Of a stretch of DNA of 47,844 nucleotides, positions 1 to 47,844 are shown piece after piece. The stretch is from a virus. The stretch lies in IMG/VR virus record IMGVR_UViG_3300020171_000043, positions 1 through 47,844 of that record; one strand, written 5' to 3'. A program made the position numbers and the translations under genes. The first letter of the stretch is position 1; each line of letters opens with the position of its first letter. The notes below the pieces were generated by a model. That model saw nothing but the letters and a program-made list of their open reading frames with translations. It did not search any database and was not told where the DNA came from.

Positions 1-8
1 TTTCTCCC

Positions 9-134
9 ATTTAAAATAAAAATATAACAAAAAAAGAAATTCGCAAACTTGATCAACTAGCCCGTGAAAAAGCTAAAGAGAATTACAGTAAATGTATTAT
101 TTGCGGAAACCCCAACATAAATATTCATCACTGC
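9..134. repeat. Terminal direct repeat, left copy
   Basis: These 126 bases are identical to 47719-47844 at the other end of the window. They cover the A-rich leader and first third of an HNH gene. The simplest reading is that the assembly closes on itself, so the genome is circular or terminally redundant with a unit of about 47.7 kb. Bases 1-8 differ from 47711-47718, so the overlap is not a perfect end-to-end match. A local variant, a second copy of the locus or a bad contig tip could explain this. Confidence 0.9.
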
Positions 135-392
135 GAGGGTCGCCGCATAAAATCCACCCGCTGGTATTTGCCTAATTTAATTGCTTTATGCGCTAGTTGC
201 CATACATTTGGATTATTCAGCGCTCATCAGTCGCCTTTTAGGTTTCGTAAAGCAATGCTGGATATTTTTGGCTCTAAATGGGAGAAAGATTTGATACGGC
301 AAGCAAATTTGACATTTAAAGGAAACTTTATCGAAGTAGAAAATTATCTTAATGGCAAAACCAATAACTATATCAATGAAACTATGCCCTAA
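24..392 (+). CDS. HNH-type zinc nuclease-like protein
   Basis: An open frame of about 122 residues carries the zinc-binding HNH pattern: a CIICG knuckle near residue 24, an IHHCEGRR segment with the catalytic-type histidines, NLIALCASCH as the second knuckle, then a SAHQSPF tail. Phage HNH proteins of this size act in recombination, packaging or homing. No ATG lies in frame before 168, which would remove the first knuckle and histidines. The frame is open back to 15, and ATA at 24 sits where a start would be expected after an A-rich leader like those of neighbouring genes. Start assignment is therefore uncertain. The left end of the gene is duplicated at the right end of the window, so on a closed genome it would follow the tRNA-like relic. 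Confidence 0.65.
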   Translation: MTKKEIRKLDQLAREKAKENYSKCIICGNPNINIHHCEGRRIKSTRWYLPNLIALCASCHTFGLFSAHQSPFRFRKAMLDIFGSKWEKDLIRQANLTFKGNFIEVENYLNGKTNNYINETMP

Positions 393-609
393 TTGTAAAA
401 CTTATGCGGAATTTTCAAAGAGCGGATATACTCGCGATAAATTGCAAGTTTATTGCAAGAAGTGTATGAAAGAAAAAACAGAAAAATACAGAGAGAAAGG
501 ATTGATAGGACGGCTTAAAAAGTTTTACGGCGGGTATTTAAGACCTACAGAAGAAAAGCAAGTTATAGATAATTTTAAAAATAATGTTTGGATAAAAATA
601 ATTCAATGA
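376..609 (+). CDS. Small double-CxxC zinc-finger protein
   Basis: This protein of 77 residues begins MKLCPNC and has two CxxC knuckles, CPNC at residues 4-7 and CKKC near 27-30, followed by a lysine-rich helix. The pattern resembles the short N-terminal zinc modules of phage HNH/recombination endonuclease VII-like proteins, but no catalytic motif follows, so the function is unknown. It overlaps the end of the HNH gene by 17 bases. An upstream ATG at 352 is less likely because it would lengthen the overlap and add no conserved sequence. Its stop overlaps the next start. Confidence 0.6.
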   Translation: MKLCPNCKTYAEFSKSGYTRDKLQVYCKKCMKEKTEKYREKGLIGRLKKFYGGYLRPTEEKQVIDNFKNNVWIKIIQ

Positions 610-773
610 AAAACTGGCAATATTACGAACAAGCTCAATTACCCGATAAAAATCCAGTTTATCGTTGCGACTGCGGATTTCTTAACCAGCTGGATTTCGA
701 TGTCCGTAAAGATACTAAAAAATGGGAAAGTTTTAAGTGCTTAAACTGCAATAAAAAAAGGACAAATGACTAA
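606..773 (+). CDS. Small zinc-ribbon protein
   Basis: This is a 55-residue protein with two cysteine pairs (CDCG and CLNC) spaced as in a zinc ribbon. The ATG at 606 overlaps the stop of the preceding gene (ATGA), indicating translational coupling. An in-frame ATG at 588 is an alternative. Its end overlaps the start of the papain-like gene by 8 bases, so the genes from 24 to 1731 look like one operon. No function is recognised. Confidence 0.55.
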   Translation: MKNWQYYEQAQLPDKNPVYRCDCGFLNQLDFDVRKDTKKWESFKCLNCNKKRTND

Positions 774-1731
774 AATAAATTTTGGAAAAGGAGCTATAAA
801 ATCTCCTCCCGACCCAAGAAATTACAAATATGAAGGATTAGTTTGCGCCGCCGCGCTAAAAGCCTTTGATTGGGAAAAAGGTTTTGACATCGAAGCCAAA
901 ACCGGAGTTTTAAAAGTGGAAAACCAAGGGCAGAGTTCCAGTTGTGTTGGACAGGCGATTTCTAAATATCTCGAAGTGTTAAATATCCTAGAAGAGGGAT
1001 TTGTAGATTTATCCGCTAAAGATATGTATTCTCGCATTTATCAACCGCAAGGCGGGGCTTATATAATGGACGGCTTCAAATTAGCCGTTAAAAGAGGCGT
1101 AGCGACTGAAAAAACAGCTCCTAGTTATCTATACAGCCAACCGCCTGATGAAGTATTTATGAGAGAACCAACACCTGACAATGACGAAGAGGCGTATTTA
1201 TACGCTTCTAAAAGCTACGCCACCACCACGCATAATGATTTGGAATGGATAGCTCAAATGATACGAGACAACAACGGGCTGGTAAGTGGATTTGAAGGAG
1301 ATGACGCGGGCTGGCAAACGGCATTCGTTAAACCTCCGATAACTCCCAAATGGGGACACGCTGTTTATCTCGGAAAAGCGAAAATAATCAATGGTAAAAA
1401 GATGATAGGTTTTCTTAATAGCTGGAATGGCTGGGGCTTAGCGGGCTGGGGCTGGTTTGACGCTTCTTATTTAGGAAATCTTTTTGATTTATGGGTTTTA
1501 GTAGATAAAATAAATAATCCAATAAATAAAACTATGAAAATAATTGGCGATGGATTAAACAAAAAAGATCAATTCGTAGTTGGCGAAGATAAAAAGATTT
1601 ATTTAATTTATAATCTTGAAACCTTGCAAGCCCTGCATAATTTAGGCGTAGTAAATAGAGATTTAAAGGTTGACTGGACTGACATATCAATTTATAATAG
1701 AGGAGAAGATTTAGTTGCTATCAAAGGCTAA
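766..1731 (+). CDS. Papain-like (C1 family) cysteine peptidase
   Basis: This 321-residue protein has the papain catalytic set in the right order. Q54 and C60 lie in NQGQSSSCVGQAIS (oxyanion glutamine six residues before the nucleophile). H198 is in WGHAVYLG, and N218 is in NSWNGWGLAGWGWF, the classical asparagine-tryptophan box. There is no evident signal peptide. The catalytic domain ends near residue 247 and a separate domain of about 70 residues follows. C1 peptidases are unusual in phages. Its neighbours, a transglycosylase-like protein and a small two-helix membrane protein, suggest a role in lysis or in opening the host surface, perhaps cutting peptide cross-links or a surface protein; that role is inferred. 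A virion-processing protease is an alternative. The fold call is strong, the role is not. Confidence 0.85.
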   Translation: MTKINFGKGAIKSPPDPRNYKYEGLVCAAALKAFDWEKGFDIEAKTGVLKVENQGQSSSCVGQAISKYLEVLNILEEGFVDLSAKDMYSRIYQPQGGAYIMDGFKLAVKRGVATEKTAPSYLYSQPPDEVFMREPTPDNDEEAYLYASKSYATTTHNDLEWIAQMIRDNNGLVSGFEGDDAGWQTAFVKPPITPKWGHAVYLGKAKIINGKKMIGFLNSWNGWGLAGWGWFDASYLGNLFDLWVLVDKINNPINKTMKIIGDGLNKKDQFVVGEDKKIYLIYNLETLQALHNLGVVNRDLKVDWTDISIYNRGEDLVAIKG

Positions 1732-1735
1732 TAAT

Positions 1736-2190
1736 ATGAACTACAATTTTTAACACGGATTGCCATTCTTTTAACGACATTATTGCTAGTTTTTACGATA
1801 GAAATTAAAACTGAAACGAATAATAATGAAGAAAAAGCAAATCCGACAATTGAAATACCGATAACCGAGACAAGACCTGTTTTAATACCTCAAATTTCGC
1901 AAGATGTGTTGCCTGAAATAGAAACCATAGTAAAAGAGATAGAAAAATATGACTGGGATGTGGCGATAATGCTTAAAATCGTAAAATGTGAAAGTAGTTT
2001 TAATCCGAAAGCGATAAATTGGGATGACGCTACTATAACAGGTTATCCTTCAATGGGTGTCCTGCAATTAAACCGTCCTTACGATGAAAAATACTTTGAT
2101 TATAAAATCAATATCGCCGAAGCGTATGATTTATATCTGAAAAGAGGATACCAACCTTGGTCCTGCAGTTATATTTTAGGAATTTTATAA
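1736..2190 (+). CDS. Membrane-anchored lytic transglycosylase-like protein (5' frameshift)
   Basis: The C-terminal part matches a soluble lytic transglycosylase/lysozyme-like core: KIVKCESSFNPKAIN contains the likely catalytic glutamate (E70 counted from the TTG at 1783), then GVLQLNRP and a YLKRGYQPWSCS segment. The frame is open upstream to 1735 and would encode a hydrophobic LTRIAILLTTLLLVF anchor, but no ATG is in that frame. The ATG at 1736 is one base out of phase. One extra A at 1739-1740 would give a protein starting MKLQFLTRIAIL and 151 residues long. A one-base deletion (real or a sequencing error) is therefore likely. The fallback start is TTG 1783, which loses most of the anchor. 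It follows the papain-like peptidase directly. Confidence 0.65.
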
Positions 2191-2193
2191 AAT

Positions 2194-2400
2194 ATGAGAA
2201 ATAGCAAAATTGAATATTTATTAAATGGAAAAATAAGCAAAGAGGAATATAAGGATTGGCTGGAACTTGCTTATCAAGAGATTAAGGAATGGCAAAAATT
2301 TATTATAGATTTAAAAAAAGAAAAAAAACATTTAAAATTTGCCAAAAGAAAGACCGTCAGCTGGAAAAAGTTTGTCGCTAATTTAAAAAAAGGAAGATAA
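2194..2400 (+). CDS. Small lysine-rich hypothetical protein
   Basis: A 68-residue, strongly basic, probably all-helical protein; the second half is almost half lysine. It begins 4 bases after the transglycosylase-like gene and seems to belong to the same operon. No conserved motif is recognised. A basic helical protein here could bind nucleic acid or membrane, but nothing decides this. Confidence 0.5.
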   Translation: MRNSKIEYLLNGKISKEEYKDWLELAYQEIKEWQKFIIDLKKEKKHLKFAKRKTVSWKKFVANLKKGR

Positions 2401-2411
2401 AAAGAATTCAA

Positions 2412-2585
2412 ATGTGTGAAATAAATAATGAATGGACAGGTTTTTGTCCCGAATGCCAAAGAAAAAATTGGATTGAATATTTAAAAGAGGCGGATATTGA
2501 TAATATATTTAGAATAACGCTTCCTTTCCTTAAATTCAATAATAAAGAAATAATAAAAGGTAAAAATGGTTTTATAATTTCGTAA
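2412..2585 (+). CDS. Small CxxC protein
   Basis: A 57-residue open frame with ATG at 2412 and stop at 2583-2585. It carries one CPEC knuckle near residue 13 and an earlier cysteine at residue 2. It is packed tightly between its neighbours, in the same direction, with a typical A-rich leader. Function unknown. Confidence 0.45.
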   Translation: MCEINNEWTGFCPECQRKNWIEYLKEADIDNIFRITLPFLKFNNKEIIKGKNGFIIS

Positions 2586-2590
2586 ATCAA

Positions 2591-2800
2591 ATGATTGATA
2601 TAATCAATAAAAATTTAGATTGGGAACTGCGAAAAGAAACGATAGAAGATAAAACTCTTTATCGTTTCAATTGCTGGAAAAAAGGGGAATGGCGTTTTGA
2701 GGAATTTAATGGAGTTGTTGAATACGCCAACACAGCGGACGAAATGGCAAACAAACTAATTACATTAGCGGAAAAATTAAAGGTCGAAATAAAAAACTAA
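2591..2800 (+). CDS. Hypothetical protein, 69 residues
   Basis: A short soluble protein with alternating aromatic and charged residues (WELRKETIEDKTLYRFNCW) that suggests a small beta-sheet followed by a C-terminal helix. It starts 5 bases after the preceding stop. I do not recognise the family. Confidence 0.5.
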   Translation: MIDIINKNLDWELRKETIEDKTLYRFNCWKKGEWRFEEFNGVVEYANTADEMANKLITLAEKLKVEIKN

Positions 2801-2819
2801 TAATCAGTTATTAAATTAT

Positions 2820-3041
2820 ATGACAGTTATAAAAGACGAAAGCGTGAACGGGATTATAATGCTTATAGTTATCACATTGGCCTCTTGGGGCGTGGATAAC
2901 ATCGAGGGTAAGTTTTATGAAGCGGTGGGAGTATTGGTTTTAAGCGTGATACTCTTAATAATCAGAGCAGTACTTCAAAAGAATGGCTTATCGCAAGGTG
3001 TTGATGTTTTGCTGGGTAAGCAGGAAATCCCACGGCTTTAG
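2820..3041 (+). CDS. Two-helix membrane protein, holin candidate
   Basis: A 73-residue protein with two hydrophobic segments, about residues 11-26 (GIIMLIVITLASWGV) and 34-52 (EAVGVLVLSVILLIIRAVL), separated by a short charged turn, with a polar tail. Size, hairpin topology and position after the peptidase and transglycosylase-like genes fit a small phage holin, but there is no diagnostic motif. It is the last gene before a strongly structured non-coding stretch. Confidence 0.55.
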   Translation: MTVIKDESVNGIIMLIVITLASWGVDNIEGKFYEAVGVLVLSVILLIIRAVLQKNGLSQGVDVLLGKQEIPRL

Positions 3042-3250
3042 CAAAACCCTAGTTTAATATTTATATTTGATTTCTACTTTTGTAGATAATACAGGGTTTA
3101 GTTGCAAAACCCTAGAAATGCGGAATCGTTCTGCCGTGAAGCATTTCGAAATATGGGGACTCGACCGTTAGGACGAGCAACCCCGCGCAGAATAGGCGGG
3201 ATAAAATAGATAGAAAACCGCAACATTTTATCTACCCGCCTATACCTAAA
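3041..3250 (+). ncRNA. Structured non-coding RNA candidate
   Basis: About 210 bases without a convincing gene contain nested stems. AGGGTTT (3093-3099) can pair with AAACCCT at 3107-3113 or with the same heptamer at 3044-3050; both copies lie in a 12-base repeat GCAAAACCCTAG. AAATGC/GCATTT (3116-3121 with 3140-3145) closes another stem. GGGG/CCCC encloses CTCG/CGAG. ATAGGCGGG pairs with CCCGCCTAT just before 3250, with an inner ATAAAAT/ATTTTAT. It is more GC-rich than its surroundings. The competing heptamers suggest a switch. I cannot assign it to a known RNA family. Confidence 0.5.
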
Positions 3251-3253
3251 TTT

Positions 3254-3400
3254 ATGCTAAAACTCAAATTCAAAAGTAATAAACTTTGGCGATGGATATT
3301 TTCAATTACTCCTTTTCTTAAAAAACTGGGTATTGGCTATATCACTACCAGTACGGAAGATTATCATTATTGGAGATTTTTCGTTAATCGCTGGCACTAA
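3254..3400 (+). CDS. Small basic aromatic protein
   Basis: A 48-residue frame from ATG 3254, rich in lysine, tryptophan, phenylalanine and tyrosine (KLWRWIF, YHYWRFFVNRWH). It follows the structured RNA by only a few bases. The composition looks membrane-active or nucleic-acid-binding, but no family is recognised. Confidence 0.4.
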   Translation: MLKLKFKSNKLWRWIFSITPFLKKLGIGYITTSTEDYHYWRFFVNRWH

Positions 3401-3499
3401 GACCCGGGACTAAGTGCGCGTAACTGATTTTCGCTCTTGGATTTAATGAAATAATAATTTACAGAAAAAACCCTAGAAGATACGTTTATAAGTTTTGAG

Positions 3500-3543
3500 T
3501 TATCCACAATCAGACTTGACAAGAATTTTAGATATGTTAGAAT
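3500..3543 (+). promoter_or_regulatory. DnaA-type box plus extended -10 promoter
   Basis: TTATCCACA (3500-3508) is a perfect DnaA-type box. Seven bases on lies TTGACA (3516-3521), a 16-base spacer and TGtTAGAAT (-10 at 3538-3543). Transcription would begin near 3550 and read through the attenuator-like leader into the replication initiator. The arrangement is nearly copied at 44583-44626. Bases 3401-3499 between the preceding gene and this site show nothing I can name. Confidence 0.7.
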
Positions 3544-3574
3544 AGAATAAATAATAAAAACTATGCAGATAAAA

Positions 3575-3668
3575 AACATCGTTCAAAAAAATATACTTTA
3601 TTATCAGCACGGACGGAGTCTGCATTTGAACGATGTTGCTTCGTCCGTTTTGATTGTAAGGATTTTTT
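3575..3668 (+). promoter_or_regulatory. Attenuator-like leader of the replication initiator
   Basis: Two interlocking stems are visible. Stem 1 pairs 3575-3587 with 3625-3637 (13 perfect pairs). Stem 2 pairs 3609-3618 with 3639-3648 (10 pairs, one G-U), and its 5' half lies inside the loop of stem 1. Only one base separates the 3' halves, too short to cross 13 pairs, so the stems probably exclude each other. Stem 2 is followed by TTTTGATT, a weak terminator-like tail. A 35-residue frame (3563-3670) covers the same bases, but the pairing better explains them. Control of the initiator gene at 3700 is inferred from position. Confidence 0.6.
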
Positions 3669-3699
3669 AATTATTCAACTGATTTTAGCTTATACTAAA

Positions 3700-4488
3700 A
3701 TGGATATTATAAATAACTCAAACGATAAGAAATATTTTACTCAAGTTCCAAATTTTATTCTTAATCATTCAACAGCAGTCGATCAAGCGTTATATCTGCA
3801 AATGAAACGAATAACTGGTGAAAAAGAAAAATGCAAAGCGGGGGAAAAATATTTTCTAAAACAACTGGGAATAGGCAGAAAAGCCCTTAAAAAATCATTA
3901 GAATATCTAATAGAACACGAATGGATAATAAAAATAGGGAAAGAGCCAGTAATGACAGAAGGAGGGGAACAAGCAATTAACTGTTATATTGTAAATGATA
4001 TATGGAAAATGAATACCGATTATTACTTCAAAGGGGTGTCTGAAAGCGAACACCTTGATAGCAAAGGGGTGTCTGAAAGCACTCAAAGGGGTGTCCAAAA
4101 GGAACTCAAAGGGGTGTCCAAAAGAGACAACAAAGAAGAACCTAAGAAAGAAGAACTAAGAACATATGCAACGCCTGAAGTCGTTGCGGAGGCTAAAACT
4201 TTTAATTTAGAAGAAGAAACAGATAAGTTGGTAAATAGTAAGGTCGAGCATTTACCGGCTATAGGATTATTTATCGATATACAAGAACTTAAACCCGCCA
4301 ACTCCGCCCAACTTTCTTCAATTATTAAAAGAAACTCCCGCTCCGCCTGCCTTTTAAAAGGATATTCCAAAGAGCAGATTATTCATACAATGAGTTTGTT
4401 AAAAAAATACGCCGATTTTCGTTGGACGCTGGAGAGTGTGGGAAAGTATATAGACAAGCCCGAAGAAATTAAAAAACTAATCAAATAA
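3700..4488 (+). CDS. Replication initiator, winged-helix, lambda O-like layout
   Basis: This 262-residue protein has an N-terminal winged-helix domain (residues about 10-105, with YFTQVPNFILNHSTAVDQALYLQMKRI and a KQLGIGRKALKKSLEYLIEHEWI recognition-helix region) of the type found in phage replication initiators. A repetitive polar linker (about 110-155) follows, then a small C-terminal domain (about 195-262). The linker is repetitive because its DNA carries four iterons (4029-4124). That is the arrangement of lambda O, where the origin lies within the initiator gene. The protein would bind the iterons and recruit the host helicase loader or helicase. It follows a DnaA-box promoter and an attenuator-like leader, which would set its dosage. 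The exact domain family is not certain without a profile search. Confidence 0.75.
   Translation: MDIINNSNDKKYFTQVPNFILNHSTAVDQALYLQMKRITGEKEKCKAGEKYFLKQLGIGRKALKKSLEYLIEHEWIIKIGKEPVMTEGGEQAINCYIVNDIWKMNTDYYFKGVSESEHLDSKGVSESTQRGVQKELKGVSKRDNKEEPKKEELRTYATPEVVAEAKTFNLEEETDKLVNSKVEHLPAIGLFIDIQELKPANSAQLSSIIKRNSRSACLLKGYSKEQIIHTMSLLKKYADFRWTLESVGKYIDKPEEIKKLIK
4029..4124 (+). repeat. Four iterons: probable replication origin
   Basis: Four 18-base direct repeats with consensus CAAAGGGGTGTCYRAAAG occur at 4029-4046, 4062-4079, 4084-4101 and 4107-4124. The first two end CTGAAAG and the last two CCAAAAG. Start-to-start spacings are 33, 22 and 23 bases, about three, two and two helical turns, so all sites face one side of the DNA. 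A purine-rich, AT-rich stretch (4121-4165) follows and could be the unwinding element. They lie inside the initiator gene. Confidence 0.8.
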
Positions 4489-4489
4489 T

Positions 4490-4969
4490 ATGAAATATTT
4501 AGAAGACAAAGAAGAAGAAAAAGTTTTTACGCCAGTGTGGCAGAAATCCACTGAAGAACTAAAAGAGACAATCGGCGATTTTGAAAATCAATTAAAAGAG
4601 CATAAAGAAAATATCCCGTCAACTGTTCACGGACAAATGCGGGCAATGAATGACGGAAAGTTGCCTGATTGCGGAAGTCGATTTTTGTTGGACAGGGGAA
4701 TAACAGTGTGGTATTTGGAAAACGGCTGGCTTCAGACGGAAACTCCCAAATTAGGCGAAAAGCGGAAATGGCAAACAACAACAAAATATATTTTGGATGG
4801 AATATCGGGAAAAGAAGAAACGCTGGACGAACTTCAACACCGAAGAAATTATGCTGAAGAAGAAGCTATCAAGGGTGGCGATCCCGAAATCGCCGAGATG
4901 TATCGCAAAGAGCAACAAGATAAAATAGACGCTATGAGAAAAAAGTTAATGGTCAAGTTATCAGTTTAA
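4490..4969 (+). CDS. Hypothetical protein after initiator
   Basis: A 159-residue acidic protein with an N-terminal coiled-coil-like segment (residues 18-45), a central CGSRFLLDRGITVWYLENGWLQ beta-like region and a C-terminal charged helix (110-159). It starts one base after the initiator stop, so they are probably translated together. In phages a helicase loader often follows the initiator, but no Walker motif is present. A helicase-binding or primosome accessory role is only a guess. Confidence 0.6.
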   Translation: MKYLEDKEEEKVFTPVWQKSTEELKETIGDFENQLKEHKENIPSTVHGQMRAMNDGKLPDCGSRFLLDRGITVWYLENGWLQTETPKLGEKRKWQTTTKYILDGISGKEETLDELQHRRNYAEEEAIKGGDPEIAEMYRKEQQDKIDAMRKKLMVKLSV

Positions 4970-4990
4970 TCAATAATTTAAAATAAAAAT

Positions 4991-5218
4991 ATGGAAGTAA
5001 ACACTAAAGTATGTAAATGTAATTTTTGTGGAGAAAGATACGAGTTAGATTCATATGATAACGATAGAACTCATATAAGATTTTGCGGAGGAGATTGTCA
5101 ATATGCAGGAGAAGTATTGCCTGATTTTATTAGAAGCACCACAGGAGAAGAAAAAAAACACTGGGAAGAAGAATTAAAAAATTATAGAAAAAAGTTTAAT
5201 TCAATAACTAATTTATAA
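4991..5218 (+). CDS. Small zinc-finger protein
   Basis: A 75-residue protein with CKCNFCG near residue 8 and FCGGDCQYAG near residue 32, a four-cysteine zinc site like those of host-takeover zinc fingers, then a charged helix. Same strand and leader type as its neighbours. Function unknown. Confidence 0.6.
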   Translation: MEVNTKVCKCNFCGERYELDSYDNDRTHIRFCGGDCQYAGEVLPDFIRSTTGEEKKHWEEELKNYRKKFNSITNL

Positions 5219-5220
5219 AT

Positions 5221-5298
5221 ATGAAACCAAGCAAACTTTTACAAAAAAGATACGAAGAAGCGGAATATGAGTTCCTAATACAATTTGTGAAAAACTAA
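5221..5298 (+). CDS. Possible 25-residue peptide
   Basis: ATG at 5221 begins two bases after the preceding stop and runs 25 codons to TAA at 5296-5298. The sequence is amphipathic. The tight spacing supports translation, but it is very short and no family is recognised. Confidence 0.25.
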   Translation: MKPSKLLQKRYEEAEYEFLIQFVKN

Positions 5299-5345
5299 AA
5301 ATAGATTTTAAAGAATAGTTTAATCAATAATTTAATACAATATAT

Positions 5346-5579
5346 ATGAAACATAATGAAGTCGTGGTAATAACAGGAGACGAAGCAATTAAAGAAGTTA
5401 AAAAAGAGGGAAAAAAAATACATTGTTTCCTAGGATTTATTGGGGCAGACTGGGATAAAAAATCTGTAATTGACTTATTGAAAAAAGCCAAAAGAATAGC
5501 TTGGGCGGATAATCCTTTTAACCATAATTTAGTGGCGATTGATGAGGGAAAGCGGTATTGTTTTGATATTAAGCATTAA
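5346..5579 (+). CDS. Hypothetical protein, 77 residues
   Basis: A compact alpha/beta-looking protein (VVVITGDEAIKEV, then IHCFLGFIGADWDKKSVIDLLKKAKRIAWADN). It has the A-rich leader seen across this region (AATTTAATACAATATAT before ATG). No catalytic motif is evident and I do not recognise the family. Confidence 0.55.
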   Translation: MKHNEVVVITGDEAIKEVKKEGKKIHCFLGFIGADWDKKSVIDLLKKAKRIAWADNPFNHNLVAIDEGKRYCFDIKH

Positions 5580-5603
5580 AAATCAATAATTTAAAATAAA
5601 CAT

Positions 5604-5957
5604 ATGGAAATAAATAAGATGTTAAAATTACTAAAAGATAATTACGAAAAATTACCAAAATCAAAAATAGATGAAGAAGAATTTGTTATTTTTGCCACTG
5701 GAAAGTTTGAAGGCGAGTATGGCTATGGAAGTTCAGACCTTGAGAGCTATGGAATAGACAAAAATGGAAAATTATATTGGATTTATGCTTCAGGTTGCAG
5801 TTGTCATTGTGATACTTGGAGCGAAGAAAAGGACATAAAAGTTTTTGAGATAACAGAAAAAGACCCGACAGATATTCTTAAACAGTTTGAACTTTTTAAT
5901 CTGGATAAAGATGAATTTTTAAAAGGAATAAAAAGTTATGACTACGAAAATTTTTAA
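5604..5957 (+). CDS. Conserved-looking protein with CSCHCDTW motif
   Basis: A 117-residue acidic protein. The middle holds WIYASGCSCHCDTWSEEKD, a dense cysteine/histidine cluster that may bind metal, after a glycine- and tyrosine-rich YGYGSSDLESYG stretch. Small phage proteins of unknown function with a similar cluster exist, but I cannot name the family. It sits in a run of similarly spaced small early genes. Confidence 0.55.
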   Translation: MEINKMLKLLKDNYEKLPKSKIDEEEFVIFATGKFEGEYGYGSSDLESYGIDKNGKLYWIYASGCSCHCDTWSEEKDIKVFEITEKDPTDILKQFELFNLDKDEFLKGIKSYDYENF

Positions 5958-5979
5958 TTCAATAATTTAACATATAAAT

Positions 5980-6147
5980 ATGGAAAATGAAAAAGAGATT
6001 TGGAGAATGATAAAAGAAATATCCGACATTCAAACTAGAAGCTCCGTAGAAATTGAAAAGTTTGATAATTTAAAAATTGAAATTAAAAAAGACCTAGAAG
6101 AAGCAGAGGAGTTTTTTAATAAACTTAATAAAAATAATTTAATTTAA
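5980..6147 (+). CDS. Small charged helical protein
   Basis: A 55-residue frame from ATG 5980 to TAA 6145-6147, rich in Glu, Lys and Ile with heptad-like spacing, so probably one long helix or coiled coil. Its leader resembles the neighbours (TTTAACATATAAAT). Function unknown. Confidence 0.45.
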   Translation: MENEKEIWRMIKEISDIQTRSSVEIEKFDNLKIEIKKDLEEAEEFFNKLNKNNLI

Positions 6148-6154
6148 GAAAAAT

Positions 6155-6391
6155 ATGGAGATAAAACAAAATAAAATTAAAAGACTAGAAATACAAAAGA
6201 AAAAAATGATAGAGGAAATATCAAATTGTGTTTCAAGCAAAATTTTTAATTTAAAAAATGGCACAATAAAACAAAGAGAAAAACAGATATTATTCGAGGC
6301 GTTGGGATTTTTAAATATGATAAACTATTCCTCAATGCCTTTCAGCGAGATTAGAGAGCATTGGGAAAAATCAAATCTGAAATTTCAATAA
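6155..6391 (+). CDS. Small helical hypothetical protein
   Basis: A 78-residue, lysine-rich, mostly helical protein beginning 7 bases after the preceding stop. No motif is recognised. It is the last gene before the 6397-6442 promoter. Confidence 0.5.
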   Translation: MEIKQNKIKRLEIQKKKMIEEISNCVSSKIFNLKNGTIKQREKQILFEALGFLNMINYSSMPFSEIREHWEKSNLKFQ

Positions 6392-6396
6392 AAAAG

Positions 6397-6442
6397 TTAT
6401 CCACTATCAAACGCTTGACAAATTTAATAGGTATGCTAGAAT
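6397..6442 (+). promoter_or_regulatory. Near-DnaA box plus extended -10 promoter
   Basis: TTATCCACT (6397-6405) differs by one base from a DnaA box. TTGACA follows at 6415-6420, then a 16-base spacer and TGcTAGAAT (-10 at 6437-6442). The predicted start is near 6449, with the ATG at 6465 downstream. The layout matches the promoters at 3516 and 44599. Confidence 0.7.
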
Positions 6443-6464
6443 GTAAATATAAGTAAATTAAAAT

Positions 6465-6702
6465 ATGGATAAAAAAAACTAAAGACAGACTTAAACTAAT
6501 TCCAATATCCCGATGTTCTATTTGCAAAACGCCAAGAGGTCGGACAAATCCCGTATGGAAATGCTATGAGTGCAAAAAAAAATTCTGTTTTGACCATTTG
6601 TGGGGCGGACAAATTAAAAAAGGAATGGATTTAAACGATGAAATTAGGAATATTTGCGATAAATGCAAAGAAAAGTTTGGATATAAGACATTAGGAAGCT
6701 AA
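6465..6702 (+). CDS. Zinc-ribbon protein interrupted by an A8 frameshift
   Basis: ATG 6465 reads only five codons (MDKKN) before TAA. The next frame runs open to TAA 6700-6702 and encodes a coherent protein with CSIC, CYEC, CFDH and CDKC, a FYVE/B-box-like pair of zinc sites. The two frames meet at a run of eight A residues (6470-6477). With seven A residues the protein would read MDKKTKDRLKLIPISRC without interruption. Either this is a homopolymer error, or slippage on the A run is used for expression. The gene sits directly behind a strong promoter. Confidence 0.55.
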
Positions 6703-6773
6703 AATTTACCAATACCTATACTTTTTAAGCGATTTAAATTTAAAAAAGGTAATCTGATAGGTTTAACAAAAAT

Positions 6774-6968
6774 ATGACTGAATTAACTAACAGCGAAATG
6801 GGAAAAATAGGCGGAAAATCTACTTTTGAGAAATACGGCACAAAACATTTTATAAAAATAAGTAAAAAAGGCAAAGAAAAAAGATTAGCCAATAAGTTAT
6901 TAAGAAAATCCGCTCTTAATAAATCACTAGACAAATATCTTGAAAACGCAACAGATATAATGAAGTAA
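6774..6968 (+). CDS. Small basic phage protein
   Basis: A 64-residue very basic protein with a MGKIGGKSTFEKYGTKHF motif and KKGKEKRLANKLLRK. This GGKxTxxKxGxxHF pattern is typical of small, abundant phage/bacterial stress-type or nucleic-acid-binding proteins. Function unproven. Confidence 0.5.
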   Translation: MTELTNSEMGKIGGKSTFEKYGTKHFIKISKKGKEKRLANKLLRKSALNKSLDKYLENATDIMK

Positions 6969-6977
6969 TTTCTTCTC

Positions 6978-7016
6978 TGGGGTACACCCCATTTGTAATA
7001 ATTAACCGCGAGTTAA
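6978..7016 (+). promoter_or_regulatory. Two small hairpins in an intergenic stretch
   Basis: TGGGG-TACA-CCCCA (6978-6991) forms a tight 5-pair hairpin, and TTAAC-CGCGA-GTTAA (7002-7016) a second one. Neither has a T-run, so they are not classical terminators. They may be processing or mRNA-stability structures. Bases 7017-7086 show nothing else. Confidence 0.4.
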
Positions 7017-7086
7017 TCTCAAGGTTTAAAAAACAAAAATGGAATTTGGGTATTTTGGAAAGATTTTAATAAAATAATAAAATAAA

Positions 7087-7266
7087 ATGAAAAACCTCAA
7101 CTGCCCCCAATGTGGGGAAAAACAATGGAGCATTGCTGATTGCAATTACGTGATTCTATTCAAGACGTGTTGGTCGTGCGATAAGGGTCGGTGGGAAGCC
7201 AAAGAACTTTTCCTTTCGGAGTTTGAGCGGCGTGAGAAACAAGCGGCGCAATCTGAACCATTATGA
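7087..7266 (+). CDS. Small zinc-ribbon protein
   Basis: A 59-residue frame with CPQCG and CWSCD pairs spaced as in a zinc ribbon, then an amphipathic helix. ATG 7087, stop 7264-7266. It is one of many short zinc proteins in this region. Function unknown. Confidence 0.55.
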   Translation: MKNLNCPQCGEKQWSIADCNYVILFKTCWSCDKGRWEAKELFLSEFERREKQAAQSEPL

Positions 7267-7302
7267 AGAAGAAAATAAACTTTAATCAATTAACTAAAAA
7301 CT

Positions 7303-7443
7303 ATGTATCATTATGAAGATTACCTTCATTTTTTAGAGAGGCGAAAACAAAAAAAAGAAACGCTAAACGCCTTAATCGGCGGGGTCGGGTTAGCGATATT
7401 AGTAATTATAATTTGGGCAATAATTAGTTTAATGGCAACTTAA
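7303..7443 (+). CDS. Single-pass membrane protein
   Basis: A 46-residue protein with a charged N-terminal third and one hydrophobic segment (about residues 26-45: LIGGVGLAILVIIIWAIISL). The layout suggests an N-in, C-out anchor. Function unknown. Confidence 0.5.
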   Translation: MYHYEDYLHFLERRKQKKETLNALIGGVGLAILVIIIWAIISLMAT

Positions 7444-7448
7444 AAAAA

Positions 7449-7733
7449 ATGGCAGGAAATAAAAGAATAGGCAGTCTTCGAGGACACGGCAAAGGAATTG
7501 CGAAAACTAAATGGGCTCAAACTCATTTACGAGGTGAAAAGAAAGGCGGGAAAAAAAGAAAAATGAAAACAAATAAAAAAAGGTCGATAACTCCGCAAGA
7601 ACGGCTTTCTTGGACAGAAAAAGAAGCTAACCAAAAATGGCTTTTAGAGCAAGCGAAAGGGGGTGTTAAAAATTATGACAACAGCAGAAGAAAAAATAAA
7701 CGATATTTTATCCGTCCTGCCTATTTGGGATAA
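7449..7733 (+). CDS. Basic hypothetical protein
   Basis: A 94-residue protein rich in Lys, Arg and Gly, with a basic patch near residues 30-48 that could contact nucleic acid. Its last 19 codons overlap the next gene in another frame (59 bases), which is long for a phage overlap, so either the C-terminus or the next start is less certain. Confidence 0.5.
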   Translation: MAGNKRIGSLRGHGKGIAKTKWAQTHLRGEKKGGKKRKMKTNKKRSITPQERLSWTEKEANQKWLLEQAKGGVKNYDNSRRKNKRYFIRPAYLG

Positions 7734-7950
7734 AATCGATGCCCTAGAATATCTGGGGATTAAACTTAACTTAACCGACGACGAGATTGTATCAATAGCG
7801 GGACAAAAAGCGGCGTTTGAGAAAAAGGAAGAGTTAGAAGAAGAAAAGAACAGAAAGGTAAAGGTCAAAGAGTTTATGAACAATATGTGGGCTGGTGCGG
7901 ACTTCAGTAAAGCAATGCAAGCATTAACGGATTTAACTATTAAAAAATAA
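7675..7950 (+). CDS. Hypothetical protein in recombination cluster
   Basis: A 91-residue protein (MTTAEEKINDILSVLPIWDKIDALEYLGIKL). It is helical, with a DDEIVSIAGQKAAFEKKEELEEEK coiled segment. ATG 7675 is preferred over the in-frame GTG at 7663 because it follows an AAAATT leader. One base separates it from the next gene. The position before a Gam/ssDNA-binding pair suggests a recombination accessory role, by context only. Confidence 0.55.
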   Translation: MTTAEEKINDILSVLPIWDKIDALEYLGIKLNLTDDEIVSIAGQKAAFEKKEELEEEKNRKVKVKEFMNNMWAGADFSKAMQALTDLTIKK

Positions 7951-7951
7951 T

Positions 7952-8389
7952 ATGAATACTTTAGAAACAAAAACAAAAGACTTATTAATGCTTAGAGCAG
8001 AGATATCTAAGATCGATGAAGAATACGAAAGACAAGTTGCGCCGCTTAAAGTATTAAGAGATAAAGAGCAATTCGCAATTATGGAAGAGTTGAAGTCTAG
8101 TGGTCAGTTTAGTGTTAGATTTGCCACCGCAACAGTTTCTTTAAGTGTAAGAAAAACACTAAAAGTTATCAATGAAAACGAAGTGATTGAAGAACTTAAA
8201 AGCCGAGGATTAGACAAGGAATATACCGCAGTTAAGCTCAATGACTTATTCAAGGAATTTTCTAAGACGATTGTTAAAGAAGGAACACCGATTAAAGGAA
8301 CTGAAATCTCTGAAACGGAATTTATTAGCATAAGAGCAACAGACGAAAAGGTCGACAAGAGAAAGGTTAAAGGAGATTTTATTAAATAA
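7952..8389 (+). CDS. Gam/Gp157-like recombination accessory protein
   Basis: A 145-residue protein with an N-terminal coiled coil (LRAEISKIDEEYERQVAPLKVLRDKEQFAIMEELKS), then FATATVSLSVRKTLKVINENEVIEELKSRGL, a beta-hairpin plus helix arrangement typical of phage proteins found beside single-strand-annealing or ssDNA-binding genes. The assignment is by pattern and place. The next functional gene is the ssDNA-binding-like protein, now separated from it by an inserted HNH gene. Confidence 0.5.
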   Translation: MNTLETKTKDLLMLRAEISKIDEEYERQVAPLKVLRDKEQFAIMEELKSSGQFSVRFATATVSLSVRKTLKVINENEVIEELKSRGLDKEYTAVKLNDLFKEFSKTIVKEGTPIKGTEISETEFISIRATDEKVDKRKVKGDFIK

Positions 8390-8403
8390 TTAAAAAAAAC
8401 AAT

Positions 8404-8430
8404 ATGGGATTTTTACCAAATGATATTTGA
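8404..8430 (+). pseudogene. 5' stub of the ssDNA-binding gene left by an HNH insertion
   Basis: ATG 8404 encodes MGFLPNDI and then stops. The working gene at 9078 begins MSFLPSSY. The shared MxFLP start and the normal A-rich leader show that this was the original 5' end, cut off from its gene by the 8431-9077 insertion, whose 3' end supplies a replacement start. Confidence 0.65.
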
Positions 8431-8455
8431 CAAATAGTTTAAAAAGGATTATACT
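8427..8455 (+). promoter_or_regulatory. Promoter of the HNH element
   Basis: TTGACA (8427-8432), a 17-base spacer and TATACT (8450-8455). The predicted start near 8462 gives a leader of about 75 bases containing the pseudoknot. The promoter lies within or at the edge of the inserted element, so the endonuclease brings its own transcription. Confidence 0.65.
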
Positions 8456-8470
8456 AAAGATACAATTTAT

Positions 8471-8538
8471 TAGCGTTGAACATAAAATCCCTCTTGGTAT
8501 AATCGTTTCAACGCTATTATATCCGGCGGGATTTTATG
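8471..8538 (+). promoter_or_regulatory. Pseudoknot leader covering the HNH start codon
   Basis: Stem 1 pairs TAGCGTTGAA (8471-8480) with TTCAACGCTA (8507-8516). Stem 2 pairs CATAAAATCCC (8481-8491), immediately after stem 1, with GGGATTTTATG (8528-8538). The stems interlock as an H-type pseudoknot with loops of 15 and 11 bases. The ATG at 8536-8538 forms the end of stem 2, so the start codon would be hidden when folded. A later in-frame ATG at 8548 escapes. Translational repression of the endonuclease is inferred. Confidence 0.65.
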
Positions 8539-9081
8539 TATAAAATTATGGTAAAGTGTGTGTCAGGATATAATAATCAGTATTTAATTTATCCTAATGG
8601 CAAAGTTTATTCTAAAAAACAAATTTGCTGGAATGGAGTTAAACACTGGGTTAAAAAAGGTCGATATTTAAAAATTCAAATAGCAATTAATGGGTATAAG
8701 GTCGTTGGTCTATCTAAAAAAGGAATTACAAAATTGGAATATTTACATAGATTGATTGCAAAAAGCTTTATACCAAATCCAGACAATAAAAAGACGGTAA
8801 ATCATAAAGACGGTAATAAATTAAATAATAATCTGTGTAATCTAGAATGGGCGACTTATTCTGAAAATACGAAACACGCATTTTATACAGGACTTATGAT
8901 TGGTAAAAAGTCTTTTGGTGAAAACAATCATCAATCCAAAGTAAAAGAAAAACAAATAGCAGAAATTAGAATTTTAAAAAATATTAAATTATTAAAAGAA
9001 ACCGCCAAATTATACAATTTAAGTATTAGCCAAATATGGTCAATACAAAATAATGTATCTTGGCGACATATAAAAGTATGA
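8536..9081 (+). CDS. NUMOD4-HNH homing endonuclease
   Basis: A 181-residue protein with the homing-endonuclease layout. A NUMOD4 motif (YLIYPNGKVYSKKQI, about residues 16-30, continuing to 60) is followed by an HNH domain (HRLIAKSFIPNPDNKKTVNHKDGNKLNNNLCNLEWATYSEN, about 75-115) and a C-terminal DNA-binding helix-turn-helix repeat (about 135-175). It would nick or cut DNA lacking the insertion, at or near the start of the ssDNA-binding gene. It has its own promoter and leader. Its TGA overlaps the ATG of the next gene. A stub of the invaded gene is left upstream at 8404. Confidence 0.9.
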   Translation: MYKIMVKCVSGYNNQYLIYPNGKVYSKKQICWNGVKHWVKKGRYLKIQIAINGYKVVGLSKKGITKLEYLHRLIAKSFIPNPDNKKTVNHKDGNKLNNNLCNLEWATYSENTKHAFYTGLMIGKKSFGENNHQSKVKEKQIAEIRILKNIKLLKETAKLYNLSISQIWSIQNNVSWRHIKV

Positions 9082-9635
9082 GCTTCCTTCCTAGTTCTTA
9101 CAAAGTTCCTGTCTCCAGCGGTAATTATTTTAAACTGCAAGACGGGGAAAATACATTCAGAGTTTTAAGCTCGGCAATCATTGGCTGGGAATACTGGACT
9201 ACCGTTAACAAGCCAGTCAGAAATAAGGAAAAATTTAACGATATACCCGAAGATATTAAAATCGGCAAAGATGGAAAGATAAGTATTAAGCATTTTTGGG
9301 CTTTTGTGGTATGGGATTATCAAGACAAGGCGATTAAGATATTGGAAATAACTCAACAGACCATTCAAAAACCGATTAAGGCTTTAGTTGATAATCCGAA
9401 GTGGGGAGATCCGAAGAAGTATGACATTTCAATCACTCGTTCAGGCGAAGGATTTGAAACTGAATATTCGGTTATGCCTAATCCTCATACGGAGATAAAA
9501 GTTGAAGTTCAAGAGGCATATAAAAACAAGTCAGTTAACTTAGAAGCTTTATATTCGGGGAAAGACCCATTTCAAGAAGGTAAAAAAGCCAAAGAAATAA
9601 TTGATATAATGGGTGGTGAAGAATTGCCTGTATAA
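9078..9635 (+). CDS. Putative phage ssDNA-binding protein
   Basis: A 185-residue protein. The N-terminus (MSFLPSSYKVP, NYFKLQDGENTFRVL) and the following WEYWTT, FWAFVVWDYQDKAIKILEITQ pattern match a widespread phage OB-fold ssDNA-binding family (T4 gp32-like/gp2.5-like core). The C-terminus is acidic (DIMGGEELPV), as in many SSBs that recruit partners through an acidic tail. ATG 9078 is chosen because the extra upstream codons (from 9060) are the end of the HNH gene in another frame. Its first codons were rebuilt by the HNH insertion. Confidence 0.65.
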   Translation: MSFLPSSYKVPVSSGNYFKLQDGENTFRVLSSAIIGWEYWTTVNKPVRNKEKFNDIPEDIKIGKDGKISIKHFWAFVVWDYQDKAIKILEITQQTIQKPIKALVDNPKWGDPKKYDISITRSGEGFETEYSVMPNPHTEIKVEVQEAYKNKSVNLEALYSGKDPFQEGKKAKEIIDIMGGEELPV

Positions 9636-9671
9636 CAAGAAGGCATTAAAATAAGAAAATAAGGCTAAAAT

Positions 9672-10118
9672 ATGCTATACGAATTTAATATAAAAATATC
9701 AATCAATGCGGCTGATAGCGTAAAAGCTAAAGAATTGCTTACTTTCGGATTAAAAAGTCTAGACTGCAAGATATTAGAACTGGAAAATATCGCCCAAGTA
9801 AGAAGTTCTCAGCAGAATAAAGCAATTCACCTCTGGTTTACGCAACTAGCTCAAGCGCTTAACGAAGCGGGTTTTGATATGAGAAAAACCATATCGCCAA
9901 TGGTGGATATTAGCTGGACTGATTACACGGTTAAAGAATATTTGTGGCGACCAGTCCAAAAATCTCTTTATGGGACAAAATCAACAAGACAACTTAAAAG
10001 ACACGAAATAGATTTAATTTTCGATAACATAAATAGAATAATAGGTAAAAGAACCGGTGTTTATGTAGAATTTCCGAGTATTCAATCTTACGAAAAACAG
10101 CAAATTTCTAAACTATAA
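9672..10118 (+). CDS. NinB-like recombination protein
   Basis: A 148-residue protein. The stretch RSSQQNKAIHLWFTQLAQALNEAGFDM, then WTDYTVKEYLWRPVQKSLYGTKSTRQLKRHEIDLIFDNINRIIG and a YVEFPSI end, is a well-known phage pattern seen next to ssDNA-binding and recombination genes. NinB-like is the closest label I can offer; the exact family name is uncertain. Its place after the SSB supports a role in recombination or replication. Confidence 0.55.
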   Translation: MLYEFNIKISINAADSVKAKELLTFGLKSLDCKILELENIAQVRSSQQNKAIHLWFTQLAQALNEAGFDMRKTISPMVDISWTDYTVKEYLWRPVQKSLYGTKSTRQLKRHEIDLIFDNINRIIGKRTGVYVEFPSIQSYEKQQISKL

Positions 10119-10135
10119 TAAATAATCTAAAATAA

Positions 10136-10324
10136 ATGAAAAAATCAATAATAAATACAATAAAAATAAAATGGAAATATTATTTTATTTGCAAGGGAAG
10201 TAAGGGCGGAGAAACAAATTGCGGAAAAATATTTTGGAACGATGATGATAATGTTTGTGTATATTGCGGAAGCAAAAATACAAGAAGAGTGTATAATATA
10301 CATTTTTTTAAGGGAAAATTTTAA
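10136..10324 (+). CDS. Small zinc-ribbon protein
   Basis: A 62-residue protein with a basic N-terminal segment (INTIKIKWKYYFICKG) and three further cysteines (NCGK, CVYCG) forming a likely zinc ribbon. A truncated relative lies at 12302, which shows duplication within this region. Function unknown. Confidence 0.5.
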   Translation: MKKSIINTIKIKWKYYFICKGSKGGETNCGKIFWNDDDNVCVYCGSKNTRRVYNIHFFKGKF

Positions 10325-10369
10325 ATAAATAAATTAAAATTAAAAAATTAAAAATAATTTAAAATAACT

Positions 10370-10636
10370 ATGGAAAAATCAATAATCCGCGAATTATTAT
10401 CGGATAAACAGTTTCAAAAAATCCACGGTAAGTGGGCAATTGAAAATAATAAAATTCTCAATGAAGATAAAGACAAATGGAATTTTGGAATTATAGTCCG
10501 TAATCATACCCGAGATGCTTTCGACCTAATGATAGAAAGAGCGATTGAATTGGAATTGGATAGTTTGCCGAAGAAACCAACCGTAATATGTTCTCACAAT
10601 TTTACCGACTTTACGAAGGAGGAAATTTTAACCTAA
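10370..10636 (+). CDS. Hypothetical protein, 88 residues
   Basis: A mixed alpha/beta small protein (IIRELLSDKQFQKIHGKWAIENN, NFGIIVRNHTRDAFDLMIERAIELELDSLPKK) with a TVICSHNF ending. No recognised family. Typical A-rich leader and strand. Confidence 0.5.
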   Translation: MEKSIIRELLSDKQFQKIHGKWAIENNKILNEDKDKWNFGIIVRNHTRDAFDLMIERAIELELDSLPKKPTVICSHNFTDFTKEEILT

Positions 10637-10651
10637 CCGAACCAAATAACT

Positions 10652-10921
10652 ATGAACTTAGAAGAAACAATTAAACAGCAAGACGAAAAATTTGAGAAAA
10701 TTTTAAATAATCCAATGTTGCGCTCTAGCAGTAATGGCACAAAAATAATAAAAGAAGACTGGAAGTCTTATCTCCATTGCCGAGACCAAGCCATCGCCGA
10801 AGCGGTGAGGGAAGAAATACTTGATATATTCTCCAAAGAGCGTTTAAATTGGGTTAAAGACAGTACTGGTGATATAGCCTTAAGAGAGTTTAAAAACGCA
10901 ATTCTTAACGGATTAAAATAA
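10652..10921 (+). CDS. Paralogous small protein (copy 1)
   Basis: An 89-residue protein starting MNLEETIKQQDEKFEK, with SYLHCRDQAIAEAVREEILDI. The same blocks appear in the 11437 protein (MNLKETIIKQDEKFNK, SYLRIRDQAIAEAVREEE), and more loosely in 10926. A tandem family has therefore expanded here. Function unknown. Confidence 0.5.
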   Translation: MNLEETIKQQDEKFEKILNNPMLRSSSNGTKIIKEDWKSYLHCRDQAIAEAVREEILDIFSKERLNWVKDSTGDIALREFKNAILNGLK

Positions 10922-10925
10922 AACT

Positions 10926-11270
10926 ATGAAAAATTTACAAGATTTAGATGAATTTAAAAGATTTTTTGATAATAAGTTAGATTGGAATAGTCCAACTCAC
11001 CTAAAGGATAATTATAATTTAGATAATTTAAAAGATGATTTTAAATCATTTATCCTCTCCGACCGTCAAGAGGTGTTAAAAATGGTGTTAGAAAATTTGC
11101 CAGAAGAAAATCCAAATTCGGCAAGAATTGCTCAAAATGGGAATGGTATGGATTATTGTTCTACTTGCGAGCAAGCGTGGGAATATTGCAGTTGTTCGGC
11201 AAGGAATAGAGGCAACAACGATTGCCTGTGTAGGATTAAGCAAGTAATCAATAATTTAAAAAACTTATGA
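10926..11270 (+). CDS. Cysteine-rich paralogous protein
   Basis: A 114-residue protein. The N-terminal half (FKSFILSDRQEVLKMVLENLPEE) echoes the SYL-RDQAIAEAV block of its neighbours. The C-terminal half is cysteine-rich (DYCSTCEQAWEYCSCSARNRG, then CLCRIK), probably zinc-binding. It starts 4 bases after copy 1, and its stop overlaps the next ATG. Confidence 0.5.
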   Translation: MKNLQDLDEFKRFFDNKLDWNSPTHLKDNYNLDNLKDDFKSFILSDRQEVLKMVLENLPEENPNSARIAQNGNGMDYCSTCEQAWEYCSCSARNRGNNDCLCRIKQVINNLKNL

Positions 11271-11410
11271 GCAATGAAACTATATTAACTATTAGATTTT
11301 TGTTAGGATTGCCGTTTTTAGTTATCGCCATTCCATTCATTCTTGTATTTCAATTTATTTCTGGAACTTATATTACTTCAATCCTTACTTCAGAAGATGA
11401 ATATGATTAA
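11267..11410 (+). CDS. Single-pass membrane protein
   Basis: A 47-residue protein with a long hydrophobic segment (FLLGLPFLVIAIPFILVFQFI) and an acidic C-terminus (SEDEYD). ATG overlaps the preceding stop (ATGA), so it is coupled to the 10926 gene. Function unknown. Confidence 0.5.
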   Translation: MSNETILTIRFLLGLPFLVIAIPFILVFQFISGTYITSILTSEDEYD

Positions 11411-11436
11411 ATTATCTCAATTAACAAAATAAAACT

Positions 11437-11748
11437 ATGAACTTAAAAGAAACAATAATAAAACAAGATGAAAAATTTAACAAAGAATTTCCTGAAATCG
11501 AATGTTCAGCTCACGAAAGAACATCATCGGCAATGTGCATTTGCGCAGAACTTCCTGACCTAAACGAAGAAAAAAGAAATATTAAATCTTATCTCCGTAT
11601 CAGAGATCAAGCAATTGCCGAAGCAGTGAGGGAAGAAGAAAGAGAAAAAATTAAAAAATATATTGTGAATGAAATGCTTATTTGTAATAAGGAAGGAACT
11701 CCAACATCTCGATTAACTTCATTGACTTGCAGAATAAAGGATTTTTAA
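11437..11748 (+). CDS. Paralogous small protein (copy 2)
   Basis: A 103-residue relative of the 10652 protein, with the same N-terminal block and RDQAIAEAVREE. It has inserted a cysteine-containing segment (ECSAHERTSSAMCICAEL) that resembles the Cys-rich half of the 10926 protein. This indicates duplication and mixing of modules. Function unknown. Confidence 0.5.
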   Translation: MNLKETIIKQDEKFNKEFPEIECSAHERTSSAMCICAELPDLNEEKRNIKSYLRIRDQAIAEAVREEEREKIKKYIVNEMLICNKEGTPTSRLTSLTCRIKDF

Positions 11749-11774
11749 AAATTCTAATAAACTAAAATAAAACT

Positions 11775-12299
11775 ATGACAATAGATGAAGCAAAACAAAA
11801 GATTGAAGAACTAAAAAACTTCTTAAAACAAGAAGACGAAGAATTGCCATTTTTATGGGTAAAAATTGATTATTCCGTAATCCCGCAAGCATTATTTGAG
11901 AAATACGGAGTCAAGCCGTTTGAGATTATGAAAAGAAAAATGAGAAACAAGGACGGAAAAGTTTGGAATAATATCAATTACTTTGACGCTCAAAAAGAAT
12001 GTGAAAAATTAGGTTTTCGACTGCCAAATATTAGAGAAATGTTAATGCTCTTAGAATACTATAAAAATGGCAATCAAATAATTTCTTATAAAGATAAAGA
12101 ATTTTTGGGAATTGAAGAATTATCTTATGGGGAAGATGTATGTTACGAATGGATTTATTGTTTTGTAGATGTCGCCTTGGAGCGCGGCGGCCATTGGGAC
12201 AGTGCCGCGTACGCTGGCGTGTTCACGCTGAATTTGAACTATTCGCCTTCGTACGCGAGCACGAGCGTCGGCTTCCGGTGTGTTAGAGAAATTAAATAA
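11775..12299 (+). CDS. C-type-lectin-like variable protein, retroelement target
   Basis: A 174-residue protein. The N-terminal part (LPFLWVKIDYSVIPQALFEKYG, then FDAQKECEKLGFRLPNIREMLMLL) resembles proteins of the formylglycine-enzyme/C-type-lectin fold that serve as targets of diversity-generating retroelements. The last 45 residues (ERGGHWDSAAYAGVFTLNLN and SPSYASTSVGFRC) match the typical variable-region ending, where exposed positions come from mutated adenines. The DNA of this part is about 64% GC, against about 30% just upstream. Such proteins bind variable ligands. No reverse transcriptase or template repeat is seen in the window, so diversification would have to come from elsewhere. 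Confidence 0.75.
   Translation: MTIDEAKQKIEELKNFLKQEDEELPFLWVKIDYSVIPQALFEKYGVKPFEIMKRKMRNKDGKVWNNINYFDAQKECEKLGFRLPNIREMLMLLEYYKNGNQIISYKDKEFLGIEELSYGEDVCYEWIYCFVDVALERGGHWDSAAYAGVFTLNLNYSPSYASTSVGFRCVREIK
12171..12281 (+). other. Putative diversity-generating retroelement variable region
   Basis: This GC-rich tract at the end of the lectin-like gene has the codon pattern of a variable repeat. TAC, TAT, AGT, AGC, ACG and CAT occur at places where related sequences carry AAC or AAT, while the framework (GGCG, GTGTTCACGCTG, GTCGGCTTCCGG) looks fixed. The GC-rich 3' end would be the initiation site for retrohoming. Its base composition is foreign to the rest of this genome. Confidence 0.6.
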
Positions 12300-12301
12300 C
12301 T

Positions 12302-12400
12302 ATGCAAAAATATATAACAAACACAATAAAAATGAAATGGAAATATTATTTTATCTGCAAAGGAAGAAGATTAAATCAATTAACTTTTAACTTTAATTAA
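12302..12400 (+). pseudogene. Truncated copy of the 10136 zinc-ribbon gene
   Basis: The first 22 codons parallel the gene at 10136 (both encode a segment with KWKYYFICKG), with many identical bases. Then the copy runs into a stop after 32 residues, before the zinc cysteines. It is probably a decayed duplication, though a short product could still be made. Confidence 0.55.
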
Positions 12401-12408
12401 AATGAATA

Positions 12409-12624
12409 ATGAAAAAATACATAATTAAGGAAATTAAAAGAACGAATGATAGTTGGTGCATAAATTCTCGTTATAGAATTTACGACAGTGATGGCTGTAT
12501 TTATGATACTTATGCGGCTAAAAATATACCTAACGAAGTTTTTAAATTCCGCGATGATTTAGAGAATTATTTTCAAAGCAGGTTAGAATTTAAAAATGAT
12601 AATGAATTAAGACATAGAATTTAA
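12409..12624 (+). CDS. Hypothetical protein, 71 residues
   Basis: A small charged protein with a beta-like first half (YIIKEIKRTNDSWCINSRYRIYDSDGC) and a helical end. No recognised family. It lies in the run of small early genes. Confidence 0.5.
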   Translation: MKKYIIKEIKRTNDSWCINSRYRIYDSDGCIYDTYAAKNIPNEVFKFRDDLENYFQSRLEFKNDNELRHRI

Positions 12625-12646
12625 TAAAATAATAAATTAAAATAAA

Positions 12647-12733
12647 ATGTATTTTTTTAAAATAATCAAATTATTAAATTATGTAATTAAAATAAGTTTT
12701 GAATTTGTAATTTTTAAAGATAAACTAAAATGA
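12647..12733 (+). CDS. Possible 28-residue peptide
   Basis: A short, AT-rich frame whose stop overlaps the next start (ATGA). It is hydrophobic and basic. The coupling is the only support for it. Confidence 0.2.
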   Translation: MYFFKIIKLLNYVIKISFEFVIFKDKLK

Positions 12734-12948
12734 AAAATTGGGAATGGGAAATAGAATTTGATAAAAAATTTATCTCTCCAAAAACTTTATGGTGTCAAGA
12801 CAAAAATGGAAAATGGCTGGGGAAGCAAGATGTGAAAGATTTTATTAAAGATAAAATTGAAGAAGCTGAAAAGCGAGGTTATGAAGCTGGAGAAGAGTTT
12901 GCTGGACTGAGGCAGGAAGTAGAGAGGGAATTTAAAAGCGGGGATTAA
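12730..12948 (+). CDS. Hypothetical protein at end of early region
   Basis: A 72-residue protein with a tryptophan-rich N-terminus (KNWEWEIEF) and an acidic helical C-terminus (IKDKIEEAEKRGYEAGEEFAGLRQEVEREF). It is the last rightward gene before the convergent hairpin, which overlaps its stop codon. Family unknown. Confidence 0.55.
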   Translation: MKNWEWEIEFDKKFISPKTLWCQDKNGKWLGKQDVKDFIKDKIEEAEKRGYEAGEEFAGLRQEVEREFKSGD

Positions 12949-12955
12949 CCCCGCT
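12937..12955. terminator. Bidirectional hairpin between convergent gene blocks
   Basis: AGCGGGG-ATTAA-CCCCGCT is a perfect 7-pair stem with a 5-base loop. It lies between the last rightward gene and the end of the leftward block, where a bidirectional terminator is expected. T-rich sequence flanks it weakly on both sides. Confidence 0.7.
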
Positions 12956-12976
12956 CTATATTTATAAATTATTTAC

Positions 12977-13156
12977 TTAATTGCCCTTTTTATTTCCTAA
13001 TCTTCTTCTTCTCATTTCGTTTGATCGTTCCTGTACGGACATTCCGACAAATTGCCTTTCAATGGTTGCTTTCATTCTACCTTGTCTTTCTTTTAAGACT
13101 TTTTTTGTTCTGTTTAATAAATCAAGGTCTTCTTGAGTTAAAATTATTTCTTGCAT
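12977..13156 (-). CDS. Small basic protein of the leftward block
   Basis: A 59-residue protein, MQEIILTQEDLDLLNRTKKV followed by RQGRMKATIERQFVGMSVQERSNEMRRRRLG. It is strongly basic and helical, and could be DNA-binding (a ribbon-helix-helix-like size), but no family is certain. It overlaps the upstream 13144 gene by 13 bases. Confidence 0.5.
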   Translation of the reverse strand: MQEIILTQEDLDLLNRTKKVLKERQGRMKATIERQFVGMSVQERSNEMRRRRLGNKKGN

Positions 13157-13287
13157 AGTTTTTTTGTTAATTTATATAATGGATTAGATACTTTTTTTGT
13201 GGAAACACAAGTAAAATACTTTTTAGGTAACTTAGTTTTTGTTTTTTTTGATGGTTTATATAATCCCCATTCGTCATATACTAGCAT
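13144..13287 (-). CDS. Small basic protein with strong Shine-Dalgarno
   Basis: A 47-residue lysine-rich protein (MLVYDEWGLYKPSKKTKTK). Its start is preceded by AAAGGAGGTG with 7-8 bases to ATG, a near-ideal ribosome site that is rare among the rightward genes. Function unknown. Confidence 0.5.
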   Translation of the reverse strand: MLVYDEWGLYKPSKKTKTKLPKKYFTCVSTKKVSNPLYKLTKKLCKK

Positions 13288-13333
13288 AATTTACACCTCC
13301 TTTCTTTTTTTATTTAATTTATTAAACTTGCCC

Positions 13334-13361
13334 TTGAAGTTTTTTTAAAGTATGTTATACT
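13334..13361 (+). promoter_or_regulatory. Rightward promoter facing the leftward genes
   Basis: TTGAAG (13334-13339), a 16-base spacer and TGtTATACT (-10 at 13356-13361). It overlaps the stop of the leftward gene at 13355 and would give antisense RNA across it. A similar site lies at 13878, sharing the ATTAAACTTG and TATACTGTAATTA words. Confidence 0.5.
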
Positions 13362-13633
13362 GTAATTAGATTAAGTGGCGCTTTGAACATATTATTTTTA
13401 AAAACTTTCTCGAAAACTTCCCTTTGTTGTTTCGTCGCGCCATAATTATAAGATGTTGTTTGCATTTTTCCGTTTTTATCTAAATAAAAGACGTCATAAA
13501 CATTATAATTAATTCCATAACAATGACCTCTTGTAGCGTAACCCCTATTCATTATCTGTTTTGCGATATTACGATACTGATAGCTCACGATTTTAGTTTT
13601 TTCACAAACTTTTTCAAAAGTATATTTTTTCAT
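13355..13633 (-). CDS. Hypothetical protein of the leftward block
   Basis: A 92-residue protein rich in Tyr, Asn and Lys (FEKVCEKTKIVSYQYRNIAKQIMNRGYATRGHCYG, VYDVFYLDKNGKMQTTSYNYGATKQQREVFEKVF). It looks globular. No recognised family. The 3' end is faced by a rightward promoter. Confidence 0.5.
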   Translation of the reverse strand: MKKYTFEKVCEKTKIVSYQYRNIAKQIMNRGYATRGHCYGINYNVYDVFYLDKNGKMQTTSYNYGATKQQREVFEKVFKNNMFKAPLNLITV

Positions 13634-13675
13634 AATTTTGTTGTTAAATTAAATTAAATTAAATTAATCAGTATA

Positions 13676-13708
13676 TCATACTACTTCTGTTAGTTCAATA
13701 GTTTCCAT
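13676..13708 (-). CDS. Ten-residue peptide with strong ribosome site
   Basis: METIELTEVV is encoded behind AAGGAGG with 6-7 bases to ATG. Such a good site on so short a frame suggests a leader peptide or a coupling device for the gene at 13633 rather than chance, but this is weak evidence. Confidence 0.25.
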   Translation of the reverse strand: METIELTEVV

Positions 13709-13741
13709 AATCGCCTCCTTCCTTTTTGCATAGTTTTATTT

Positions 13742-13855
13742 TTAAAAAATTAATAAAGTTATAAATGTACCGATTACTCCGGCAATAAATCCGAACGCAT
13801 AGCTTTCATATTTTACGCGCTCCATTCTTTCGCTTGTTGTTAAGAATGTTTCCAT
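13742..13855 (-). CDS. Small membrane protein
   Basis: A 37-residue protein with a polar N-terminus (METFLTTSERMERVKYESY) and one hydrophobic segment (AFGFIAGVIGTFITLLIF). It resembles small phage membrane regulators but has no diagnostic feature. Confidence 0.45.
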   Translation of the reverse strand: METFLTTSERMERVKYESYAFGFIAGVIGTFITLLIF

Positions 13856-13877
13856 TTTTTTATTTTAATGATTAAAC

Positions 13878-13906
13878 TTGACAAAATTAAATTATAAGAG
13901 TATACT
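13878..13906 (+). promoter_or_regulatory. Second rightward promoter in the leftward block
   Basis: A perfect TTGACA (13878-13883), a 17-base spacer and TATACT (13901-13906). It points into the 3' end of the leftward gene at 13911, again antisense. Confidence 0.5.
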
Positions 13907-13910
13907 GTAA

Positions 13911-14159
13911 TTATTCAGGTAATAATTTTACATAAATTTTATTATAGCTATCTACCCAAATCCCTCTCCTTGTATTTCTCGGCTTCATTGCCATTAGTTT
14001 TTTATCCGCGTTGCTCCATACCAATCGACCTTTTATAGGTTTTGAAACTCCGCCGAAAATATCTCCGGTAGTATCAGAAATGAATTCTATTTTGCGACCA
14101 TTCAGACTTTCATCATCGCTAATTTTGTAAAATCCTTCTTTATTAAGTTTTTCAATCAT
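13911..14159 (-). CDS. Hypothetical protein of the leftward block
   Basis: An 82-residue, mostly beta-type protein (GFYKISDDESLNGRKIEFISDTTGDIFGGV, GRLVWSNADKKLMAMKPRNTRRGIWV). Its start overlaps the upstream gene's stop by 4 bases (ATGA-type), so the pair is coupled. Family unknown. Confidence 0.5.
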   Translation of the reverse strand: MIEKLNKEGFYKISDDESLNGRKIEFISDTTGDIFGGVSKPIKGRLVWSNADKKLMAMKPRNTRRGIWVDSYNKIYVKLLPE

Positions 14160-14437
14160 TGCGTTTTTTTTTCTGTTGATAATAGCCCGCCGGAATAATA
14201 CACGAATGTTTTTAAGCCGTTTTTTTCCTCTTTTGATAACTTCAGCTTTATTGCTTTTTCCACATAATTGACGCGCGTATCAAGATAATATCCTTTTTCT
14301 TTATCGTCAGCTATCGGCTTATGGATAGAATGGATTTCTTTAAAATACGGTATTTCTCCAAGTTTTCCATCTCTTTCCGCTTTATGAAGCGCCGAATGAT
14401 CAAACTTAACTAAAGCTTCGTTGATTGTCATATACAT
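14156..14437 (-). CDS. Hypothetical protein of the leftward block
   Basis: A 93-residue helical protein (INEALVKFDHSALHKAERDGKLGEIPYFKEIHS). An in-frame ATG at 14431 is a possible alternative start, two codons later. No family recognised. Its end is coupled to the 13911 gene. Confidence 0.5.
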   Translation of the reverse strand: MYMTINEALVKFDHSALHKAERDGKLGEIPYFKEIHSIHKPIADDKEKGYYLDTRVNYVEKAIKLKLSKEEKNGLKTFVYYSGGLLSTEKKTQ

Positions 14438-14475
14438 ATTTTATTGTTATTATAAGCATTTAATAAATTTAATAA

Positions 14476-14661
14476 TTATAATTCTGTATTACCTGTTTTT
14501 TCAACAGAAACATTTAATTCTTTTAACACCTCTTCAACTCTAACAATAAATTCTTTTATTGTAGGAAAATCAGAAGCCCCAAAATTTTCTATAACCCTTG
14601 CATATTTTTTTACATTACCTTCTGCAATAAAATTTATATTGAGTGTTATAGTCTTAATCAT
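14476..14661 (-). CDS. First gene of the leftward block
   Basis: A 61-residue protein (MIKTITLNINFIAEGNVKKYARVIENFG, IKEFIVRVEEVLKELNVSVEKT), beta then helix, so possibly a small DNA- or RNA-binding fold. GGAGGTG lies 6 bases before ATG. It is closest to the leftward promoter at 14702-14729, so it is the best candidate for a regulator of this block. Confidence 0.55.
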   Translation of the reverse strand: MIKTITLNINFIAEGNVKKYARVIENFGASDFPTIKEFIVRVEEVLKELNVSVEKTGNTEL

Positions 14662-14701
14662 ATTTTCACCTCCAATCTTTTGTTATCTTATTATAATGTT
14701 A

Positions 14702-14757
14702 ATTATAGCATATACATTATATAATGCAATAGCTAGAATATAGTATAATGTGGATAA
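14702..14757 (-). promoter_or_regulatory. Leftward promoter with DnaA-type box
   Basis: On the minus strand TTATCCACA (14757-14749) is followed by TTGCAT (14729-14724), a 16-base spacer and TGcTATAAT (14707-14702). It would start RNA near 14695 for the leftward block. It has the same elements as the rightward DnaA-box promoters. The stretch 14758-14866 carries a GCTTGC/GCAAGC hairpin and the leader of the next rightward gene. Confidence 0.65.
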
Positions 14758-14866
14758 CTTTTTACCGCTTGCGTTAATAGAAAGCAAGCTACATTATATC
14801 AAGTTATCAATTTAAACGCCCTATAAGTCAATATAAACGCAAGAAAAAAAGCAAATCATCAATTTT

Positions 14867-15394
14867 ATGTCCAAAACATACAAAGTTAAGATAAAGGCCC
14901 TGGAAGTATTATCTCCGGAAAAACAAAACGCAATCAAGAAAATAAATAAATCAGTTTTTAAAAGAAGTATTGAAAACGGCTTGCAACTAAAACAAGCTCA
15001 AACAATAAATGATTACTTATTAAATCCCGAAACCAAAGGCAACATAACAGCAAGTTATTTATTAAATCATAAATCAACGCAAGGATCAGCCGATAGTTTA
15101 GCTAGTAGAATGTTAGACAATGTAAAAGTGATTAAAACCATAGAAGAAGTATTAGTAGATAACGATATAACTAAAAATTCAATAATACAAACACACAAAC
15201 AAATACAATCAGAAGCTTTAGCAGACAAGGATTTTACAAACGCCAGAGAAACTAACAGAGACTTTATGAAGATTACCGGCATACTCAAAAACGACAATAC
15301 AACGCCAATCATAGCCGTCCAAGTAGTCAATAATATCAATAATATGCAACCGGAAGAGATAGACAACACATTAAACGAATTATTAAAAGAATAA
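14867..15394 (+). CDS. terS: Terminase small subunit-like protein
   Basis: A 175-residue protein. The segment KSTQGSADSLASRMLDNVKVIKTIEEVLVDNDIT follows the pattern of small terminases, where an N-terminal helix-turn-helix for pac/cos binding precedes the oligomer core. The C-terminus is Asn/Glu-rich. It lies just before a large non-coding stretch and the large subunit, the usual order. The call depends on pattern and context. Confidence 0.65.
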   Translation: MSKTYKVKIKALEVLSPEKQNAIKKINKSVFKRSIENGLQLKQAQTINDYLLNPETKGNITASYLLNHKSTQGSADSLASRMLDNVKVIKTIEEVLVDNDITKNSIIQTHKQIQSEALADKDFTNARETNRDFMKITGILKNDNTTPIIAVQVVNNINNMQPEEIDNTLNELLKE

Positions 15395-15870
15395 AACCGC
15401 TAAGATTAGCCATTAAAAAAACAGGAAAACACACAAAAACAACCCTGCAATTAAGTCTTTGCCGGCCCGTGCCAAGGTAGCATTTAATGGCTAATATAAG
15501 CCAAATTAAAAAAGAGACAAAAGAGGTAAAAAACTAGATAATTAAACATAACATCCGCAAGGAATACCCGCGCAAGTAAAAGCTACCAATACGCGCCACG
15601 CTAGCCCACAAGGGAGGCGGACAACCAACCAATGCGGCTAATCGCCCCGAGTGAATACAACGGGGGTAATAGATAATAGATATAGTGTTATGATAGGTTA
15701 TCGCTTACAATTTAAGAATGTAAAAACACAAGGGGGCACTGTAGATAATCGCGTTAAGCAGGTTAGACGATTAGGCAAGGTGGCAGGTAGGGGGTGTATA
15801 GCCCCGCTATTGGTGGAATATAATTATATGGTCTACCAGAAAAATTTTTATATATTTCTACACCTACCCT
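15395..15870 (+). ncRNA. Large structured non-coding RNA candidate
   Basis: Nearly 500 bases between terS and terL lack a convincing gene, are GC-richer than their surroundings and show many stems. ATTAGCCATTAAA (15405-15417) pairs perfectly with 15483-15495. CCCCG/CGGGG pairs at 15645-15649 and 15661-15665. GTGTT/AACAC (15685-15689, 15725-15729) encloses TTACA/TGTAA. GGGG/CCCC pairs at 15791-15794 and 15802-15805. Large ornate phage RNAs such as GOLLD and ROOL lie in comparable places, but membership cannot be judged by eye. A packaging site could also be embedded. Just after it, AAAAATTTTTATA occurs twice (15840, 15873), 33 bases apart. Confidence 0.55.
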
Positions 15871-15900
15871 ACAAAAATTTTTATAATATTTTCACAGCCC

Positions 15901-15928
15901 TTGACAAAACCTTTTAAAGTGTTATAAT
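15901..15928 (+). promoter_or_regulatory. Promoter of the packaging and head operon
   Basis: TTGACA (15901-15906), a 16-base spacer and TGtTATAAT (-10 at 15923-15928), the best match to consensus in the window. The predicted start is near 15935, 75 bases before terL. Confidence 0.75.
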
Positions 15929-16009
15929 AAAATCAATGATAAATCTTATTCACATCTTATTTACATAGCAGTCATTTATTTGATATGCTTTTTTTATGAA
16001 AACAATTGA

Positions 16010-17569
16010 ATGTTTATAATTCCCAAAGACTTAGATGAAAATAAAAAAGCCAGATTGAAATTCTTGGATACGGCCAGAAGCAAACCCACTATCAGAGCAA
16101 TGTTGTTGAGAAAGTGCAAAGAAGACATACTGTTCTTTATAAATATGTTCTGCTGGACTTATGACCCGCGCGAGAGTAATCCCCACTTACCCTTCATTCT
16201 TTACCCTAGACAGGAAGAATTTATCCTAAAGCTAGAAGACTGTTTAAAACGAAGTCGGACAGGCGAAAAGATTAACCTGTTAATTGATAAACCCAGAGGC
16301 GTGGGAGCGACTTTTACTTTTATGATATGGCTTTTGCATAAGTATCTGTTCACTGAGTTCTCGGCTCGTATCGGTTCAAGGAAGGAAGACTATGTCGATA
16401 AGAAGGGCGATAATGACACTTTATTCTACAAACTTGACTATAATCTTGAAAAGTTGCCTAACTGGATGTTAGACGGATACAATTCTACCGAACATAGGGC
16501 TTCAATGCTTCTGAAGCATTCTAAGACTAATTCTACAATAACAGGCGAGAGTTCTAATCCTAACTTTGGCAGAGGCGGCAGGCGTTCGGTGATAGGATTT
16601 GATGAAATGGGATTTTGGGAGACTGCCAGAAGCGCTTGGGAGTCGGCAGGCGAGAGTACTAATTTCCGAGTCGCAATGAGCACCCCTCCCGAAGACGGCA
16701 GGGACTCACACTGGTATAAGCTAATTAACGGCACAAGAGGCAAGGTTGAACGATTTGACTTTGATTGGAATGATGTGCCTAAACGAGATGATAAATGGTT
16801 GCAAGAGGCTAAAGAAAATAAGTCAGACGAAGAATTTGCCCGTGAAGTTATGAAGTCGTTTGACGGTAGCACCGAAGGCAAGGTCTATTCCAACGATATG
16901 AGACTCACTAAGATAGAAGAATTCGAGTATAACCCCGCTCTTCCGCTCTTTGTCAGTATCGATAACGGACTGGATGGCACGGCTTTTATTTGGTATCAGA
17001 AGGACACTAAAACAGGACTAATTTACGCCATAGATTGCTATCAGAACTCTAACTACGATATAGGTTTTTATATGCCGTTTGTAGGACATCCGATAGTCAG
17101 CGCCTATCAATATACAGAGTATGATCTGGAGAATATCGAAAGACACAAAGCTTGGAGAAGAGACATAATTTTCTGCGGAGACCCCGCTATCAAGCAAAGA
17201 CACGACAATACCGGAGAAAGCGCGCTGGATGTGCTTCAGAACAAGTATTTCATTTACATTCAACATAAAGACTGGGCAGGAAGGAAGTGGACTGACCTGA
17301 GAGATTTGACCAAACCCGTCTTCAGAAAACTCACCATTCACCCCCGATGTGAAATGCTTATCTACGCCCTGCGAAACGCTCGGTATCCCCGCAAAAGAGA
17401 AGGTAGCGAGGCGGTGCAAGCTCCTCTGAAGCCTATACACGATGGGACGAGTCACGCAAGAAGCGCTCACGAATATTTTTGCGACAACTTCGCTAATTAC
17501 ACCCCTTATTTTAGTTCAGAAGAACTACAGGAACAGAAGGAAGACTTTAATCGATTTAGTGTCTTTTAG
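16010..17569 (+). CDS. terL: Terminase large subunit
   Basis: A 519-residue protein with the two-domain terminase layout. The ATPase domain has a variant Walker A, DKPRGVGATF (residues 93-102), where the usual final G-K-S/T is G-A-T, and a Walker B-like VIGFDEMGFW (194-203) with the DE pair. The nuclease domain begins at FVSIDNGLDGTAF (about 314-326, first acidic metal ligand), with a second acidic site in IFCGDPAIKQRHD. It powers DNA packaging through the portal. The start at 16010 follows a promoter and leader; upstream ATGs give only a seven-codon frame. The altered P-loop is the only unusual point. Confidence 0.9.
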   Translation: MFIIPKDLDENKKARLKFLDTARSKPTIRAMLLRKCKEDILFFINMFCWTYDPRESNPHLPFILYPRQEEFILKLEDCLKRSRTGEKINLLIDKPRGVGATFTFMIWLLHKYLFTEFSARIGSRKEDYVDKKGDNDTLFYKLDYNLEKLPNWMLDGYNSTEHRASMLLKHSKTNSTITGESSNPNFGRGGRRSVIGFDEMGFWETARSAWESAGESTNFRVAMSTPPEDGRDSHWYKLINGTRGKVERFDFDWNDVPKRDDKWLQEAKENKSDEEFAREVMKSFDGSTEGKVYSNDMRLTKIEEFEYNPALPLFVSIDNGLDGTAFIWYQKDTKTGLIYAIDCYQNSNYDIGFYMPFVGHPIVSAYQYTEYDLENIERHKAWRRDIIFCGDPAIKQRHDNTGESALDVLQNKYFIYIQHKDWAGRKWTDLRDLTKPVFRKLTIHPRCEMLIYALRNARYPRKREGSEAVQAPLKPIHDGTSHARSAHEYFCDNFANYTPYFSSEELQEQKEDFNRFSVF

Positions 17570-17581
17570 TTTAATAAACCT

Positions 17582-17818
17582 ATGCCAAGAGGAGTATATA
17601 AAAGAACAGAAAATACAAGAAATAAAATGAGTGAATCTAAAAAAAGATATTTTACCAATGGTGGTCTTTCCTCTAGGGGAATGTTAGGAAAGAAACAGTC
17701 AGAAAAACAAAAGAAGAAAATGAGTGAAGTGCATAAAGGTAAAAAACTTTCCAAGATTACAATAGAAAAAATTAAAAAAAATCATATAAGAATGACTGGA
17801 AAAAGACATTCTGATTAG
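17582..17818 (+). CDS. NUMOD3-only relic of a homing endonuclease
   Basis: A 78-residue protein made of NUMOD3-type motifs (RNKMSESKKRYF, SEKQKKKMSEVHKGKKLSK), which in homing nucleases bind DNA. No HNH or GIY-YIG catalytic domain remains. It is wedged between terL and the portal gene, a common invasion point. It is best read as a C-terminally truncated homing endonuclease that has lost nuclease activity; it could still bind DNA. Confidence 0.65.
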   Translation: MPRGVYKRTENTRNKMSESKKRYFTNGGLSSRGMLGKKQSEKQKKKMSEVHKGKKLSKITIEKIKKNHIRMTGKRHSD

Positions 17819-17837
17819 TATTTTTTAATAAAAATTT

Positions 17838-19736
17838 ATGGAAAAAGAAGAATTTAAAGTGATAAAATATTCAGGTGAAGAATTGGAACTTATTTCCGAA
17901 GACAAAAAGAAACTTACTTTAGCTAGAGACCAAAAAGAAAGTCCTCATAACGAGCTGGATGGGATGACCTATACGCAGTATCACGAGTCTAATGAGAAAG
18001 CGGCCAATACTTTTATCGAACCAAAGAAAGACAAATACGACAATAACTTTCAAAGCGGAACTATACGAACTAAAATCAGGGGACTTCTTACCGCCGCCAA
18101 CTCAATGAACTATTCTCCCGATGTGTCGGCGTGGGACACGGATATGTTCGAGATTAACAAATTGGGAAACGCCATTGAACACATTATTTACAAAACTGAA
18201 GAATTGGAAGTCGACGAAGAAAAGAAAATAATCCGAGAATGGGAACTCTTAAAACACGGAGATATTTTCATCGAAGAAGTGCTTGCCGAAAAGAGCGCCA
18301 TTAAAAAAATACTCTCCAAGAAATTCGAAGGCAAGATAGCAAAGATATGGACTGAGAAATTCATCTCGCTGCCTGCAATGCCCGAAAGAAACATCATTAA
18401 CGGTTTGGGTATGTTTTTGGGCGATATTCGCCAGCCGAAATTCTCAAGACAGCCGTTTATATTTACGGCCGAAGTAATGCCCTATTCATCCGCCGAAGCG
18501 ATATTCGGAAAATGGGACAGGTGGAAATATGTGCCTAAAAAGTTGGTCAGAAACGAAGCAACCCAAAACGATGTGAGTTATGGCTGGAACATCACCGATG
18601 TCGGACAAGATGAAGTTGAGATAATCCGAAAACAAGAAAAATCTACTGAAGGAAATACTTATACGATTTACATAAATGGAATTTTAATGACTCCTGTCGG
18701 ACTTCCGTTTTTGTGGAAGTGGGACGACTACAATATAATTCATCAAGGACTTGAACCTATTTCGACTAACTTCGCTTATCATAAAAGCATACCGGCAGTT
18801 CTTAAAACCGATGTGGCTATCTATGACGAAACTTTGAGGGATATGGTGACTCTCAATAAGAAAGCACTTAATCCCGCCAGAGCCAATCTTACGGGAAGAA
18901 TACTCTCCTCTAAAATCTTTATGCCTTATTCCGTTACCAGCGGAATTAACCCCAGTCAAGTTCCTCTTATGGACGCAAACTCGGCTCAAGGAGTTTCCAA
19001 TTCAATGGTAATGATGTTGGACAAGATAGAACAGATTAACAATTTGAACACAGTTGATAACCAGTTTGCAGGACAAAGACAAGGACAAAGAGAAATGACC
19101 GCCACGCAAGTTCTTCAGAATAAAGCGCAAGCCGATAAGAGCGTGGGTATAATTATGAAGATGATGAGTTTAATGGAATTTAAACTCTCGTGGTTAAGAC
19201 TCTTCAACATTCTTGAGAATTGGTTTAATCCCATTGATACCGAGATTGACGAAGCCAGAGATATGCTGAAAAATAAGTATCGAACCGTCACCAGAGAAGT
19301 CCCTATAGAAGGAAAAGGACTTGGAAATGTAATGGTAATGCCAACCGATGAGATGATGACAATGGACGAACAGGTTTCAATGGAAGACCGTCTAACCAAA
19401 GAAAGCGGAAAACCCACCAGAATAATCCTGCTTAATTTAAAAGAACTTAATTGGTCTAAAATAATCTGGCAAATAATAATCAGACCGCGCGAAAAGAATA
19501 ACAGCGAGATTGCGAAGTTGATGACAGAAAGATTTATGGCAGGACTTGCGTTTTTCGGACCGACGGTAAATATGGGAAGGGTGCAAGAGAAATATGCCGG
19601 AGTATGGGAAGAAGATCCTCGCAAATTATTTATGGATAATTCAACCGCTCAAATTCCTTCTCCGAATAACGCAAGTCAAACTCCGAATATTCCTCAACCA
19701 AGCAACATATTAAACGGTAATCCTTTATTAAAGTAA
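17838..19736 (+). CDS. Portal protein
   Basis: A 632-residue protein directly after terL, which is the portal position, and of suitable length. Features include an N-terminal polar segment, a long central region with alternating aromatic and charged residues (IREWELLKHGDIFIEEVL, AEVMPYSSAEAIFGKWDRW), a QGQREMTATQVLQNKAQ segment like the crown/stem helix of portals (about residues 410-440), and a disordered Pro/Asn-rich tail. The portal forms the dodecameric DNA channel. Assignment is by size, order and general pattern. Confidence 0.7.
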   Translation: MEKEEFKVIKYSGEELELISEDKKKLTLARDQKESPHNELDGMTYTQYHESNEKAANTFIEPKKDKYDNNFQSGTIRTKIRGLLTAANSMNYSPDVSAWDTDMFEINKLGNAIEHIIYKTEELEVDEEKKIIREWELLKHGDIFIEEVLAEKSAIKKILSKKFEGKIAKIWTEKFISLPAMPERNIINGLGMFLGDIRQPKFSRQPFIFTAEVMPYSSAEAIFGKWDRWKYVPKKLVRNEATQNDVSYGWNITDVGQDEVEIIRKQEKSTEGNTYTIYINGILMTPVGLPFLWKWDDYNIIHQGLEPISTNFAYHKSIPAVLKTDVAIYDETLRDMVTLNKKALNPARANLTGRILSSKIFMPYSVTSGINPSQVPLMDANSAQGVSNSMVMMLDKIEQINNLNTVDNQFAGQRQGQREMTATQVLQNKAQADKSVGIIMKMMSLMEFKLSWLRLFNILENWFNPIDTEIDEARDMLKNKYRTVTREVPIEGKGLGNVMVMPTDEMMTMDEQVSMEDRLTKESGKPTRIILLNLKELNWSKIIWQIIIRPREKNNSEIAKLMTERFMAGLAFFGPTVNMGRVQEKYAGVWEEDPRKLFMDNSTAQIPSPNNASQTPNIPQPSNILNGNPLLK

Positions 19737-20092
19737 TGATAAAAGAAATTTCAGATTATTTATTTAAAAAATCAGTTTTGCTTCTTAACCGACATCAGTT
19801 AAGTTCTATAAATTTGGAGGACTTAAAAGAAACTTTTACTGAGGATAAAATCAGGGAAGAGAACGCCAAGATAGCGAATGTATTTCCGATACTGGAAAGA
19901 AAAATTAAACTGGCTCTTAAAAAAGAAATAGACTTCATCGCAAGGAACAGTATGAACGAACAACAAATCTACTTCGGTCGAGGTGGAATAAATTTCGCCG
20001 ATTTGTTGCTAGAAGATTTTGAGTTAATGAGAAATGCTCACATAGAAACCACTAAACCAAAAGAAGATTTTAATAAATTTAAAATATTATAA
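19736..20092 (+). CDS. Hypothetical protein between portal and scaffold
   Basis: A 118-residue helical protein. Its ATG overlaps the portal stop (TAATG), so expression is coupled. A head-completion or portal-assembly role is likely only from position. Confidence 0.6.
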   Translation: MIKEISDYLFKKSVLLLNRHQLSSINLEDLKETFTEDKIREENAKIANVFPILERKIKLALKKEIDFIARNSMNEQQIYFGRGGINFADLLLEDFELMRNAHIETTKPKEDFNKFKIL

Positions 20093-20093
20093 A

Positions 20094-20345
20094 ATGTTCA
20101 ATGCCCAATATTATTCAGATAAAAAGACAAAATTATCCAACGAATTGATTAAGAAAATGGAAAGCACTTTAATCAATATTGGAAATCATCTCAATGAATA
20201 TACCAATGAGAAAAATAAATTCAACGAAGAGATGACAGAAATACAAAACATAGAAAAAGAAAACGCAGACAAACCAAAAGTAGAAACAAAGACTGAACCA
20301 AAAGTCGAAGAGAAAGTCGAAGAGAAAACTGAAGAAACTAAATAA
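20094..20345 (+). CDS. Charged helical protein
   Basis: An 83-residue protein with a coiled-coil first half and a Lys/Glu repeat tail (KVETKTEPKVEEKVEEKTEETK). It starts one base after its neighbour. It may be a small scaffold or capsid-internal factor; that is inferred from composition and place. Confidence 0.55.
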   Translation: MFNAQYYSDKKTKLSNELIKKMESTLINIGNHLNEYTNEKNKFNEEMTEIQNIEKENADKPKVETKTEPKVEEKVEEKTEETK

Positions 20346-20359
20346 CTAACTATTACAAA

Positions 20360-20959
20360 ATGTCACCAGTAAAGTTAAAAAACGAAGAGGGAGAAGAATT
20401 TGATGTTCTCACTAATGAGGAAATAGAAACTCAAAAGAATGAGGCTATTGAATTGGCAAAACAAGATTACGAGGCGGAAAAAGAAACTCTTAACAGAGAA
20501 CTCGCCGAAGCCAAAGAAGCACTCGCCAAGACAGGAGATAAAGATTATAATTTCAGTCAATTAAGAAAAACAGTTGATGGATTAAAAGCCTCAAAGGAAA
20601 CTTTGGAAAAAACTTTTACATCAGAATTGTCTAATCTTAAAAAATCTTTATCGGAAAAAACAATCAACGGTTTTATCAAAGAAGAGTCCGGCGGAGATGC
20701 GGATCTGGAAAAGAAACTCAGATTTCATTACGATAAAACTCTCGCCAGTATGCCGGCAGAAACCGAAGAGGATATACGAACCAGAGTAAAGAGCGCGTCA
20801 TTATTGGAAGGTCGAACCAATACAAACAGTTCTTTTATTTCATCGGCAGGGTCGGGAAATGTTAAAATAAAAACCGAGAAACTCACTCAAGACCAACAAG
20901 ACCTCGCCAATAAAATGGGTGTCTCGCAAGAAGATATTAAAAAATATTCGAAACAATAA
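20360..20959 (+). CDS. Scaffolding protein
   Basis: A 199-residue acidic protein with a long coiled coil (residues about 20-100, repeated KE-rich heptads), a folded middle and a C-terminal KLTQDQQDLANKMGVSQEDIKKYSKQ helix pair. Scaffolds of HK97-fold phages look like this: coiled coil then a capsid-binding C-terminal helix-loop-helix, placed before the major capsid gene. Its 3' end was rebuilt by an HNH insertion: the last 36 bases recur after the insertion at 21705-21740. Confidence 0.65.
   Translation: MSPVKLKNEEGEEFDVLTNEEIETQKNEAIELAKQDYEAEKETLNRELAEAKEALAKTGDKDYNFSQLRKTVDGLKASKETLEKTFTSELSNLKKSLSEKTINGFIKEESGGDADLEKKLRFHYDKTLASMPAETEEDIRTRVKSASLLEGRTNTNSSFISSAGSGNVKIKTEKLTQDQQDLANKMGVSQEDIKKYSKQ
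20921..20956 (+). repeat. Duplicated scaffold 3' end, copy 1
   Basis: The 36 bases at 20921-20956 match 21705-21740 at 33 of 36 positions and both encode VSQEDIKKYSK. Copy 1 closes the functional scaffold gene. Copy 2 lies beyond the HNH gene and is fused to its end. This is a footprint of homing insertion that restored the host gene. Confidence 0.8.
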
Positions 20960-20966
20960 TATTAAA

Positions 20967-21740
20967 ATGACGGAAGAGCATAAAACAAAAATAAGTCTCG
21001 CAAATAAAGGTAGAAAATTATCAAAAGAAACAAAGATAAAAATGAGTATTGCTCATAAAGGGAAAAAATTCTCAGAAGAACATAAAAGAAAAATAGGAGA
21101 ATATAAACTTAAAAACCCTGTAAGATATTGGTTAGGTAAAAAAAGACTAGATATTTCTAATAATATGAAAAATAGAATTATTTCATTAGAAACTAGAACA
21201 AAAATGAGTAATTCAAAAAAAGGTAAGAAATATCATTTAGGTTATAAAGCTTCAAGTGAAACTATAAAAAAATTAAGAGAATCGCACTTAGGTTATAAAC
21301 AAACTGAAGAAACTAAAAGAAAAATAGGTTTAGCAAGTAAGGGAAATAAATATTGTTTAGGAAAACATCCATCTTTAGAATCTAGAATTAGAATGAGTTT
21401 AAGTAGAAAAGGTAAAAGAAGTCATTTATGGAAAGGAGGTATAAATTTAATAAATGACACAATTAGAAAATCTATAGAAACAAGATTATGGCGTGAAGCA
21501 GTATTTGCTAGAGATAATTGGACTTGCCAGAAGACAAAAATAAAGGGTTGCAAATTACATCCACATCATATTCAAAATTTTGCTCAATATCCCGAACTAA
21601 GATTTGCTATCGATAATGGGATTACTTTATCAGAAAAATCTCATATGGAATTTCATAAAAAATATGGATATAGAAACAACACTAAACAACAAATAGAAGA
21701 ATTCGTCTCGCAGGAAGATATTAAAAAATATTCTAAATAA
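20967..21740 (+). CDS. NUMOD3-HNH homing endonuclease in the scaffold gene
   Basis: A 257-residue protein. Residues 1-150 contain several NUMOD3 motifs (TEEHKTKISLANKGRKLSKETK, SEEHKRKIGEY). A HLWKGGINLINDTIRK segment leads to the HNH domain (WREAVFARDNWTCQKTKIKGCKLHPHHIQNF...LRFAIDNGITL). The second knuckle reads LSEKSH rather than the usual LCxxCH, so one zinc pair appears lost. ATG 20967 is preferred to the upstream 20919. Its C-terminus, VSQEDIKKYSK, is the old end of the scaffold gene read in the same frame, evidence of insertion at the scaffold 3' end. Confidence 0.85.
   Translation: MTEEHKTKISLANKGRKLSKETKIKMSIAHKGKKFSEEHKRKIGEYKLKNPVRYWLGKKRLDISNNMKNRIISLETRTKMSNSKKGKKYHLGYKASSETIKKLRESHLGYKQTEETKRKIGLASKGNKYCLGKHPSLESRIRMSLSRKGKRSHLWKGGINLINDTIRKSIETRLWREAVFARDNWTCQKTKIKGCKLHPHHIQNFAQYPELRFAIDNGITLSEKSHMEFHKKYGYRNNTKQQIEEFVSQEDIKKYSK
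21705..21740 (+). repeat. Duplicated scaffold 3' end, copy 2
   Basis: The original end of the scaffold gene, now read as the C-terminus of the HNH protein. Three silent or near-silent differences from copy 1 indicate that the sequences have drifted or that the element brought its own version. Confidence 0.8.
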
Positions 21741-21753
21741 TTAAAATAAATAA

Positions 21754-22188
21754 ATGGTAAAAGAAAAAGAAGAAAAATTAGTTACTATCGAAGAGTCAAA
21801 ACTTGCCGACATAATGGCGAGAATGGAACGGCTTGAGTCCGCCGCTTCCAAAGCCAGACTGCAAAACTTTGACAGCAAGAATAAAGAGAAGGGCGGAAAG
21901 AGAGTTAATCTCCGAGTGATAGACGGAAAAGTTATTACTGGTTGGAAGATGACAAAAGACTTAGTGGAAAAAACTCCCACAGGCGTATGGAAAGAAGATC
22001 AGCAAATAGAACTGACTTTTGAAGACGGAAAATCCGAGACAGTTCCTTATGTGGTTTTTACCAGACGATATACTTATCTTCCAATGGATGTTAAAAAAGA
22101 AGTCAAAGAAGAAGACGGTAGTATTACTTTTGTCGGAAAAACCGCCGATGAAAAAGAATATTCCATAAAAGATGTTTTCGTCAACTAG
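21754..22188 (+). CDS. Head-region protein with coiled coil
   Basis: A 144-residue protein. An N-terminal helix (KEEKLVTIEESKLADIMARMERLE) is followed by a beta-rich region (VNLRVIDGKVITGWKMTKD, PYVVFTRRYTYLPMDVKKEV). Its place between scaffold and capsid genes suggests a head protein. Family not recognised. Confidence 0.55.
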   Translation: MVKEKEEKLVTIEESKLADIMARMERLESAASKARLQNFDSKNKEKGGKRVNLRVIDGKVITGWKMTKDLVEKTPTGVWKEDQQIELTFEDGKSETVPYVVFTRRYTYLPMDVKKEVKEEDGSITFVGKTADEKEYSIKDVFVN

Positions 22189-22217
22189 GGATACATTTAA
22201 TAATTAAAATATAAAAA

Positions 22218-22559
22218 ATGCAATTTATCGGAAACAAAAAAGTGAAAAACACAGAGGTATTGACAGATGACAAAATCAATGTTATAATGGCGGAAGGTGA
22301 ACCATTTGAGATAAATACAAAACTGTTTGACAAGATAAAAACTGAAAAAGAAGGACAAGGAAACATAGTTGATAATATCAGAAATTATTTTGCCAGAAAG
22401 TTCTTGGCGGAATTGGCTTATAACGACTTGGATTTCTTCTTCGCTGAAAATATCGGAACGGGAATTGGAGTTTTGGCTCACAATTTGAGGGAACAGAAAA
22501 TTTCAGAAGCGTTTAAAGTTTCTTCAACGGACGGTATTAAACTTTCTAAACTTATATGA
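22218..22559 (+). CDS. Hypothetical head-region protein
   Basis: A 113-residue protein with a beta-like start and helical end (NIVDNIRNYFARKFLAELAYNDLDFFFAENIGTGIGVLAHNLREQKI). Its stop overlaps the next start. No family recognised. Confidence 0.5.
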   Translation: MQFIGNKKVKNTEVLTDDKINVIMAEGEPFEINTKLFDKIKTEKEGQGNIVDNIRNYFARKFLAELAYNDLDFFFAENIGTGIGVLAHNLREQKISEAFKVSSTDGIKLSKLI

Positions 22560-22726
22560 AAATTTGCAATTCGTGCATAAGAAAAAAAACTCTCAAAGTT
22601 AATCTTCTAAAAAAAGACAACCATCCCAGAATATACTTTATAGAGTGCGGACTGGCGACAGAAGGAATTAAAGATTGTCCTTATTACCAGAAAAAAACCA
22701 TTAAGAGTATATTGAAGAATTTGTAA
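22556..22726 (+). CDS. Small cysteine-containing protein
   Basis: A 56-residue frame with CNSC and two later cysteines (IECG, DCPYY), probably a zinc site. ATG overlaps the preceding stop. It is the last gene before a strong terminator. Confidence 0.5.
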   Translation: MKICNSCIRKKTLKVNLLKKDNHPRIYFIECGLATEGIKDCPYYQKKTIKSILKNL

Positions 22727-22760
22727 ACTTACAATTTACGACAGTCTTCGCGTGAGAAAG

Positions 22761-22791
22761 ACACCTGACCATATTGGTTTGGTGTTTTTTT
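22761..22791 (+). terminator. Intrinsic terminator before the capsid genes
   Basis: ACACCtgACC-ATATT-GGTttGGTGT forms a stem of 5 and 3 pairs with a small internal loop, followed by TTTTTTT. This ends the packaging operon transcript and separates it from the decoration and capsid genes, which must have their own promoter. Confidence 0.8.
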
Positions 22792-22927
22792 GTTACCTGA
22801 TACTTGTTCATTAAGTGAATAAATACCAGAGAGCAAACTCTGTAAAAAACATTATTTCGGCTTCCGTTGCCGTTAGACGGATAGTTATCACACGATTAAG
22901 TGAATTTAATTTATTAATTTTACTAGA
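22792..22927 (+). promoter_or_regulatory. Structured leader of the decoration-like gene
   Basis: This 136-base gap holds CAGAG-AGCAAA-CTCTG (22827-22842) and two competing stems, CGGC/GCCG (22858-22872) and TCCGT/ACGGA (22863-22881). The word ATTAAGTGAAT appears twice (near 22811 and 22895). A clear consensus promoter is not visible. The alternative stems may control the high expression expected of structural genes. Confidence 0.4.
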
Positions 22928-23359
22928 ATGGCATTCATAAAAAAGAGAGGCAAGTCGAAGTTTATGTGGCTTCCGGTAACTGTCTCCACAACCTTTACTA
23001 AAAATAGTTTGGTTGCTTGGAATGTAGGATACTTGATTGAAGCTACAAATACCGCCGCAGGTAAATTGATGGCAGGTGTTATAAGACACGCCATTACTGC
23101 TACCGATACGGATTATGCAACAGCAAGATTGGTGGAAGTTGAAGTTCCCGTTGAAAAATATGTAGAATGGGAAGCAGATTTTACCGCTAGTTTGGTTGTG
23201 GCAGATAGAGGATTATATTGCGACCTTACCAATAACTATACAGTCACTCGTGCGACAAGCACCTATGACATAGTTCAGGTAACTCGTTTTATTTCCACTA
23301 CTAAAGGCGATGTTATTTTAAACATCGGAGCAGAATCATTAGGCGTTCAAGCAGACTAA
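22928..23359 (+). CDS. Capsid decoration-like protein
   Basis: A 143-residue, beta-rich protein (FMWLPVTVSTTFTKNSLVAWN, GYLIEATNTAAGKLMAGVIRHAITATDTDYATARLVEVEVPVEKYVEWEA, GLYCDLTNNYTVTRATSTYDIVQVTRFIS). The pattern resembles capsid-stabilising/decoration proteins of the DUF2190 type, and it lies immediately before the major capsid gene. It would sit on the outer capsid lattice. Behind its own leader, it is likely made in large amounts. Confidence 0.6.
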   Translation: MAFIKKRGKSKFMWLPVTVSTTFTKNSLVAWNVGYLIEATNTAAGKLMAGVIRHAITATDTDYATARLVEVEVPVEKYVEWEADFTASLVVADRGLYCDLTNNYTVTRATSTYDIVQVTRFISTTKGDVILNIGAESLGVQAD

Positions 23360-23374
23360 TTAACTAAAATGTTC

Positions 23375-23440
23375 TTTTAAATTCTAAACTGTAAGGGATA
23401 TTGAAACTTAATATCTCGTTAGGAGAAAAAGAATTTAAAA
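23375..23440 (+). promoter_or_regulatory. Long hairpin directly before the capsid start codon
   Basis: TTTTAAATTCT (23375-23385) pairs perfectly with AGAATTTAAAA (23430-23440), enclosing GATATT-GAAACTT-AATATC (23397-23415). An AGGAG lies inside (23421-23425). The outer stem ends 3 bases before ATG 23444. This may protect or gate the capsid mRNA. Confidence 0.6.
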
Positions 23441-23443
23441 CAA

Positions 23444-24442
23444 ATGGCAGAATTAAGTGTTGCCAGTATCGGCGACCTCACTAAGATGGGGGAGATACTC
23501 TGGCAAAAAGGTTTCGACTCAGTTCCAAAAGTAATGAGGACTTCGGGATTGTTTAAAACAGTTTCAATTCCTCAAGGGACAGGGGATACAAGAGATTTTT
23601 CTGAAATTGATGGAGAAATGTATGCAGATGAGAAGGGCGAAAGCGATCAAGCTACACGAGCTAAAGTGCAACAGGGATATTCAAAAACGATGTATGTTTA
23701 TCGTTTTGCCAAAGATATTGGAATTTCTTACGAAATGAGAACTCGCAATAAATATCCTGAGGTAACGGCTAAATTGACAGGTCTTGGCTCTCAAGTTGCC
23801 AACAAATTGGAACTTGATATGGCTCATCGAATCGGTTTTGGAACGGCTACGACTTATGTAAATAAGAACGGTAGGACTGTAGATATTGCCACAGGAGATT
23901 CTCTTCAACTTTTCTATTCAGCTCACACGATTAAGACAGCCGCCACCACTTACCGAAATCGACTGGCTAACAACCCTCGTTTGTCTAAAGGTGCTTTGGA
24001 AGGAATGGAGAGATTGGTTACGGAGAATACAGTTAATCAATTCGGCGAGAAAATGACAATGCCGTTTGATATACTGTTCACTACTGATGACCCGAACACC
24101 TGTAACACGGCCCGCGAATATTTACAATCTACCGCAGATGTCGAAGGTTCTAATAGCGGAGTAAAGAATGTCTATATGTCAAAATACAGACACTTGGTGC
24201 TTCCTCTTATCGCCACGACAGCCGCAGGAATTGTAGATACCGACAAGAGATATTATTGGGGTATCGCTTCTTCGCAAGCCAGCACAGCTTATCTCGGAGT
24301 CTGGGAAGAGCCTCATATGAAACCGCCTCAAGAAGAAGATTTCTCAACCGATGACACTGTCTTCGGAGCGAGAGGTGCTTGGGGATTAGCGACGGTTTCC
24401 GGAGCTTGGATAAAAATTTCAACGGGAAATTCCGAATCCTAA
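23444..24442 (+). CDS. Major capsid protein, HK97-fold
   Basis: A 332-residue protein. The N-terminal helix (LSVASIGDLTKMGEILWQKGFDSVPKVMRTSGLF) is followed by an extended arm, then a long core (LGSQVANKLELDMAHRIGFGTAT, MPFDILFTTDDPNTCNTAREYL, YRHLVLPLIATTAAG, RYYWGIASSQASTAYLGVWEEPHMKPP). Length, the Leu-Glu-Leu-Asp spine-helix region and order (scaffold, decoration, capsid) support an HK97-fold coat protein. It has a hairpin leader, consistent with high expression. Confidence 0.8.
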   Translation: MAELSVASIGDLTKMGEILWQKGFDSVPKVMRTSGLFKTVSIPQGTGDTRDFSEIDGEMYADEKGESDQATRAKVQQGYSKTMYVYRFAKDIGISYEMRTRNKYPEVTAKLTGLGSQVANKLELDMAHRIGFGTATTYVNKNGRTVDIATGDSLQLFYSAHTIKTAATTYRNRLANNPRLSKGALEGMERLVTENTVNQFGEKMTMPFDILFTTDDPNTCNTAREYLQSTADVEGSNSGVKNVYMSKYRHLVLPLIATTAAGIVDTDKRYYWGIASSQASTAYLGVWEEPHMKPPQEEDFSTDDTVFGARGAWGLATVSGAWIKISTGNSES

Positions 24443-24454
24443 GTTTAATTCGTT

Positions 24455-24514
24455 CTTTTATCAAAGGGCAATCTCGTAAAAGAGGAAACCTGGTGGGCGG
24501 TGGTTTGATAAGGG
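24455..24514 (+). promoter_or_regulatory. Intergenic hairpin after the capsid gene
   Basis: CTTTTATCAAA (24455-24465) pairs with TTTGATAAGGG (24504-24514), 11 pairs including two G-U, closing a GC-rich loop with a small CTC/GAG stem. There is no T-run. It probably separates or protects transcripts between the capsid and the next structural gene. Confidence 0.5.
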
Positions 24515-24530
24515 ATTAACAATAAAAAAA

Positions 24531-25514
24531 ATGTATAATCAAAAAATAGCAGAAATGGTGAAACTTTATTCTCAACTTCCAACATTTGGAAAAGTTTTCG
24601 TGGTAGTGCAAGCTACCTCTCCTAACTTTGACAGACTTCAACAGTTAGTTAAAACTGACTCTGAAGGTAAGGTTGGAATTTACGCAACAGTTGCAGAAGC
24701 TTATGATGCCGCCACTACAAATTCTAATGATGTTATCTTACTTGACGGTTGGTCAACCTCTCACAAAGTAGCGAGTATGTTGACTATCTCAAAGAGCAGA
24801 CTTCATTTCGTTGGTATGGATGGTAGTGGTAGAAAAATCGGTACTAGAACATTAATCTCTAATACAGGCGCCGGTGTTGCCGCGGATGTCGCAATGGTAA
24901 AAATAACGGGCACTGGATGTTCGTTTAGAAACATCGCATTCAAAAACAACTGGACTGTTGCTCAAAATGTAAGTTCGATTTTAGATGACTCCGTTCAATC
25001 ATATTTTGAGAATTGTGATATTGAAAGTCTTGGTTCTGCGCATCTTACAAATGCGGCTGCGGCTTCTCTAATTATAAACGGTGTTGAAAGTGTTTATAAG
25101 AACTGTACTATAGGACAACAAACCTTATTAGCAACAGTCGCTTCTGGTCAACAGGTACTAATTTCAGCAAGCAACTCTGCAAGAAACATTTTTGAAAAAT
25201 GCCTTTTCCAGACTTGGACAAGTCAAATTACTCATTGTTTCATAAGAGCGGCCGCTTCAAGTATCGATAGCTCACAACATACATTCATTGACTGTGAGTT
25301 TGTCAATCGCTCAAATGCTGGAGGCGGGGGAGTAGAATTAACTGCCGCGGTAGCAACATCTGCTACTTTGGGCGGAAGATTGAATTTTTCTTTTCCTCGT
25401 ATATTCGGAGCCGCTGATTTAGCAACCGCAGCCGCTGGTGCTACTGGAGTATTCGTTGTAAGTCCAGTATTAGCCGCCGCCGCTTCAGATTGTGTTGGTG
25501 TACAAGCGAGCTGA
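24531..25514 (+). CDS. Parallel beta-helix-like structural protein
   Basis: A 327-residue protein with repeated beta-helix rungs: VILLDGWSTSHKVASMLTISKSRLHFVGMDG, MVKITGTGCSFRNIAFKNN, SYFENCDIESLG, SVYKNCTIGQQ, NIFEKCLFQ, HTFIDCEFVNR. The NC/KC/DC turns recur every 25-35 residues. Such right-handed beta-helices occur in tailspikes and capsid fibres. It lies directly after the capsid protein, so a capsid-borne fibre or adhesin is as likely as a tail part. Confidence 0.65.
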   Translation: MYNQKIAEMVKLYSQLPTFGKVFVVVQATSPNFDRLQQLVKTDSEGKVGIYATVAEAYDAATTNSNDVILLDGWSTSHKVASMLTISKSRLHFVGMDGSGRKIGTRTLISNTGAGVAADVAMVKITGTGCSFRNIAFKNNWTVAQNVSSILDDSVQSYFENCDIESLGSAHLTNAAAASLIINGVESVYKNCTIGQQTLLATVASGQQVLISASNSARNIFEKCLFQTWTSQITHCFIRAAASSIDSSQHTFIDCEFVNRSNAGGGGVELTAAVATSATLGGRLNFSFPRIFGAADLATAAAGATGVFVVSPVLAAAASDCVGVQAS

Positions 25515-25540
25515 GAATTAGCAATTTAATCGAATTTTCA

Positions 25541-25567
25541 CTCAGCCCTACCTCGAGGAGGGTTGAG
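25541..25567 (+). promoter_or_regulatory. Strong intergenic hairpin
   Basis: CTCAGCCCT pairs with AGGGTTGAG (9 pairs, one G-U) plus two more inside, with a TCGA turn. It has no T-run, so it may be an mRNA processing or stability structure between structural genes. Confidence 0.6.
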
Positions 25568-25597
25568 ATAAAAATTTAATTATTAAATAATAAAACT

Positions 25598-26221
25598 ATG
25601 GGACAAACAATAGATGTAGAAATTTTTAAGCCTACCGCAGTGGTTTCAGCCGCTTTTACGGCCGCTACCACAGACATTATAACTTCCGCCGCTCACGGAT
25701 TGAGCGAGGGTGATTTACTTCAGTTCACAACCGCCACCACGCTTCCTGCGGGATTAAGTCTGGCAACTAATTATTATGTAATCAGTCCGACCACCAATAC
25801 TTTTATGGTGTCGGCGACTCCACACGGAACTCAAGTGAATATCACTGATACAGGAACTGGCACTCACACCTTTCACTTAAAAGGTAAGACTGTTTATGTC
25901 GGCGACTACGATGTGTTGAATTTATCCTTGTCATTCTCTTCAACTCCGACAATGACTGTAAAAGTTCAGGGTTCAGACTCTCTGTCCGCGCCTGACTTCA
26001 ACGCCGCTCAATCTACGACTAACTTACACGATTTTATAGACATTATAGACGAAGAGGATGGTGCTTCCATAGACGGGGATACTGGAGTATCGTGTGCAGG
26101 CACGGCAGATTACAGAAAATTCTCTATAAACACCGATAGAAAACAATGGGTATCGGTAGTTTGCACCGCTTGGACTGCGGGATTTTTAGGTGTGTCATTA
26201 TCAGCATATTCAACTAAATAA
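25598..26221 (+). CDS. Beta-rich virion protein
   Basis: A 207-residue protein. The middle has a common phage structural module: AHGLSEGDLLQFTTATTLPAGLSLATNYYVISPTTNTFMVSATPHG. The rest is beta-rich and Thr/Ser-rich. It belongs to the run of structural genes after the capsid. Decoration or fibre-associated roles are possible. Confidence 0.55.
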   Translation: MGQTIDVEIFKPTAVVSAAFTAATTDIITSAAHGLSEGDLLQFTTATTLPAGLSLATNYYVISPTTNTFMVSATPHGTQVNITDTGTGTHTFHLKGKTVYVGDYDVLNLSLSFSSTPTMTVKVQGSDSLSAPDFNAAQSTTNLHDFIDIIDEEDGASIDGDTGVSCAGTADYRKFSINTDRKQWVSVVCTAWTAGFLGVSLSAYSTK

Positions 26222-26235
26222 TTAAATTAAAACAT

Positions 26236-26841
26236 ATGAGAACATCAACTGGAGATAAAAGTAAAAACATAACCGTTATCCAAGACTGGACAGCTGTAGC
26301 TCAAAATACAGTTGCTAAATCTTCGGAAATTGATTTAACAAAAAAAGATGGTGGACTTCTTTCTATTCAAGCCGCTCTTGACACGGCTACCGCTCATACC
26401 GGCACTAGATTTATACCTCAAATATCTTTTTCCGCTTCAGGTAATGAAGACTGGGTAAATCTTACGGAATTTGTCGGGCTTATCGGAACGGCGAACAGCG
26501 AGGCAATTACCAATAATCCTCTGGCGGCTGGCGGAGTGACGATAACTTGCGCTTCCACTACAGGATATACCACCCTTGCTCAAAGAGTTTTTATTGAAGA
26601 TGCAACGCTTATAAATTCCGAGATAGTAATTCAAAACGCAGTAACTACAGATACCAGTATTGGTTTGCTTGATGGGGTCACTAACGCTCACGCTAATACT
26701 GCTGTTCTATACAATGTGGCATTATTGCAAGTTGTAAGTATTCCTGAAGGGGCATTGAGGTTGAGGCTGATAGTAGATAATAGCTATGATGCGGATGGTT
26801 CAACTCTTAATTATAAATCTATAATTGAAACTAATAACTAA
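26236..26841 (+). CDS. Beta-rich virion protein
   Basis: A 201-residue Thr/Ala-rich beta protein (SIQAALDTATAHTGTRFIPQISFSASG, GVTITCASTTGYTTLAQRVFIEDATL). It resembles phage structural proteins with repeated beta domains. It lies in the structural run. Family unknown. Confidence 0.55.
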   Translation: MRTSTGDKSKNITVIQDWTAVAQNTVAKSSEIDLTKKDGGLLSIQAALDTATAHTGTRFIPQISFSASGNEDWVNLTEFVGLIGTANSEAITNNPLAAGGVTITCASTTGYTTLAQRVFIEDATLINSEIVIQNAVTTDTSIGLLDGVTNAHANTAVLYNVALLQVVSIPEGALRLRLIVDNSYDADGSTLNYKSIIETNN

Positions 26842-26842
26842 A

Positions 26843-27562
26843 ATGAAACATATTACAAAACCTTTAATGGGGACTCAGCTTGATTGGAGCAATAATCTCA
26901 ATAAAGGATTAGCAGGTTTTTGGCTGATGAATGAAGGCGGAGGCGACAAGATTCAAGACCTGTCAATGAACGGAAATAAAGGAACTCTTGTCGGTATGGC
27001 TCATCCTCCTACACCTGCAAGCGGATGGAATCCGGGCAGGAAAGGGGTTGGGCTTAATTTTGACGGCGGAAATGATTATGTGGATGCGGGAAATGCGGCG
27101 AGTTTGAATATCACGAATGCGATTACGATTGAGGCGTGGGTGAAGACAACTACTATCACCGCTCAGCGGAATATAATTATGAAAGGCGGAGGGACAGCAA
27201 CTAACTATGGGATTGATATAGGCTCTATTGCTGGAAAGTTAAGATTTTTCGGCTATGCTTCTGGCGTAGCTAAAGGTATTATATTGGCTGGGGGGACAGT
27301 AATCGATGATGGTATTTGGCATCACATAGCAGGAACTTTTGATGGAACAAATTGGATTATCTATAGAGACGGGGTTGTTGATAACAGTAAAGTTGATGCT
27401 GCCACATTAACTCCAACAACAGAAACATTGCAAATTGGAGCAAGACAAAGCACTGGTTATTTCGATGGCTCCATCGACGAAGTCCGCATCTATAATAGAG
27501 CTTTGTCTGCCTCTGAGATTATGGAATTATACATAAACCCTTATGGGATGTTTCTTAAATAA
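26843..27562 (+). CDS. LamG/concanavalin-like lectin protein
   Basis: A 239-residue protein with a complete LamG-type jelly roll: GLAGFWLMNEGGGDKIQDLSMNGNKGTL, GLNFDGGNDYVDAGN, ITIEAWVKT, IWHHIAGTFDGTNWIIYRDG, IGARQSTGYFDGSIDEVRIYNRALSASEI. This domain binds glycans, so the protein could help the virion attach to a surface polysaccharide. The start at 26843 avoids long overlap with the upstream gene. Confidence 0.85.
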   Translation: MKHITKPLMGTQLDWSNNLNKGLAGFWLMNEGGGDKIQDLSMNGNKGTLVGMAHPPTPASGWNPGRKGVGLNFDGGNDYVDAGNAASLNITNAITIEAWVKTTTITAQRNIIMKGGGTATNYGIDIGSIAGKLRFFGYASGVAKGIILAGGTVIDDGIWHHIAGTFDGTNWIIYRDGVVDNSKVDAATLTPTTETLQIGARQSTGYFDGSIDEVRIYNRALSASEIMELYINPYGMFLK

Positions 27563-27575
27563 CTAAATAAAAAAA

Positions 27576-27854
27576 ATGCTTACAGCAATAATCACAAAAA
27601 AAACAGTAACTACTTCACAAAAAGATTTGTATGCGGTTACGATAAATCTTTCCCTAAAAGACGGCGTAACAGAAGTTTTGAACCAAGACTATACCGATAA
27701 ATATCGGACAGGGCAAAATGTCTCAACTATCGTGAATAAATTTATCGCTACGATAAATCTTGACATTGCTAATTATAAAAACGCCCAGATTATTTACAAA
27801 GCGGCAGGATTTGATACGGCGATAACAAATATTCAAAACGGATTAACATTATAA
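27576..27854 (+). CDS. Small virion protein
   Basis: A 92-residue protein (TTSQKDLYAVTINLSLKDGVTEVLNQDYTDKYRTGQNV) typical in size and composition of small phage structural proteins. It is beta then helix. Function unknown. Confidence 0.5.
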   Translation: MLTAIITKKTVTTSQKDLYAVTINLSLKDGVTEVLNQDYTDKYRTGQNVSTIVNKFIATINLDIANYKNAQIIYKAAGFDTAITNIQNGLTL

Positions 27855-27880
27855 GTGGTTAAATTTATTAAAGGACAAAT

Positions 27881-27988
27881 ATGAACCCTAATCAACAATT
27901 CGGAAAACCAAAAAAATGCTCTTGCGGTATCTCCCGAAATGTCCAATGGGTTAGTATTTCTCGTGAAAATAAGGAAAGCGAAGTATGA
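27881..27988 (+). CDS. Small cysteine-containing protein
   Basis: A 35-residue frame with KKCSCGISRNV. Its stop overlaps the next ATG. Weak, but the coupling supports translation. Confidence 0.35.
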   Translation: MNPNQQFGKPKKCSCGISRNVQWVSISRENKESEV

Positions 27989-28653
27989 TAAATTTTCATC
28001 TAAAACAAAAACAAAAAAAACTACCTGACAACAGGAAAATTGTTCTTGATGAACTTTTGTCGACCATTGAAACAAAAAGAAAAGAACTTTCTGTTATAGA
28101 AAATAAACTTGATAAGAATATTTTTGATTTAAAAGAAACCCTAAGTGAAAAAACTAAATCCGAAATCATAAAGAACGAACTTGATAAAAAAACACAAGAA
28201 CTGAATAAAGCTTACGAAACCGCCAGAATAAACCAAGAGAATAATATCAAAGTCCTGCAAATGCAGAAAGACAACATCGATGGTCTTATTCTTAAAAGCA
28301 ATGAAGAACTGGAAGTTTCAAAAAAAGATGTCCGAAACGAATTGGAAAAAGTCTATGAAGCGGAAACTAGAAAAGACAAAGAAAGACAAGAACTCAAAGA
28401 ACTGGAAAACAAGATTAAGTTTAACCAAGAATTATTCAAAGATACTGAAAAACAACTTTCGGTCATTCTGCCAATTAAAAAACAAGCGGAAGATGTCATC
28501 AAAAAAGAAAAGGAAATAATCCAAGAAAAAGAATTGAAAATACAAGAGTTAGTCAAAAAAGAAGAAGTGCTAACTTTATTTGAAAGTAGAATTAAAAGTT
28601 ATTATAAATTCGTCGGTAAAACTATGCCAGATTTTAATAAATATTTAGAATAA
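27985..28653 (+). CDS. Long coiled-coil protein
   Basis: A 222-residue protein that is almost entirely a charged coiled coil (residues 15-195; repeated K/E heptads) with a short aromatic end (SYYKFVGKTMPDFNKYLE). It could be a fibre stalk, chaperone or small tail-length factor. It is too short for a tape measure of a long tail. An HNH gene begins right after its stop. Confidence 0.6.
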   Translation: MINFHLKQKQKKLPDNRKIVLDELLSTIETKRKELSVIENKLDKNIFDLKETLSEKTKSEIIKNELDKKTQELNKAYETARINQENNIKVLQMQKDNIDGLILKSNEELEVSKKDVRNELEKVYEAETRKDKERQELKELENKIKFNQELFKDTEKQLSVILPIKKQAEDVIKKEKEIIQEKELKIQELVKKEEVLTLFESRIKSYYKFVGKTMPDFNKYLE

Positions 28654-29307
28654 ATGGGTTATGAAAATTGCGGTAAATATCTAAGAACTGAAAAGCATAA
28701 ACAAATAAGTATACAAAATTTGTCAGTTAATTTCCATAAGCTTGGAAAGGATAATCCTTTTTTCGGCAAACATCACACAGAAGAGGCAATAAAAAAGAAC
28801 TCGGAAAAGCATAAAGGAAAAAATAATTCGAATTGGGGTAAGCACCGTAATGAAGAAACTAAAAGAAAGATAAGTGAGGCAAATTCAGGAAATAAAAATC
28901 CGATGTATGGAAAACATCCTATTGGAATGAGAGGCAAAAAACACACGACAGAAGTCAGACAAAAGATGAGTGAATCACATAAAGGGGAAAAAAGTTATTT
29001 ATGGAAAGGTGGTATAACACCAATAAATCAAAAAATAAGAAAAGGTATAGATATTAGACTCTGGCGAGAATTGATTTTCCAAAGAGATGGTTTTCTCTGC
29101 CAAATGCCAGACTGCGATAAAACCGAAAGATACCTAAATGCACATCACATAATGAAGTTTGCCGATTATCCTGAGCTACGATTTGAAGTTTCTAATGGAA
29201 TTACTCTTTGCAAAAAATGTCACGATAAAATTCAATGGAAAGAAGAAAAATTTGAGAATATGTTTATAGAAATAGTTAAATTAAAAATTATTAACTTAAA
29301 AATATGA
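28654..29307 (+). CDS. NUMOD3-HNH homing endonuclease
   Basis: A 217-residue protein. NUMOD3 repeats occupy residues about 30-110 (NPFFGKHHTEEAIKKNSEKHKGKNNSNWG, NEETKRKISEANSGNKNPMYGKHP), then YLWKGGITPINQKIRKG and an intact HNH domain (CQMPDCDKTERYLNAHHIMKFADYPELRFEVSNGITLCKKCHDK, about 149-192) with all four zinc cysteines. It fills the joint between the coiled-coil and tail-fibre genes with no spare bases: ATG directly after TAA, and its TGA overlaps the next ATG. Confidence 0.88.
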   Translation: MGYENCGKYLRTEKHKQISIQNLSVNFHKLGKDNPFFGKHHTEEAIKKNSEKHKGKNNSNWGKHRNEETKRKISEANSGNKNPMYGKHPIGMRGKKHTTEVRQKMSESHKGEKSYLWKGGITPINQKIRKGIDIRLWRELIFQRDGFLCQMPDCDKTERYLNAHHIMKFADYPELRFEVSNGITLCKKCHDKIQWKEEKFENMFIEIVKLKIINLKI

Positions 29308-31976
29308 GTCGACACATAATTCAATTAACAGCACCAGAAGTTTTAAGGGTTCAAGAAGTTCAATCTTTGGCGGATAGTGCCGTTACAGAAGGATTGGCTA
29401 AGACTTCGGGTTCAGTGGTAAATAAAGTAATAGCCGATGCAATACAAACTCAATTAGCAGATGTAGATACTCCTCCTACCGACCTTAAAATATCCACTGC
29501 TTCTAAAGGAGGAGTGTTTAATGGAGGGTTTGAATTGGGAACGGGAGCGGCGGCAAGGACTACTAGCGGTTGGATTGAAGATGAAAAATATGGTTGGTAT
29601 GCTGTAAGCTGGACAACTGCTTGGGCTGCGAGTTTTGATGCTACTATCTCTCACTCTGGTAGTAAATCTTTAAAATTATCAACTACTGATGCAACTGGAA
29701 AGACATATATTTTTAATTTTTCTAGTGTTATAACAGCTGCGGATATGACGAAATCGTTGCCGAGAATAAAACCAAATACTTTATATAAATTATCTGCTTG
29801 GGTTAAAACTAACAATGCCGCTGCGAATGCTGTTTACTTTGCTAGTATTCAGTATGATAGTTCTGCAGTAATAGGAACTACTACAGATTCATCTAAACTT
29901 ACAGGAACAAACGATTGGACATTGATAACTACAACATTAACATCTGATGCAGATGCAGAATTTCTTGCTATCCAACTAATTTATGGAGTAGATGGTAATG
30001 TAGCAGATGCTTGGTTTGACGACATCAAACTCGAAGAAGTTGTTACCAACACCACCTTTTTAGGTAAGGTAGCTGAAAAGATAAGACAAGTTTTACAAGC
30101 TGTTACTTCAACGGATAATATAGACACTTCTTTAGACACAGCAGGAGCTTACGCCAATACTTATGCAATTACAAATGCAGTCAATGAAGGAGCAACGCAT
30201 ATTCAGACTTTTACGCCGACTAAAAAATACACTACTCAAATAGGTGTATGGCCGGTAGCTAAGGGAACTGGAAATTGGACTTTGGTAGTTCATACCGCTG
30301 GAAATGTGGTTGTGGCTTCAAAACAAATCGTCAACGCTTCAGTTGCCGAGGGAGCGATGTTATATTTTGACGTGCCGAATATCTGGGCTTCGGGAGCGTT
30401 GCATTTTCACGTGTATTCTTCGGTGGCAGACGGCACGGCAAAGACAAACACAACCGATGATTTAGAGGCGGCTTCTTACATCCAAAGATACGCCAAAAAA
30501 TCCGAGTCATTTTCTCTTATCGCTAACGGGATAAAAACCGAACTAAAATCAGATAAAGACGGCTTACTTTCTAATGCTATTATTGATTTGGATAATGGAA
30601 AGTATAGGTGGGACACTGGAATATTAACAACTAATAGTAATATTTATAATCTTATAAATAGCACAATGAATATTACTGTTGGTGGAGCATCTGACCTAGC
30701 TATAGCAAATACTAATGGTTGGCAATATTATTCTGCTACATATCCTATACTTCAATCTGCGGCAGGAGCAGTTTTACGAAACTTGGTATTAAAAGTTACC
30801 ACAATATTACCTATAAAACATTTAAAATTTAATACGGCTTATTCTTGTGGAGGTGCTACAGAAGCAACATTCCAAATAAGTGCAGATAATACAAATTGGA
30901 CTACCCTGTTAGCACAAAGTATTGCAAGTGCCGACCCATCTTTTGTCCAATTAGAAACAGACTTAATGAATGGATTGAGTGTCTTTTATATTAAATTAAA
31001 TAAAGCAGCATCAGTTGATGATAATTTTCACATAGGAAGACAAAAAATCGAAGCCGACCTCGACACTTCCTCTATCCCTCAAGGACTTCTCTATCCAATC
31101 GGAACAAATCAATTCACTGAAACAGTAAAACTTCCTTCCGTAGCGACCAGAGTTTATTACAGACTGAATAAATTTACTAACGAAAACGGCGTGGTTTGTC
31201 CCGCTCTCGAGTTTACAGACGCTTCCGCAGTTTCTATCGGATATGTTCCGCTCAAACTAGACAACTCACAAGAAACTAGTCCAAGTGTAGCTATCGTTAA
31301 AGCCTCGACTACCAATGGACAAGCCAGCGGAACTGGAAGCGATGAGGGAAACAATTACATCTTGAATGACGGAGAATTTATGACGCTTTCTTCCGCAATC
31401 GCAGAGTTAAGCGTAGTTTACTTAGTGGGAAAAGGCACAACCGCTTTTACAAACATCACCAAAAACACTCTGTATCTTTCTTCAAACGGTGAAAGCGATG
31501 ACGCAACCCAAGACCCTTCACATCAAGGAAACTTTATTGTGGGGGCAAGACAACAAGGATTGACGGACAGAGTCAAAGACATCGGCAATCAACTCGAAGA
31601 TGTCAGAAATGGAATTGTTAAAACTTCTAAATGGACAGATTGGACACCGACTCTTACTTGGACAACAGGAACACCTGAGGGAAGCGTGGTAACCAAAGCG
31701 AGATATAAGATAGTGGATAAAATTTGCTATTTTACTTTCTATTATTCAGCGACTGACGCTAATGCCGCTACCGCTTTGACGATTTCTTTACCAGTATTGC
31801 CGAAAGATAATGACACTTTAACCGCTCTTTCCGCTCAAGAATTAGCGGATACTACTTGGAGCAACCCGATAGCTTACATCGATGACGGCGGAACTACAAT
31901 AGTGTTTAGAAGTTTTGCAACCATAGCCGATACTAAAGCGGTAAAAGTTTTAGTAAGCGGAAATTATGAAATATAA
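29304..31976 (+). CDS. Tail fibre/receptor-binding protein with CBM
   Basis: An 890-residue, beta-rich, Thr/Ala-rich protein. Residues about 70-250 look like a carbohydrate-binding module (GGVFNGGFELGTG, ISHSGSKSLKLSTTDATGKTYIF, IKPNTLYKLSAWVKT, WFDDIKLEEV). Further jelly-roll-like units follow, then a C-terminal domain (WTDWTPTLTWTTGTPEGSVVTKARYKIVDKICYFTFYYSAT) that resembles the C-terminal tip of many phage fibres. It probably recognises a glycan on the host. Its start overlaps the HNH stop. Confidence 0.7.
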   Translation: MSRHIIQLTAPEVLRVQEVQSLADSAVTEGLAKTSGSVVNKVIADAIQTQLADVDTPPTDLKISTASKGGVFNGGFELGTGAAARTTSGWIEDEKYGWYAVSWTTAWAASFDATISHSGSKSLKLSTTDATGKTYIFNFSSVITAADMTKSLPRIKPNTLYKLSAWVKTNNAAANAVYFASIQYDSSAVIGTTTDSSKLTGTNDWTLITTTLTSDADAEFLAIQLIYGVDGNVADAWFDDIKLEEVVTNTTFLGKVAEKIRQVLQAVTSTDNIDTSLDTAGAYANTYAITNAVNEGATHIQTFTPTKKYTTQIGVWPVAKGTGNWTLVVHTAGNVVVASKQIVNASVAEGAMLYFDVPNIWASGALHFHVYSSVADGTAKTNTTDDLEAASYIQRYAKKSESFSLIANGIKTELKSDKDGLLSNAIIDLDNGKYRWDTGILTTNSNIYNLINSTMNITVGGASDLAIANTNGWQYYSATYPILQSAAGAVLRNLVLKVTTILPIKHLKFNTAYSCGGATEATFQISADNTNWTTLLAQSIASADPSFVQLETDLMNGLSVFYIKLNKAASVDDNFHIGRQKIEADLDTSSIPQGLLYPIGTNQFTETVKLPSVATRVYYRLNKFTNENGVVCPALEFTDASAVSIGYVPLKLDNSQETSPSVAIVKASTTNGQASGTGSDEGNNYILNDGEFMTLSSAIAELSVVYLVGKGTTAFTNITKNTLYLSSNGESDDATQDPSHQGNFIVGARQQGLTDRVKDIGNQLEDVRNGIVKTSKWTDWTPTLTWTTGTPEGSVVTKARYKIVDKICYFTFYYSATDANAATALTISLPVLPKDNDTLTALSAQELADTTWSNPIAYIDDGGTTIVFRSFATIADTKAVKVLVSGNYEI

Positions 31977-31978
31977 TT

Positions 31979-33436
31979 ATGGAATTTACAATAACATCAA
32001 AACCTCAAGGATTTGTGTCAAAATGGTTTCTATCAACCTATCCGTCTAACGGCAATAAAGAGCAAGCTGGCGATATGAGAAACATTGATCCGACCGACCC
32101 TTCGACTATTACTCAAGGCAGAGGAATGGTTGCTTTGACAGCTGGAACTCAAGCGGCGGCGGTTACCACTCTGATTAAAGGAATGACCAGAAATGCCGTG
32201 ACCACAGGACTGGCTTATGGAGTAGGCGGAGCTAAACTGTATCAATTCTCTTCTTCCGCCGTCACAAATGCAGGTATCTGGCCGCATACCATAGACAAAG
32301 CTACGGTAACAGGCGAAGACGGCGAAGATGTTTGCCATTATAAAGGGGCTCTTTACTACTCCTATAATCATTCAGGTTCGGCTGGAGATATTGGCAAGTA
32401 TAATCTTGATGCTACTTTTGACGATGATTACGGAAGCACAGTGCCTACCACTGCCGCTGCATTGCAAAACGCACCTCATCAAATGGTAGTAGGCAGGCAA
32501 AGGATGTATATAGCAAATGGTTCTTATATTGCAGTTTTAGACGGAACAGAAGCCACTTATGTATTTATTGATGACGCTCTTGATTTTTATAATAGTAATT
32601 TACAAGTTTCGTCAATTACTTGGAACGGTAGCAGGCTTGTTATCGCCACAAACTCAACTAATTTATCAGGTTCAAACTCAAGTCAATCGGTGGTTTATAA
32701 TTGGGATGGATACAGTGATACTTGGGATAGTCCGATAGAAGTCAATGGGAGAATTGGCGCGCTTTATACCAAAAACGGAGTGACATATATCTGGTATGAA
32801 AGTTTTATTAAAGGAACGGCTTACTCGACTTTCGGATACTTATCGGGCGGTTCGGTAATACCTCTTAAAATGTTCACAGGTTCTTTGCCTCTTTATTATC
32901 AGGTGGGTGAAATGGGCGATTTCATTGTGTGGCTGTCGGGACAGCGAGTATATGCTTATGGTCCGCTTGCCGAAGGAACTGTTGAACTCTGGCAATATAC
33001 TTCGGCAACCTACGCCACAGGAGGCGGTATGGCTTTACCGTTCGGACTTCTGATGATCGCTTCCAACGCCACCACCAACTATAATCTGGCGGTGGAGAGC
33101 GGATACACGGTGGACAGTTTCTATTATACAAAGTTTTTTCCAGTATCTACGGGCAAACAAATTGCACAACTTAATCAAATCACGGTTTGGACTGAACAGC
33201 TGGCTTCTGGAGCAAAACTTGACTGCACGCTTCGCTATGACGGAGGCAAATCGTCTTTCGCGCTAGACCAGATTGCTTACTCCGCTTCCAACCCTACCAG
33301 ACACATAATCGGCAAGAGAAATTTGCCACAAGTGGAAGACTTTCGTTTAGAAATGAGCTTTGCAAATGGAAGCATAACAAACCCAGTCCGTATTAAAAGC
33401 TTTATGGTTGAAGGACACTTTATTGACAGGAAGTGA
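31979..33436 (+). CDS. Tail hub/stabilisation protein, beta-propeller-like
   Basis: A 485-residue protein with repeating beta blades (GKALYYSYNHS-like HYKGALYYSYNHSGSAGDIGKY, QMVVGRQRMYIANGSYIAVLDG, SSITWNGSRLVIATNSTN, VNGRIGALYTKNGVTYIWYE, MGDFIVWLSGQRVYAYGP). The N-terminus has MRNIDPTDPSTITQGRGMVAL and the C-terminus VEGHFIDRK, as in podovirus tail-tubular/stabilisation proteins of the P22 gp10 or T7 gp12 type. It would join the neck and fibre. Order (fibre, this, adaptor) fits. Confidence 0.6.
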   Translation: MEFTITSKPQGFVSKWFLSTYPSNGNKEQAGDMRNIDPTDPSTITQGRGMVALTAGTQAAAVTTLIKGMTRNAVTTGLAYGVGGAKLYQFSSSAVTNAGIWPHTIDKATVTGEDGEDVCHYKGALYYSYNHSGSAGDIGKYNLDATFDDDYGSTVPTTAAALQNAPHQMVVGRQRMYIANGSYIAVLDGTEATYVFIDDALDFYNSNLQVSSITWNGSRLVIATNSTNLSGSNSSQSVVYNWDGYSDTWDSPIEVNGRIGALYTKNGVTYIWYESFIKGTAYSTFGYLSGGSVIPLKMFTGSLPLYYQVGEMGDFIVWLSGQRVYAYGPLAEGTVELWQYTSATYATGGGMALPFGLLMIASNATTNYNLAVESGYTVDSFYYTKFFPVSTGKQIAQLNQITVWTEQLASGAKLDCTLRYDGGKSSFALDQIAYSASNPTRHIIGKRNLPQVEDFRLEMSFANGSITNPVRIKSFMVEGHFIDRK

Positions 33437-33878
33437 TAATTTTTAAATCATTTATTTTATGACAAGAAGCACATAACCTTTTCCATTCCGATAATTTTCT
33501 TGAATATTTTCTATTTATATTAGCCCAATGAATATTTCTGCCGCTTAGACCATCTTTTCCACAGTGTTCACATTTCGTTGGTTTTCCTAATTGACACTGA
33601 ACCCATAAATGAAGTCCTGAATATCCTACCTTATCACCTTTCCAATTTGGATTATCTTTTCCTATATTTTTACCAAGATGTGATAATTTCATTTTTTCTC
33701 TTATGTTCTCGGGTATAAATTTACCTTTTTCTGTTTCACTAATTTTTCTTTTTGTTTCTTTACTACAAGGTATTCCTTTATTCCAAACTTTTCTACCTTC
33801 TTTAAATTGTTGTTTTAGAGTATTAGATAATTTTTCTCTTGATACACTTGATAATTGATGTCCTTTAATGAATGGCAT
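33420..33878 (-). CDS. HNH homing endonuclease, opposite strand
   Basis: A 152-residue protein on the minus strand within a rightward operon. It has NUMOD3 motifs (NKGIPCSKETKRKISETEKGKF, IREKMKLSHLGKN) and an HNH-type C-terminus (CEHCGKDGLSGRNIHWANINRKYSRKLSEWKRLCASCHK) with four zinc cysteines. ATG at 33878 gives the usual MPFIKGHQ start; longer upstream frames run through the leader hairpins. Its end overlaps the stop of the 31979 gene by 17 bases. It has its own minus-strand promoter and a kissing-loop/terminator-like leader. Confidence 0.85.
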   Translation of the reverse strand: MPFIKGHQLSSVSREKLSNTLKQQFKEGRKVWNKGIPCSKETKRKISETEKGKFIPENIREKMKLSHLGKNIGKDNPNWKGDKVGYSGLHLWVQCQLGKPTKCEHCGKDGLSGRNIHWANINRKYSRKLSEWKRLCASCHKINDLKIITSCQ

Positions 33879-33893
33879 AATATTAAATAAAAA

Positions 33894-33948
33894 GTCCCTA
33901 TCGAGGGTGCAACCTCTCAAGGGACATAATAAAAGTCGTTGCACCGAC
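33894..33948 (-). promoter_or_regulatory. Kissing-loop leader of the minus-strand HNH gene
   Basis: Read on the minus strand, GTCG-GTGCAA-CGAC (33948-33935) is a small hairpin. The next hairpin (33925-33894) has GTCCCT/AGGGAC and GAGG/CCTC stems with loop TTGCAC. The two six-base loops are exactly complementary, and the pairing extends to 8 bases. The second hairpin ends in GGGACTTTTTATTT, which looks like an intrinsic terminator placed 16 bases before the start codon. Loop kissing could prevent or favour termination. On the plus strand the same pairing lies in the leader of the 33985 gene. Confidence 0.65.
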
Positions 33949-33954
33949 ATAAAC

Positions 33955-33983
33955 AGTATAACACAAATAATTTAAATAAACAA
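33955..33983 (-). promoter_or_regulatory. Promoter of the minus-strand HNH gene
   Basis: On the minus strand TTGTTT (33983-33978), a 17-base spacer and TGtTATACT (-10 at 33960-33955). The predicted start is a few bases before the kissing-loop hairpins. Confidence 0.6.
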
Positions 33984-33984
33984 T

Positions 33985-35121
33985 ATGTATTTACACAGTG
34001 TTTTAAAAAGCGAAATCGCAACTGGGATACACGGCTCCGTATCAGACGCCAATTCTCTTATTTTAATCAATGAGGCGGCTCGTGAAGTCTTCTCTGATGT
34101 GGACTTGCGTTCGGCTATCAGAAAGACCGCACTGGCTCCTAATTTATTCGACGAAATTTACGAATATTCTTGCCCGACCGACCTGAAAGGAACGGCGATA
34201 ATCGACATTAAACCGCAAGTCAACAGAGAAAGCACTTGGCTATTCGACCTTACTTCTCAAGAAGAATTTGACCGTATTAAAGACGAACACGGACTTGTTG
34301 CTTTTAGCGAAAACTCTTTAACTAGAAAGCTTTTAATCTCGGCTGATATAGATGACGACTCTTTGACCGTAAGTGGACTTAACTCAATAACCGACTCTGG
34401 AACTTGGACTCTCTACGGCGACGGCACTAATCTCACCACCGACTCCGATAATTTCGTCAAAGGTTCTGGTTCGATTAACTGGGACATCTCGGCGGCAGGC
34501 GGAACGACGGCCGGTATTTACGCTTCGGATATAGATACTTTTGACCTAACTGATTATACGCAAGGTTCGATATTCGTTTGGGCTTACATCACTTCCGCCA
34601 CCGACCTGACTAACTATATAATTCGTATCGGCTCTTCGGCTTCTAATTATTTTACCAAGACAGTGACCACCACTAACGAAGGAACGGCTTTTGTGGCAGG
34701 TTGGAACTTGCTCCGCTTTGATTTGGCTTCGGCAACACAGACAGGAACAGTTGACCTAGATGCTTGCGTATATTGTGCGATATTTATGACCAAAGCTGTA
34801 GGCAAGATAAGTGAAACCGATTACAGATTTGACCACATTATAGTCAAGAACGGAGAATTTCACGACCTAATTTACTACTCTTCCTATCCTTTTCAAAGTA
34901 GCACCGGCACTTGGCTTCAAGACTCAACCGCCACCACCGATTACATAAACTGCAATGCCGATGAATTAAGATTGGTGTCTATCAAGGCTCAAGAATTATG
35001 CTCGGTGTCTTTGGAAAATTATTCCGATGCCGACCGCTTCGCTTCACGATACAAATCGGCAGTAGAACAGTATAAACTTAAATACCCGAGTCAAGCTAAA
35101 ATTTTAATAACAACCATATAA
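33985..35121 (+). CDS. Head-tail adaptor-like protein with inserted beta domain
   Basis: A 378-residue protein. The N-terminus (VLKSEIATGIHGSVSDANSLILINEAAREVFSDVDLRSAIRK) and C-terminus (AQELCSVSLENYSDADRFASRYKSAVEQYKLKYPSQAKI) resemble the helical ends of podovirus adaptor/tail-tubular proteins. A beta-sandwich of about 150 residues (DSGTWTLYGDGTNLTTDSDNFVKGSGSINWDI...) is inserted between them, like a carbohydrate-binding fold. It would lie at the portal exit. Confidence 0.55.
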   Translation: MYLHSVLKSEIATGIHGSVSDANSLILINEAAREVFSDVDLRSAIRKTALAPNLFDEIYEYSCPTDLKGTAIIDIKPQVNRESTWLFDLTSQEEFDRIKDEHGLVAFSENSLTRKLLISADIDDDSLTVSGLNSITDSGTWTLYGDGTNLTTDSDNFVKGSGSINWDISAAGGTTAGIYASDIDTFDLTDYTQGSIFVWAYITSATDLTNYIIRIGSSASNYFTKTVTTTNEGTAFVAGWNLLRFDLASATQTGTVDLDACVYCAIFMTKAVGKISETDYRFDHIIVKNGEFHDLIYYSSYPFQSSTGTWLQDSTATTDYINCNADELRLVSIKAQELCSVSLENYSDADRFASRYKSAVEQYKLKYPSQAKILITTI

Positions 35122-36113
35122 TGGAACAACCACCAGAACAACCTATTGAGCTTTTTACAACGCCAGAAAACGAGTCGTTAACTTTTCAACAAATTCTTGA
35201 AAAATACGGCAATAGTTATGGCGTGCTTGGAAATCCAGCCAATACACCTACTACGATTGGTTCATCGGGTCTTCCTTCAATGGGAATTAAATACACCAAA
35301 TCCGACGGAACTAATATTTTCTCGATACTGACTTCGGGTGTGGATGTGGGAGATATTATCACTGGAAACTATGCAGGAGGAAAGGGTATGAAGTGGGACC
35401 AATCGGCTGAAGTGTTTTCTGTTAAAGGCGACATCACTGGTTCTTCGGGAACTTTCAGCGGAACTTTAGCAGCCAATATAGTAACCGCTAATAGTATCCA
35501 AGAAAATGCGATTTCTATTGTTAAAATTTCAAGTTTTTCTCGTATTCGCAAAGACCTTTCTCTTGAAAGTGCCGATACTTGGGAAGTATCGGCTGGTTTT
35601 GGATTTAATACTGGTGAAATTTTTGGACAAACCGGTTCAACTATAAATACTACAATTTATGGTTTTACATATAATAATTTCGGAGCTACCTGGACAAAAA
35701 ATTTAATTTTACAAAACATTGTCAAACTAAATCAATCTACCAATCAGACTTTTTATTTTGGATTAGGTAAAACACCTCAAATAGATTTAGTTTCAGATTT
35801 TATCGGATTTAAAGTATCAAATGGAACACTTTATGCTATAAATGCTTACATAGATGCTGATGAAATACAATATACATTATTAACAGAAATAACTGGTATT
35901 ACAATTACTAATTTTAATGTTTATAAAATTATGTATTATCCTGATGTAAAAGCGGAATTTTATATTAATGGAGTCCTAAAAGTTACACATACTACTTATT
36001 TACCAATACACGTACATTCTAGCAGTTCAATGTTTAGTGCTTCTTTAAAAAATACTGCTGCTGAAAATAAAGTATTAAATATTATTCAAGTTTATTTTGA
36101 AAGTGATTTGTGA
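35121..36113 (+). CDS. Tail fibre-like protein
   Basis: A 330-residue protein with a Pro-rich start, a repetitive GITGNYAGGKGMKWD-type shaft (GVDVGDIITGNYAGGKGMKWDQSAEVFSVKGDITGSSGTFSGTL) and a C-terminal lectin-like beta domain (FYINGVLKVTHTTYLPIHVHSSSSMFSASLKN). Start overlaps the preceding stop. A receptor-binding or fibre-attachment role is likely. Confidence 0.6.
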   Translation: MEQPPEQPIELFTTPENESLTFQQILEKYGNSYGVLGNPANTPTTIGSSGLPSMGIKYTKSDGTNIFSILTSGVDVGDIITGNYAGGKGMKWDQSAEVFSVKGDITGSSGTFSGTLAANIVTANSIQENAISIVKISSFSRIRKDLSLESADTWEVSAGFGFNTGEIFGQTGSTINTTIYGFTYNNFGATWTKNLILQNIVKLNQSTNQTFYFGLGKTPQIDLVSDFIGFKVSNGTLYAINAYIDADEIQYTLLTEITGITITNFNVYKIMYYPDVKAEFYINGVLKVTHTTYLPIHVHSSSSMFSASLKNTAAENKVLNIIQVYFESDL

Positions 36114-36145
36114 TACTATTTTAATCTATTAACTTTAAATAAAAT

Positions 36146-36262
36146 ATGGCATATACACTAACTCAAATTACAAACACGTATAATAAATACTATAAAATAG
36201 GAACGGATGTTTTCCGAGCCTCTGACAATGCGACAGTTAAAATGGATGATAATTCAAATTAA
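36146..36262 (+). CDS. Small hypothetical protein
   Basis: A 38-residue frame (MAYTLTQITNTYNKYYKIGTD...) with the usual A-rich leader, between two virion genes. It may be a remnant of a longer fibre gene, since the sequence YKIGTDVFRASDNATVKMDDN resembles fibre shafts. Confidence 0.4.
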   Translation: MAYTLTQITNTYNKYYKIGTDVFRASDNATVKMDDNSN

Positions 36263-36340
36263 ACCAAGCCCAAATAATAATAATGTAAAAAATAATTTTA
36301 ATAAGTTTCATAGATATATAATATCATAAATAAATAAAAT

Positions 36341-38317
36341 ATGGCAATCATAACACTTAAACATCCAACAGGACAAACAATGCAAATAGACGAAAACGCC
36401 TCTGGCTACTATATGCAGAATTTCGGCTGGACAAAAGACACACCAGTCCAACCTCCTGCACCAGCAACACCCAGTCCAACCGCTAATCCTATGCAACAAT
36501 TTGTAGCAAGGCAAATATCTCAAGAACTGACACCCACTCCGACTACTCCCAAAAGAACAATAATAGATTATTATAATGGAAAACCAATTTATAGTGACTG
36601 GGAAAAAACACAAGCTGAACACGATGCTAAAAATGCTGCTGTAATAGCAGACTATGAACAGAAAGTAAAAGAAGGAACTTATGGTAAGACACAAACTGGT
36701 GTTGATGCAAATGGTAATCCTAAATATGGTTATTATAAAATTTCTACTCAAAAACCAGTTCAAACTACCGACCAATCAAGAGCCAATACGGCGGAAGAAG
36801 CCAAGCAATACATTCAGCAGGAAGGCAAGAATGAAGTCTATGACAAGACTACCAAGCAATGGGTAAGTCCCGAAAAGGCTCAAGAGATTTTAAAAACAAA
36901 TCCTAACTTTTGGAACCAGATACAAAAAGTTCCGACTCTTGGAGCTGAATACTCCACCACACCCTCTCCCGTAAGAGCGATACAGGGCGTATTCGGAGAA
37001 AAATGGCAACCAAGTTCGGCGTTCAATCAAGATGTTCAAGCACAAGGAATATACGGAGCAGTTAAAATCGGCAATCAAATATGGTCTATCGGCCCGGGCG
37101 GAAGTCCTGAAACTTCGGAGAGTCTGGGGACTAAACTTAAAATGAAAGACCCCAGTTCCGCTATCGGAGAAGTAAGCATAGAGCAAGCGATGAAACTCGG
37201 CATAAATGTTAAAGCCGATACTCTACTTAATCCTTTTGACGGAGTGGACTCAGACCCCTTTATAGAACCTGTTGCCGATATGAAGACGGAAGACAAGATT
37301 AAGGTGGCGGAAGACTTTAAGAAAGAAGCTCAAAAATCCGCTGGTATAGAAAATATCCGAACCTTAAGAGACGAAGCCTATAAATCGGTTATTGAAGCCA
37401 TTGCAAATTTTGGCAAGACTAAAGCCGAGAACAAGACCGCCGAGAGTGTCAAATTAGGTTTAGACATCAAAGATAAAGCCATATCTGACGCTCAAACTGT
37501 CCTCAGTACCGCTTCAACCGCCTACATAAAGGCTATCGACCTCGAGAGATATAAAGGACAAGGTATGGATATGATGTTAGGCAGACAAGCCAAATTAAGA
37601 AGCCAGATGGCGATAGAACTCGCTCCGCTTCAAGCTACAGTTCAAATCGCTCAAGGCAACTATGACCGAGCCAAAGGTCTTCTTGATGAATGGTCGGAAG
37701 ACTACAATACTAACTTTGATTATCTTCTGAAAGCTAGTCAGCTTAACATTGATAAAATACAAGGCGACCTTTCCGAAGCCCAAACAACCGCCAAAGAAGA
37801 AGCTCAACTTAAACTTAATATGTGGACTAAAGACTTTGAAGCGGTAAAAGCGACTCAAGAAACTGTCAAGAAAATGATGCTTGAGTATAATGCTAAGGGA
37901 GCAAATATAAGTATTAACGACAGTTGGGAAACAGCTTTGAAGAAAGCCAGTCCTTATATCAAGACCCAACAAGAATACGATCAATTAAAAGAAAAATTAA
38001 CTCTTGATAAATTACGCTCAGAGATAAATGAGAATAACAGAGGAGGGGGAATGGATATAACAGTAAAAGGAAGTCCAACATCAGGTGAAATGAAAGACTG
38101 GTTGCTTAAATCTAAACAAAAAAATCCCGATATTCCTTATTATGATTTATGGAGACAATTAGCTAATCATTTAACCAGTAAAAAAATTAACCCTTCCAAT
38201 TACGATAAAGAGTTTTGGGAAATACTGCACCCCGAAGGAGCGGAAGGATACAAAAAATATAACGCTCCCGAAACAAATTCATTAAAAGCTTTAGAAGAAT
38301 GGGCTAACCAACAATAG
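36341..38317 (+). CDS. Internal virion/ejection protein
   Basis: A 658-residue protein. A short beta N-terminus is followed by a Pro/Thr-rich linker (PVQPPAPATPSPTANP), a globular region to about 310, then a long helical coiled-coil section (about 320-580, e.g. KVAEDFKKEAQKSAGIENIRTLRDEAYKSVIEAIANFG, QAKLRSQMAIELAPLQATVQIAQGNYDRAKGLLDEW) and a basic C-terminus. It precedes a giant protein by one base. Such helical proteins next to giant internal proteins are ejected with the DNA in podoviruses. Role inferred. Confidence 0.6.
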   Translation: MAIITLKHPTGQTMQIDENASGYYMQNFGWTKDTPVQPPAPATPSPTANPMQQFVARQISQELTPTPTTPKRTIIDYYNGKPIYSDWEKTQAEHDAKNAAVIADYEQKVKEGTYGKTQTGVDANGNPKYGYYKISTQKPVQTTDQSRANTAEEAKQYIQQEGKNEVYDKTTKQWVSPEKAQEILKTNPNFWNQIQKVPTLGAEYSTTPSPVRAIQGVFGEKWQPSSAFNQDVQAQGIYGAVKIGNQIWSIGPGGSPETSESLGTKLKMKDPSSAIGEVSIEQAMKLGINVKADTLLNPFDGVDSDPFIEPVADMKTEDKIKVAEDFKKEAQKSAGIENIRTLRDEAYKSVIEAIANFGKTKAENKTAESVKLGLDIKDKAISDAQTVLSTASTAYIKAIDLERYKGQGMDMMLGRQAKLRSQMAIELAPLQATVQIAQGNYDRAKGLLDEWSEDYNTNFDYLLKASQLNIDKIQGDLSEAQTTAKEEAQLKLNMWTKDFEAVKATQETVKKMMLEYNAKGANISINDSWETALKKASPYIKTQQEYDQLKEKLTLDKLRSEINENNRGGGMDITVKGSPTSGEMKDWLLKSKQKNPDIPYYDLWRQLANHLTSKKINPSNYDKEFWEILHPEGAEGYKKYNAPETNSLKALEEWANQQ

Positions 38318-38318
38318 T

Positions 38319-41300
38319 ATGAATTTAACAGAATTTTTAAGAACAAAAATTAAAAAAGGAATGATAGACGAGAATAATTATCGTTCAAATGTTGTTAAAA
38401 AACCAACAATGGTTTTTAAGGTTGGGGAAGGACTTAATCCTGAACAAAAGAAAATAGCGGAAGCGACTGTAAGAAAAGCGGTAATACCTCCAATTTGGGA
38501 ACAGATGACTATACCCCAAAAAATAAAAGCGACTATACCAGAATTGCCGTATGGAGCTTACGAAACAGGAAAAGGCATAGCCAAAGGTGTAGCTACGGCA
38601 GCGGTTAGAATTCCGTTATCTTTGACGCAAGCGATTAAAGCTCCAGGACAAGTGGAAAAAAAGCCGCTTAAACTTCCTTATCTGGGCGAAATACCGACTT
38701 ATCAAAAAGAATTTCAAGGAATTGCTAACGATATTATTGAAGGCAAAAAACCTTTATGGCACGCTTTAAAGCCATTTGCGGAAGTGCCTTTGGACGCTTG
38801 GATAGTTGAAGGGCTTTTAACCAGCGGAGCAAAAGCGATTGTCAAAAGAATACCAGTTAATGAACCCCAGGTGGCGGCGAGTATCAGTAAAATGGGATTA
38901 ACCGACATTTCCGCTAGTTCGCAAAAAACCCAATTTATAAAATTAGCCAATAAATTTCACCCTGATAAAGTCGGCGCGCAGTCAACCAAACTAATGACGG
39001 AAGTAAACAACGCCAACGATATTATTACCGTTGCCCGCAAACAAGGAACTTTAATTAAAAACCCCGCAGGTGTTGCCAAAGCAATGCGGGATTTAGCCGA
39101 AACAGGACTTAAAAATGTTAAAGATATTTTAAAAACAGGCGAAGGAACTGCTTATATGGGAGTTAAGGGCTTGCTTACCCAGCAAGCTGGAGCTACTCCC
39201 GCGCAACCTTATCAACCATATCGCCAACCGTCTTTTGGATTATCAATTAAAGAAATAAACGAAGTGCCGGGGGCTTTACGAAAAATGGTTAAACCCTCTC
39301 TTCTTCAAGAAGCCAAGAGCAAGCCAATTATAAAAGATGACTTTATGAGTTGGGGAAATATAGAAATCAAGAGAAATCCTCTTACTAATAAATGGTTGGT
39401 AAATGATAAATTCAAAAGTAGAGCAGAAAATTTTTATGTTAATAAAGCAGACGCAAAGAGGATAATTAACTTTGCCCAAAAAAAAGCACAAGAAGCCAAA
39501 CCAGTTTCTAAACCTCTTATTCAAAAAGCCAAAAAATTACCAGAAAGAACAGCAGATACAATTATTCAACCAAAAAAATATGAAACAAAATTAGAGATAA
39601 GAACACAAGAGCAAATAATTAAACAATCTGCGGAAAATGAAAAACTTGGGTTGTCTGATGCGGAAATTTTAAAACAAATAGAAAACAATTATTCTATTGA
39701 ATATAAATTATCAAAAGAAGGAGTTCCAATAACAGAAACTCTTAAAAAAGTAGATAGGAATGATGGTTATTTTCACGAAGGAAATGTTGAAGTAAAAAAA
39801 TTAGCAGACGAATATGGAGATTTTAGAATTGCTATAAAAGATGTTAATGGACAGACAGCCGGAGTCCCTGTTTCAGAGTTTTTGAAATGGTCAGATTATA
39901 AGGAGTTCAGAGATAGGGTCAGAGAAGTCTTTATCAATAGAAATTTTCTTTCTAAACAAAAACCTTTTGTTGACAAAAACTTTATGCAAGAATTATTCAA
40001 TAAAGGTAAATTGCAAACAAATCTTATAGGGAAATCAGAAAATATCAACATTGATATTTCAAAAATAAAGGGAAAAGTCAAATTGTCAAACACATCAACT
40101 ATTTCACAAATTCAAAAATCTAAATTTGTTGAAACTATAAACAACCCTTTTGTTCAGGAAAAATTATTAGAAAATGGAATTAAAGAAGTCAACATTCAAC
40201 CTCCTTATAAATTCAGTTTGTCAGAACAGGGACATATTGTTAAAGGAAAGGGAATAATCAATATCAGTGCAGATGCCACAAACCCTTCCAAAACAATTTT
40301 ACACGAATTGGGACACGCTAAATTTGAAAGTTTATCTAAAACAGAACAGGCAAAATTGATTGATATAGCAAAAAACACGCAAGACATTTCAATGCAAGGA
40401 TATAAAAAAATAGGAGCTTGGGAAGAAATAGCAGCAGATACGATGTATAAACTGCCAGAAGTCCAACCTGACACCCCCCTGAAGCCCTCTATCTCGCCCG
40501 TAGAAGCGTTAAAAGTTGAAAAAGGTATATTACCGCCAGCGGAATTGAAAAATTTAATGGACAGAAATAATGTTTATTGGGATGATATTGAAAAATCAAT
40601 GGAAAGAAAATTGAACATAGACAAACCGCTTGACCGACAACTTGCCTTAAATCATCTTAAAAAAATTATTTCAAAAACTAATGGCGAGATAATTTCTCCC
40701 AAAGTTTTACCGCAAGCTCAAGAAGGAGTGAAGCCTATCTCCAAAATTGCGAAGGATGAGAAGGCGCTCGTTCAGGGTGAGGTTGCGCCCCGTCCCGTCC
40801 CGCCCAAACTCCCAGAAAAAATATTCCCAGCAAAGCCAAAAGAAATAAAGCAGATTTTAGGTTTTGGTGATTCATATAAAGCGGTTTATAATAAAATGGA
40901 TAAAATACCAAGCGTCAAAGACCCGACGACCTTTAAGAAATTTAAAGACAAGGTTGCTGACGCTTGGTTAGCGACAAGAGAATTAGTTGAAGATGACTGG
41001 GTAAGAGTTAAGAAATTAATTCAAAGAAAAGATGTAAAAATAAGCGAAACATCTGACCCTTATATGGCGGAAATTCTTATGCACGGCAGAATGGGAACAA
41101 GGATTGAAGAGGCGAAAGATATTGTCATTAAAATAGACAAAGACATTTTAAAATTATCAAAACAGTTAGGAAAGAAATCTGACGATGTCCTAGCCGATGT
41201 TGATAATTATTTAATCGCCAGACACGCTCCTGAAAGAAATCTCGCTCTTGGAGAAAAGGCGGCGGGAATTACAACGGCAGAAGCGAATAAAATCGTAGCA

Positions 41301-44027
41301 CAAACTGATAAGAATATTATAAAAATAGCCGATGAGATACAGGAATTAAATAACAAAACCCTTGATGTGTTATTAGACGGCGAAGTTATTGACCAGAAAC
41401 TTTACGATACTTTGAGAAATAAATATAAACATCATATTCCACTTAATAGAATTTTTGAAGACACGGAAGACATCGGGCAGGCGATTGCTGGCAGACCTTT
41501 TGATGTTCGTTCTACAGGAATTTTAAGAGCGAAAGGAAGCGAAAGAAAAGTCGCAGATGTGATGACAAACATCACCACCAATTACGAGCAAGCGATTATC
41601 AGGGCGGAAAAGAACAGAGTTGATTTAGCGACTTTGAAATTCGCGCGAGATAATAAAGACATCGGACTTTTCACGGAAGTAAAACCTCCGCAAATACCAG
41701 TAGCAAAGATAACACACAGAGAAGCAATAGACGAAGTATATTTTAAAAAGGTAATTGACTTTACAAATTCATTAGGCGGGAAAGTTTCTACAAAGGGACA
41801 GCCAGGAAGACGTCTCGGATATTTTCGCAAACCTTCTGAGGTAGTGAGAAAAACCGCAACTCCGAGAGAAATTTTATCGCACGAAGTCGGTCATTTTCTT
41901 GATAATAAATTTGGACTGAAACAAAGATTTTATAAAAGAGGGGAAACCAAAAAGGTAGCGGAAGAAATGATAGGGTGGATGGAAGAAATGGGAGAGTCTG
42001 CTAACAGAATGAAAAAAACGGAAGAAAGATTTGCCGATTCTTTTGAGTGGTGGCTGACTAATCGCGCGTTAGCGGAAGAGAGACTGCCTCTTTTTTCAAG
42101 AGAGATAGAAAATATTATCAAAGATATACCAGAATTGAAACCATTGATTTTAATAAAACCTTCTGGGAGATTCACAATTCAAGGAACACAAGAAGTTATT
42201 TTCAGACCGTCCGTTGATAAATTATTGAAAGACCCGACTATTCTTGCGATGAGAGAAAAAGGCAAACCTGTTTATTTGAAAATAGAAGACACACCTTTAG
42301 CTCTTGCTTTAAGAGGAGTTAATCGCTGGAAGGTGGATGGAGTAATGCGGGGCGTGCAAGCGATTACAAGATTTTATTCACAATTAGCGACAAGATTCAA
42401 CCCAGAGTTTTTTCTGCCAAATAAAGTTAGAGACTCGCAGGAAGCATTTGTTTATATGGCTTCTAAAAATGAATTTGGTTTTAAGGGAGCGGCGAAAGCG
42501 GCAATGGGAGACACAAAGAGTATAAAGTCGGTAATGGATTATATTAGAGGCGTTGATTCAGAAGGAGCAAAACTTTATAAACAAATGAAAATGGACGGAG
42601 GAACTACTGGAGGACTTGGACTTTCTACCAGAAAAAACGTTGAACTTGATATAAACAAAATCAGGGAAATAAATAGAAGCAAGCCGAGACAAGCGGCGGA
42701 AATGATTGTAAGGGCGATTGATGACATAAACACTGTTTTCGAAGATAGTACCAGATTATCAATTTACAAACAAGCGTTAAAAAGTGGAGCGACAAGAGAA
42801 AGAGCGGCGGTGTTGGCGAAAGAAGGAACTATAAACTTTAATAAGTTTGGCAAAGGCGGGCCGGTTGTCAACGCAATGTATATGTTCGCCAACGCTTCAA
42901 TTCAGGGTTCGGCTAAAATGTTAAGAGCGTTGAGAAATCCAAAAATCGCGGGTGTTGTGATAACGAGTATTGGAACTGCTGTTGTTGCTGTTAATGAATG
43001 GAACGATAAGGTTGATAAAAACTGGAGAGATAAAATTTCAAAATGGGATAGAATGAACTCTTTGCCTGTTGTATTTCCAAAAGAAGACGGAGGGATAACT
43101 TATTTTTCAATTCCTGTTTCGTGGGGAATTAAACCAATTAAAGTTTCTATGGACTATGCGGCAGATGTTATGGCGGGAAGAGAAGATTTAAAGAGTTCTA
43201 TAAGCGGAATTTTAGCGTCAGTTATGGAAGGATATAATCCAGTCGGCGGAACTAATTTAACTTCAGTGATCACACCTACCGTTTTAGATATGCCTGTTGA
43301 AATTGCCAGAAATTTGGGTTGGTACGGAAGCAAGATAAGACCTGATTGGGACATAAACGCTCCCGCTTCTATTCAGTATTATACTTCATTAAAAGATAAC
43401 GCGACTGGTAAAACTTTTATTCAAGTATCAAAGGGATTATCTGGAATGGGTGTAGAAATATCGCCTGCCGATATGAATTACGCTTATAGCCAATTAGTCG
43501 GAGGTGCGGGCAGGTTTGTTTCAAAAGTTGCGAATACTTTTGTTTCTATCGGGAAGGGAGAAACTCCGTCAGTAAGAGAAATTCCTTTTGTCAGTAGATT
43601 TTTAAGGCAATTCACAGAAGAAGAAGTCGGGTCTAAAAGCAAGAAATTCGGAGACATTAAAAAGGTTTTACAAGAGCAATCTCGGGATAAATTTATTTTA
43701 AACCAAGAAGCAGAAGACGCTTTTGCTCAACTTAAAAATCTTCCTAAAGAACAAAAAAAGGAAATGGTTGCAAGCTTAATAAAAGAAAACCTCGAATTAG
43801 CTAAAAAATTAAATGAACTTGTTATAGATGAAAATTTGAATTTGAATTACATTGATAGATTAGTAAAACAACTAGGAGTTGAGAATAAGGAAAGAGCAAA
43901 ATATGTCGCTGGCGAACTTAATAAAATGAAAACCAAACAAGAAAAGAAAGACTATATAAAAGAAATGATAGCCAAAAAAATAATCACTGAACAGGTAGCA
44001 GGACAGATGATAGGGTTTTTAAAATAA
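38319..44027 (+). CDS. Giant polyvalent internal protein: J-like motif and two zincins
   Basis: A 1902-residue protein. A J-like segment holds the HPD triad at residues 214-216 (KLANKFHPDKVGAQSTKLMTEVNNANDI). A first zincin motif HELGH is at 662-666, followed by GAWEEIAADTMY. A second, HEVGH at 1188-1192, has downstream EERFADSFEWWL (about 1235) supplying a likely third ligand. Residues about 1355-1560 (ATRFNPEFFLPNKVRDSQEAFVY, KFGKGGPVVNAMYMFANASIQG) match the large-polyvalent-protein domain 38 type. The last 150 residues are helical and charged. Such proteins are packed in the head, injected early and act on host proteins or DNA. The two peptidases may process the polyprotein itself or host targets. 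Confidence 0.75.
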   Translation: MNLTEFLRTKIKKGMIDENNYRSNVVKKPTMVFKVGEGLNPEQKKIAEATVRKAVIPPIWEQMTIPQKIKATIPELPYGAYETGKGIAKGVATAAVRIPLSLTQAIKAPGQVEKKPLKLPYLGEIPTYQKEFQGIANDIIEGKKPLWHALKPFAEVPLDAWIVEGLLTSGAKAIVKRIPVNEPQVAASISKMGLTDISASSQKTQFIKLANKFHPDKVGAQSTKLMTEVNNANDIITVARKQGTLIKNPAGVAKAMRDLAETGLKNVKDILKTGEGTAYMGVKGLLTQQAGATPAQPYQPYRQPSFGLSIKEINEVPGALRKMVKPSLLQEAKSKPIIKDDFMSWGNIEIKRNPLTNKWLVNDKFKSRAENFYVNKADAKRIINFAQKKAQEAKPVSKPLIQKAKKLPERTADTIIQPKKYETKLEIRTQEQIIKQSAENEKLGLSDAEILKQIENNYSIEYKLSKEGVPITETLKKVDRNDGYFHEGNVEVKKLADEYGDFRIAIKDVNGQTAGVPVSEFLKWSDYKEFRDRVREVFINRNFLSKQKPFVDKNFMQELFNKGKLQTNLIGKSENINIDISKIKGKVKLSNTSTISQIQKSKFVETINNPFVQEKLLENGIKEVNIQPPYKFSLSEQGHIVKGKGIINISADATNPSKTILHELGHAKFESLSKTEQAKLIDIAKNTQDISMQGYKKIGAWEEIAADTMYKLPEVQPDTPLKPSISPVEALKVEKGILPPAELKNLMDRNNVYWDDIEKSMERKLNIDKPLDRQLALNHLKKIISKTNGEIISPKVLPQAQEGVKPISKIAKDEKALVQGEVAPRPVPPKLPEKIFPAKPKEIKQILGFGDSYKAVYNKMDKIPSVKDPTTFKKFKDKVADAWLATRELVEDDWVRVKKLIQRKDVKISETSDPYMAEILMHGRMGTRIEEAKDIVIKIDKDILKLSKQLGKKSDDVLADVDNYLIARHAPERNLALGEKAAGITTAEANKIVAQTDKNIIKIADEIQELNNKTLDVLLDGEVIDQKLYDTLRNKYKHHIPLNRIFEDTEDIGQAIAGRPFDVRSTGILRAKGSERKVADVMTNITTNYEQAIIRAEKNRVDLATLKFARDNKDIGLFTEVKPPQIPVAKITHREAIDEVYFKKVIDFTNSLGGKVSTKGQPGRRLGYFRKPSEVVRKTATPREILSHEVGHFLDNKFGLKQRFYKRGETKKVAEEMIGWMEEMGESANRMKKTEERFADSFEWWLTNRALAEERLPLFSREIENIIKDIPELKPLILIKPSGRFTIQGTQEVIFRPSVDKLLKDPTILAMREKGKPVYLKIEDTPLALALRGVNRWKVDGVMRGVQAITRFYSQLATRFNPEFFLPNKVRDSQEAFVYMASKNEFGFKGAAKAAMGDTKSIKSVMDYIRGVDSEGAKLYKQMKMDGGTTGGLGLSTRKNVELDINKIREINRSKPRQAAEMIVRAIDDINTVFEDSTRLSIYKQALKSGATRERAAVLAKEGTINFNKFGKGGPVVNAMYMFANASIQGSAKMLRALRNPKIAGVVITSIGTAVVAVNEWNDKVDKNWRDKISKWDRMNSLPVVFPKEDGGITYFSIPVSWGIKPIKVSMDYAADVMAGREDLKSSISGILASVMEGYNPVGGTNLTSVITPTVLDMPVEIARNLGWYGSKIRPDWDINAPASIQYYTSLKDNATGKTFIQVSKGLSGMGVEISPADMNYAYSQLVGGAGRFVSKVANTFVSIGKGETPSVREIPFVSRFLRQFTEEEVGSKSKKFGDIKKVLQEQSRDKFILNQEAEDAFAQLKNLPKEQKKEMVASLIKENLELAKKLNELVIDENLNLNYIDRLVKQLGVENKERAKYVAGELNKMKTKQEKKDYIKEMIAKKIITEQVAGQMIGFLK

Positions 44028-44068
44028 TTACTTAACCTATATCACACATCTAATTTTTAATCAACTAT

Positions 44069-44077
44069 TTATCCACA
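44069..44077 (+). promoter_or_regulatory. DnaA-type box at a start codon
   Basis: TTATCCACA lies one base before the ATG at 44079. No promoter is visible beside it, unlike the other copies. It may be a binding site overlapping the ribosome-binding region. Confidence 0.45.
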
Positions 44078-44078
44078 T

Positions 44079-44444
44079 ATGCCAAACATCGAAGACATAA
44101 AACAAGACACAATAATTAACTTCCTCGAAAAGCGTCTTGATAAAATAGACACTTTACTGGAAAGTTGCGCGACTAAACGCGACCTAGACCGCATTATCGA
44201 AAGCTATAACCGCAGAATAGGAATGCTAACGGACACCGACAAAGAAGCCAGAGAAGACATTGATATTCATTGCCACAGAATTAACGAAATTAAAGAAAAT
44301 GTTTCTCTAATCGGCGACACTACCAAGAATAATAATGAATTTATCAAAGATATTCAGGGAAAAATCTTTTACGGCTTTTTCGTTTTGCTGGGATTATTGG
44401 GAACGATAATTCTCGCCGCGTTTGAATATTTTAATAAAAAATGA
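44079..44444 (+). CDS. Coiled-coil protein with C-terminal membrane helix
   Basis: A 121-residue protein. Coiled-coil (residues 10-95: INFLEKRLDKIDTLLESC, ATKRDLDRIIESYNRRIGML) is followed by one membrane helix (FYGFFVLLGLLGTIILAAFEYF) and a lysine tail. This is the layout of XhlA/hemolysin-type phage proteins that associate with the membrane in lysis. Function is inferred from topology only. Confidence 0.6.
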   Translation: MPNIEDIKQDTIINFLEKRLDKIDTLLESCATKRDLDRIIESYNRRIGMLTDTDKEAREDIDIHCHRINEIKENVSLIGDTTKNNNEFIKDIQGKIFYGFFVLLGLLGTIILAAFEYFNKK

Positions 44445-44602
44445 TTTGCAAAAAATGCAGAAATATATTATTTAATTATTTTTGGAATGGCGATTGCAAA
44501 TACAATGAAAAAGGCGAAATGATTTCTTACAATGAAGAAATGAAATGCGAAAAATGCAATGAATGGTTTATTGTTAAAATAGTTATCCACAATCAGACTT
44601 GA
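44441..44602 (+). CDS. Small zinc-ribbon protein
   Basis: A 53-residue frame with CKKC, DCKY and CEKC (three to four cysteine pairs), likely a zinc ribbon. ATG overlaps the preceding frame's end. Its stop codon lies inside the -35 of the next promoter. Confidence 0.5.
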   Translation: MICKKCRNILFNYFWNGDCKYNEKGEMISYNEEMKCEKCNEWFIVKIVIHNQT

Positions 44603-44626
44603 CAAGAATTTCAGATGTGGTATACT
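44583..44626 (+). promoter_or_regulatory. DnaA-type box plus extended -10 promoter
   Basis: TTATCCACA (44583-44591), then after 7 bases TTGACA (44599-44604), a 16-base spacer and TGgTATACT (-10 at 44621-44626). It matches 3500-3543 nearly base for base through the -35 and spacer. The predicted start is near 44633, upstream of the attenuator-like RNA. Confidence 0.75.
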
Positions 44627-44650
44627 GGTAGTAGAAAATATAGAAGTTTT

Positions 44651-44721
44651 GTTATTACTTACTTGCGGGAGTAGTAACCAGAGTGCTATCCTTCCGCAAG
44701 AAGATAGCACTTTTGTTTTTT
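44651..44721 (+). promoter_or_regulatory. Three-stem attenuator ending in a terminator
   Basis: Stem 1 pairs GTTATTACT (44651-44659) with AGTAGTAAC (44670-44678). Stem 2 pairs CTTGCGGGA (44662-44670) with TTCCGCAAG (44692-44700). Stem 3 pairs AGTGCTATC (44682-44690) with GATAGCACT (44703-44711) and is followed by TTTTGTTTTTT, a clear intrinsic terminator. Stem 1 blocks stem 2, and stem 2 blocks stem 3. This is the logic of classical attenuators: formation of stem 1 frees the terminator. What senses the signal is unknown. Confidence 0.7.
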
Positions 44722-44737
44722 AAAAAAGAGGGAGATA

Positions 44738-44833
44738 AATTATTCTATTCTAGTGCGAAAGGAAAGTCCCTAGAGTAGAATAATTCCTTTCACTCTTGTG
44801 AAACGCTAACCCCGATAACAAGAGGCTTTCCTT
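44738..44833 (+). ncRNA. Structured RNA with loop-tail pairing
   Basis: AATTATTCTATTCTAG (44738-44753) pairs with 44770-44785 over 16 positions (one G-U). CTCTTGT (44793-44799) pairs with ACAAGAG (44818-44824). The first loop's AAGGAAAG (44759-44766) is complementary to CTTTCCTT (44826-44833), closing a pseudoknot around the second hairpin. The following stretch to 44971 has more weak stems (CCCAT/ATGGG, TAAT/ATTA around 44920-44960) but no gene. Confidence 0.55.
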
Positions 44834-44971
44834 GCAGATAATAAATAAATGTTCTTAACAATCTAATATCAACTAACCTAACAGGTGGTTTGGTCTATCA
44901 GGACAGGGCTCATAACAGGACTAATCCCATATCAGTAAGGCAATAGCAATGGGGGGTATTAGGGCACTAGT

Positions 44972-45115
44972 ATGTATGACTACAAAAAGAGTGTATTTAA
45001 AAAGAGAATTCGCATTAAAACTAAACAATTAAAGTGGATAAATAAAAATAAAGACACAAGGTCGGCGGCGGCGTATTTAGATAAGATAATAAATTATTTT
45101 AAAAAAAACAAATGA
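44972..45115 (+). CDS. Small basic protein before RNase H
   Basis: A 47-residue, lysine-rich protein (MYDYKKSVFKKRIRIKTKQLKWINKNKDTRSAAAYLDKIINYF). The stop overlaps the RNase HI-like start (ATGA). It may bind nucleic acid. Family unknown. Confidence 0.45.
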   Translation: MYDYKKSVFKKRIRIKTKQLKWINKNKDTRSAAAYLDKIINYFKKNK

Positions 45116-45528
45116 TATTACTAAAAGAAACATTTTATATCGATGGTGGTTGCAGTGGAAATGGACAACACGATTTATCTAAAAGGCGAATGATAAGCGT
45201 TGTCGCTGATAGTAAAGGAACGATACTTATAGACGAACATAATATCGGCGGTTCAAACAATATAGCGGAATTTTTAGCCTTACAGAGAGTTTTGGAATAC
45301 GCTATAGCCAATAATATAAAAGATATACAAGTGATAACCGATAGCAGAAATAATCAAGCGTGGTTTAAGAGTAAAAGAATAGGAAGAAAAATAAATGACT
45401 ATCCGAGAACGCAAGAAATTAAAAATAAAATTGAAGCAATGAAACCGCAACTTGTAATAGATTTAGTTTGGAAAGGTAGAAATGAAAATTTAGCAGGAAA
45501 TTATATTGAAAATAAGTATACTTTATAA
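45112..45528 (+). CDS. Ribonuclease HI-like protein
   Basis: A 138-residue protein with the RNase H fold signature: YIDGGCSGNG (D11, first metal ligand), NNIAEFLALQRVLEYA (E53), VITDSRNNQAW (D77) and a final WKGRNENLAGNYIE. The last acidic ligand expected in classical RNase HI appears as Gly/Asn, so the active site may be altered. It would remove RNA from RNA-DNA hybrids, for example primers or R-loops in replication. It shares a coupling overlap with the small basic protein before it. Confidence 0.8.
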   Translation: MILLKETFYIDGGCSGNGQHDLSKRRMISVVADSKGTILIDEHNIGGSNNIAEFLALQRVLEYAIANNIKDIQVITDSRNNQAWFKSKRIGRKINDYPRTQEIKNKIEAMKPQLVIDLVWKGRNENLAGNYIENKYTL

Positions 45529-45529
45529 G

Positions 45530-45582
45530 TGTGGATAACTCAAAACATAACCCTTGACTTATCTCGAATTATTTGATAAAAT
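45530..45582 (+). promoter_or_regulatory. Promoter with inverted DnaA-type box
   Basis: TGTGGATAA (45530-45538, TTATCCACA on the other strand) precedes TTGACT (45554-45559), a 17-base spacer and TGaTAAAAT (-10 at 45577-45582). The predicted start is at about the ATG at 45589, so this transcript may be leaderless. Confidence 0.6.
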
Positions 45583-45588
45583 ATTATT

Positions 45589-45735
45589 ATGAATAAAATC
45601 TATCTAAAAATCTTAACGATATTTTTACTCATATCTTTTATAGGATTATTTGATATTCTATTAGCCATATACTTGACGCTCTGGCTAATCATTGTAGTAA
45701 AAATACATCAACTGGATAAAGAGCATAAATTATAA
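45589..45735 (+). CDS. Small membrane protein, possibly leaderless
   Basis: A 48-residue protein with two hydrophobic stretches (ILTIFLLISFIGLFDILLAIYLTLWLIIVV). The ATG lies 7 bases after the -10, so the mRNA may begin at or next to the start codon. It could be a holin, toxin or membrane effector; no family is recognised. Confidence 0.5.
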   Translation: MNKIYLKILTIFLLISFIGLFDILLAIYLTLWLIIVVKIHQLDKEHKL

Positions 45736-45852
45736 TGCTTTTTTTTATTGCCAAGATTTACCAATTACATAATAAATTATAAACCTACTTTATTTTTTTG
45801 AAATAACTTTAATCGGACTTTTAATCGCTTTCTTTTATTTTATTTTAAAACT

Positions 45853-46113
45853 ATGAAAATAATCTTATCGGACATTTTCAATCTAAAAGGCAAAATCACG
45901 CGTGAACACGCCGAAGAAATTGACGAGATTTTGGATGCGCTTTTAGAGCGGTCAGCCAAAACGGGAGCCTTGAAAATGTTTGAGTATATTTCTAAAAAAT
46001 ACAAATGGGAAGAGGAAAGAGAATTCAAAAAAACCAGAGAATATTACGAAAATAATGTAATAGATGAAATTTTATGCAAGACAAAATCTGGAAGAAACCG
46101 CAGAGGTCTATAA
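45853..46113 (+). CDS. Helical hypothetical protein
   Basis: An 86-residue protein (ITREHAEEIDEILDALLERSAKTGALKMFEYISKKYKWEEEREF...). Helical, charged. Bases 45736-45852 contain no gene and nothing striking. Family unknown. Confidence 0.5.
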   Translation: MKIILSDIFNLKGKITREHAEEIDEILDALLERSAKTGALKMFEYISKKYKWEEEREFKKTREYYENNVIDEILCKTKSGRNRRGL

Positions 46114-46149
46114 AAATGATTAAACGCGCTAATAACTAAATTTAAAACT

Positions 46150-46335
46150 ATGAAAATACCAAAACAACAAGCTCAAGAAGCGTGGGACAATGAAGACTTC
46201 AAAGAATTATTTTCAATTCAATACGATATTTTTGAAGACTATTGGAAGGACTGCGAAAAATTTAATAATCTTCCGCTAGAACAGCAGGAAGAACAAAAAA
46301 GAACAGCGGAAGAAAAATTAAAACTCGTTATTTAA
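46150..46335 (+). CDS. Small acidic hypothetical protein
   Basis: A 61-residue acidic protein rich in Trp, Gln and Glu (QAQEAWDNEDFKELFSIQYDIFEDYWKDCEKF). No family recognised. Typical A-rich leader. Confidence 0.45.
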   Translation: MKIPKQQAQEAWDNEDFKELFSIQYDIFEDYWKDCEKFNNLPLEQQEEQKRTAEEKLKLVI

Positions 46336-46386
46336 AATCTGTCCGTTATTTGTATGACAAACAATATATAATTAAGGAGTAATGAT

Positions 46387-46545
46387 ATGAAAATAACAAA
46401 CATTACAAAAGAGTATTACGAAGTAGACGGAGAAAAGGTTTACTTCTTTGAGCCATTAGAAAAGGTCATATCCATAAAAGAATTGCAGAAGATTATGGAT
46501 ACGGCAGAGGAAGTAGTTAATAAATTAAAAGGAGAAAATATATGA
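46387..46545 (+). CDS. Hypothetical protein with Shine-Dalgarno
   Basis: A 52-residue protein (MKITNITKEYYEVDGEKVYFFEPLEKVISIKELQKIM). AAGGAG lies 8 bases before the ATG, unlike most genes here. Its stop overlaps the next start. This and the following genes may be one acquired cassette. Confidence 0.5.
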   Translation: MKITNITKEYYEVDGEKVYFFEPLEKVISIKELQKIMDTAEEVVNKLKGENI

Positions 46546-46733
46546 AAGAAGAAATACAAAGCAATATTCAATGGAAATATGGCGATTTAGAAGGACTTTT
46601 GAGAGGACTCAAAGAGTATTACAAGTGGTTTAATTCATTATCAGAATCCGAATTAAATAGCTCGTCATCAGGAGACAAAAAAGACCCTATTACAATGGTA
46701 AAAAATTATGTTGATTCGCTATCCACTTCGTAA
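46542..46733 (+). CDS. Hypothetical protein with Shine-Dalgarno
   Basis: A 63-residue protein (MKEEIQSNIQWKYGDLEGLLRGLKEYYKWF, SSSSGDKKDPITM). AAAGGAG precedes ATG by 7 bases. Its end overlaps the methyltransferase remnant. Confidence 0.5.
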   Translation: MKEEIQSNIQWKYGDLEGLLRGLKEYYKWFNSLSESELNSSSSGDKKDPITMVKNYVDSLSTS

Positions 46734-46842
46734 TGGTTCGCCAGTAGATGAAAAGGGTAAGCCGTGGGCAAGCACAATGGCTTTTGCTTGGTTTGTGTGG
46801 GAAAAAGGATATACAGGTGAATCAACTATTAAATGGATATAA
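46708..46842 (+). pseudogene. C-terminal remnant of a phage methyltransferase
   Basis: The frame reads M-L-I-R-Y-P-L-R-N-G then PWASTMAFAWFVWEKGYTG and ends TIKWI. This closely resembles the C-terminal end of phage class I methyltransferases (the PxSTMAFAWFVWEKGYxGxPxIxWI tail). No N-terminal part is present, and it overlaps the gene before it, so it looks like a decayed or cut-off end. A frame starting at 46748 across the same bases is a shadow. Confidence 0.6.
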
Positions 46843-46846
46843 CCCT

Positions 46847-47533
46847 ATGAAAATTTATAAAATAACAGAAGCAAGTAAATATCTCGGCATAAGCATCAAC
46901 TCGTTAAAGACACTGGCGAATAATGGCAAACTAAATTCTTTCAAAACTGGGGGCGAACACAGACGATTCAGAGAAGATGATTTAGACGCTTATATGGGAG
47001 TTAAGAAAGAAAAATATATGAAAATAGAACGAATATGGGCTATGCCCTCACGGTGGACATTCACAATAAAACCAATTAAAGAACTTTTGCAACGAGAGGT
47101 AATTTCTGGGCAGAAATGGATTGACCCCTTTGCTGGCTATAATAGCCCCGCAACTTGTAGAAATGATGTTGACCCAGAAGCAAATGCGGAATATCACGAA
47201 GATGCTTTGGAGTTTCTTAAACGGCAATCTGATGATGAAGATTTTCTATTTGACGGGGCGTTGTTTGACCCACCATATTCCTTTACGCAGGCAAAAAGGA
47301 AATACCAAATGCTTGAAAAAGATTTCACAGCAGAAATGGGGCGTAAAGAATACTGGTCTAAATGCAAGCGAGAAATTGCAAGAATGGTAAGGCCCGGGGG
47401 TAGAGTAATTAGTTTTGGCTGGAACTCTGGGGGAATGGGAAAAAATCTTGGCTTTGAACTGGAGTATGTTTTATTAGTGCCTCACGGTGCGGGACGGAAC
47501 GATACAATTGTAACTTTAGAAACAAAACTATGA
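46847..47533 (+). CDS. HTH-DNA methyltransferase fusion
   Basis: A 228-residue protein. Residues 1-50 form a MerR/excisionase-type helix-turn-helix (KIYKITEASKYLGISINSLKTLANNGKLNSFKTGGEHRRFREDDLDAYMG). The rest is a Rossmann-fold methyltransferase with FDGALFDPPYSF as the catalytic DPPY motif and KWIDPFAGYNS as the SAM-binding region; YWSKCKREIARMVRPGGRVISFGW is typical of beta-class phage adenine methyltransferases. It would methylate adenine in DNA, likely to escape restriction or regulate gene expression. The start at 46847 is the ATG before the HTH. The fused HTH could guide it to particular sites. Confidence 0.8.
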   Translation: MKIYKITEASKYLGISINSLKTLANNGKLNSFKTGGEHRRFREDDLDAYMGVKKEKYMKIERIWAMPSRWTFTIKPIKELLQREVISGQKWIDPFAGYNSPATCRNDVDPEANAEYHEDALEFLKRQSDDEDFLFDGALFDPPYSFTQAKRKYQMLEKDFTAEMGRKEYWSKCKREIARMVRPGGRVISFGWNSGGMGKNLGFELEYVLLVPHGAGRNDTIVTLETKL

Positions 47534-47583
47534 AGATATACAATTTTTAGAAATTTAGAGATTATTGTCGAGAAAAGAACTTG

Positions 47584-47690
47584 AATTGGTAGAGCTTCCG
47601 TCCGATAAACGGAAAGAGATGGAAAACTTGGAGAAATACCGTATTTGCGATTTGCGGAATGTCGCAGGTTCGAGTCCTGCTGTGCCTACA
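47584..47690 (+). other. tRNA-like 3' half, probable relic or attachment-type sequence
   Basis: GCAGG-TTCGAGT-CCTGC (47664-47680) is a perfect T-arm, followed by TGTGCCT and ACA as a 3' acceptor. Upstream are a D-loop-like AATTGGTAGAGC (47584-47595), a TTCCGT-CCGATAA-ACGGAA stem-loop (47596-47614) and a second stem, CCGTA/TGCGG. No 5' acceptor matching AGGCACA exists, and the spacing is about 45 bases too long, so it cannot fold as a normal tRNA. It may be a decayed tRNA, or a copied tRNA 3' end of the type used as an integration core; no integrase is present. Confidence 0.4.
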
Positions 47691-47718
47691 AAATACTTCA
47701 CGGAAGGACGATATAATT

Positions 47719-47844
47719 ATTTAAAATAAAAATATAACAAAAAAAGAAATTCGCAAACTTGATCAACTAGCCCGTGAAAAAGCTAAAGAGAATTACAGTA
47801 AATGTATTATTTGCGGAAACCCCAACATAAATATTCATCACTGC
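47719..47844. repeat. Terminal direct repeat, right copy
   Basis: Identical to 9-134. It includes the beginning of the HNH frame (ATA ACA AAA ...), which is cut by the end of the window. Confidence 0.9.

Follow-up and report, generated by a model that had tools for sequence, protein, structure and literature searches.

The window analysed here is the whole of IMG/VR virus record IMGVR_UViG_3300020171_000043, 47,844 nucleotides in length, and centres on a gene that a diversity-generating retroelement (DGR) has targeted but that stands in the genome as an orphan. The features used below, with positions counted from the first letter of the window, are as follows, where VR stands for variable repeat and TR for template repeat.

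11775 to 12299, plus strand: orphan DGR target gene (ORF call, 174 aa)
12171 to 12281, plus strand: GC-rich island (0.62-0.64) covering the VR plus a few codons on its 5' side
12183 to 12281, plus strand: VR core of 33 codons, RGGHWDSAAYAGVFTLNLNYSPSYASTSVGFRC, identified by homology to the TRs and VRs of complete DGRs and by A-site and constant-site statistics
12192 to 12266, plus strand: the ten codon sites that read AAY in the consensus of real TRs
9 to 134, plus strand: left copy of an exact 126-bp direct repeat at the termini (circular assembly)
47719 to 47844, plus strand: right copy of the same repeat, running to the right end
14867 and 16010: terminase genes
17838: portal gene, assigned from position alone
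23444: capsid gene
38319 to 44027: LPD38 protein gene

The target protein has the VR at its C terminus, preceded by a predicted N-terminal helix (about residues 1-25) and a putative C-type-lectin-like body, with helices also predicted at residues 69-78 and 86-97 (YFDAQKECEKLGFRLPNIREMLMLLEYY). Its final ~45 residues, RGGHWDSAAYAGVFTLNLNYSPSYASTSVGFRCVREIK, resemble the VR and TR peptides of genuine DGRs, and this C-terminal stretch matches L001, a complete DGR locus, by tblastn (E=1e-7). The same stretch is matched by PHROG 2889 (4.5e-11) and by the PHROG tail protein 5302 (7.6e-7), and a profile built from 15 other DGR targets, with the window protein excluded, matches residues 116-169 at 4e-16. 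No FGE-type body was found upstream of the VR, as the hmmsearch match is significant over residues 116-169 only. A profile of aligned DGR targets that includes the window protein matches PDB 5vf4, the Thermus aquaticus DGR variable protein TaqVP, at 1e-92. Outside the VR, however, no significant similarity links the window protein to the FGE-type body of TaqVP, and it is about half the size. An AF2 model based on a 16-sequence alignment is weak (pLDDT 55.6); the matches listed for it by Foldseek are nearly all C-type lectins or link modules, none of them significant (best E 0.22). A single-sequence fold was discarded (pLDDT 39). Most probably, the protein is a small lectin-like binder.

The peptide RGGHWDSAAYAGVFTLNLNYSPSYASTSVGFRC shows the residue grammar known from DGR VRs, and a pattern derived from it retrieved L001, a phage locus in which a target, avd, a template and a reverse transcriptase (RT) are all present. 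Between the L001 template and the window VR, identity is 77% across 90 bp (1e-8). A degenerate pattern yielded 120 viral stretches, with an RT in the locus for 110 of 125 matches. From these stretches we assembled 89 unique TR/VR pairs of complete viral DGRs, with at least 95% identity at non-A positions, and it is the consensus of their TRs, rather than the VR's own template, that serves as the reference for the substitution statistics of the window VR. Adenine is kept at 55% of the consensus adenine sites in the window, compared with 44±14% in real VRs and 95% in TRs (lowest TR 70%). Constant-site identity is 0.76 in the window, 76.7% in the TRs and 76.8% in the VRs of the 89 pairs. The ten AAY-site codons read CAT (12192), GAC (12198), AGT (12201), TAC (12210), AAT (12231), AAC (12237), TAT (12240), TAC (12252), AGC (12258) and AGC (12264); all ten are still NNY, with C or T as third base, and in eight the first or second base differs from that of AAY. 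Because adenine retention, constant-site identity and NNY codons all match real VRs, we read 12183-12281 as a DGR-type VR and not as a template. An earlier note on this DNA had proposed that the C-terminal 45 residues are a retroelement variable region, and both the homology and the VR-like A-site statistics bear this out.

We further note that the window VR shows no excess decay at constant positions, and that neither these positions nor its GC content have drifted towards the AT-rich phage genome. Measured by the pace of synonymous change, the last writing of the VR would therefore be recent. No hairpin is predicted 3' of the VR at 12262-12345, and the GC-rich 3' end of the VR is present. 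An IMH-type downstream hairpin is not found in every DGR.

The GC content of the VR is striking within the window. Its best 100 bp reach 0.64, compared with a window mean of 0.354 (sd 0.081), and rank first among all 100-mers, while GC3 stands at 0.77 within the VR but at 0.27 elsewhere in the target gene. Across 102 VR copies, the VR exceeds the 400 bp upstream of it by a mean GC of 0.112 (sd 0.059, max 0.290; +0.144 in AT-rich contigs), and the step of +0.324 in the window is larger than in all 102. In a regression on genome GC over the 89 pairs, the VR GC expected at the GC of the window's genome is 0.576 (sd 0.039) and the observed value is 0.626 (z=+1.29); the template predicted for this VR falls at +0.97 sd in the same regression. 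A GC island is what DGR repeats ordinarily look like when the genome around them is AT-rich. The suggestion that 64% GC points to capture from another genome is consequently not upheld, given that real repeats are GC-enriched too (z=+1.3), and we rejected the island as a sign of foreign capture since the VR GC lies within range relative to genome GC.

The target gene comes after SSB/NinB-like genes (9060-10118) and before the terminase genes, apart from the structural cluster, which agrees with the earlier placement of the gene away from the tail cluster. Two paralogous small genes, 10652-10921 and 11437-11748, lie just upstream of it; both begin MNL.ETI..QDEKF and have RDQAIAEAVREE in common, and no convincing family match was found for either. 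Homing-endonuclease-like HNH/NUMOD3 genes also occur at 8536-9081, 17582-17818 and 28654-29307. In addition, the C terminus of a NUMOD3 ORF at 20919-21740, VSQEDIKKYSK, repeats that of the upstream gene at 20360-20959, as if a homing endonuclease had inserted there and copied the gene's 3' end in the process.

With the 126-bp exact direct repeat at its two ends the genome looks closed, and the record very probably represents the entire phage as a circle of about 47.7 kb. Within it, a six-frame search gave no RVT_1 matches, and HMMs of 102 DGR RTs and of 108 Avd proteins found nothing significant in the window (best E 1.6 and 0.72, respectively). No relics or scar of RT or Avd were detected in the window by blastx at E<=1, a search that, as a control, recovered the scar of the Vibrio phage pYD38-B described below at 4e-6. 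Nor does the window hold a second VR-like copy or template, as the best non-self match with adenine positions left free scores below shuffled controls. The RVT_1, HMM and adenine-tolerant searches thus confirm that neither an RT nor a template repeat is in the window, an absence that is strengthened by the closed appearance of the genome. The VR has been written by a machine outside the present genome, whether that of the infected cell, that of another phage or one now lost.

The template behind the VR would resemble CGCGGCGGCAATTGGAACAAT...GTCGGCTTCCGGTGT, with the peptide RGGNWNNNTNAGVFTLNLNNSPSNTNTNVGFRC; in degenerate form it would read CGCGGCGGCNNTTGGNNCNNTNNCNCGNNCGCTGGCGTGTTCNCGCTGNNTTTGNNCNNTTCGCCTTCGNNCNCGNNCNCGNNCGTCGGCTTCCGGTGT, where each N is expected to be A. 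Four sequence patterns run against IMG/VR returned no cognate template, only cross-family TRs, and the best TR among all fetched loci matches the window VR at 77-78% of non-A positions, where true pairs reach at least 95%. Among the matches listed from a GTDB pattern scan there was likewise no cognate template; most were chance matches in GC-rich genomes, and they include a Pigmentiphaga with TR- and VR-like copies. A VR consensus query rich in N gave no matches, probably through low-complexity masking. An exact 30-bp match to the 3' end in L216 was rejected as cognate. It belongs to the VR of a GC-rich phage that owns its DGR, and is a coincidence because the VR 3' end is commonly shared. In 395 Bacteroidota genomes the target protein was matched in one, itself a separate complete DGR, and the portal-position protein gave weak matches in two. 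A clade of cell-encoded DGRs resides in Patescibacteria (PMC8144416).

Like the window, the Bordetella phage BPP-1 (with Mtd as target), L001, VHML and ACA2 carry a C-terminal VR of ~100 bp, theirs in a lectin-fold protein and that of the window in a putatively lectin-like one, and the peptide grammar RGG.W....AGV..L.L....S......GFR is shared by the window with L001, VHML and ACA2. In all four, however, avd, TR and RT adjoin the target in the tail module, whereas all three are missing from the window phage and its gene lies elsewhere. A BPP-1 phage without avd, TR and brt was retargeted in trans from a plasmid, both in lytic infection and as a prophage (PMC3240598), and by this precedent in-trans writing is experimentally possible. 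Remote DGR targets served in trans have also been inferred within one genome, in Thiohalocapsa PB-PSB1 (PMC10907252). As in the window, a VR there lacks a local RT and TR and the writer acts from elsewhere, but its template is in the same genome and matches at all non-A sites, whereas the window target is phage-borne.

RT-less phages with orphan VRs exist. VR-like peptides were found in 26 cultured-phage records, and six Vibrio phages among them (1.127.O, 1.119.O, 1.137.O, 1.143.O, 1.231.O and pYD38-B) fall outside the set of RT-bearing Vibrio records. The loci concerned are:

L253, 4129 to 4476 (Vibrio phage pYD38-B), and L250, L251, L252, L255 and L256: RT-less Vibrio phages with VR-bearing tail proteins, and in pYD38-B an avd-RT deletion scar

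RVT_1 was absent from the four RT-less Vibrio phage records searched, including the whole pYD38-B record. The target genes of 1.127.O and pYD38-B are 81% identical, and their differences fall at codon positions 1 and 2 in 17/20 cases in the VR, compared with 68/235 in the rest of the gene (Fisher p=1e-6), a bias that reads as the mark of adenine mutagenesis. Just 3' of the pYD38-B target, the start of avd is fused to the end of the RT (58% identity to ACA2 with E=1e-14, and 63% with E=6e-10, respectively). This deletion scar indicates that pYD38-B once had a DGR, since deleted. In its relatives, five Nahant Vibrio isolates with one identical VR, even the scar is gone. Cassette loss is thus a well-supported route to an orphan VR in phages. 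The Vibrio phages resemble the window phage in carrying a VR-bearing protein in a genome without RT, but their target is a large FGE-type protein inside the tail module, related isolates have one VR, and pYD38-B, unlike the window, retains an explicit DGR deletion scar.

We favour, at a probability of roughly 0.45, an orphan target that is rewritten in trans by a writer in the infected cell. Adenine-directed mutagenic homing would pass from a template into the VR in the last 33 codons of a stand-alone C-type-lectin-like protein. A writer in the infected cell, on the host chromosome or on a co-resident element, would rewrite the phage copy in trans during infection, and the phage would thereby keep its binding protein open to diversification with none of the machinery in its own genome. 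Mutagenic homing requires its target solely as DNA. An outside writer is favoured because the gene lies beyond the tail module, no scar is seen and the constant sites are undecayed. The narrower proposal that the DGR of the cellular host itself diversifies the phage lectin, with template and RT borrowed at each infection, is more tentative and somewhat doubtful. Several findings count against a trans writer, namely that no cognate template turned up in the loci fetched, that no IMH hairpin is predicted downstream and that in the nearest cultured parallels, the Vibrio phages, the orphan VR is explained by loss of the phage's own DGR. The first and the last of these speak instead for a frozen VR, in which the phage lost its own DGR or acquired an already diversified host or phage target and the lectin is now fixed and undiversified. 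In pYD38-B the avd/RT scar comes directly after a tail protein that still bears its VR, the Nahant phages show that such loss can leave no scar and one VR in five isolates, and the cognate TR of the window was absent from the IMG/VR scans. In the window, by comparison, no scar lies near the target gene, which is located outside the tail module, the usual site of phage cis DGRs, and any freezing would have to be recent, as the constant positions have not drifted towards the AT-rich genome. We place writing in trans ahead of a frozen VR, which is nearly as likely.

The remaining explanations fare less well. An ordinary cis DGR, its RT and template missing through an incomplete or mis-closed assembly, is unlikely. 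The left repeat copy begins 8 bases inside the left end, so that closure is not textbook, and the record is a virus entry of a public collection shown with no completeness estimate; but the repeat reaches the right end exactly, as in a closed circle, and the terminase, capsid and other structural genes all fall within the 47.7 kb. Moreover, the VR of a complete DGR normally has its TR and RT no more than a few kb away, and here 12 kb and 35 kb flank the target. It is far less probable still that the gene is no DGR product at all and ends in an ordinary FGE/C-type-lectin domain that is GC-rich by chance. The Pfam FGE-sulfatase match to the protein stands at only 0.0038, and there is no own template to prove A-specificity directly, points that can be cited in favour of such a domain. 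They are set against the nucleotide homology to true TRs, the VR-like A-site statistics with every AAY codon still NNY, and the GC3 switch at the VR border.

DGR surveys begin from the reverse transcriptase, and a large RT-anchored survey states that remote targets are invisible to it (PMC8144416). A phage without RT and with an intact VR implies that the pool of targets exceeds RT-anchored catalogues. If the host is the writer, hypermutation would be a shared resource open to phage parasitism, with host and phage sharing one engine. If the VR is frozen, such genes would be fossils of lost DGRs, as in pYD38-B.

Searches with the target, terminase, portal-position protein and capsid returned no close relatives of the gene or the phage, and tRNA- or att-like sequence gave no clue to the host. 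A Shine-Dalgarno motif precedes just 4 of the 53 gene starts checked, and the upstream sequence is A-rich (e.g. TAAAACT-ATG), hinting that Shine-Dalgarno initiation is not used by the host. Near the right end, at 47580-47690, lies a tRNA-like remnant that was called by neither ARAGORN nor Rfam, with a D-arm-like TTGGTAGAGC, an anticodon-arm-like TCCGT-CCGATAA-ACGGA, a T-arm GCAGG-TTCGAGT-CCTGC and TGTGCCTACA. It is a possible candidate for an attachment site.
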